Assembly: GCA_024645045.1 (NCBI GenBank)
Contig: JAHEGO010000011.1
Coordinates: 1 to 36,667 of the forward strand
Source: Sphingobacteriaceae bacterium
Lineage (GTDB): Bacteria; Bacteroidota; Bacteroidia; Sphingobacteriales; Sphingobacteriaceae
DNA: 36,667 nucleotides
Direction: 5' to 3'
The notes beneath the pieces are model-generated. The model ran no database searches, was not told the origin of the DNA, and saw only the letters and a program-made list of their open reading frames with translations. The translations under genes and the position numbers were made by a program. Numbering within the stretch: the first letter of the stretch is position 1; every line of letters begins with the position of its first letter. Of this stretch, positions 1 to 36,667 are shown piece after piece.

Positions 1-4
1 CAAA

Positions 5-2323
5 TTAGTATTTAACTACTCTTGCTACTTTTTCATTTACTTTAACTAAGTATGTTCCACTAGTTAAATTTGATAAGTCAACAGTTCCGTTTACATTCAC
101 ATTTTGTGTTGCAATTAATTTTCCATCTATAGTATAAATTTTTGCAATGTTGATTTCATTTGCATTTAAACCTTTAATCGAAACTGAATTAACAGTTGGA
201 TTTGGATATACATTTAAGTTAGTTGCATTAACATTATTAATTCCTACAGCTGGTTTGCTGAAGTAAACATTGTCTATGTAAACAATACCTGCTGCGGTTG
301 GTAAACCAGAGAAAATTAATTGTGCAATGTGTGATTTGTTGGTTAAGTTAGTGAAGTCGGTCATTGGTATATTTAAAGTTACCCAACCGTTTTGAGTAGG
401 CGTAAATGTTAATTCATGCTCTGTGTCATCACCACCACCGTATGCTGCATCTGCTCCAAAGTCTACTAGTTTTACACGGAAAGTAGTCATGTTTGGTGTC
501 CAAATATCTAAATTGAAATGAGACATAGTCGAAGCGTTAATTAAATTAGCGCCAGTTGTTTCAATTCCAACAAAGTCTAAAGCAGAATATTTTTTTACAT
601 CATTACCAGCAACTTGTACGTCTGTTAATTTAGCGTTTGACCATGAAGTTCTCCAAGTATCAACACCAACATTGGTATATGCATTACTAAATAATGAAAT
701 TACATTCGAAGCTAATGCTGTTGGAGTTGGAGCCGCAACAGTAGGCTCTAAAATTGTAGCTGGCTTGCTGAAATATACGTTATCAATAAATACAGTGCCT
801 GTTCCTGCTGGGTTACCAGAGAAAATTAATTGAGCGATGTGTCCAGTTGTTGTTAATCCAGTGAAATCAGTTAATGGAATATCATAACTATTCCAACCAG
901 CAATAATTGGCGTGAAAGTTAATTCATGTTCTTTGTCATCACCACCGCCGAAAGCTGCATCTGCACCAAAGTCAACTAATTTAATTCTAAATGTAGTCAT
1001 GTTTGGAGTCCAAGCATCAACATGGAATTTAGTCATATTTGATGCATTGATTAAATTCGCACCAGTTGATTCAATACCAACAAAGTTTAAATCAGTATAT
1101 TTTTTTGTGTCATTACCTGCAACTTGAACATCTGTTAAAGTAGCCGCAGACCAAGAAGTTCTCCAAGTATCTACACCTACATTTGTATATGCATTACTGA
1201 ACATAGAAATTACATCTGCACTAGCAGCAGTTGGAGTTGGAGCTGCTGTAGTTGGCTCTGTTGCTACAACTGCTGGTTTGCTGAAGTAAACATTGTCAAC
1301 ATATAAAGTACCAGTTCCTGCTGGTAAACCAGAGAAAATTAATTGTGCAATGTGGCTTGTAGTCGTTAAACCTGTAAAGTCAGATAAGTTGATGTCATAG
1401 CTATTCCAAGCATTTTGCGTTGGTGTATAAACTAATTCATGTTCTTTGTCATCACCACCGCCATAAGCACCATCAGAACCAAAATCTACTAATTTCACTC
1501 TGAAAGTAGTCATGTTTGGAGTGTATGCATTTACGTGGAATTTAGTCATGCTCGATGCATTGATTAAATTTGATCCAGTAGTTTCAATACCAACGTAATC
1601 TAAAGAAGTATATTTTTTAGTATCGTTACCTGCAATTTGAATGTCAGTTAAAGTAGCTGCAGACCATGAAGTTCTCCAAGTATCTACACCAACATTTGTG
1701 TATGCATTACTAAACATAGAAATTACATCACCAGCAGCTGCAGTAGGTGTTGGCGCTGCAGTAGTTGGATCAGCAGAACCTGCACCAGCACTAAATGTAA
1801 TGTTGTCTACATAAGTAATATTGTCTGTAGTTCTAGCTTGAAAATCTGGGAAAATAATAATTTGATCATTTGTTTCGCCAATTTTTGAAGCAAAGTTAAA
1901 AGTCAATTCTTCCCATTGGTTAATTACTGTATTGGCAACTTTAATTTCGCCTGTTGAACCATTAGTTGATGTAGCAAATTTAATTCCTACATCAGAAATT
2001 ACAGATTTGTAAACCATCATTTTAACTACGCAATTTGCAGCAGATAAAGTGAATGTTCCAATGCCGGCACCATGTGAACTTTCGTAACCAGCCCATGGTT
2101 GGCCAGCTGCTGTAGCAGTAAATTTACATACTGTAGCCGATGTGTTAATGCCTGATGTGCTTGGGTTTGCTACCATAGTAATTGCAGGGTTAGCCGTGCC
2201 ATTTTCAAAGGTAGTCCAAGTCCATGCGTTTCCATATGCACCTGTTTCGAAGGTGATGGGTGCATTTTGAGCAAATGCCATACTAGATAGCATCATCAAA
2301 AATAAAAAGGAGATTTTTTTCAT
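5..2323 (-). CDS. T9SS-secreted multidomain carbohydrate-binding-like protein
   Basis: 772 residues. A Sec signal peptide (about residues 1-19, ending SMAFAQ) is followed by a beta-sandwich-like domain (about 20-180, ending in a YVDNITFS strand). Three near-identical domains of about 160 residues follow (about 190-350, 361-520 and 531-691), each running from VISMFSNAYTNVGVDTWRTSW to a V[YF][IV]DNVYFSKP-like strand and joined by Ala/Pro/Thr linkers. Residues about 702-772 (NLNVYPNPT ... GTYLVKV) are a type A T9SS sorting domain, so the protein is exported through the outer membrane and probably anchored at the surface or released. No catalytic domain is seen. Modules of this look occur attached to secreted Bacteroidota glycanases, and the gene is last in a beta-glucan-type operon, so glycan binding is inferred. 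Only 31 bases separate it from the GH16 gene upstream. The signal peptide and T9SS tail are certain; the ligand is not. Confidence 0.85.
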   Translation of the reverse strand: MKKISFLFLMMLSSMAFAQNAPITFETGAYGNAWTWTTFENGTANPAITMVANPSTSGINTSATVCKFTATAAGQPWAGYESSHGAGIGTFTLSAANCVVKMMVYKSVISDVGIKFATSTNGSTGEIKVANTVINQWEELTFNFASKIGETNDQIIIFPDFQARTTDNITYVDNITFSAGAGSADPTTAAPTPTAAAGDVISMFSNAYTNVGVDTWRTSWSAATLTDIQIAGNDTKKYTSLDYVGIETTGSNLINASSMTKFHVNAYTPNMTTFRVKLVDFGSDGAYGGGDDKEHELVYTPTQNAWNSYDINLSDFTGLTTTSHIAQLIFSGLPAGTGTLYVDNVYFSKPAVVATEPTTAAPTPTAASADVISMFSNAYTNVGVDTWRTSWSAATLTDVQVAGNDTKKYTDLNFVGIESTGANLINASNMTKFHVDAWTPNMTTFRIKLVDFGADAAFGGGDDKEHELTFTPIIAGWNSYDIPLTDFTGLTTTGHIAQLIFSGNPAGTGTVFIDNVYFSKPATILEPTVAAPTPTALASNVISLFSNAYTNVGVDTWRTSWSNAKLTDVQVAGNDVKKYSALDFVGIETTGANLINASTMSHFNLDIWTPNMTTFRVKLVDFGADAAYGGGDDTEHELTFTPTQNGWVTLNIPMTDFTNLTNKSHIAQLIFSGLPTAAGIVYIDNVYFSKPAVGINNVNATNLNVYPNPTVNSVSIKGLNANEINIAKIYTIDGKLIATQNVNVNGTVDLSNLTSGTYLVKVNEKVARVVKY
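251..1756 (-). repeat. Three tandem in-frame domain repeats (~510 bp period)
   Basis: Three copies lie at about 1274-1756, 764-1243 and 251-733, with a period of 170-171 codons. They encode almost the same domain, sharing blocks such as NAYTNVGVDTWRTSWS, TPNMTTFR[VI]KLVDFG and HIAQLIFSG. The DNA of the copies differs at many synonymous sites while the protein is conserved, which points to older duplication kept under selection or partly homogenised, not to a recent triplication. The Ala/Pro/Thr linkers (APTPTA) repeat as well. Confidence 0.9.
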
Positions 2324-2354
2324 AAAATTTAGTTTAAGTTATTCTTTGTTTTTT

Positions 2355-3188
2355 TTAATTGGGTAAGTATTTAAAGTTTTTAATAATTATTTCATGTGCT
2401 TGATTATTAGTTGGAGCCGCTCCATTGAGTAACCAAAAATTAAACCTGATATTTGTTGAATCTCCAGGAGCAGGTATCACCATTGGATCGGAAACTCTGT
2501 TCCCTTCAATTTTAGATCTACTTTTGTTGTTCTTGGTAAATACATGGTGAGATAATCGCTGTGTTCCAAAAACACTTTCACCAGCAAAGCTTTCCCATAC
2601 AATGCTATCAGGTGTCCATTGCATTGAATAGGTACAAGTAGCTGCATTGTATTTTGTTGGAATGAAAGGTTTATGCGTGCGCTCTTCGTAGGGTGCTGGG
2701 TTGCTGAAAATAACAGGTTGTACACTATAGGTTACCGGTAAAGTGTCATTTGCATTTCCCCATTTTGCAAATTCAATATCCACTTCGGAGTTCCCAGCTT
2801 TTTGGAACGAATAGTCATCCCAAGTAAAAAAACCAAACACTGTCATTGGATCGAAATTTCTTATATCGCTTAGACATGTTATTTGATAGGTACCATATCC
2901 AAATCTTTTGGTGCTGATGATTTCACTGCATTGCCAAAATCCATTTTTTTGTTGAATTTTTAAATGTAATTGATTTTGTGAATCAACCCATGCCGCAGTA
3001 CTGTCACCTAAAAACCTATTGGGTCCAGGTCCTACAGGTGTGGGTTTGTTTTTATAATTAAAATAAAAGCCTGAAAAATAAAGGTCGCCTTTTTCCTCGT
3101 ATAAACTTGAAGGAGCGGATTGCTCGCATCCATAGCCTATAAGGATCAAAGTAAATAAACCCAGTATGTTTAATTTTTTAATTGACAT
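2355..3188 (-). CDS. GH16 family beta-glucanase, lipoprotein
   Basis: A glycoside hydrolase of family 16 (jelly-roll endo-beta-glucanase). From the chosen start the product has about 277 residues with a lipoprotein signal (LILIGYGC), placing it in the outer membrane or on the surface. The catalytic signature reads SEVDIEFAKW: the two Glu of E-x-D-x-E are the nucleophile and acid/base. This E-x-D-x-E spacing (no beta-bulge) is the form known from lichenases and xyloglucan endotransglycosylases; laminarinases and agarases usually have E-x-D-x-x-E. I chose the ATG at 3188 because it starts a compact signal peptide (MSIKKLNILG) and follows an A-rich AAAAAGAATAT stretch. An upstream in-frame ATG at 3206 would add six residues and lengthen the overlap with the GH3 gene from 11 to 29 bases. 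It should cut beta-glucan into oligosaccharides for the GH3 enzyme. Confidence 0.88.
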   Translation of the reverse strand: MSIKKLNILGLFTLILIGYGCEQSAPSSLYEEKGDLYFSGFYFNYKNKPTPVGPGPNRFLGDSTAAWVDSQNQLHLKIQQKNGFWQCSEIISTKRFGYGTYQITCLSDIRNFDPMTVFGFFTWDDYSFQKAGNSEVDIEFAKWGNANDTLPVTYSVQPVIFSNPAPYEERTHKPFIPTKYNAATCTYSMQWTPDSIVWESFAGESVFGTQRLSHHVFTKNNKSRSKIEGNRVSDPMVIPAPGDSTNIRFNFWLLNGAAPTNNQAHEIIIKNFKYLPN

Positions 3189-5421
3189 ATATTCTTTTTG
3201 TTTCATTTTGAATCATTAAATCAAATTCGCCTGCTTCCGTCACTCTTTTCAATTGCTTGTTTATGAAGGATAGGTCTTTTTTATGAATTTGAAATTGGAT
3301 GTTTTTTTGTTCACCAGCCCTAAGGTATATTTTTTCAAATGCCAATAATTTTTTAACGGATGGAGTAATACTCGCAACTAAATCAGCATAATATAATTGT
3401 ACAACTTCTTTGCCAGCTACATTGCTATTGTTTTTTACTTGCACATTTACTGTAATCGAATCGTTTGAACCAAGTGTATTTTTTGAAATCGCGAATCCAC
3501 TGTAAACAAAGTTGCTGTAGCTTAATCCAAAGCCAAAATCAAATGCAGGTCTGTAGCCATTATTGCTAAAATCTGTGTGCATATCTTCTGCATGCTTATG
3601 GTCGTAATGTAATATATTATTTGCATCAGAAGGGTAGCTAAAAGGTAGTTTACCACTTGGGTTGGTTTCGCCATAAATAACAGATGCAATTGCTTTTCCG
3701 CCTTCATCACCTGGTAAGTAAGCATATAAAATTGCATCAGCAAATGGGATAATGTTTTTTAATATCCTAGGTCTATTGAAAGTACAAACCACAATTATAG
3801 GTTTGTTTAATTTACTCAAAGCAATTACTAAATCTTCTTGTGCTTTAGGTAAATATAAATTGTCAATATTTCCAGGAATTTCAGTTGATGGAGTTTCTGC
3901 TAAACAAATAATAATCTTATCTGCATTTTTTGCTTTTACAATACATTTTGCATAATCATCAGCAACATCAATACTTGAACCTAAAGCATAGCTCACATTT
4001 TCTTTACCTGCGTATTGTTGAATTGCTGCAAGCGTTGTCAATTTGTTTTTGGTATTGAAATTTGTATCAACGCCTTGCCAAGTATGAGTCCAAGCGCCAT
4101 TTAAATAATTTAAACTATTTGCACCTGGTCCACAAATAAATATTTTTTCGTTTTTATGTAATATAGGAAGTGTTTGATTTTCGTTTTTCAAAAGTGTAAT
4201 ACATTCGTTTGCCACCGCCAAACTTTTTGCAGCATGCACTTCAGAACCAAATAATGGATACGTAGTTTTTGTGTCTAAACCATCAAACAATCCTAATTCA
4301 TATTTCAAGTTTAATATTCTATAAACTGAACTATCAACTCTACTCATTGGGATACGACCTTCATTGATTAGTTCAATTAGTAGTTCTGTAAATTGATAAT
4401 CATTGGGAGTCATGCTCATGTCTATACCCGCCATGATAGCTTGATATACCGCTTCTTTTTTATTAGCAGCCACACGGTGCATATCTACTAATTTATAGAT
4501 GTCTTCCCAATCTGTTACTGCCACACCTTTAAAACCTAATTCATTTCTTAGTAATGTGGTTAAAATATCATAGTTTGCATGAACAGGTGTTCCATTTATT
4601 TCAGCAGAATTAATCATGATGGTTTTTGCACCTTGCTGAATAGCTGTTTGAAAAGTTGGCAAATAATATTCGCGCATTTCTCGTTCAGACATCCAAATTG
4701 GGGTTCGGTCTTTACCGCTCAATGGCATGCTGTATCCTAAGAAATGTTTCATGCAAGCCGCTACATGGTAAGGGCTATATTTATTATCTCCTTGAAGGCC
4801 GCTAATTGCGGCTACTGTCATTTTATTGGCTAGTAATACATCTTCGCCAAATGTTTCAAAGAATCGAGACCATAATGGTTGTCTGCCTAAATCTAATACT
4901 GGAGAAAAATTCCATGGTATGCCAGATGCTCTTGCTTCATATGCGGTTACCTCATAGCCTTGCTTAACTAATGTAGGGTTCCATGTTGCAGCTTGTGCTA
5001 TTTGTTGAGGGAAAAGGGTAGCTCCCATGGTATAATTATTTCCATGAATAGCATCTATACCATAAACGATAGGAATTTGTAACCTCGTTTTTTGAGTTTC
5101 TTTTTGAATGCTTGAAAAAATAACTGACCAGTTAGACCTGCTAATGGTGCCACTGCCACATCCAACATTTAAAAAAGACCCGATATGGTATTTTTGAATT
5201 GCTTTGCTCAGTTTTTCTTGGTTGATCGATTGCGGTTGCGTTAAATTACAAATTTCTCCATTAGCAATAACGCCAAGATCAAGCTGTGTCATTTCGCCAG
5301 CTTTTTCTTCAACAGACATTTTATGAATTAATGCATAAAGGTCAACTTGTTTTTTTTGCGCAAAAGTATTTGCACTCAAAACCAACAAACAACCTAAAGT
5401 AAAATGCTTCAATCTAATCAT
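3178..5421 (-). CDS. Glycoside hydrolase family 3 beta-glucosidase
   Basis: 747 residues with a signal peptide (about 1-22, ending ANTFAQ), so periplasmic or exported. It has the full GH3 layout: a TIM-barrel domain with IPIVYGIDAIHG, CMKHFLGY and the nucleophile region GFKGVAVTDWEDI (Asp304), then the alpha/beta sandwich domain (LLKNENQTLPIL, PTSEIPGNIDN, LPFSYPSD) and a C-terminal fibronectin-III-like domain (NVAGKEVVQLYYAD). Length and architecture are typical of bacterial BglX-type enzymes, which release glucose from the non-reducing end of beta-glucan oligosaccharides. It starts one base after the CBM-like lipoprotein gene ends, and its 3' end overlaps the GH16 start, so it is clearly in the same operon. 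The exact linkage preference cannot be read from sequence. Confidence 0.95.
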   Translation of the reverse strand: MIRLKHFTLGCLLVLSANTFAQKKQVDLYALIHKMSVEEKAGEMTQLDLGVIANGEICNLTQPQSINQEKLSKAIQKYHIGSFLNVGCGSGTISRSNWSVIFSSIQKETQKTRLQIPIVYGIDAIHGNNYTMGATLFPQQIAQAATWNPTLVKQGYEVTAYEARASGIPWNFSPVLDLGRQPLWSRFFETFGEDVLLANKMTVAAISGLQGDNKYSPYHVAACMKHFLGYSMPLSGKDRTPIWMSEREMREYYLPTFQTAIQQGAKTIMINSAEINGTPVHANYDILTTLLRNELGFKGVAVTDWEDIYKLVDMHRVAANKKEAVYQAIMAGIDMSMTPNDYQFTELLIELINEGRIPMSRVDSSVYRILNLKYELGLFDGLDTKTTYPLFGSEVHAAKSLAVANECITLLKNENQTLPILHKNEKIFICGPGANSLNYLNGAWTHTWQGVDTNFNTKNKLTTLAAIQQYAGKENVSYALGSSIDVADDYAKCIVKAKNADKIIICLAETPSTEIPGNIDNLYLPKAQEDLVIALSKLNKPIIVVCTFNRPRILKNIIPFADAILYAYLPGDEGGKAIASVIYGETNPSGKLPFSYPSDANNILHYDHKHAEDMHTDFSNNGYRPAFDFGFGLSYSNFVYSGFAISKNTLGSNDSITVNVQVKNNSNVAGKEVVQLYYADLVASITPSVKKLLAFEKIYLRAGEQKNIQFQIHKKDLSFINKQLKRVTEAGEFDLMIQNETKRIYVN

Positions 5422-5422
5422 T

Positions 5423-6064
5423 TTATAATTTTACAATTTTAATATCATCTAAATATATATCGCCGTCACCTTCTAACTGAATAATAAATTGTTTTACTTT
5501 TTCTAAATCGAAATTTTTAGATTTAAAGTCAAAGTTTTTCAGTGGAATGGTTACAGTTGTCCATGTTTCATTGTTGAATTCGCCTGAAGCTAAAGCCATT
5601 TGAAACCCATAGTAACTTTGAACGCCCGAATAGTCTTCAAAAGCAAAAGCCACTGGAAAATTTTTAAAATTACCGTTGGCAGATTTTACTTTCATTTGCA
5701 CAGCACAATCTTCGCTTACATCTAGCATGTCTTTTGCCATCCAGCTATTCCAGCCAAAGCCTATGCCAATCCACTTACATCCACCTGCAATTTTATCCCA
5801 TTTTACTTTCAGACCTGATTTTCCACTGTAAATATTTGTTTTTTCTGCACTTAAGCTTACGCAATTTCTTTCAGGTGAAACCCATACACTATTGTCATAA
5901 TCATCAATGAAAATATGGGTTGCTTTAAAGCCATTAATTTCATCTTTTGAATTTTGTACGTCATTGTCATACAAGGATTTTTCTTGAACGGAAACAATCG
6001 TTTTGCAAGAATGCAATGTAATTGCAGTTATAATTAAAAAAGATATTTTAAAAAACTTGCCCAT
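5423..6064 (-). CDS. Lipoprotein with CBM11-like galactose-binding-fold domain
   Basis: 213 residues. A lipoprotein signal peptide ends at Cys20 (ITLHSCKT). The rest resembles a single jelly-roll, galactose-binding-like domain (roughly residues 45-212) with the strand patterns SGKSGLKVKWD, CAVQMKVKSANG, TWTTVTIPLKNFDF and a closing GDIYLDDIKIVKL. That closing DDI strand is typical of CBM11/CBM30-like and related domains at the ends of Bacteroidota glycanases. No catalytic residues are evident. Its start codon overlaps the stop of the preceding lipoprotein gene by one base. Role inferred: outer-membrane-anchored beta-glucan-binding protein, comparable to the surface glycan-binding proteins of Sus-type systems. 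The family assignment is by visual pattern only. Confidence 0.75.
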   Translation of the reverse strand: MGKFFKISFLIITAITLHSCKTIVSVQEKSLYDNDVQNSKDEINGFKATHIFIDDYDNSVWVSPERNCVSLSAEKTNIYSGKSGLKVKWDKIAGGCKWIGIGFGWNSWMAKDMLDVSEDCAVQMKVKSANGNFKNFPVAFAFEDYSGVQSYYGFQMALASGEFNNETWTTVTIPLKNFDFKSKNFDLEKVKQFIIQLEGDGDIYLDDIKIVKL

Positions 6065-7068
6065 TATAAGTCGATTGCTGTGTTTTGAGTAAATGTAATC
6101 AAGTCAATTTTACACCTTGCAAAACCTAAATTTGGATCTGCTAATTGCAAGAATGAAATCTTACTAATCTTGTCTGGGTTGTGTTGCTTGTTCCCATTAG
6201 GGCTTGCAGGGTTTCCATTAACTAATGTAACTATGTCTGCATATTTTACGGATACCAATCTCCAGCCAGTCCAAGTTACATCAATGCTATAATCATATTC
6301 ATCTTCTTTGGTGCCGTCAAATACGCCATCACCATTTTCATCCTCTTTAAATTGAAATAATGCTTTGGTTAAGTTTGTAGATGGGTCACCATAAATTAAC
6401 ACATTGAAGTATTCATTTTCAGGATTTGTTGAAAAAGGGAATGTAACGTTGTTCTGATAAGCCCTAGCGTTAAAATCCACTAAGCCAATTAACCAATCCC
6501 AATTCACAGTTCCGCCCATGTTTAAATATTTGTTTCCTTCAGGTGCAAAGTTGTCAGATTTTACAATGCATTCCATTGCTGCGCCAGATTGAAAAAATTT
6601 AGTCCAGTTTGGATCAAGACCATTTTCAAAATTCGCAATCATCCTTGCACCGGTAGGTAATGGTTTTGTTTTTGAAATTGCCAATGTTGTACTTGCACTA
6701 TCGTTTTCGCTAGCAATTAATAAAGTAGCCGTGCAGTTTTCTGTTTTGAACAAAGGAAATATAGAAGTAGAACCATTCCAGGTAGCATTTGTTGCATCAA
6801 TTACTTTGCTTTCGCCAGTAATAATTTTAGTGGCTTTAGAAATAGATCCTTTGATGGTGATTTTCCAAGAAACAATTTTATTGAAACGTGCAGTAAAAAT
6901 TGCATTGCTAGTTTCAAAGTCCGCGCTTGTTTTGTTAACCTTAAATGGCTCAAGAATGGTAAATTTGCTATTGATCTCGTTGATGCTTGGTCCTTCAAAA
7001 GCATTTTCTTTTCTGCATGCGCTCAATCCAACGGAGATAAAGCTGATGATAAGGAGTGTCTTTTTCAT
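6064..7068 (-). CDS. Surface lipoprotein, Ig-like plus CBM-like domain
   Basis: 334 residues with a lipoprotein signal ending at Cys18 (SVGLSACRKE). An N-terminal Ig-like stretch (about 35-130, with alternating strands such as WKITIKG and TATLLIASEND) leads into a C-terminal domain opening GARMIANFENGLDPNW and closing FARCKIDLITF, a pattern seen in jelly-roll carbohydrate-binding modules. Residues 243-251 (DENGDGVFD) form an EF-hand-like calcium loop. No enzyme motif is seen. The overall plan (lipid anchor, Ig spacer, distal binding domain) resembles surface glycan-binding or SusE/F-type proteins, but I do not recognise a named family. It lies between the beta-barrel genes and the second lipoprotein, with one-base gaps or overlaps on both sides, so co-expression is near certain. 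Confidence 0.75.
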   Translation of the reverse strand: MKKTLLIISFISVGLSACRKENAFEGPSINEINSKFTILEPFKVNKTSADFETSNAIFTARFNKIVSWKITIKGSISKATKIITGESKVIDATNATWNGSTSIFPLFKTENCTATLLIASENDSASTTLAISKTKPLPTGARMIANFENGLDPNWTKFFQSGAAMECIVKSDNFAPEGNKYLNMGGTVNWDWLIGLVDFNARAYQNNVTFPFSTNPENEYFNVLIYGDPSTNLTKALFQFKEDENGDGVFDGTKEDEYDYSIDVTWTGWRLVSVKYADIVTLVNGNPASPNGNKQHNPDKISKISFLQLADPNLGFARCKIDLITFTQNTAIDL

Positions 7069-7069
7069 A

Positions 7070-8797
7070 TTATAGTAGAATATTATAAATTAAACCAAAT
7101 TGATTGATTTTAAAATCAGCCATTGCTTTATCGTTTACAGTAGATAAATCTTGATAGCTGCTTTGTTGAAGCATTGCGCATAAATAGGCTTTAGGGCTAA
7201 AATTAATTCTTAAACCAACTGCTGCAATTTGTTGTTTTAATTGATAGTTGCTAGATCTGAAATAAGTAACTTCTGCATATTCATTTCTTTCGGTAATGAA
7301 ACTGTTTCCATTATTTCTTTGCTGTACAAAGCCCGCTAATATTTCAAAATCAGGGATCAATTCATATTGAATTCCTGCACTGTATTGAATGTTTTTTAAG
7401 TCAATGTTTTCGACAGCAAATTCGCTTTCTCTAGTTGTTTGTTGTAAGCGTATTCCTAATTGTAATCCTAATTTCTTGTTAAAGCCAATCAAATTATGAA
7501 GTGGAATATTGGTGTTTAATTTTAGTTGACGAAAAGCCTTAAGGGCTAACGAGCCTTGCCCTCTAATCTCATTTAATTGATATAGCTCGGCTTGAAAACT
7601 TAAATTGTTTTTGGTTTGTGTTTGTAGTTTAGCATATGCACCCACTCTGTTAAAAGTTGCTAAGCCAAATGGTAAAATGTCATTGAATAATTCGCTTTCA
7701 GCAGCTAAGGTGCTGCCAATTGTTTTGTTGTAAATATGCTCATTCCCAATCATATCAATTAAAGTGATTGGTCTTAATTGTTGGTTATTCGTAAAACGAT
7801 TAAAAAATACAGTAGGAGCGTTATAATTTACGTCTTTGCTTTGTGCGCCAATGCTTCTAAAGTCTGGCCCTACGTTTAAATATCCTAAGCTGATGTTCGC
7901 ATTAAATCTTGGGATGTATAATTTTGCATAAGCATGAACAAAATAATCATTCAAAACTGGTGCAAGTGTATCTTCTGAATAATTCCAATTACTAAATCCT
8001 GCTTCACCTGCTATACTCAAGGTGTTTCGTGCTATTGAATGGTTAAGCTTCCAGTCAAAAGTATGTATGGTATTATTAAATAAATTATTATTAGCAGTTG
8101 TAGCTTTTAAATCAAAAGTACGATTGATAGTATAACCAAAACTCAATTGGTTGCTTTGAACAATATTGATATTGCCACCAGTCATTAGCCTTTCATTTAC
8201 ATTCGCAAAGTTGGTTGCATTAAGTCTGGTTATAAAACCATTGAAATTGATTTCTTTTAAATATTTTGCAAAGGTTAAACCAAAATCAACATTTGCACCT
8301 TGCATTCTCCAGGTGTTATTTTGATAGAATTGCTCGTAAGAAACAATATTTTGTTGTAGTCTAAAAATACTAGGTAAAGAATCTAAACGGTCTGCATGAT
8401 GATTGTATAGTGTAAATGGAGATTGTTTTAAATTCAAATCACCAATTTGATACCTAATGGCATTGCCAACAACGCCTTTTACCCAAAGCTGTCTCACGTC
8501 AAACTGCACACCTGAACCCCAAAAGCCACCATAATTATTTTTGATACGAAACATCCCCATAATTTCGGTTTGTTTGTTTGGTTGAATATTGAAACCTAAA
8601 TCAATTAGTGCGTAACCACCATAGTTATTTTTTGCAGTAGTAGTATCTGGTAAGGTATCGGTAACATTTAGCGAATTGCTAAACACCGACGAGCGCGCTC
8701 CTCCAACAAAACTTAGCTTTCTTGCTTTTTGGGAATACCCTTGCATGCTAATCAAAGCAAACATCATCAGCAATATTGTTTTTCTATTCATCATCAT
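7070..8797 (-). CDS. Outer-membrane beta-barrel protein, unknown family (second barrel)
   Basis: 575 residues with a signal peptide (about 1-23, ending ISMQGYSQ). The mature protein is made of alternating amphipathic strands with aromatic girdle residues and short Asn-rich turns throughout (for example TFDWKLNHSIARNTLSIAG and LSFQAELYQLNEIRG), as in a large outer-membrane barrel. There is no carboxypeptidase-like domain, no TonB box or plug and no SusC signature, so it is not a TonB-dependent transporter. It ends in LIYNILL, with hydrophobic alternation typical of a last strand. Two other barrel-consistent stretches are near 90-115 and 440-460. It is the third gene of the glycan operon, 26 bases after the first barrel gene and one base before the lipoprotein gene. 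A porin or structural partner role is inferred; function is unknown. Confidence 0.75.
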   Translation of the reverse strand: MMMNRKTILLMMFALISMQGYSQKARKLSFVGGARSSVFSNSLNVTDTLPDTTTAKNNYGGYALIDLGFNIQPNKQTEIMGMFRIKNNYGGFWGSGVQFDVRQLWVKGVVGNAIRYQIGDLNLKQSPFTLYNHHADRLDSLPSIFRLQQNIVSYEQFYQNNTWRMQGANVDFGLTFAKYLKEINFNGFITRLNATNFANVNERLMTGGNINIVQSNQLSFGYTINRTFDLKATTANNNLFNNTIHTFDWKLNHSIARNTLSIAGEAGFSNWNYSEDTLAPVLNDYFVHAYAKLYIPRFNANISLGYLNVGPDFRSIGAQSKDVNYNAPTVFFNRFTNNQQLRPITLIDMIGNEHIYNKTIGSTLAAESELFNDILPFGLATFNRVGAYAKLQTQTKNNLSFQAELYQLNEIRGQGSLALKAFRQLKLNTNIPLHNLIGFNKKLGLQLGIRLQQTTRESEFAVENIDLKNIQYSAGIQYELIPDFEILAGFVQQRNNGNSFITERNEYAEVTYFRSSNYQLKQQIAAVGLRINFSPKAYLCAMLQQSSYQDLSTVNDKAMADFKINQFGLIYNILL

Positions 8798-8823
8798 ATT
8801 AAATCTCTTTTAAAGCGCCTTAT

Positions 8824-10743
8824 TTAAAAAAACATTTTTACTTCGACAGTAGTTTCAAAACCTTTGTATTGGTCGTTTGTGTAGCTACTATCTTTATAAT
8901 TCATCCAGCGTTGTCTAATGTATAATCCCGCCGATTTGCTTAATTGAATATCTAATCCAGTTGCAAAGCTGTAGCCAGTTTGATTCTTAGGCCTACTGCT
9001 TTGAACGTCAACTGCTGTTTGGTAATTCGCAATGATTCTTTCAAAACTGAAATAGTTATTCCAAATCAATTTAGGATTCAATACATAATAAGATTCTATT
9101 TGGTGGCAATAGTTTCTTAACAAAGCACGCTCAGTGAAAACCAGCACGCCACCATCCTTCATGCTCGTAAAACTCGAGAAATTTTGCACCGAATTAAACG
9201 ACCCTAAATAAAACAAATACAAATCTTTATTTGCTAAAATGGTTTTGTATTTAGAATTGATTTCGATGCTATTGAAATATTTTTTTTGATTAGGTAATCC
9301 TGTAGTGGTATTTAAATCAGTAATATTTAAAGTTTCAAATACATTGCGGTAAATTTTATTTAAGTTTTTGTATGGACCAACATTACTTGGAAAACCCCAT
9401 CTCCAAAACCTAGATAGTGCTAAACTGTTAAAGGCATGTGAGTAGGTGATACTAGGTGATAGGTTTTCCAACTCAACAGAAGAGCTATAGCCAATTGAGT
9501 TTTTCAATCTTCCAATATTAATTTGCGAATTAAGTTCAACGCCTTGTCTGTTATTCGCCAATTGACCAATTGGTAAAACAGCACTGCTCACTGGAATTAA
9601 AACGGCTTGCGTCTGGTTTGAGTTGGTTGCAATTGTTTGTTGAATTGAAGAGTTGATGAATATTGCATTATTGTTAAATACGCGAGGGCTAACTCTGTAA
9701 AAGTGAAGTTCAGTAGGATATTTACCTGCTAAAGGGTAAGCTAATTTCACAGAAATTGCTTCGCCCCATTTGCTGTTTATCTGGTTAGATTGAGTGTTAC
9801 CCATTCCAACTTCTGCCCATATTTTTAGTCTATCAATAAAGTGCGTAAGTTCTAAAGTGTGAATTGTAAATCCTGTTGTGTTTTTCGAAAGCGTATCGAG
9901 GTAAGTAGTATTACTAAAAGTGTTTACAGAAATTGCATTCTGATGTTGATGGTAATATTTAGTAAGTCGACCACCATTTGAATTATTTGGCAATGCTAAA
10001 ACGCCACCATCAAATTGTGTTTTTCCATTCATTAAACTAAATGAAAAATCATTTGGTAATTGTGCGCCGTCAACAATTAAACCTTGAAAAGCTTGGTTTC
10101 CCCAGCGTTGGTCTTGGTTGATGGCACCTGAATTAAAAAAGTCAGAATACCTAGTATCCATAGAAGCTGTATTTGGGTCCCAAGGATTTCTTTCAAATAA
10201 ACTGTATCTGTTATATCCTTTGTTTGATTGAAAGGTGAAAGGTGAAAGCATGTGCCAATTGATACCGCCAGTCCTAATATTAAATGTACCAAATGATGTA
10301 TTGAAGTTCCCAAATAAATTTACACCAAGGTTAAGACCTTTAACATTTTCGGATCCGCCCATGCCTGTCATTGGAGCCCACATAAACAAATCTGTTCCAA
10401 AAGAAGTTTTACTGGAAGCAAAGCCTTTGAGGTTTAGCATTAATTGTGGAATCTGACTATCATCTCCTACAAAAACATTTCTGGTATTGTTTACTAAATG
10501 CGGATAGCTCACGGCTAAATCTCTGTAATTAGTAATGAAACGATAGTAGCCACTTACTTCTAAACCTTCTAAAACTTCTTGAGGTGTTTTAGGAAAAACT
10601 CCTTGAGGATTTGTTTCGTTCAACAGATTAGTTAATGAACTATCTGGTTTAATTTTATGCTTAATTTCAAAAGCACTAGCAGTACTAGCCAGGCTCAGAC
10701 TGAGTATGCTTGCGAATAAAATATTTTTTTTAAATCGCTCCAT
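8824..10743 (-). CDS. Outer-membrane beta-barrel protein, porin-like (first barrel)
   Basis: 639 residues with a signal peptide (about 1-24, ending ASTASA). After a short N-terminal segment (QGVFPKTPQEVLEGLEVSGYYRF, split by the start of the first strand) the protein is a long series of beta-hairpins rich in Asn, Phe and Tyr. It ends FETTVEVKMFF, and the terminal Phe is the classical outer-membrane assembly signal. The GYYRF opening strand and the conserved loop WHMLSPFTFQSNKGYNRYSLFERNPW resemble general or substrate-specific porins more than TonB-dependent receptors; no plug domain is present. It follows the glycosidase gene with a one-base gap. Inferred role: passage of beta-glucan oligosaccharides across the outer membrane, possibly with the neighbouring barrel. 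I do not recognise a named family. Confidence 0.75.
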   Translation of the reverse strand: MERFKKNILFASILSLSLASTASAFEIKHKIKPDSSLTNLLNETNPQGVFPKTPQEVLEGLEVSGYYRFITNYRDLAVSYPHLVNNTRNVFVGDDSQIPQLMLNLKGFASSKTSFGTDLFMWAPMTGMGGSENVKGLNLGVNLFGNFNTSFGTFNIRTGGINWHMLSPFTFQSNKGYNRYSLFERNPWDPNTASMDTRYSDFFNSGAINQDQRWGNQAFQGLIVDGAQLPNDFSFSLMNGKTQFDGGVLALPNNSNGGRLTKYYHQHQNAISVNTFSNTTYLDTLSKNTTGFTIHTLELTHFIDRLKIWAEVGMGNTQSNQINSKWGEAISVKLAYPLAGKYPTELHFYRVSPRVFNNNAIFINSSIQQTIATNSNQTQAVLIPVSSAVLPIGQLANNRQGVELNSQINIGRLKNSIGYSSSVELENLSPSITYSHAFNSLALSRFWRWGFPSNVGPYKNLNKIYRNVFETLNITDLNTTTGLPNQKKYFNSIEINSKYKTILANKDLYLFYLGSFNSVQNFSSFTSMKDGGVLVFTERALLRNYCHQIESYYVLNPKLIWNNYFSFERIIANYQTAVDVQSSRPKNQTGYSFATGLDIQLSKSAGLYIRQRWMNYKDSSYTNDQYKGFETTVEVKMFF

Positions 10744-10744
10744 C

Positions 10745-12085
10745 TTATTGGTTGAAATTAGTCATGTCTGTATACTTAAACTCAATGAATTTTCCTTGAG
10801 GTTCACCTGCAGTTCTTGGAATTACTTTAAATGGAATGTTTGCGTATGCCATTTTGTTTTGATAGGTAACAGCAACAAATAATCTGTATGCGCCTGCGTT
10901 TTGAGGAGCTCTAAATTTTATTTGATTTTTACGAGCTGTTTTTTTGGTCAACCCAGTTAATTCGGTTGCTGCATCTTCTAAATCTCCACCAGATTTTTTA
11001 TCGGTGCTTTCTTCCATTATTCTCCAGCTAAAATTGGCTTTATCAATACTGGCATTCCCAGCAAGTTGAATAGCGATATTTGCATCGAAAATAGCAGATG
11101 CTTTTAATTCAATGTTGTCTGTAGCTTTCTTTTGATCAACTTGAAAGTTTAAAATTGTTGGAGCGGGGTTTTGTATCACTTTGCCTGTAAACACCTCTTC
11201 CAATGCGTCAATTGGCTCAGTTGGGATATTATTTTTCGAAAATAAGCCATACCAAGTTTCGGTGTATTCTTGTTTTGCTCCCCATAGAAAAGCATAAGAA
11301 CCCAAGCAGGTATTGCTATTAGGAGCTATGTAATTTTTATATCTATTGTAATAAACTTCTTTTTTCTCGGTGCTATTTTGTTCAATTGAAACTCCCCATT
11401 TAGTTTGAGGTGACTCCCAATGGCCATTTGGCCCCCATTCTGTAATCATATATGGGCCTGTCCATCCAAATTTTACAATGTTTGTTGGAACATTTCCAAT
11501 GTCACCATAAGTATTAACAGAATAAATATCAATATCTGGACAGCGTGCTTTGATAAGGTCTACCTCTAAAGAGTCTAACCCAGCGGTAACGGTACTGGTA
11601 GGGTGATTTGGGTCTGTTTCGTGAATATATTTAGCAATATCTTGAATCGCATACCAAACATTGGTATTGGTGTAGTTTAAATCAACTTCATTACCTACAC
11701 CCCAAATCAACAAAGCGGGGTGGTTTTTAAAACGGTCAATTACTGTTTTAAAATAAGCCAATTGTTTGGCTACTTTTTCTTTGTTATTATAATCGAATCC
11801 GTGTCTTTCATGTTGTACCCATAAACCTAGCATAACAGTAAGACCATTTCGTTGTGCTTCGTCTAATACTACTTGTGCACGCTCAACACCCCATGTTCTA
11901 ATAGAGTTAGCGCCTATGGCAACAATTTTATCCATATTCACATCGCCGCCAACACCTTTGATGTAGTATGGTTTTCCATCTCTTAGTAATTCAAAACCAG
12001 TATTGTTTTTTCTTACAATAGTTTGTGCATAGTTTGAAAAACTAACCAATAAAATAAGACTTAGAAATATTATTTTTTTATTCAT
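10745..12085 (-). CDS. TIM-barrel glycosidase, GH158/GH2-like (probable beta-glucanase)
   Basis: 446 residues. A signal peptide (about 1-20, SFSNYAQ) is followed by a TIM barrel (about 25-300) with clan GH-A motifs: NSIRTWG (61-66), HPALLIWGVGNEVD with acid/base Glu133, and YMITEWGPNG with nucleophile Glu216. A C-terminal Ig/beta-sandwich domain (about 310-440) follows. Short GH2-type TIM-barrel proteins are often annotated this way. The size, the two-domain plan and the 83-residue gap between the catalytic Glu residues also fit my memory of GH158 endo-beta-1,3-glucanases; a database search is needed to decide. It is the first gene of the operon and ends one base before the porin-like gene. 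The start ATG lies a few bases after a TATATTTG -7-type box. Confidence 0.8.
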   Translation of the reverse strand: MNKKIIFLSLILLVSFSNYAQTIVRKNNTGFELLRDGKPYYIKGVGGDVNMDKIVAIGANSIRTWGVERAQVVLDEAQRNGLTVMLGLWVQHERHGFDYNNKEKVAKQLAYFKTVIDRFKNHPALLIWGVGNEVDLNYTNTNVWYAIQDIAKYIHETDPNHPTSTVTAGLDSLEVDLIKARCPDIDIYSVNTYGDIGNVPTNIVKFGWTGPYMITEWGPNGHWESPQTKWGVSIEQNSTEKKEVYYNRYKNYIAPNSNTCLGSYAFLWGAKQEYTETWYGLFSKNNIPTEPIDALEEVFTGKVIQNPAPTILNFQVDQKKATDNIELKASAIFDANIAIQLAGNASIDKANFSWRIMEESTDKKSGGDLEDAATELTGLTKKTARKNQIKFRAPQNAGAYRLFVAVTYQNKMAYANIPFKVIPRTAGEPQGKFIEFKYTDMTNFNQ

Positions 12086-12358
12086 GCTTAACCAAATATA
12101 ACATTAAAAATTATAAAAATGTATGAAATACACTAAGTAAATATTCTACTTTTTAAATCAATGAAAATCAGTGTTTTAGTGTTATTATTAGTCAAATATT
12201 GGCGCTTAGACGATCAAAATGAAACTTTCCTTCGATTTTTATTTTTCTAGGCAAAATTTCTATAACTTAAATTTAACAGCCAAGCAAGGCATCTTGTTTT
12301 TTTATTCTTAATTTAATATCAAATAAAATATATTTACAATTCAATCAATAAAAAAAAG
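12086..12358. other. Divergent intergenic region between glycan operon and sugar transporter
   Basis: 273 AT-rich bases between divergent genes, with no ORF or RNA gene seen. The minus side has the TATATTTG box at 12093-12100. The plus side has only a near-match, TATATTTA, at 12329-12336, about 22 bases before the transporter ATG. No clear dyad operator was found by eye. No regulator gene (AraC, hybrid two-component or ECF sigma/anti-sigma) is next to the operon within the window, so how it is controlled is open. Confidence 0.5.
12093..12100 (-). promoter_or_regulatory. Candidate -7 box (TATATTTG) for the glycan operon
   Basis: On the minus strand the sequence reads TATATTTG, an exact match to the Bacteroidota TAnnTTTG element, seven bases before the ATG at 12085. 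No good TTTG -33 partner is seen about 19 bases further upstream, and a start site this close would give an almost leaderless message. Low confidence; the true promoter may lie further up in the 273-base divergent gap. Confidence 0.3.
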
Positions 12359-14032
12359 ATGCAAAAAAACAATGATTCAACTGCTGCAAGAATGCAAGCA
12401 ACAAATTATGGTGCGTTGAGCACTTTAATTACGGTATTTTTCTTCTGGGGTTTTATTGCCGCAGGGAATGGTGTATTTATTCCATTTTGTAAAGACTATT
12501 TTCAACTCGATCAATTTCAAAGTCAATTAGTCGATTATGCATTTTATGTGGCCTATTACATTGGCGCCTTGGTAATATTCATGATTAGTAGTGCAACAGG
12601 TAAAGACCTTGTAGGTTCTTGGGGTTATAAAAAAAGTATTGTTTATGGTTTATTGTTTAGCGCAGTTGGTGCAATTGCAATGATTATTGCCGTTAACGCA
12701 AATACTTTCTCAGGAATGTTAGTAGGACTTTTTATGGTTGCGTTGGGTTTTAGTTTGCAACAAACAGCAGCAAATCCATTTGCAATTTCTTTAGGAGATC
12801 CAGCTACTGCAACAGGGAGGATATCTTTGGGTGGTGGAATCAATAGTTTTGGTACCATGATTGGTCCAATCATTGTTTCTCTATTGTTATTTGGGACTGC
12901 AGCAGCAAGTGAAGAACAAACCAAAAGTTTAGGATTAAACAATGTGAGTTTTATGTATGCTGGGGTAGGCGCACTTTTCTTAGCAGCGGCAGCATTATTT
13001 AATTTTAGTAAAAAAGTACCAGCAGGTTTAAATATTGAAAAACAAGAGCCAGCAAGTAAAGCATTAAATATTTTATTAGTCATTACAGGGCTATTGATTT
13101 TTATGTTCGTTCCTGTATTCAAAAGTTATGTTGGTTTAAATTCCAACTTATCTATAGATGCTCAATACGATTTAGAATTATATCGATTCAAATGGTTGTT
13201 AGGTGCGCTATTTGTGATAGTATTTGGAATGTTGTATGCATTTCAATCTGCTAAGAAAAATGCACATGGTTGGGGCGCAATGCAATACCCACAATTGGTT
13301 TTAGGTATGTTAGCCATCTTTACTTATGTTGGTGTGGAAGTTGCAATTCAAAGTAATTTAGGCGAATTATTAAAACAAGATTATATGGGAGGATTCGCTT
13401 CATCTCAAATTTCGCCATATATCAGTATGTATTGGGGGAGTTTAATGATTGGTAGATGGGCTGGAAGTATTAATGTATTTAATCTTTCTAATCAAATTAA
13501 ACGTTTATTGTTATTGGTAATTCCTTTATTAGCATTTGGAATCATTATTAGTGTAAATGTATTAGCGCAAAAAGACATGTCGCCACTTTATGCATATGTA
13601 ATTTGTGTAGCAATTTTAATTGCAGCATTTTTTATCAGTAACGACAAGCCAGTTAAAACACTTATAATTTTTAGTGCCTTAGGTATGGTTTCTATGTTGA
13701 TTGGGTTATTTACACAAGGACAAATTGCTATTTATGCATTGTTAAGTGGTGGGTTATGGTGTAGTATTATGTGGCCTAGTATTTTTAGTTTATCATTAGC
13801 GGGGTTAGGAAAATATACTACACAAGGTTCAGCATTTTTAGTGATGATGATTTTAGGTGGTGGCATTATTCCTCCATTACAAGGTAAATTAGCCGATATG
13901 ATTGGAATTCACCAGTCCTATTGGGTAACAGTAATTTGCTTTGCATATATCGCATTTTTCGCAATTGCTGTTAAAAGAATTTTAATTAAACAAGGTATCG
14001 AATACGATGCTCCTGCAACAAGCGCACATTAA
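12359..14032 (+). CDS. FHS-family sugar:proton symporter (MFS, glucose/galactose/fucose type)
   Basis: 557 residues, about 12 hydrophobic membrane segments. The N-terminal signature [22 protein letters not shown] ... [18 protein letters not shown] (the first run contains the typical FFWG and FIP residues) matches the FucP/GluP group of the major facilitator superfamily, as does [17 protein letters not shown] at about residues 134-150. It is roughly 120 residues longer than E. coli FucP, mostly in the central part around residues 230-330. These proteins import monosaccharides such as glucose, galactose or fucose with protons across the inner membrane. It is divergent from the beta-glucan operon, so import of released glucose is a reasonable inference; the gene could also serve general sugar uptake. 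It ends inside a strong hairpin terminator. Confidence 0.9.
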
Positions 14033-14075
14033 ATAAAAAGAGCGGCCAATAAAATTGGCCGCTCTTTTTATTTAA
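14029..14075. terminator. Bidirectional rho-independent terminator
   Basis: Perfect 22-bp inverted repeat (14029-14050 with 14054-14075) around a 3-base AAA loop, with the GC core AGAGCGGCCAAT/ATTGGCCGCTCT and A/T tracts on both sides. It lies between the convergent transporter and thymidine kinase genes, and the transporter stop codon (14030-14032) is inside the left arm. It should stop transcription from both directions. Confidence 0.93.
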
Positions 14076-14083
14076 TGAATATT

Positions 14084-14659
14084 TTAATCTTTCAAAAAAC
14101 AAGCCCTGCAGCGCGGCTCATAGTTTTCTTTTTCGCCAAGTAAAACTTGTGCTTTGTTTTCTACTGTTCTGTAGCTGTGGCTGGCTGGGTTTCCACATTG
14201 CACACAAACAGCTTGCACTTTTGTAACATATTCTGCAATGGCCATGAGTGCTGGCATTGGACCAAATGGCTTGCCTAAATAATCCATGTCTAAACCAGCA
14301 ACAATTACACGAATTCCTTTGCTCGCTAATTGTTCGCAAACAGATGGGAGTGCAGCGTCAAAAAACTGTGCTTCATCTATTCCAACAATTTCAGCATTGT
14401 TAATTAATAATAATATTGCTTCTGCATTTTGAACTGGTGTAGAAGGAATTGAGTTTGCATCATGGGAAACAATCGCACTTTCATCGTAACGTGTATCTAG
14501 GCTTGGCTTGAAGATTTCAATTCGTAATTTTGCATATTCCGCTCGTTTTAAGCGCCTAATTAACTCTTCGGTTTTCCCTGAAAACATCGATCCACAAATT
14601 ACTTCGATGCTACCTCTGTGCTGCAACTTGCGGGTGTTTTTTTCTTCAAATAGGCTCAT
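14084..14659 (-). CDS. tdk: Thymidine kinase
   Basis: Type II thymidine kinase, about 191 residues from the chosen start; it phosphorylates thymidine to dTMP in the cytosolic salvage pathway. Visible motifs are the Walker A loop [16 protein letters not shown] (about residues 22-37), the DEAQFF box carrying the catalytic Glu, the lasso region [14 protein letters not shown], and the four zinc-ligand Cys (CVQC ... CRAC) near the C terminus. The reading frame is open up to 14740, but the extra 27 residues ([10 protein letters not shown]...) are unlike the family and would cover the promoter. The ATG at 14659 (MSLFEEKN) gives the usual length and follows a TATATTTG box. It is convergent with the sugar transporter. 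Confidence 0.95.
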
Positions 14660-14663
14660 GCCC

Positions 14664-14671
14664 CAAATATA
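14664..14671 (-). promoter_or_regulatory. Candidate -7 box for tdk (TATATTTG)
   Basis: Exact TAnnTTTG match on the minus strand, separated from the tdk ATG at 14659 by only four bases (GGGC). A TTTC at 14688-14691 could be a weak -33 partner with a short 16-base spacer. If used, the transcript would be leaderless or nearly so. Confidence 0.35.
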
Positions 14672-14706
14672 ATAATTGAAATTACATGAAAATGAGATTT
14701 TTGAAT

Positions 14707-14714
14707 TAAATTTG
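14707..14714 (+). promoter_or_regulatory. Candidate -7 box (TAAATTTG) for the 221-aa protein gene
   Basis: Exact TAnnTTTG match 26 bases before the ATG at 14741, in the short divergent gap with tdk. A convincing TTTG -33 element was not found at the usual spacing. Confidence 0.4.
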
Positions 14715-14740
14715 TTCAGCCCATATAAAAAAGATTTCAC

Positions 14741-15406
14741 ATGATGAATAAAGAAATATTAATAGATAAGATTGCTTTTATTTCAGAAGAACTACAAGTG
14801 CAATCTATGGATTGGATTAAAAGAGGATATCAAATTACACCATTGGAAGTGGGCGTATTTCTTTCTAATATTAATTATTTAGCAGAACAAGCCAATTATT
14901 TAAATCATTTTTTAAAAACTGTAGAAGGTCAAGTTTCGGTTGTAATACCTAATGCACCTGCTGCTCCAATAGTAACTCCAGTTCAGATGGCGCCGCCTGT
15001 GCAAGTTGCACCTGCAATTTCAACTATGGATGCAATTACTAATAACACATTTACTACTGCGACTGTACCTTCAATTGCAGCGCAAGCCAATATTAACCCC
15101 GAACTTACTTTACATGAAAGATTGAGTGAGCAAACCAGTACCACATCTTTGGCGGATACCTTAAAAAGACAAAGTAGCATTAAAGATTTGTCTTTTAGTG
15201 TAAATGATAAAATGTTTATTGTGTCAAATTTGTTTGACGATAATCAAAACGATTTCAATCGCATAATGACGCATGTTGCCACATTAGACGCATGGGATGA
15301 AGTAGAATTTTATTTGAATGAAACCTGTGCTGGCCCTTATAATTGGGTAGATAAAGACGCAGATAAAAAACACTTCTTTAGAATTTTAAAACAGCGTTTT
15401 GTTTAA
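14741..15406 (+). CDS. Conserved Bacteroidota protein of unknown function
   Basis: 221 residues, no signal peptide or membrane segment, so probably cytosolic. There are three parts. Residues about 1-67 are a mostly helical domain ([35 protein letters not shown]). Residues about 68-115 are a low-complexity Ala/Pro/Val linker. Residues about 150-221 are a compact helical domain ([19 protein letters not shown] ... FNRIM ... WDEVEFYL ... FFRILKQRF). The C-terminal part, with its NDK-FI--LFD pattern and final [LR]F, resembles uncharacterised proteins I recall in many Bacteroidota. No catalytic motif is seen, and no function is proposed. A second ATG directly follows the first (MMNKE), so the start may be three bases later. 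It ends one base before the convergent substrate-binding protein gene. Confidence 0.75.
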
Positions 15407-15407
15407 T

Positions 15408-17042
15408 TTACTTTTTTTGAACACGCTTTAAATCCAGTACATTTAAGCCGTTGCTCGGTAAACCTGAAATGTTATTCTGTATCAATTTAACCGATTGGTC
15501 GTAATATAAAATAACAACAGGCGCCTCCTCCATAATCAAATTATCCATTTCTTGGTAAATGCGATACCTATTTGAGTCGTTGTTTTCTTGAAACGATTGT
15601 TCGAATAATGCATCGAATTTTTTCGAACTAAAATGGGTGTAATTAGGTCCGTTAGGTACAAAGTTTTTTGAATAGAAAACAGATAAATAATTTTCCGCAT
15701 CTGGATAATCAGCTATCCAAGATCCTCTGAAAAAGCTAACATTTTTTTTCGCAATAAGTTCTCTTAAGCTAGATCCTTGGTGAATTTCAACCTTGGTGTT
15801 AATGCCCACAGCGCTTAATTCATTTTGAACAAATTCAATTAAATCGCGGTAGGTGTTAGTCGTATTTAAAGTAATGGTTGGTAGCCCTTTTCCATTAGGG
15901 TAGCCAGCAGCTGCTAGCAGATCTTTTGCTTTTTTAGGATCGTAATGATAACCTATTACTTTTTGTTCGTCAAAGCCTGGCATTCCTTTAGGAATAAATC
16001 CTGCATGGCCAGCGGTTCCTATATTGTTTTGCAAATAAGACACCATTTTTTCTTTATCAATTGCATAATTGATGGCTTGTCTAATGCGCTTGTCTTTGGT
16101 CGCAGATTGCTGAACAATAGGTAAAGTCGTGTCTAACAACATGCCTAAATATTCTGTGTTTAAATAGGGTGCTTTGGCTAAACGAAATCTACCTTGGTAT
16201 TTTTCGCGCAATTCACCAGTTTTTGTTAATACATCATTTCTATAGCTACCATCTATACCAAAAAAACAATCTAAATTCTTTTTAACAAATTCTAAAAATG
16301 CAGTTTGCTTGTCATTGATAAATGAAATTTTTACGGCATCCAAATAAGGCAATTTTTGATTGTTTTCTTTTTCAAAATAATGATCGTTTTTTAGGAATGT
16401 CATTACTTCTCCTTCTTTCCAATATGAGAATTTAAAAGGACCTGTACCTACAGGGTGGTTGCGAAAATCTTTACCATAAAAATTCACAATTTCATGTGGT
16501 ACAACTGAACAATATTGCACGGTTAATAAACTTAAAAAAGCAGGGAAAGGTTTTGAAAGTGTAATCTGAAAAGTGCTATCGTTGATTGCTTGAAAAGCAC
16601 TGCTATCGCTCACTTTGTCGTTGAAAATCCAAGCGCCGGAAGAGGCAACCGTAGGATCTATTAATCTTCTGAAGCTATAAACGAAATCATTCGCATTCAC
16701 TAAACGACCTTTGCCATTTTTAAATTTTTCATGGTCATGAAAATAGACATCGTTTCTTAAGTGAAAAACATAAACCAAACCATTTGCTTTCACCTCCCAG
16801 TTTTTAGCAATTGCAGGTTGAGTTTGCAAATTACTATCTAGTTGTGTTAAACCATTAAACAACTGGTTTACACACCAAATATTCATTTGATTTCTTGCAA
16901 ATGCAGGGTCTAGCGAAGTAACACCTACATCAATATTCATCTTGAATACTTTTTTAGGAGAACTCGCTTTTTGTTGGCAGGCCGTTGCAAAAACCACAAA
17001 GGCAAAAAGACTTATTTTTATATTTTTAAAACTTGCTAACAT
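15408..17042 (-). CDS. ABC transporter substrate-binding lipoprotein, SBP family 5 (oligopeptide/dipeptide type)
   Basis: 544 residues with a lipoprotein signal ending at Cys22 (VFATACQQ). The mature part has the family 5 (OppA/DppA) layout: VTSLDPAFARN near the N terminus, NWEVKANGLVYVFHLRNDVYFHD, VNANDFVYSFRRLIDP, the signature PVGTGPFKF, a long second lobe and IRQAINYAIDKEKMV. Such proteins capture oligopeptides, or less often nickel or sugars, and deliver them to an ABC permease. No permease or ATPase gene is nearby in this window, so it is either an orphan served by a distant transporter or acts as a surface binding protein. It is divergent from the BtuF-like gene with only 34 bases between the start codons. 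Confidence 0.9.
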   Translation of the reverse strand: MLASFKNIKISLFAFVVFATACQQKASSPKKVFKMNIDVGVTSLDPAFARNQMNIWCVNQLFNGLTQLDSNLQTQPAIAKNWEVKANGLVYVFHLRNDVYFHDHEKFKNGKGRLVNANDFVYSFRRLIDPTVASSGAWIFNDKVSDSSAFQAINDSTFQITLSKPFPAFLSLLTVQYCSVVPHEIVNFYGKDFRNHPVGTGPFKFSYWKEGEVMTFLKNDHYFEKENNQKLPYLDAVKISFINDKQTAFLEFVKKNLDCFFGIDGSYRNDVLTKTGELREKYQGRFRLAKAPYLNTEYLGMLLDTTLPIVQQSATKDKRIRQAINYAIDKEKMVSYLQNNIGTAGHAGFIPKGMPGFDEQKVIGYHYDPKKAKDLLAAAGYPNGKGLPTITLNTTNTYRDLIEFVQNELSAVGINTKVEIHQGSSLRELIAKKNVSFFRGSWIADYPDAENYLSVFYSKNFVPNGPNYTHFSSKKFDALFEQSFQENNDSNRYRIYQEMDNLIMEEAPVVILYYDQSVKLIQNNISGLPSNGLNVLDLKRVQKK

Positions 17043-17051
17043 GATTTTTAA

Positions 17052-17066
17052 TACTTTCGCAAAGTA
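17052..17066. promoter_or_regulatory. 15-bp dyad in the divergent promoter gap
   Basis: TACTTTCGCAAAGTA, two perfect 6-base arms around CGC, sits centrally in the 34-base gap (17043-17076) between divergent start codons. Each strand reads TACTTT..., close to the TAnnTTTG -7 box (TACTTTCG on plus; TACTTTG on minus, with one base fewer between TA and TTTG). It may be a pair of overlapping back-to-back -7 boxes, or an operator. Confidence 0.4.
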
Positions 17067-17076
17067 AAATATTAAA

Positions 17077-18003
17077 ATGAGTAATAAAAGGATAATTTCT
17101 TTATTGCCGGCTGCTACAGAAATAATCTGTGCTTTGGCTTCTGAAGCTTTATTGGTGGGAGTTTCGCATGAATGTGATTTTCCTTTATCGGTTCAGCATT
17201 TACCAAAATGCAGCAGTTCCAGTATTTCCAACGATAAAAGTAGTCAAGAAATTGACCAGATGGTTTCTGGGCAACTATTAGCAGGCTTATCGCTTTACAA
17301 ACTCAATTGGGAATTAATCAAAGAATTGCGTCCAGATATTATTATTACTCAAGATCAATGTAAAGTTTGCGCCATTCACTTAGATGATTTAACATTACAA
17401 GTACAGAAAGAATTAAATTATCCTGTTCAGCTAATTTCTATTAATCCTAAATCAGTTGAAGATATATTTGCTGCTATTGAAACCATTGCCGCGTCAATTG
17501 AACAATCCGTTTTAGCACAAGATTTAATTGAATCATACCAAGATCGATTGGCAATTCTTGCACATAAAGTAAAGTTTGTTAAGAATAGGCCGTCAGTTGT
17601 TTTTATAGAATGGTTAGCGCCATTAATGACTTCGGGGCATTGGACACCAAGTTTAATTCACTTAGCAGGCGGCATTAGTTTGTTGTCTGCCGATCAAAAA
17701 GATGCGGGAAAAATTGACTTTGAAGATTTAATGGAAGCCGACCCAGATTTTATAATCATCGCACCTTGTGGTTTTTCCATTCCAAGAATTAAATCAGAAA
17801 TCCATTTATTACAAAACAGCGAACATTGGCAATCCTTAAAAGCAGTTAAAGAAAACCGAGTTTTTATAGCCGATGGAAATGCTTTTTTCAGCAGACCTGG
17901 ACCTCGGATTATTGATTCAGCAGAAATAATTGCTGAAATATTACAAGTCAACCAGTTTTATTTCGGATTAGAAGGTAGCGCTTGGGAGTGGTTTAACGCA
18001 TAA
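17077..18003 (+). CDS. BtuF-like periplasmic-binding-fold protein (cobalamin-binding annotation), no signal peptide
   Basis: 308 residues with the fold of class III (BtuF/FepB-like) binding proteins: RIISLLPAATEIICAL at the start, GVSHECDFP (about 28-36), PDIIITQDQCKVCAI (Cys95, Cys98), a long central helix with LIESYQDRLAIL, and a C-terminal lobe (VFIEWLAPLMTSGHWTP, NRVFIADGNAFFSRPGPRII). Homologues are usually named cobalamin-binding protein. Unlike true BtuF it starts directly with the first strand and has no export signal, so it should be cytosolic. That makes a transport role doubtful and suggests binding or handling of a cofactor or metal instead. The conserved-looking Cys and His (H31, C33, C95, C98) are candidate ligands. 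No btuC or btuD is adjacent. Confidence 0.82.
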   Translation: MSNKRIISLLPAATEIICALASEALLVGVSHECDFPLSVQHLPKCSSSSISNDKSSQEIDQMVSGQLLAGLSLYKLNWELIKELRPDIIITQDQCKVCAIHLDDLTLQVQKELNYPVQLISINPKSVEDIFAAIETIAASIEQSVLAQDLIESYQDRLAILAHKVKFVKNRPSVVFIEWLAPLMTSGHWTPSLIHLAGGISLLSADQKDAGKIDFEDLMEADPDFIIIAPCGFSIPRIKSEIHLLQNSEHWQSLKAVKENRVFIADGNAFFSRPGPRIIDSAEIIAEILQVNQFYFGLEGSAWEWFNA

Positions 18004-18165
18004 AAAATGCCTTTAACTCAATAAAATCTACAATTCTAGCTTTCTAGCCTTCAAATTGTCTAAAAAGATTCGTATTTTAGCAAACATCAGAAATATGCAA
18101 AAAAGCCTTTTTTAAGCTTTTAAAGCCTATTTTTTTCATCAGACAATTCAAAAATTAATAAATAA
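18004..18165. other. Leader and promoter region of parA
   Basis: 162 AT-rich bases with no ORF. A near -7 box, TATTTTAG (18073-18080), lacks a good -33 partner. A weak 6-bp hairpin (AAAAGC at 18101-18106 with GCTTTT at 18116-18121) lies in the presumed leader. No parS-like site (TGTTTCACGTGAAACA type) is visible here or elsewhere in the window. Confidence 0.4.
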
Positions 18166-18969
18166 ATGGGTAAGATTATAGCGTTGGCAAACCAAAAGGG
18201 TGGCGTAGGGAAAACAACCTCATCTATAAATTTAGCAGCTAGTTTGGCTGTTTTAGAGTATCGCACACTTTTAGTGGACGCCGATCCTCAAGCAAATGCG
18301 ACCTCAGGAATTGGTTACGATCCAAGAGAAATTAAAGCAAGTATCTACGAATGCATCATCAATAGCGTTGAACCAAGAGATGCAATCTTATCGACACATA
18401 CGCCAAATTTAGATTTGTTACCTGCGCACATCGATTTAGTAGGTGCCGAAATTGAGATGATTAATTTACCAGATAGAGAACATAAAATGAAAGAGGTTTT
18501 TGCGAAAATCAAAGACCAATATGATTTTATTATCATTGACTGTTCACCTTCATTGGGTTTAATTACCATCAACTCTTTAACTGCAGCAGATTCTGTAATT
18601 GTTCCTGTTCAGTGTGAATATTTTGCATTAGAAGGATTAGGCAAATTACTCAACACAATAAAAATTGTACAATCTAGGTTAAATCCAAATTTGCAAATTG
18701 AAGGCATTTTATTAACCATGTATGATGTAAGGTTACGTCTGTCAAATCAAGTAGTAGAAGAGGTTAGGACACATTTTCAAGGATTGGTTTTCGATACCAT
18801 TATTCAAAGAAATACCCGTTTAAGCGAAGCGCCAAGTTTTGGTGTTTCAGTAATTATGCACGATGCTTCAAGTAAAGGTGCAATTAATTACCTCAACTTA
18901 GCAAAAGAAATTTTGCAGAAAAACGGATTAACAAAAGAAGAACAAAGCACCGATTTAAAAAATAATTAA
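18166..18969 (+). CDS. parA: Chromosome-partitioning ATPase ParA/Soj
   Basis: 267 residues. A deviant Walker A motif, QKGGVGKTTSSINLAASLA (Lys11-Thr18 core), stands at the N terminus, followed by LLVDADPQANATSGIGY and DFIIIDCSPSLGLITINSL (Walker B). This is the compact chromosomal ParA type without an N-terminal DNA-binding extension. It binds ATP, coats DNA non-specifically and moves ParB-parS complexes to segregate the chromosome origin. Its stop codon overlaps the parB start by one base (TAATG), the usual translational coupling of this pair. Confidence 0.96.
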   Translation: MGKIIALANQKGGVGKTTSSINLAASLAVLEYRTLLVDADPQANATSGIGYDPREIKASIYECIINSVEPRDAILSTHTPNLDLLPAHIDLVGAEIEMINLPDREHKMKEVFAKIKDQYDFIIIDCSPSLGLITINSLTAADSVIVPVQCEYFALEGLGKLLNTIKIVQSRLNPNLQIEGILLTMYDVRLRLSNQVVEEVRTHFQGLVFDTIIQRNTRLSEAPSFGVSVIMHDASSKGAINYLNLAKEILQKNGLTKEEQSTDLKNN

Positions 18970-19901
18970 TGAGTAGCGCAATCAAACGAAACGCTTTAGG
19001 TAAAGGACTTGGAGCATTATTAAGTGATAATGAAATTGTAAATCCTAAAAGTACAGGGTTGCCTCCAATTGTATCAGCTAATGCGAATAACAGTAGCATC
19101 GATACCATTTCAATTGAATTAATTGAAACTAACCCTTTTCAACCTCGCGATACTTTTGAGAATGAAGCATTGAAAGAGTTAGCGGAGTCGATTAAAGTTC
19201 AAGGCATCATTCAACCTTTAACCGTTAGGAAATTAGCAAATAATGCCTATCAATTGATTTCGGGAGAACGTAGGTTACGTGCTAGTAAATTAGCAGGTTT
19301 AACTCAAGTGCCTGTTTATATTCGAACTGCGAATGATCAAGAAATGTTAGAAATGGCATTGATTGAAAATATTCAAAGAGAAAATTTAAATGCCATTGAA
19401 GTTGCAATTTCTTTTCAACGCATGTTAGATGAGTGTAGCTTAAAGCAAGAAGAGTTAGGCGACCGTGTAGGAAAAAACAGGTCAACGGTTACAAATTATT
19501 TGAGATTATTGAAGTTGCCGCCAGTTATTCAGGCAGCACTTAGAGATGGTAAAATATCTATGGGCCATGCAAGAGCAATGATTTCTATGGATTCTATCGA
19601 TAAACAATTATATGCATTTGATGAATTATTAAAACAAGATTTATCAGTTCGTAAATTGGAAGATTTGGTTAGAAGCATGTCTGAAAAACACCTTACCAAT
19701 ACAGGCGAAAAAACTAAAAGCCCTGCAGCAAAAGCGGAGCAAGCTTTCTCTTCTGAATACCAAAGAATTCAATCAGACTTAGCAGCAAAATTTGACGCTA
19801 AAGTAGTTTTGAAGGCTGATAAAAATGGAAGTGGTAGCATTCAAATTCCATTTATGTCTACAGACGATTTGAACAGAATTTTAGAAATGCTTGATTGGTA
19901 A
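18969..19901 (+). CDS. parB: Chromosome-partitioning protein ParB/Spo0J
   Basis: 310 residues. An N-terminal basic tail (KRNALGKGLGALL, ParA-stimulating) precedes the ParB/Srx CTPase domain with IETNPFQPR (about 52-60), IKVQGIIQPL and the GERRLRAS box (99-106), then ALIENIQRENLNAIE. The helix-turn-helix domain follows (LGDRVGKNRSTVTNYLRLLKLP), then a linker and a C-terminal dimerisation domain. CTP-dependent clamp loading at parS is known for the family. The gene is followed closely by a DUF5683 protein, dapB and lepB, an order I recall as common in Bacteroidota. Confidence 0.96.
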   Translation: MSSAIKRNALGKGLGALLSDNEIVNPKSTGLPPIVSANANNSSIDTISIELIETNPFQPRDTFENEALKELAESIKVQGIIQPLTVRKLANNAYQLISGERRLRASKLAGLTQVPVYIRTANDQEMLEMALIENIQRENLNAIEVAISFQRMLDECSLKQEELGDRVGKNRSTVTNYLRLLKLPPVIQAALRDGKISMGHARAMISMDSIDKQLYAFDELLKQDLSVRKLEDLVRSMSEKHLTNTGEKTKSPAAKAEQAFSSEYQRIQSDLAAKFDAKVVLKADKNGSGSIQIPFMSTDDLNRILEMLDW

Positions 19902-19907
19902 TTGCTG

Positions 19908-20462
19908 ATGAAAAAGCTAGGCTTGATCTTTCTTTTTTTGATAAGCAATTTTTTGCTGAAAGCCCAAAGCTCAATGTCTTCAGTTGTTTTATTAAATCCG
20001 CATTCGCCAAATAAAGCAGCAAACTTATCTGCGCTATTACCAGGTTTAGGTCAAGTATATAATAAACAATATTTAAAAGTGCCTGTAATTTATGCTGGTG
20101 CAGCTGGTTTAATTTATGGTATTCATTGGAATAATGTTCAATACAAAAAGTATTTAACAGCCTATCGACTCGATGCGGATACCAGTGCTGCTACTGTATC
20201 TGAATTTGCAGGTTTGTACTCTGTTGCCAATCTCATTACATTAAAAGATTTTTATAGAAGAAACCGCGACTTATCGACCATCGTGCTTTCGTTGTGGTAT
20301 GCGGCTAATATTGTTGATGCATATGTGTATGCGCAATTTTATAATTTTGATGTAAGTGATAATCTAAGCTTAAATGTAAAGCCTTATATTTATCAACCTG
20401 CATTTTACAGGCAGTCTGGCGCAATGGCAACAGGTTTGACGCTAACTTTTAATATTAAATAA
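19908..20462 (+). CDS. DUF5683 domain protein, membrane-associated
   Basis: About 184 residues from the ATG at 19908; an in-frame TTG at 19902 directly after the parB stop is a less likely start. A signal peptide or N-terminal membrane segment (LGLIFLFLISNFLLKAQ) precedes a domain with LLPGLGQVYNKQYLKVPVIYAG, a glycine-rich hydrophobic segment (AAGLIYGIHW), DFYRRNRDLSTIVLSLWYAANIVDAYVYAQF and a C-terminal beta strand ending TLTFNIK. The GLGQ-Y-K-Y--P pattern is that of DUF5683, a family without established function. It sits six bases after parB and two before dapB, so it belongs to this transcription unit; an envelope role is inferred only from the membrane signals. Confidence 0.8.
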   Translation: MKKLGLIFLFLISNFLLKAQSSMSSVVLLNPHSPNKAANLSALLPGLGQVYNKQYLKVPVIYAGAAGLIYGIHWNNVQYKKYLTAYRLDADTSAATVSEFAGLYSVANLITLKDFYRRNRDLSTIVLSLWYAANIVDAYVYAQFYNFDVSDNLSLNVKPYIYQPAFYRQSGAMATGLTLTFNIK

Positions 20463-20463
20463 A

Positions 20464-21207
20464 ATGAAAATCGCTTTAATTGGATATGGTAAAATGGGGC
20501 AAGAAATTGCACGACTTGCAATTGCTGATGGACATGAAATTGTATTGAAAATAAATTCTAGCAATGCAGAAGAATTAACAATTGCAAATTTAAAAAATGC
20601 AGATGTAGCCATTGAGTTTTCAAATCCTTCTTTAGTAAAATCTCACATTCAAATTTGTTTAGCTGCAGGAACACCTGTAGTTGTTGGGACAACCGCATGG
20701 TATGGTAACTACGACGAAATAATTGAAGAAGTAAAAAAACAGCAGGGTGCATTATTTCATGCCACTAATTTCAGTATTGGTGTAAATTTATTTTGGAAAA
20801 TCACGCAGACTGCAGCAAAATTAATGTCAACTTATCCTTATCAAGTAAGCATAGACGAAATCCACCATACACAAAAATTAGATGCACCTAGTGGCACAGC
20901 AATTACTACTGCAGAGATCATCATGGGTGAAATCAATGGCTTGCAGTCATGGACTAACGAAATCGTTACAAAAGAATCGCTCAATATTCGAAATAATCCT
21001 TCAAATTCGCAGTTAATGATTCGTTCTCTGCGCGAAGAGCAAGTGCCCGGAACACATACCGTTGCTTTTGATAATGACATTGATCAAATTACAATTAGTC
21101 ATATTGCGCATAATAGAAAAGGATTTGCTGCTGGAGCAATTCAAGCAGCAATATTTTTAATAAATAAAAAAGGAGTTTTTAACATGAACGATTTATTGTC
21201 GTTATAA
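20464..21207 (+). CDS. dapB: 4-hydroxy-tetrahydrodipicolinate reductase
   Basis: 247 residues. The Rossmann motif [17 protein letters not shown] (GYGKMG at 7-12) binds NAD(P)H. The catalytic signature [17 protein letters not shown] contains His134/His135 and Lys138 and the substrate-binding SGTA loop. GTTAWY and [11 protein letters not shown] are family landmarks. The enzyme reduces 4-hydroxy-tetrahydrodipicolinate in the diaminopimelate/lysine pathway, supplying DAP for peptidoglycan. Length is slightly short of the E. coli enzyme, as usual in Bacteroidota. It starts two bases after the DUF5683 gene and ends ten bases before lepB. Confidence 0.96.
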
Positions 21208-21217
21208 AAAGAATAAA

Positions 21218-22318
21218 ATGAACTGGAAATTTTGGAGTAAAAAAGGAAATAAAGTTGCAGCGAAAAAAAAATCCGCAACAAGAGAATGGTTTGATGCATT
21301 GCTGTTCGCAGTTATAGCAGCTACAATTATCAGGGGTTTATTTATCGAAGCCTTTACAATTCCTACACCATCAATGGAGCGTTCATTATTAGTTGGTGAT
21401 TTTCTTTTTGTAAGTAAAGTAAATTATGGAGCAAGAACGCCAATTACACCAATTTCATTTCCTTTCGCGCATCATACCATGCCAATAATTGGCACAAAGT
21501 CTTATTCAGATTTAATTCAATTGCCATATTATCGTTTACCAGGTTTTCAGAAAATAAAAAGACATGATGTGGTAGTTTTTAATTATCCGATGGAAGATTT
21601 TAGGCCAATTGATAAGCAAGAAAATTACATTAAAAGATGTATTGCAATTGCAGGTGATACCATACAGTTAAAAAATATGTCTGTAACAGTAAATGGTATT
21701 GCAGAAGAATTACCTGTGGAATCACAAACTAATTATTTAGTAAAAACTGATGGTGCGCCATTCAATGATAAGGCGTTAATGGCCATGGATATTTATGAAT
21801 ATGGTAGGGTTTCAGAAGATGGAGATTATATTTTCACATTGACTAAAGCGAACAGCGAAAAATTAAAAACTTTTGCAAATGTGAGGAGTGTTTCACCAGC
21901 ATTTAGAGAACACGGTCAATATGCCGATTATGTATTTCCTTTTGATCCAAAATTGGGATGGAATGAAGACAATTTTGGTCCATTGGTTGTTCCTGCAAAA
22001 GGGATGACCATTAATATTACCGGAACAAATTTAGGATTATATAAAAGAGTAATTACAGTTTACGAAGGAAATACTTTAGAAGAAAAAGCTGATGGAATTT
22101 ACATTAATGGTGAAAAATCTGACACTTATACTTTTAAGATGAATTATTATTTCATGATGGGTGACAATAGACACAACTCTTTAGATTCAAGGTTTTGGGG
22201 CTTTGTGCCAGAGAACAGAATTGTAGGAAAGGCACTATTTATTTGGATGAGTTGGGACAGTAATGCGAGCTTCTTAAATAAAATTAGGTGGTCTAGAATA
22301 TTCAATGGAATTAATTAA
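21218..22318 (+). CDS. lepB: Signal peptidase I
   Basis: 366 residues. After a basic N-terminal tail ([17 protein letters not shown]) comes one membrane segment ([20 protein letters not shown]), then the catalytic serine box [14 protein letters not shown] (Ser52), the lysine box [13 protein letters not shown] (Lys139) and the C-terminal [19 protein letters not shown] signature. The Ser/Lys dyad cleaves Sec signal peptides on the periplasmic side of the inner membrane. It has long insertions between the boxes (about 150-310), common in Bacteroidota LepB. It is last in the parA-lepB run, and its stop codon shares the bases TTAA with the stop of the convergent dehydrogenase. Confidence 0.96.
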
Positions 22319-22330
22319 AATTCCATTGAA
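22301..22330. terminator. Inverted repeat at the overlap of convergent gene ends
   Basis: TTCAATGGAATT (22301-22312) and its exact reverse complement AATTCCATTGAA (22319-22330) flank the six bases AATTAA that include the overlapping stop codons. The arms lie inside the last codons of lepB and of the dehydrogenase. It could work as a weak two-way terminator, but GC content is low and there is no clear T-tract. Confidence 0.35.
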
Positions 22331-23400
22331 ATATTTAATTCCGCAGCTAACTTTTTCAAATCATTGTAAACAATTTCATTAATTGGAATGCCTGTTTTTT
22401 CATAATTCCTATGTGCTTGCATTTCTGGTTCACCAGGAATAATAACAGGTTGTTCAGTTGATTTTCTTTCTGCATTTTTAAATCTTTCAATCCATGTATC
22501 AATTGCATGGTAATAGTCTTCTTTAGCTCTAAAACCATCTATTCTTATCGCACCAAAAAAGTGTCCAATACCTTTACCAACTGGGTTTTCAGCTGGTTCT
22601 AAAAAACTCACGAACGGTGGAACCCATGGTCCAAAATTTGCACCAGATAAAACTGCTGTTAAAATATCTACAGTTGCACTTAAGCCAAATCCTTTATGAC
22701 TACCATGTGCAATATCGCTACCAAGTGGCAATAAAGAACCGCCTTTTTTTAATTCATTCGGATCTGTAGAAGCCATGCCTTCTTTGGTTTGTAGCCAACC
22801 TTCAGGAATTGATTTGTTTGCTCTTTGCGCTATTTCTAATTTACCATTTGCTGCAGCTGCAGTTGCCATATCAACAACTATCGGATCGTGCTTTTTAGCT
22901 GGAAATGCAAAGCACATAGGGTTGGTGCCTAGCATTCTTTCAATTGAAAAAGTAGGAGCAACCAATGGGCTTGCATTAGTCATCGCAATCCCAATCATAT
23001 CGTTTGGTAAGGCTTTCATGGCATGATATGCAGCAATACCAAAATGATTCGAATTTCGAACAGCCACCCAAGCGCTTCCATATTGTGTTGCCTTACTAAT
23101 CGCTAAATCCATTGCAAATGGCGCTATGACTAAGCCTAAGCCTTTATCTCCATCAACAGTAGCAGTAGTGGCAAGTTCATGTACAATTTGAATATTGGGC
23201 TTTGAATTGATCCTTTTCTTTTCCCATAAACGAATATAACCGCTTAAGCGAGCCAAACCATGCGATTCTATTCCACGAAGATCTGCAGCTAATAAAACGG
23301 CTGCTGCTTGCTGCTGATCTTGCTTATTGAGCCCAATTTGCTCGAAAATTTGACATATATATCGATTTAAAACCGAAACAGGTACCGTTATGTAATTCAT
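22315..23400 (-). CDS. Ldh2-family malate/L-lactate/ureidoglycolate-type dehydrogenase
   Basis: 361 residues. Family features are an N-terminal helical region with [21 protein letters not shown], a [11 protein letters not shown] segment, the cofactor/active-site stretch [15 protein letters not shown], and [11 protein letters not shown] ... [24 protein letters not shown], closing with [16 protein letters not shown]. The fold is the NAD(P)-dependent type known from malate, sulfolactate and ureidoglycolate dehydrogenases, not the Rossmann-fold LDH. The substrate cannot be read from sequence, and neighbours give no pathway hint. Its 3' end overlaps lepB by four bases. Confidence 0.92.
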
Positions 23401-23474
23401 TTTGAGGGGTTTGAATAAAATTAAAGCGTCGATTGCTAATTTTCCTGCAAATTATTCATTTAACGCAATATTTT

Positions 23475-23507
23475 TTTGGTTTTTTTTAAATCAATTGTTT
23501 ATATTTG
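23475..23507 (+). promoter_or_regulatory. Bacteroidota-type promoter of the T9SS Asp-box gene
   Basis: TTTG (23475-23478), a 21-base spacer, then TATATTTG (23500-23507): a -33/-7 pair matching the Bacteroidota consensus. Transcription would start near 23513-23515, leaving a leader of roughly 33 bases before the ATG at 23547. The leader is A-rich just ahead of the start (TTTAAAAAAAACT). Confidence 0.7.
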
Positions 23508-23546
23508 GTATAAATAGATTTTGCACACACACATTTAAAAAAAACT

Positions 23547-25382
23547 ATGATGAAAAAACTACTTTTATTAAGCATGGGAGCTGTAATGGCTTTACAAGCT
23601 TCTGCGCAAGACGTAACGCGTCTTTCAACTAACTTAATGGATGGCCAAAAGCAAAATTCAGTAAGTGTTGTAAAAAGAAATCCAAACATTAAAACAACTG
23701 CAAACTCTGTATTGACAGTAACTCCAATTACAATTGGTTCTGCAGTAAACGCATTTACTCAAATTGGTCAAAACAGAAGAAGAGTTTCTGTTGACCAAGA
23801 TTTAAATGCAGTAGTTTTTGTTCACCGTGGCGACCCTGCAGTTACAGGTTCTTCTGGAAACAAAGCAATGTTCGATATCTCAGCTGATGGCGGAGCAAAT
23901 TGGACTTCAAACTTAGGTCCAGTTATTGACGTTCAACCAGCTGCACCACACACTCGTTACCCACAAGGTGCGATCATGAATCCAACTGCTGGAAATACAA
24001 ATGCTGCTAATGCTCGTATCATTGGTATGGCACCAAAAGCGGATGGCGTTAACAATGGATGGGGTGGTTTAATGCAAGGTACTTGTAAATTAGATGGTAC
24101 AGGTTCTATCAAAACATACTTCAATTCAGGTAATGCTTTCATTCCTCAATCTTTAACTAAAAGAGTTAACGGTGAGTTTTGGGCTACTGATGACACTACA
24201 ACTGATGGTAACATCGTAATGTACAAAGGTGTTTATTCAGCTGCTGGTGATTCAATGATTTGGTCAATTGGTAAAACTTTAGGTAAACCAGCTGATTTAT
24301 TCGATACTTCAGTAGATACTGCTACTCATTACTTAGATGTACTAGTTGCTTTTGACAAAACTGGTAACAAAGGTTGGGCTGCAGTTTCTTGCGAGTCTAA
24401 AATTGGTGCAGTAGATACTGCATTCAATCCAATTTTCTGGAAAACTACTGATGGTGGTGCAACTTGGACTGGTCCAGTTGAAGCTAACTTAGCAGCAATG
24501 TCTAACGTAGCAAATGATCCAAACTTAGGTGGTTTAAAACCTTCTATGGGATTTGATACTGGTTTAGCTGTAGATAAAAACGGTAACCCACATTTCTTTG
24601 GTGTTGTTTGTGGTGCTTCTGCAACTGCATACTCATTAGCAACTGGTGCTCCATTGTCTATGTATGATGTAACATTAAATGGTTCAGGTAACTGGATCGC
24701 TAATTATGTTGATACAGTTTCTTCTTTCCGTGGTGCTTCTTTCGGTACTTTAACTCATGACAATGAGTGTGCTGTTTCAGTATCTACAGATGGTGAAGCA
24801 ATTTTATATTCTTGGACTGATACTAAAGTAGCTAACCAAACTACTGCTGGTGCAAATGATTTCCCAGATTTATTCGTTAAAGGATACTATGTTTCTTCAG
24901 GAACAATGGGTACTACAATCAACGCTACTGAAGGTTCTTCTGTAGAGTCAGTTGCTTACTTACCTGCTCGTGCTAACGAAGCATTAGTAAATAGTAATGG
25001 TAATTATGTATTATCTACTGTAATTGCAGTTCCAACTGGTGACGAAAACGTAACTGTTGGTTTCGCATACTTAGATGGTATTGTTTATCCTAAATCAACT
25101 GGTGTAAATAATGTAAAAAATACTTTATTCAACATCTCTAATAACTATCCAAACCCATTCTCTGGTTCAACTTCATTCGATATGAACTTGAATTCTTCAG
25201 CTAATGTGGTAGTTACTATTACTAACTTATTAGGTCAACAAGTAAAAGAAGCAGTTAATGCTACTTATGCTGCTGGTGCTCATACAATCAAAATTGATGC
25301 ATCTAATTTAAACGCTGGTGTTTACTTCTACAATGTAAATGCAGGTGGTTTCGTAATGACAAACAAAATGATCGTGAAGTAA
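23547..25382 (+). CDS. T9SS-sorted secreted/surface protein with Asp-box (BNR-like) motifs
   Basis: 611 residues. A signal peptide (about 1-20, GAVMALQASAQ) precedes a large beta-rich region with two Asp-box-like motifs, SADGGANWTS and TTDGGATWTG, suggesting a sialidase-like beta-propeller fold without visible sialidase catalytic residues. Residues about 530-611 (NISNNYPNPFSGST ... LLGQQVKEA ... GVYFYNV) are a type A T9SS sorting domain. Codon choice differs from neighbouring genes, with strong use of GGT, GCT, ACT, AAC, TTC and CGT, as in highly expressed genes. It is flanked by its own promoter and a strong terminator, so it is monocistronic. An abundant surface or secreted protein is inferred; the function is unknown. 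A second ATG follows immediately (MMKK). Confidence 0.88.
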   Translation: MMKKLLLLSMGAVMALQASAQDVTRLSTNLMDGQKQNSVSVVKRNPNIKTTANSVLTVTPITIGSAVNAFTQIGQNRRRVSVDQDLNAVVFVHRGDPAVTGSSGNKAMFDISADGGANWTSNLGPVIDVQPAAPHTRYPQGAIMNPTAGNTNAANARIIGMAPKADGVNNGWGGLMQGTCKLDGTGSIKTYFNSGNAFIPQSLTKRVNGEFWATDDTTTDGNIVMYKGVYSAAGDSMIWSIGKTLGKPADLFDTSVDTATHYLDVLVAFDKTGNKGWAAVSCESKIGAVDTAFNPIFWKTTDGGATWTGPVEANLAAMSNVANDPNLGGLKPSMGFDTGLAVDKNGNPHFFGVVCGASATAYSLATGAPLSMYDVTLNGSGNWIANYVDTVSSFRGASFGTLTHDNECAVSVSTDGEAILYSWTDTKVANQTTAGANDFPDLFVKGYYVSSGTMGTTINATEGSSVESVAYLPARANEALVNSNGNYVLSTVIAVPTGDENVTVGFAYLDGIVYPKSTGVNNVKNTLFNISNNYPNPFSGSTSFDMNLNSSANVVVTITNLLGQQVKEAVNATYAAGAHTIKIDASNLNAGVYFYNVNAGGFVMTNKMIVK

Positions 25383-25395
25383 TTAAACTCACGCA

Positions 25396-25437
25396 CAATA
25401 AAAAAGCCCTTCGATTTTTCGAAGGGCTTTTTTATTG
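25396..25437 (+). terminator. Strong rho-independent terminator
   Basis: A perfect 18-bp stem (25396-25413 with 25420-25437; GC-rich core GCCCTTCG/CGAAGGGC) around a 6-base ATTTTT loop, with A-tract and T-tract arms. It begins 14 bases after the T9SS gene stop and also faces the end of bshC, so it can act on both strands. Confidence 0.93.
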
Positions 25438-25450
25438 TATTTTTTTTGAA

Positions 25451-27040
25451 TTAGTCTATTGCAATTATTTGAAAGTTCTTGCTCAATGGTTCTGAATTAT
25501 TCTTGATGATTTCCAGTAGCGCATTATTTTTTAAATACCAAGCACTAAAATTTTCAGTTCTTTCTTGTAAAATCCCATTTGGAAAAAAGGAAGATTTTAA
25601 TTTTACAATTTGATTGACACCAATTTGTTGTCTTTTCTTTTCAGCCTTCAACATTTTTTTCTCTAATGAAGTAAGGAGTTTGGAGATTTTTTTATCCGAA
25701 GCGCTTGCTGTTGCCAATAAAGTAGGATCTATTCTTGCTAGTTTTTCATGAATCGCACCTAGTTGCAATGAGATTAATTGCTGCTCTGTAGCGAGTGATA
25801 ATTCGTTTTGGGTATGATTTTGCACAAATTCGTTTACAATTGCTTCTAAGGGCTTGAATATGTCTTCAGGCTGATTTAAATGCGTATTCATTACCTTCAG
25901 TTGCTTTTTTTCGGTCAATGCAAATGAATTTCTCCAAGCAATTAACGGAAATGGAATCATATAATGCGCGAAAGTGCTTTTCAATTGCAACCAATAGGCA
26001 ATTTCACCTGGCCCACCTACATAGGCTAAATTTGGTAAAATATGCTCTTGGTATAATGGGCGCATCAATACATTCGGACTGAAATTTTCAGGATGAACTT
26101 TGATTTCAGATAGAAGTTCGTCTGCACTAAATTTAAATTTTTGATCAGCAGTTTCAAATCCAGATTCTGTTTTTATTATTCTGCTTCTAGATTGTGCAGA
26201 CAAATAAAAGAAATTTAGCTCTCTTGGATTAACTTGAATAGGGTAATGTTTTTTGAGCAGGCTATTTGTTTCCGAAACTTTTGCAAAACTATTTTGTTCA
26301 AAAATATCTTTGCTGATAATTTCTGAAAATCTATTTTTTAGTTTTGGGTGATTTGCATCAATGATAATTAAACCATCTTCTTTGAATAGCTCATTCACTA
26401 AAATCCTAGTCGCATCGGCAAGCGATTTTTTTTCAGAATAAGCCAGTTTAAAAAGTTGAATAATTTTTTCTTTGTTTGTTTGTGCGCCAAAATAGTGGTC
26501 TAGCGAATCAATAATTTTATCAATTCCATTTGTTTCTAAAGTACCAACAGCGCCGCCACTTTGCTGTTTCCATTCAAATGTTGTGCCGGCTATATTTGCA
26601 TGGTTTATTTCTTCAAAATCATGGTCTTCTGTTGCCATCCAAAACACAGGAATTATGTTGTTTCTTGGATTTGTAACAGCTACTTGTTTTGCTAAATTGA
26701 TACAAGTAATAATTTTATAAATAAAATAAAGTTCCGCAGTAAAAAGGCCAAGCTGATGACCAGTAGTAATGGTAAAAGTATTTTCTGCGAGTAAAGATGA
26801 AATGTTCTGTTTTGTTAATGCTGAACTTTGAATATTTTGATATTGTTCTTGTATAACAGCAACCAATGTTGCCCTGTCAATCGGATTATTTTTTCGATTG
26901 GAAATGATATGTTCAAATGATTTTACCTCAGGGGCATGTTCATAAAAAGGTTTTAATTTTTCATTTGCATCAAGGTAATCAAGAAAAAGCTGACTAAAGT
27001 TGCCCGTGGAATGATATGGTATTTTAAAACTATTTTCCAT
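25451..27040 (-). CDS. bshC: Bacillithiol synthase BshC (cysteine-adding enzyme)
   Basis: 529 residues, typical length. Family motifs are TITTGHQLGLFTAELYFIYKI (about 92-112), IIPVFWMATEDHDFEEINH, the central GPGEIAYWLQLKSTF-type segment and a C-terminal coiled-coil region (KISKLLTSLEKKMLKAEKKRQ). BshC attaches cysteine to glucosaminyl-malate to complete bacillithiol, the low-molecular-weight thiol of Bacillota and many Bacteroidota. It is cytosolic. It follows rimO by 15 bases and is the last gene of the ftsY-rimO-bshC run. Confidence 0.95.
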   Translation of the reverse strand: MENSFKIPYHSTGNFSQLFLDYLDANEKLKPFYEHAPEVKSFEHIISNRKNNPIDRATLVAVIQEQYQNIQSSALTKQNISSLLAENTFTITTGHQLGLFTAELYFIYKIITCINLAKQVAVTNPRNNIIPVFWMATEDHDFEEINHANIAGTTFEWKQQSGGAVGTLETNGIDKIIDSLDHYFGAQTNKEKIIQLFKLAYSEKKSLADATRILVNELFKEDGLIIIDANHPKLKNRFSEIISKDIFEQNSFAKVSETNSLLKKHYPIQVNPRELNFFYLSAQSRSRIIKTESGFETADQKFKFSADELLSEIKVHPENFSPNVLMRPLYQEHILPNLAYVGGPGEIAYWLQLKSTFAHYMIPFPLIAWRNSFALTEKKQLKVMNTHLNQPEDIFKPLEAIVNEFVQNHTQNELSLATEQQLISLQLGAIHEKLARIDPTLLATASASDKKISKLLTSLEKKMLKAEKKRQQIGVNQIVKLKSSFFPNGILQERTENFSAWYLKNNALLEIIKNNSEPLSKNFQIIAID

Positions 27041-27055
27041 GGTTGCTTGATTTTT

Positions 27056-28366
27056 TTAGCTTATCACATTACCGTATAAGTCGAATTCGGTTGCTTTGGA
27101 AATTTTTGCTTGTACAAAACTACCAACACTAAGGTATTGATCTTTTGCGTCAATTAAAACTTCGTTATCCACTTCAGGCGAATCAAATTCAGTTCTACCA
27201 ACAAAATAATCTTTTTCTTTACGGTCAATCATGACTTTGAAAGTTTGACCTACTTTAGCTTGGTTAAGTTGGAAAGAAATATCTTGTTGTACTTCCATGA
27301 TACTATCTGCGCGTGCTTGTTTTTCTTCCGCACTTAGTGTATCATTCAAAGTATGAGCATGTGTGTTTTCTTCATGCGAATAGGTGAAAACACCCAAACG
27401 ATCGAATTTGCTTTCTGCAACAAAATCAATCAGCTCGGCTACGTCTTGTTCTGTTTCGCCAGGGTAACCTGCAATCATGGTCGTTCTTAATGCAATATTA
27501 GGCACACGACTTCTGATTTCATTTACCAATTCAATGGTTCTTCTTTTGGTAATTCCACGACGCATCGATTTAAGCATATTATCACTGATGTGTTGTAATG
27601 GCATGTCCAAATACTTACAAATATTATCGCGTTCGTTCATTACGTCTAATACATCCATAGGAAATTGAGAAGGGTAGGCGTATTGTAACCTAATCCATTC
27701 CAAACCTTCTACATCAGATAAGTTTTTAAGTAGATCTGCTAATTTTCTATCGTTGTAAATATCTAATCCGTAATAAGTAAGATCTTGCGCAATTAAAATA
27801 AGTTCTTTAGTTCCTTTGTTTACAAGGTTCTTAGCCTCTTTCACTAATTCTTCAATAGGTCTAGAAACATGTGCGCCACGCATCAAAGGGATAGCACAAA
27901 AAGAGCAAGGTCTATTGCAACCTTCTGCAATTTTGAAATAAGCAAAATGTGCAGGCGTAGTTAATAACCTTTCTCCAACTAGTTCATGTTTGTAATCTGC
28001 GCCAACTGTTTTTAATAATCTAACTAAGTCGTTGGTCCCAAAATAGGCATCTACATTAGGAATTTCTTTTTCTAATTCTGGTTTATATCGCTGAGATAAA
28101 CAACCAGTCACATAAACCTTATCAATTTTTCCTTGCTCTTTGAGTTCGGTATATTTTAATATTGTATCAATTGATTCTTGTTTTGCGTTATCTATAAAAC
28201 CGCAGGTATTAATAATAACTGTATTAAAATCGATTACTTCAGATTCGTGACTAACGTCAAATTGATTGCCTTTCAATTGACCCATCAATACTTCAGAGTC
28301 GACCATATTTTTAGAACAACCTAAAGTGACAATGTTAATTTTATCTTTATTACCTTTTGTTTTCAT
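27056..28366 (-). CDS. rimO: Ribosomal protein S12 methylthiotransferase
   Basis: 436 residues. The N-terminal UPF0004 domain carries three Cys (Cys17 in LGCSKNMVDSE, Cys55 in NTCGFIDNAK, Cys89 in VTGCLSQRY) for the auxiliary 4Fe-4S cluster. The radical-SAM triad is in EGCNRPCSFCAIP (Cys150, Cys154, Cys157), and a C-terminal TRAM domain starts near residue 370. The motif QHISDNMLKSMRRG and MIAGYPGETE separate RimO from MiaB. It methylthiolates the conserved Asp of ribosomal protein S12. It lies 12 bases after ftsY. Confidence 0.95.
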   Translation of the reverse strand: MKTKGNKDKINIVTLGCSKNMVDSEVLMGQLKGNQFDVSHESEVIDFNTVIINTCGFIDNAKQESIDTILKYTELKEQGKIDKVYVTGCLSQRYKPELEKEIPNVDAYFGTNDLVRLLKTVGADYKHELVGERLLTTPAHFAYFKIAEGCNRPCSFCAIPLMRGAHVSRPIEELVKEAKNLVNKGTKELILIAQDLTYYGLDIYNDRKLADLLKNLSDVEGLEWIRLQYAYPSQFPMDVLDVMNERDNICKYLDMPLQHISDNMLKSMRRGITKRRTIELVNEIRSRVPNIALRTTMIAGYPGETEQDVAELIDFVAESKFDRLGVFTYSHEENTHAHTLNDTLSAEEKQARADSIMEVQQDISFQLNQAKVGQTFKVMIDRKEKDYFVGRTEFDSPEVDNEVLIDAKDQYLSVGSFVQAKISKATEFDLYGNVIS

Positions 28367-28378
28367 AGGGGCTTTAGG

Positions 28379-29329
28379 CTATTTAAAAAATGATTCCACA
28401 AAAGTGGTTTTATTAAATAATTGAATATCGTTGATGCCTTCTCCAACACCAATGTATTTTACTGGAATTTTAAATTGATCGCTAATGCCAATCACTACGC
28501 CACCTTTAGCGGTACCATCAAGTTTAGTTAAGGCAAGTGCATTTACTTCGGTTGCAGCAGTAAACTGTTTACATTGTTCAATGGCATTTTGACCAGTTGA
28601 TGCATCAAGTACCAATAGTATTTCATGCGGTGCATTCGGAACAACTTTTTGCATTACGTTTTTGATTTTACTCAATTCGTTCATCAAGTTGATTTTATTA
28701 TGCAAACGTCCGGCGGTGTCAATGATAACTACGTCTTCTCCGTTTGCAACCGCAGACTTTAAAGTATCAAAAGCAACGGCAGCAGGATCTGCACCCATTT
28801 TCTGAGAAACCACTCTTACATTTACGCGTTCACCCCATATGTGTAATTGCTCAACTGCTGCAGCTCTAAAGGTGTCTGCTGCACCTAATACTACTTTCTT
28901 TCCAGCTAAATTAAATTGGTTGGCTAATTTGCCAATGGTGGTTGTTTTACCCACTCCATTTACGCCAACAACCATAATTACATAGGGTTTAGCGTCATCC
29001 TTAATTTCAAAATGATTAAAGTCTACGTTGTTATTTTCTGCTAATAAAGCTGAAATTTCTTCATGTAAAACTTTGTTAAGTTCTGCGGTGTTGATGTATT
29101 TTTCTGCAGCCACTCTTTTTTCTACACGTGCAATTATTTTTAAAGTTGTTTCAACGCCCACATCTGCGCCAATTAAAATTTCTTCTAAATTATCAAGCAC
29201 TTCAGCATCAACTTCGGTCTTGCCAATTATGGCGCGAGTAATTTTCCCAAAAATAGATTCTTTGGTTTTCTCAAGGCTTTGCGTCAGCTTCTCTTGTTTT
29301 TTTGATGAAAAAAAATCAAATATTCCCAT
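28379..29329 (-). CDS. ftsY: Signal recognition particle receptor FtsY
   Basis: 316 residues. It has only the NG domain: a helical N domain (about 1-95) and a GTPase G domain with G1 VGVNGVGKTTTIGKLA (about 120-136), GAADTFRAAAVEQL, the G3 box IIDTAGRLHNK, G4 ALTKLDGTAKGG and G5-like VKYIGVGEGINDI. The acidic A domain of E. coli FtsY is absent, as usual in Bacteroidota. It receives the SRP-ribosome complex at the inner membrane. A hairpin terminator separates it from the ribosomal protein genes upstream, although read-through may still feed it. Confidence 0.96.
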   Translation of the reverse strand: MGIFDFFSSKKQEKLTQSLEKTKESIFGKITRAIIGKTEVDAEVLDNLEEILIGADVGVETTLKIIARVEKRVAAEKYINTAELNKVLHEEISALLAENNNVDFNHFEIKDDAKPYVIMVVGVNGVGKTTTIGKLANQFNLAGKKVVLGAADTFRAAAVEQLHIWGERVNVRVVSQKMGADPAAVAFDTLKSAVANGEDVVIIDTAGRLHNKINLMNELSKIKNVMQKVVPNAPHEILLVLDASTGQNAIEQCKQFTAATEVNALALTKLDGTAKGGVVIGISDQFKIPVKYIGVGEGINDIQLFNKTTFVESFFK

Positions 29330-29340
29330 GATGTGATATA

Positions 29341-29370
29341 AAAAAAGCTCCTTTCAAAAGAAAGAAGCTT
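29341..29370 (-). terminator. Terminator between ribosomal protein operon and ftsY
   Basis: On the minus strand an 11-bp stem (29370-29360 with 29355-29345, one G-T wobble) with a TTTT loop is followed by a run of T. It lies 21 bases after the DUF4295 stop codon. It should end most rpmB-rpmG transcripts before ftsY. Confidence 0.8.
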
Positions 29371-29391
29371 CTGTTAATGTTGTAAATTAAC

Positions 29392-29550
29392 TTATTTAGA
29401 TGCGTTAATGATATCTTTTACGTGGTCATTGTGTACCACTTGTTCTTTGAAGCTGTAAGCGCCTGTTTTAGGAGACTTTACAGTAACAATCACTTTTGAA
29501 TATTCTTTACCGTTTCCAGTTTTTAATGTTGCAACTACCTTCTTAGCCAT
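29392..29550 (-). CDS. DUF4295 small basic protein
   Basis: 52 residues: MAKKVVATLKTGNGKEYSKV ... ending HVKDIINASK. Found by translating the gap after rpmG; start ATG at 29548-29550 and stop TAA at 29392-29394. It matches the DUF4295 family, short Lys-rich proteins encoded right after L28 and L33 in Bacteroidota. The basic composition and fixed position beside ribosomal proteins suggest a ribosome-associated role, but this is inference. It starts 20 bases after rpmG and ends just before a terminator. Confidence 0.9.
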   Translation of the reverse strand: MAKKVVATLKTGNGKEYSKVIVTVKSPKTGAYSFKEQVVHNDHVKDIINASK

Positions 29551-29570
29551 GACTTAATATTTTATATTAA

Positions 29571-29753
29571 TTACTTAATTTCTTTGTGAGTTGTTTTGCG
29601 TTTCAATACAGGATTGAATTTTTTCAATTCTAAACGCTCTGTTGTATTCTTTTTATTTTTAGTCGTGATATATCTCGACATGCCAGGTAAACCACTTTCT
29701 TTGTGCTCTGTGCATTCTAAAATTACCTGTACTCTATTGCCTTTCTTTGCCAT
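29571..29753 (-). CDS. rpmG: 50S ribosomal protein L33
   Basis: 60 residues, with the L33 pattern [14 protein letters not shown] ... [21 protein letters not shown] (the two stretches are separated by SGLPGMSR). It has only one Cys (in ILECTEH), so it is the zinc-independent form lacking the CxxC pairs. It lies 26 bases after rpmB in the same unit. Confidence 0.95.
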
Positions 29754-29779
29754 TGCCTTCTTTTGCTAAATATTTTTAA

Positions 29780-30013
29780 TTAGATCTTACCTGTTTTTAC
29801 AAATTGATTGATACAAGCTGCAATCCCTTTTTTATCGATTGTTTTTAATGCTGAAGTAGATACTTTTAAAGTAATCCATTGGTCTTCTTCAGGAATGTAA
29901 AACTTTTTCAAAAACAAATTCGGTAAGAACTTTCTTTTCGTCTTACGATTTGAATTAGATACATTATATCCTTTTATCGCACTTTTTCCTGTTAAATCAC
30001 AAACTTTTGACAT
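29780..30013 (-). CDS. rpmB: 50S ribosomal protein L28
   Basis: 77 residues, with the L28 hallmarks MSKVCDLTGKSAIKGYNVSN, SNRKTKRKFLPNL and the C-terminal VSTSALKTIDKKG. A single Cys indicates the zinc-free form. It is the first gene of the rpmB-rpmG-DUF4295 unit, with a good promoter 40 bases upstream. Confidence 0.96.
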   Translation of the reverse strand: MSKVCDLTGKSAIKGYNVSNSNRKTKRKFLPNLFLKKFYIPEEDQWITLKVSTSALKTIDKKGIAACINQFVKTGKI

Positions 30014-30052
30014 GACTATATATTTTTATTGTATTCGTTCTTAAAGAGTTTG

Positions 30053-30083
30053 CAAATATCTTAAAAAATCTGTTAACCGCAAA
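30053..30083 (-). promoter_or_regulatory. Promoter of the rpmB operon
   Basis: On the minus strand: TTTG (30083-30080), a 19-base spacer, then GATATTTG (30060-30053), one base off the TAnnTTTG -7 consensus and at the ideal spacing. Transcription would start near 30046, giving a leader of about 33 bases before the rpmB ATG. Confidence 0.65.
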
Positions 30084-30296
30084 TAGTTTTTCAATAATTA
30101 ATTCCATTTATTGGTAAAATAAAGCATCCTAGGCCTTTTAGATGTGCTAAAGCACACTAAATAAGCTATTTATATAAATTTTTTCAGCTTATAATCCACC
30201 TATCAAATTTTAGGACAAATCATTCAAATTGTTTAAAAAAGCGCAATATATGTGCTAAAAATACAATATAAGCTGATTTTTTGGTAATTTGCTATT
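30084..30296. other. AT-rich divergent region upstream of acs with repeated words
   Basis: No ORF. It contains AGGCCTTTT (30131-30139), a TGTGC-TAAA-GCACA hairpin (30143-30156), the word ATGTGCTAAA twice (30142-30151 and 30250-30259, each followed about 20 bases later by TAAGCT), and an ATAAGCT/AGCTTAT inverted pair (30161-30167, 30186-30192). A TAATTTG (30285-30291) shortly before the acs start is a possible variant -7 box. The pattern suggests regulatory sites for acs, but none matches a site I know. Confidence 0.4.
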
Positions 30297-32207
30297 ATGG
30301 AATTCAAAATAGACACATTCGAACAATATCAATCAATTTATCAGTATTCTGTAGCGCAACCTGAGCAATTTTGGGCTCAAATTGCCAATGAGTTTCTGTG
30401 GAAGAAAAAGTGGGATAAAGTTTTGGATTGGAATTTTCAAGAACCCACTATAAAATGGTTTGATGGGGCGCAATTAAATATAACCGAAAACTGCTTAGAT
30501 AGACATTTAGCTACTAAAGCCAATCAACCCGCAATAATATGGGAGCCCAACAACCCTGCAGAACAACATCGTACACTCACTTATCAAGAGCTTTATGAAC
30601 AGGTTTGTCGTTTTTCTCATGTTTTACAAAGAAATGGAGTGAAAAAAGGGGATAGGGTTTGTATTTATCTGCCAATGGTGCCGGAATTAGCAATCGCGGT
30701 TTTAGCGTGTGCGAGAATTGGGGCAATACATTCTGTGGTTTTTGGTGGTTTCTCTGCCCAATCAATTGCAGATCGAATAATAGATGCTGCATGTGCTTTT
30801 GTTATTACAGCTGATGGAGGGTATCGTGGCAATAAAGAAATTCCTTTAAAATCTGTCATAGATGATGCTTTGATGCAATGTAAAACTGTACAGAAAGTCA
30901 TCGTTTTAAACAGATCTAATACACCGGTTTCTATGATTAAAGGAAGAGATGTTTGGTGGGAAGAAGAAATAAAAATGGTGGAAGATTTAAAGCTAAAAGA
31001 TTTTCCTGCTGTTACCATGGAAGCTGAAGACGAGTTGTTTATTCTTTATACTTCCGGGTCAACAGGAAAGCCTAAAGGTGTTGTTCATACCTGTGCTGGT
31101 TATATGGTGTATACTGGCTATACTTTTGCAACTGTTTTTCAATATCAACCCAAAGAAGTGTTTTTCTGTACGGCAGATATTGGTTGGATTACAGGTCATT
31201 CGTATATTGTTTACGGTCCGCTTTCTCAAGGTGCAACATCAGTTGTTTTTGAAGGTATTCCAACCTATCCAGACGCAGGTCGTTTTTGGGATGTAGTAGC
31301 AAAACACCATGTCAATATTTTATACACTGCACCAACTGCAATTCGTTCATTGATGCAATTTGGTGATGAATTTATTGACGGCAAAGATTTGAGTTCGCTG
31401 AGGGTTTTAGGCTCGGTTGGTGAACCCATAAACGAAGAAGCTTGGCACTGGTACCATCAAAAAATAGGCAAATCGAATTGTCCAATTGTTGATACGTGGT
31501 GGCAAACCGAAACAGGTGGAATGCTTATTTCTCCTATTGCGGGTGTAACTCCATTAAAACCTGCACATGCTACATTTCCATTGCCAGGTGTTCAGCCAAT
31601 TTTAGTTGATGAAAATGGAGCTGAAATTTTTGGCAATAATGTAAGTGGGAATTTATGTATTAAGTTTCCATGGCCAGGTATGTTAAGGACTACATACGGA
31701 GACCATGAGCGATGTCGTCAAAATTATTTTTCAACTTATCCTAATTTATATTTTACTGGAGATGGCTGTTTGAGAGATGAATCGGGGAATTACCGAATTA
31801 CTGGAAGAGTAGATGACGTGATGAATGTTTCAGGACATCGCATTGGAACTGCAGAAGTAGAAAATGCAATCAATGCGCATACTGGTGTAATTGAGTCTGC
31901 AGTGGTAGGATATCCGCATGATATCAAAGGGCAAGGAATTTATGCTTATGTAATTTGTGAACACGATTTCATAAATGATGAATTGATGCGAAAAGATATT
32001 TCACAAACTGTTGCAAGAATTATAGGTGCCATTGCAAAGCCAGATAAAATTCAATTTGTAAAAGGGTTGCCTAAAACTAGATCCGGAAAAATTATGCGTA
32101 GAATTTTGCGAAAAATTGCGGAAGGAGAATTGTCCAATTTGGGCGATACCAGCACATTGCTAGATCCAGATGTGGTAGCAAGTATAGCTGACGCAAGAAT
32201 TAATTAA
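30297..32207 (+). CDS. acs: Acetyl-coenzyme A synthetase
   Basis: 636 residues. AMP-forming acyl-CoA synthetase features are IYLPMVPELAIAVLACARIGA, the P-loop FILYTSGSTGKPKGVVHT, the W-rich acetate pocket DTWWQTETGGMLISP, the hinge region YFTGDGCLRDESGNYRITGRVDDVMNVSGHRI (continuous in the protein) and the C-terminal KTRSGKIMRRILRKI, whose Lys is the known acetylation-control and catalytic residue. It activates acetate to acetyl-CoA via acetyl-AMP in the cytosol. Length is close to the E. coli enzyme (652). It is divergent from the ribosomal operon. Confidence 0.97.
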   Translation: MEFKIDTFEQYQSIYQYSVAQPEQFWAQIANEFLWKKKWDKVLDWNFQEPTIKWFDGAQLNITENCLDRHLATKANQPAIIWEPNNPAEQHRTLTYQELYEQVCRFSHVLQRNGVKKGDRVCIYLPMVPELAIAVLACARIGAIHSVVFGGFSAQSIADRIIDAACAFVITADGGYRGNKEIPLKSVIDDALMQCKTVQKVIVLNRSNTPVSMIKGRDVWWEEEIKMVEDLKLKDFPAVTMEAEDELFILYTSGSTGKPKGVVHTCAGYMVYTGYTFATVFQYQPKEVFFCTADIGWITGHSYIVYGPLSQGATSVVFEGIPTYPDAGRFWDVVAKHHVNILYTAPTAIRSLMQFGDEFIDGKDLSSLRVLGSVGEPINEEAWHWYHQKIGKSNCPIVDTWWQTETGGMLISPIAGVTPLKPAHATFPLPGVQPILVDENGAEIFGNNVSGNLCIKFPWPGMLRTTYGDHERCRQNYFSTYPNLYFTGDGCLRDESGNYRITGRVDDVMNVSGHRIGTAEVENAINAHTGVIESAVVGYPHDIKGQGIYAYVICEHDFINDELMRKDISQTVARIIGAIAKPDKIQFVKGLPKTRSGKIMRRILRKIAEGELSNLGDTSTLLDPDVVASIADARIN

Positions 32208-32235
32208 ATTAAGGATTCGCTTCTGCCTAATTTAA
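32204..32235. other. Hairpin between acs and surE
   Basis: TTAAATTAAGG (32204-32214) pairs with CCTAATTTAA (32226-32235), a 10-bp stem with one bulged A and an 11-base loop, starting in the acs stop codon. There is no T-tract, so it is only a possible weak terminator or transcript end. Confidence 0.35.
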
Positions 32236-32237
32236 AG

Positions 32238-32257
32238 CACAAAAATGTATTTTTGTG
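32238..32257. promoter_or_regulatory. Perfect 9-bp dyad overlapping a -7 box before surE
   Basis: CACAAAAATGTATTTTTGTG has two exact 9-base arms around GT. Its right half contains TATTTTTG (32248-32255), an exact TAnnTTTG box. The surE ATG follows two bases after the dyad. It may be an operator over the promoter, or a short hairpin. Confidence 0.45.
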
Positions 32258-32259
32258 TT

Positions 32260-33039
32260 ATGAATTCGAATCGACCAATTATTTTAGTCACCAATGACGA
32301 TGGCATAACATCTTCAGGTATACAAAATTTAGCTTATTTGATGAAGGAGTTAGGCGATGTTGTTATTGTGGCTCCAGATAGCCCTCAATCTGCCATGGGT
32401 CATGCTATTACCATAGCTAAACCACTTCGTTTAGAAAAAGTAGATTTATATGATGGCATTCAAAGTTTTCAATGCAGTGGCACTCCAGTTGATTGCGTGA
32501 AACTAGCAGTGAATAAAATACTTCATCGTAAACCTGACTTATTAGTTTCAGGTATCAATCATGGCTCGAATTCTTCCATTAATATTTTGTATTCAGGCAC
32601 TATGTCTGCTGCAATGGAAGGAGCAATTGAAGGCATTCCTTCTATTGGTTTTTCGCTTTCAGATTTTTCGTCAAATGCAAATTTTCAACCTACTCATAAG
32701 TATATTTTAGCTATTGCTAAAAATGTTTTAGCAAATGGTTTGCCAAAATCAACTTTGTTAAATGTTAATTTTCCATTGGTTCAAAATTTTGAAGCGCTCC
32801 AGGGAGTTAAAATTTGCAGGCAAGCGGTAGCTAAATGGCAAGAAGAGTTTGACGAAAGGTTAGATCCACATAAACGTAAATATTATTGGCTCACTGGTGT
32901 TTTCGAATCAAACGATGAAGGTCAAGATACCGACGAATGGGCATTGAAAAATAATTTTGTATCAGTTGTTCCTGTTCAGTTTGACTTAACAGCATACGAT
33001 GCAATTGATGAATTATCAAATTGGAAATTTAATATTTAA
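32260..33039 (+). CDS. surE: 5'/3'-nucleotidase SurE
   Basis: 259 residues from the chosen start. The N-terminal metal-binding signature ILVTNDDGITSSGI holds the Asp pair, and PDSPQSAMGHAIT, SGTPVDCV, LVSGINHGSNSS and LYSGTMSAAMEGAIEGIPSI are the standard family blocks. SurE dephosphorylates nucleoside 5'/3'-monophosphates in the cytosol. An in-frame ATG at 32245 would add MYFCV, but those codons lie within the dyad and -7 box, so the ATG at 32260 (MNSNRPIIL) is preferred. It is followed after three bases by a small membrane protein and then lpxB. Confidence 0.95.
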   Translation: MNSNRPIILVTNDDGITSSGIQNLAYLMKELGDVVIVAPDSPQSAMGHAITIAKPLRLEKVDLYDGIQSFQCSGTPVDCVKLAVNKILHRKPDLLVSGINHGSNSSINILYSGTMSAAMEGAIEGIPSIGFSLSDFSSNANFQPTHKYILAIAKNVLANGLPKSTLLNVNFPLVQNFEALQGVKICRQAVAKWQEEFDERLDPHKRKYYWLTGVFESNDEGQDTDEWALKNNFVSVVPVQFDLTAYDAIDELSNWKFNI

Positions 33040-33042
33040 AAT

Positions 33043-33294
33043 ATGAAAGATAAATTTTATTTAGGTGTTTTATATGGAATGGCATTGCCATTGTTGGCCT
33101 ATATTTTTGGTGATTATATTCAATCAAAAATAGCTTTTCATTTGCGCCCAAATTTCTTTCAGATTTTATGTGTTGGAGTGAATATGATCATTTTTCAAAT
33201 TGCTATCAAAAAACAATTCGATGCTTTGGCAAAAGGAGTGTTGTTTAGCACTTTTTTCTATGCCATTATTTTTGCTTATTTCTTTTTGAGATAA
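33043..33294 (+). CDS. Small membrane protein between surE and lpxB
   Basis: 83 residues with probably two or three hydrophobic segments (about 5-24 FYLGVLYGMALPLLAYIFGD, 38-54 FFQILCVGVNMIIFQIA and 65-82 GVLFSTFFYAIIFAYFFL). No motif of known function. It begins three bases after surE and ends three bases before lpxB, so it is translated in the same unit. I recall similar small membrane ORFs at this place in other Bacteroidota. An envelope or lipid A-related role is only suggested by position. Confidence 0.8.
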   Translation: MKDKFYLGVLYGMALPLLAYIFGDYIQSKIAFHLRPNFFQILCVGVNMIIFQIAIKKQFDALAKGVLFSTFFYAIIFAYFFLR

Positions 33295-33297
33295 ATC

Positions 33298-34416
33298 ATG
33301 AAGTATTTTTTAATAGCAGGCGAAGCTTCTGGCGATTTACATGGTGCTAATTTAATGCGCAGTATAAAAACGCTCGATCCATCTGCAACTTTTCAGTTTT
33401 ATGGTGGCGACTTAATGAAAGCGCAAGGAGGAGCGCTGCTAAAGCATTTCTCGGAAATGGCATTCATGGGTTTTGTAGAAGTAGTTGCCAATCTTTCTGC
33501 TATTAACCAAAATTTGGCTAGTTGCAAACAAGCCATCATTGATGCTAAACCTGATGTATTAATTTTAATTGATTATCCAGGGTTTAATATGAGAATTGCT
33601 GCCTTTGCTAAAAGCATGGGAATAAAAGTATCTTATTTTATTTCACCAAAAATCTGGGCTTGGAATCAGAGTCGAGTTCATAAAATTAAAAAGATAGTAG
33701 ATCAGATGTTATGCATTCTTCCATTCGAAGTAGATTTTTATAAAAAATTTGCAATGGATGTTGTTTATGTTGGCAATCCATTGAAAGATGCCATTGCGAA
33801 TTATTCATTTCAAAATGATTTTAAATTAGCAAATGGGTTGTCTTCAAAGCCAATCATTGCTATACTTCCAGGAAGTCGTAAAATGGAGTTGCTTAAAATT
33901 TTACCAACCATGCTAGCAGTTCAAAATCACTTTCCTGATCATCAGTTTGTCGTTGCAGCAGCACCTGGTTTACCTACAAACTTTTACCAGCAATTTCAAT
34001 TGTCTGGCGCAAAAATATTATATAACTGCACTTACGATATTTTAGCCAATGCCGAATTAGCCATTGTTACTTCAGGTACGGCTACGCTTGAAACAGCATT
34101 GTTTAATGTGCCGCAAGTAGTATGTTATAAAGCAAATGCGGTATCGGTTTTTATTGCAAGGATGTTAGTTAAAATAAAATTCATTTCATTAGTGAACCTC
34201 ATTGCAGATGAAAAAATTGTAACAGAATTAATTCAACAAGACTGCACGGTTGTCAATATTGCCAAGGAACTAAAAATGTTATTAGCGGGTAGTTCTGGCA
34301 GAACGGAAATGTTGGCTAAGTACCAACATTTACAATCATTGGTTGGTCCAGAAGGTGCATCTTTAAGGGCGGCACAAGCGATTTGTCAGTTCATTCAACC
34401 CATTGCGCATGTTTAA
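33298..34416 (+). CDS. lpxB: Lipid-A-disaccharide synthase
   Basis: 372 residues, GT19 family. Hallmarks are FLIAGEASGDLHGANLMRSI at the N terminus, FYGGDLMKAQGG, MAFMGFVEV, DYPGFNMRIA, SYFISPKIWAWNQSRVHKIK (the PxxWAW motif) and, in the C-terminal domain, ILPGSRKMEL and VTSGTATLETAL. It joins UDP-2,3-diacylglucosamine and lipid X at the inner membrane to form the lipid A disaccharide, which shows that the organism makes lipid A. Its 3' end overlaps the next gene by eight bases (ATG at 34409). Confidence 0.96.
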   Translation: MKYFLIAGEASGDLHGANLMRSIKTLDPSATFQFYGGDLMKAQGGALLKHFSEMAFMGFVEVVANLSAINQNLASCKQAIIDAKPDVLILIDYPGFNMRIAAFAKSMGIKVSYFISPKIWAWNQSRVHKIKKIVDQMLCILPFEVDFYKKFAMDVVYVGNPLKDAIANYSFQNDFKLANGLSSKPIIAILPGSRKMELLKILPTMLAVQNHFPDHQFVVAAAPGLPTNFYQQFQLSGAKILYNCTYDILANAELAIVTSGTATLETALFNVPQVVCYKANAVSVFIARMLVKIKFISLVNLIADEKIVTELIQQDCTVVNIAKELKMLLAGSSGRTEMLAKYQHLQSLVGPEGASLRAAQAICQFIQPIAHV

Positions 34417-35539
34417 GAAATATATACTTTCTGTTTTTTTATTATTGTTAATTCTGAATGGAATAAATGCCAAGGATATACAAGTTTCTATTTTAGGTGA
34501 ATACAATCCAGTTCAATTAAATTTAGCTATAATTTCGGGAGACTATTACATTTCCTTAGATGATGAAAAGATATTAAAAGTAGATAACGCAGATAATGTA
34601 AGATTAACTGCAATTGGCACTAAAGTTTCTGTTGAAAAAAATGGACAATTTATGGCTTTGGTAGAGAACCTGCAATTGATCAGTTCTGATTCGCTGTCAA
34701 GCTTTAAAATCAACATAATTAGAGCAAATTCAAAAACCAGTATTTATCCAAATTCACTTTTTGTAAGTGTAAAAAATGGCACCTTTAGGTTAATTAATTC
34801 AGTTGGAATCAATCAATATGTTGCTGGTGTAATTGAGTCAGAAATTGGAAATGTAAAAAATATTGAATTACTAAAAGTGCAAGCGGTCATTTCTAGGTCA
34901 TATGTTTTGAGGAATCTAGATAAACATAAAGCCGAGGGTTTTCAAATGTGCGATAAAGTACATTGTCAAGTTTACCATGGTAAATGCCGTTTTAATTTAT
35001 TGATTAATCAAGCAGTGGATAGCACTGGTTATATCGTTATTTTCGATGATCTAAATGAAGTAATTGATGCCGTTTTTCATGCCAATTGTGGTGGACAAAC
35101 TATCAATTCAGAAGATCTTTGGTCCAAAAGTAAATCCTATTTAAGGGCTGTATCGGATACTTTTTGTTCCGCGGGGAAACAAGCCAATTGGCAAAAAGAA
35201 ATCGCTAAATCGGAATGGCTTCAGTATTTGAGTAGAAAAACGGGTCAAAGAATCGAAGACCCTTGTTTGTTTGCCGATTGGAATCGACGAACGCAATTAC
35301 CATGCTGTTCAGTTTCATTAAAAGATATTCGCACAGATTGGAAATTAAGGTCGACGTTATTTATTATTTCTGAACAAGATGGTAAAATAGTTTTCAATGG
35401 CAAAGGGTTTGGTCATGGAGTGGGCATGTGTCAAGAAGGTGCAATTAATATGGCTAATAATGGATATACATATGATCAAATAATTAAATTTTATTATACA
35501 AATATTCACCTGTTTCCATATCAATTTAAAACTGAATAA
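34409..35539 (+). CDS. SpoIID/LytB domain protein (peptidoglycan-acting, exported)
   Basis: About 376 residues from the ATG at 34409 (MFKKYILSVF); a TTG two codons earlier is a less likely start. Signal peptide about 1-22 (LLLLILNGINAK). The SpoIID domain lies at about 130-370, with YVAGVIESEIGN, KVQAVISRSYVLRN, FHANCGGQT and the C-terminal GKGFGHGVGMCQEGAINMANNGY. In spore-formers SpoIID is a lytic transglycosylase acting on denuded glycan; Bacteroidota homologues are thought to act similarly in septal peptidoglycan, but no role is proven here. The Glu in VIESEIG is the expected catalytic residue. Overlap with lpxB suggests coupled translation. Confidence 0.88.
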   Translation: MFKKYILSVFLLLLILNGINAKDIQVSILGEYNPVQLNLAIISGDYYISLDDEKILKVDNADNVRLTAIGTKVSVEKNGQFMALVENLQLISSDSLSSFKINIIRANSKTSIYPNSLFVSVKNGTFRLINSVGINQYVAGVIESEIGNVKNIELLKVQAVISRSYVLRNLDKHKAEGFQMCDKVHCQVYHGKCRFNLLINQAVDSTGYIVIFDDLNEVIDAVFHANCGGQTINSEDLWSKSKSYLRAVSDTFCSAGKQANWQKEIAKSEWLQYLSRKTGQRIEDPCLFADWNRRTQLPCCSVSLKDIRTDWKLRSTLFIISEQDGKIVFNGKGFGHGVGMCQEGAINMANNGYTYDQIIKFYYTNIHLFPYQFKTE

Positions 35540-35559
35540 TTTTTTTTAATATTACAATT

Positions 35560-36285
35560 ATGGCTGTTCCATACTGGTTATCTCGAATGTCTTTGATGCT
35601 CCCTGAAGAGCAAGTTGAAAAATTAATGAATGCCAATGTGCTTGTTGTTGGTTTAGGTGGCGTTGGTGGTATATGCGCTGAAATGATTGCCAGGGCTGGC
35701 GTTGGTAAGATGACCATTGTAGATGGGGATACAGTTGATGCAAGTAATATAAATAGGCAGATACCTGCTTTGACTTCAACAGTGGGTCAAAATAAAGTAG
35801 AAGTAATGGCCGCTAGAATTAAAGATATCAATCCTGATATTCAATTGCGTGTATTAAATGAATTTGTAAAAGACCACCGTACGGATGAGATTTTAGAGGA
35901 AGAAAAATTTGATTATGCGGTAGATTGTATAGATACACTTTCACCAAAAGTTTTTTTTATCAAAGCTTGTTTAGATAGAAAAATTCCAATTGTAAGTTCG
36001 ATGGGTGCAGGTGGCAAAGTTGATCCTTCAAAAATTAAAGTGGTAGATATTTCTAAAACTTACCAGTGTAATTTGGCAAAATACGTGCGCAAAAGGTTGT
36101 ATCATTTAGGCACTAGAAAAGGTGTAAAAGTTGTTTTCTCTCCAGAAGCAGCCGACCAAACCAAGATTGTGGAAAGCCCAAAAGCCTTTCCTAAAAAGTC
36201 TTTAATAGGCACGGTTTCTTATATGCCAGCCATGTTTGGCTGTACATTGGCTTCGGTAGTGATCAGAGATTTAATAGATTCTTAA
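35560..36285 (+). CDS. tcdA: tRNA threonylcarbamoyladenosine dehydratase (ThiF/E1-like)
   Basis: 241 residues. E1-like fold with the nucleotide loop NVLVVGLGGVGGICAEMIARAG (GLGGVGG at 31-37), IVDGDTVDASNINRQIPAL (adenylation arm with Arg and Gln), FDYAVDCIDTLSPKV and a late SSMGAGGKVDPSKI. These fit TcdA/CsdL, which makes the cyclic ct6A form of t6A37 in tRNAs with ATP. Other ThiF-like activators are possible, but the RQIPAL segment and the length favour TcdA. It starts 20 bases after the SpoIID gene, and the gap has an A/T-rich leader. Confidence 0.9.
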   Translation: MAVPYWLSRMSLMLPEEQVEKLMNANVLVVGLGGVGGICAEMIARAGVGKMTIVDGDTVDASNINRQIPALTSTVGQNKVEVMAARIKDINPDIQLRVLNEFVKDHRTDEILEEEKFDYAVDCIDTLSPKVFFIKACLDRKIPIVSSMGAGGKVDPSKIKVVDISKTYQCNLAKYVRKRLYHLGTRKGVKVVFSPEAADQTKIVESPKAFPKKSLIGTVSYMPAMFGCTLASVVIRDLIDS

Positions 36286-36403
36286 AAAATTAAAGCGCTG
36301 TAAATCAGCTTATATTTTTGTTAATCAATTCAAATAAGCTTAAAAATAGGCCTTTTCAGGCTTGGTGTGGAAATCTTTTCCTGTTCTTAATTCACTAAAA
36401 TTT

Positions 36404-36411
36404 TAGATTTG
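36404..36411 (+). promoter_or_regulatory. Candidate -7 box (TAGATTTG) for topoisomerase gene
   Basis: Exact TAnnTTTG match. There is no clear TTTG at about 19 bases upstream. Transcription would begin near 36417, giving a leader of about 93 bases that opens with the hairpin at 36414-36446. Confidence 0.45.
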
Positions 36412-36413
36412 TG

Positions 36414-36446
36414 CAAACCTGTGCCTATAAGAATAGGTTAGGTTTG
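36414..36446 (+). other. Hairpin at the 5' end of the topoisomerase mRNA leader
   Basis: CAAACCT (36414-36420) pairs with AGGTTTG (36440-36446) and CCTAT (36424-36428) with ATAGG (36433-36437), around an AAGA loop and a small GTG/TT internal loop: 12 base pairs in all. It has no T-tract and sits right after the -7 box, so a leader structure or an operator is likelier than a terminator. Confidence 0.5.
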
Positions 36447-36509
36447 TTGATTTTTCACCGCTTTTATTCAAAAAGAGGTTGGTCGGCATTTGATAATAAA
36501 TTAACGAAA

Positions 36510-36667
36510 ATGGCAAATAGTAATTATAGTGAAGACGATATCCGATCACTCGATTGGAAAGAACATATTCGATTAAGACCCGGAATGTATATCGGTAAAC
36601 TTGGCGATGGTTCAAGTTTAGACGATGGTATTTATATTTTATTAAAAGAAATTATTGACAATTCCAT
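36510..36667 (+). CDS. Type IIA DNA topoisomerase B subunit (ParE/GyrB), 5' part only
   Basis: The first 52 codons are in the window and the gene runs off the edge. They translate as [20 protein letters not shown], then [20 protein letters not shown], then [19 protein letters not shown] and EIIDNS are the start of the GHKL ATPase domain, the latter with the Asn that binds Mg-[21 protein letters not shown] with the short N terminus resembles Bacteroidota topoisomerase IV subunit B (parE) more than gyrB, but the fragment is too short to settle it. Confidence 0.85.

Follow-up and report, generated by a model that had tools for sequence, protein, structure and literature searches.

A probable SusC/SusD-independent beta-1,3-glucan utilisation operon with a conserved outer-membrane module in a Sphingobacteriaceae bacterium

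The standard teaching is that Bacteroidota take up glycans by means of the SusC/SusD pair, and searches for polysaccharide utilisation loci (PULs) are commonly anchored on that pair. The locus described here, a glucan-degrading operon without it, lies in the window, the whole stretch of 36,667 nucleotides that was analysed, which is part of contig C69 of a 1.83 Mb genome in 70 contigs. The host is a lake bacterium, and beta-1,3-glucan is an algal and fungal sugar. We consider it likely that the window carries a complete SusC/SusD-independent beta-1,3-glucan utilisation operon of the kind represented by chu_1276-1280 of Cytophaga hutchinsonii, with a BAR1-BAR2-SGBP1-SGBP2 core whose two barrels pass the products.

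Gene content and layout of the operon

The operon comprises eight co-directional ORFs on the minus strand, from position 12085 down to 5. The reading order is GH158, BAR1, BAR2, SGBP1, SGBP2, GH3, GH16, and a T9SS-sorted protein, with intergenic distances of 1, 26, 1, -1, 1, -29, and 31 bases. The first-pass annotation had described eight close-packed genes in one direction, which is borne out by these gaps and overlaps of -29 to +31 bases. Its span for all eight genes (2355-12085) needs correction: it contains seven, and the eighth, encoding the T9SS protein, is located at 5-2323.

The three glycosidases named at first reading were confirmed. The first gene of the operon (10745-12085, minus strand) encodes a GH158 endo-beta-1,3-glucanase with a signal peptide. 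It matches PDB 9oro (E 6.8e-88) and 6pal (E 7.2e-71) over nearly its whole length and keeps the catalytic-type glutamate motifs GNE at 131 and TEWGP at 215. The GH3 beta-glucosidase (3178-5421, minus strand) is full length, with three Pfam GH3-type domains and a BglX-like sequence (BglX model E 1e-130, below the model's own cut-off); it has a signal peptide I and is probably periplasmic. The GH16 lipoprotein (2355-3206, minus strand) is a probable endo-beta-glucanase, with an above-cut-off match to PF00722 (E 1.6e-6) and the motif EVDIEF at 141.

The binding-like domains ascribed to two lipoproteins and a T9SS protein were also recovered. The lipoproteins SGBP1 and SGBP2, positional equivalents of CHU_1278 and CHU_1279, showed CBM11- and CBM30-like similarity, in part under the Pfam cut-offs. 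SGBP1 (6064-7068, minus strand) has a CBM11-like C-terminal part (CBM_11 E 7e-4, below cut-off), and SGBP2 (5423-6064, minus strand) is a one-domain, CBM30/CBM11/SGBP-B-like protein with CBM30 and SGBP_B Pfam matches. The SGBP2 family profile matches PDB 2c24, 1wmx, and 1v0a/6r3m. The T9SS-exported protein, encoded by the last gene (5-2323, minus strand), has Por_Secre_tail and CBM_11 matches and is made of three near-identical tandem CBM11-like repeats, each of about 165 aa, plus the sorting domain. SGBP2 has one domain in the clade of the window (213-218 aa; L037-L040), whereas the majority of the other loci (L042-L076; about 377-441 aa) have a second one, judged by eye to be CBM9-like or CBM11-like.

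Ahead of GH158 is a divergent intergenic region of 273 bp (12086-12358), the presumed operon promoter, in which one TAnnTTTG box toward GH158 is a motif match alone. The divergent gene beyond it (12359-14032, plus strand) encodes an MFS transporter of the glucose/galactose type (gluP/fucP models, below cut-offs), a likely inner-membrane partner of the operon. A parA-parB-like pair, recognised by eye, is located close to the operon at 18166-19901, possibly near the replication origin.

In the scheme that we propose, glucan would be bound and cleaved at the cell surface by the T9SS binding protein, both SGBP lipoproteins, and GH16, itself a lipoprotein. The products, oligosaccharides or glucose, would then cross the outer membrane via BAR1 and/or BAR2, GH158 and GH3 would complete the digestion, probably in the periplasm, and the glucose would be taken up by the divergent MFS carrier.

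SusC/SusD and the two barrel candidates

None of the operon genes encodes the SusC receptor or the SusD lipoprotein by which a canonical Sus-type PUL is recognised. Two loci from metagenome-assembled genomes (MAGs), L002 and L004, labelled as uncultured bacterium and Sphingobacteriales, keep all eight genes in the same order together with the divergent MFS gene, and their BAR2 is 81-83% identical. In both of these and in L005, the T9SS gene ends the operon and is followed by a convergent subtilase-like gene, which makes a SusC/SusD pair past the left edge of the window very unlikely. A pair at that position would have spoken against the earlier claim of a locus free of SusC/SusD; the close relatives have none there, and the claim holds.

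The SusD profile recovered 19/20 sequences in a leave-one-out run and the TonB-receptor profile 14/17, and both detected the control pair on contig C44 of the same genome. Over the module loci, the SusD profile found nothing, and the TonB-receptor profile gave one clear match, which lies at the edge of L112, plus a 14-bit match in L126 that is marginal. The SusD on C44 is the only one in the genome. It lies beside a SusC, with a GH13 alpha-amylase and a T9SS protein bearing starch-binding/SusE-F-like domains. The operon could be an ordinary PUL that this pair serves in trans, since the genome does have one SusC/SusD pair; however, the amylase and the starch-binding/SusE-F-like protein are the pair's own neighbours, and genomes with up to five modules gave no SusD match. 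We regard this explanation as very improbable. The genome has 17 Plug matches, one of which is the C44 SusC, and the remaining Plug proteins could import oligosaccharides in trans.

BAR1 (8824-10743, minus strand, 639 aa) and BAR2 (7070-8797, minus strand, 575 aa) are uncharacterised outer-membrane barrel candidates and the positional equivalents of CHU_1276 and CHU_1277. Neither had a convincing match in Pfam, NCBIfam, or PDB sequences. The Pfam and PDB searches found no Plug domain in them, the TonB-receptor profile missed both, and scans of viral contigs gave no match. The first-pass annotation had called them barrels without a TonB plug. The absence of the plug stands; the outer-membrane barrel itself is putative, drawn from signal peptide, length, and the CHU_1276/1277 literature. 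AlphaFold2 runs on both proteins from four sequences (the window and near-identical relatives) reached a pLDDT of 25 and 27; these models are worthless. A crude count of amphipathic strands was above shuffles for BAR2 and hardly so for BAR1. An hhalign comparison links BAR1 and BAR2 (98.4%, E 7e-15), as might be expected of remote paralogues that arose by duplication, but likeness of this sort can occur among barrels generally.

Relation to chu_1276-1280 and other known systems

The cluster chu_1276-chu_1280 of C. hutchinsonii is an experimentally studied 'atypical PUL' for cellulose (PMC12016534). It encodes two outer-membrane proteins, the SGBP-like CHU_1278 and CHU_1279, and an endoglucanase, and cellulose switches these genes on together (PMC12016534). 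For cellulose use, chu_1276, chu_1277, chu_1279, and chu_1280 matter and the SusC/SusD homologues do not (PMC12016534). One example of the design is thus already known, and it was reported from three species: C. hutchinsonii, C. aurantiaca, and Sporocytophaga myxococcoides (PMC12016534).

The window operon shares with chu_1276-1280 two adjacent genes for outer-membrane proteins (a predicted location in the window) with two genes for glycan-binding lipoproteins behind them, a glycoside hydrolase, a second lipoprotein that is SGBP-B-like and CBM11-like, and a locus free of SusC/SusD. In contrast, it has GH158, GH3, GH16, and a T9SS binding protein in place of the cellulase, a one-domain SGBP2, a divergent MFS gene, and beta-1,3-glucan as its predicted substrate. 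Because its enzymes are a beta-1,3-glucan set and not a cellulose one, the operon is a variant of chu_1276-1280 and not that cluster itself.

The link to the C. hutchinsonii proteins runs through two module loci with GH9 (L069 and L075), whose gene order is the same as that of chu_1276-1280. Their SGBP2 has 380 aa against 375 aa for CHU_1279, with aromatic residues at all six positions of CHU_1279 mutagenesis (89, 92, 180, 255, 258, and 349, corresponding to 89, 92, 180, 253, 256, and 343). The window barrels are about 30% identical to the GH9-linked barrels, which were taken as the CHU equivalents by gene order and SGBP2 residues; the tie to CHU_1276/1277 is therefore one of gene order and SGBP2 residues and not a direct alignment.

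The mutant phenotypes bear on what the barrels do. Loss of CHU_1277 changes surface enzyme activity. CHU_1279 is still required once its binding has been impaired (PMC12016534). The barrels and lipoproteins might therefore form a surface scaffold for binding and for surface enzymes, with import left to unrelated general porins or to TonB receptors, others of which exist in the genome. However, the paper on chu_1276 connects the gene with glucose uptake in its title, a pure scaffold would leave the poor growth of the chu_1276 and chu_1279 mutants on low glucose (PMC12016534) unexplained, and copies of the module are paired with genes for inner-membrane sugar carriers. The scaffold role is accordingly a minority reading, which we think rather unlikely. 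We infer that import runs through the barrels and that this route is TonB-independent. The second point is tentative, because the predicted structure of CHU_1276 retrieves TonB-dependent transporters as structural matches (PMC12016534), although neither window barrel has a plug.

The enzyme trio is also familiar from another locus. The beta-1,3-glucan PUL of Bacteroides uniformis (1,3GUL) combines GH16, GH158, and GH3 with SusC/SusD and, like the window, has an additional glycan-binding protein that is not SusD (PMC7157763). It uses SusC/SusD (TBDT, SGBP-A) and an HTCS regulator (PMC7157763); in the window, the BAR1/BAR2 module takes the place of SusC/SusD. Since the enzyme sets are the same, the window operon looks like 1,3GUL with its importer exchanged. 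Marine laminarin clusters without susCD, such as that of an NS4 MAG, resemble the window in their laminarin-type enzymes and MFS carriers; they often have GH17-MFS fusions, and the parts of the source available to us describe no barrel module in them (PMC10108472). Searching the literature for papers on GH158 and porin in combination found none. The window operon is thus a beta-1,3-glucan version of a design that had been reported for cellulose alone, from three species, and that apparently extends across the phylum.

Distribution of the module and its partner enzymes

The compared genomes were a sampled set, some of them incomplete. BAR2 homologues were found in 49/395 genomes of the class, representing 31/197 genera, and in 74/199 genomes of one order (that of G532); beyond the class, the phylum contributed four genomes with a BAR2 homologue. 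The phylum-wide profile search gave at least 6/395 genomes, a lower bound because few candidates per genome were scored.

We read 59 module loci in detail. BAR1 is the next gene upstream of BAR2 on the same strand in 57/58 testable loci; the sole exception is L110, where ORF calling apparently settled on a shadow frame. SGBP1 is the next gene downstream in 55/56. The core outer-membrane module is thus BAR1-BAR2-SGBP1-SGBP2, conserved and in fixed order, and it nearly always adjoins glycoside hydrolases, with GH158 present in 37/59 loci. MFS relatives adjoin the module in L002, L004, L037, L038, L039, L042, L045, L076, and L128. The barrels carry no Pfam or PDB name, and on that ground could be an unrelated housekeeping family placed in the operon by chance. 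Against this, their order is fixed in nearly every testable locus across many families, mostly with hydrolases, and we give the idea hardly any credence. The first reading had named an unrelated, constitutively expressed family as evidence that would count against it; the 59 loci show instead a fixed order with binding lipoproteins.

The module occurs in all 10 sampled genomes of one small order (f12), with one to five copies each, and two Pfam models found no SusD in these ten genomes. The copies differ in their partner enzymes. Across loci, there are versions with GH9 (L069, L075), with GH18-type enzymes and a glucosamine-6-phosphate isomerase-type (NagB) gene (e.g., L116-L121), with GH97 and GH13 (L113, L114), and with GH3 (L071, L072), and further copies carry GH158 with GH3. 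Pfam was run on representative loci, and the remaining enzymes were named by sequence likeness. In the BAR2 tree, the copies cluster by partner enzyme. Judged by enzyme family, the substrates would be cellulose (GH9), chitin (GH18 and NagB), starch (GH13/GH97), and beta-1,3-glucan (GH158/GH3/GH16). Paralogous copies beside different hydrolases were seen within f12 (L113-L122, L069, L075).

A simple anticorrelation, in which the module replaces SusD, was rejected, because module genomes are not depleted of SusD overall: at least one SusD is present in 35/53 of them, against 68/198 in a sample of the class. The order f12 is the only one in which SusD is absent throughout.

We see evenly balanced chances that Bacteroidota have, alongside SusC/SusD, another general machine for importing glycans across the outer membrane, namely the plug-less BAR1-BAR2-SGBP1-SGBP2. 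On this view, it was duplicated, its copies were adapted to beta-1,3-glucan, cellulose, chitin, or starch, and some lineages use it instead of SusC/SusD. A conserved SusD-less module at these frequencies in the class and in one order would mean that many PULs escape detection, among them the PULs with which freshwater bacteria use laminarin. The cellulose cluster of C. hutchinsonii, puzzling in isolation, would gain a general meaning, and BAR1 and BAR2 would offer two new outer-membrane families for structure solving.

Sampled members of the order and family to which the window belongs lack the module, and the window copy (7070-10743) nests among other families. This placement suggests lateral gain or repeated loss.

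Genes for SSF or MFS carriers are frequent neighbours of the module, as are regulators of the NrtR type or the Reg_prop/LuxR type. NrtR-type NUDIX regulators stand directly before GH158 in many modules (L047:3283-3990, L050, L064, L126, and others), a call made with Pfam on L047 alone. In other modules, the regulator is divergent, of the Reg_prop/LuxR type, and about 960 aa long (L053 by test; L055, L063, and L068 by likeness). Outside the class, genes judged by eye to be LacI-like regulators precede the module at L109:5070-6083 and L111:4904-5947.
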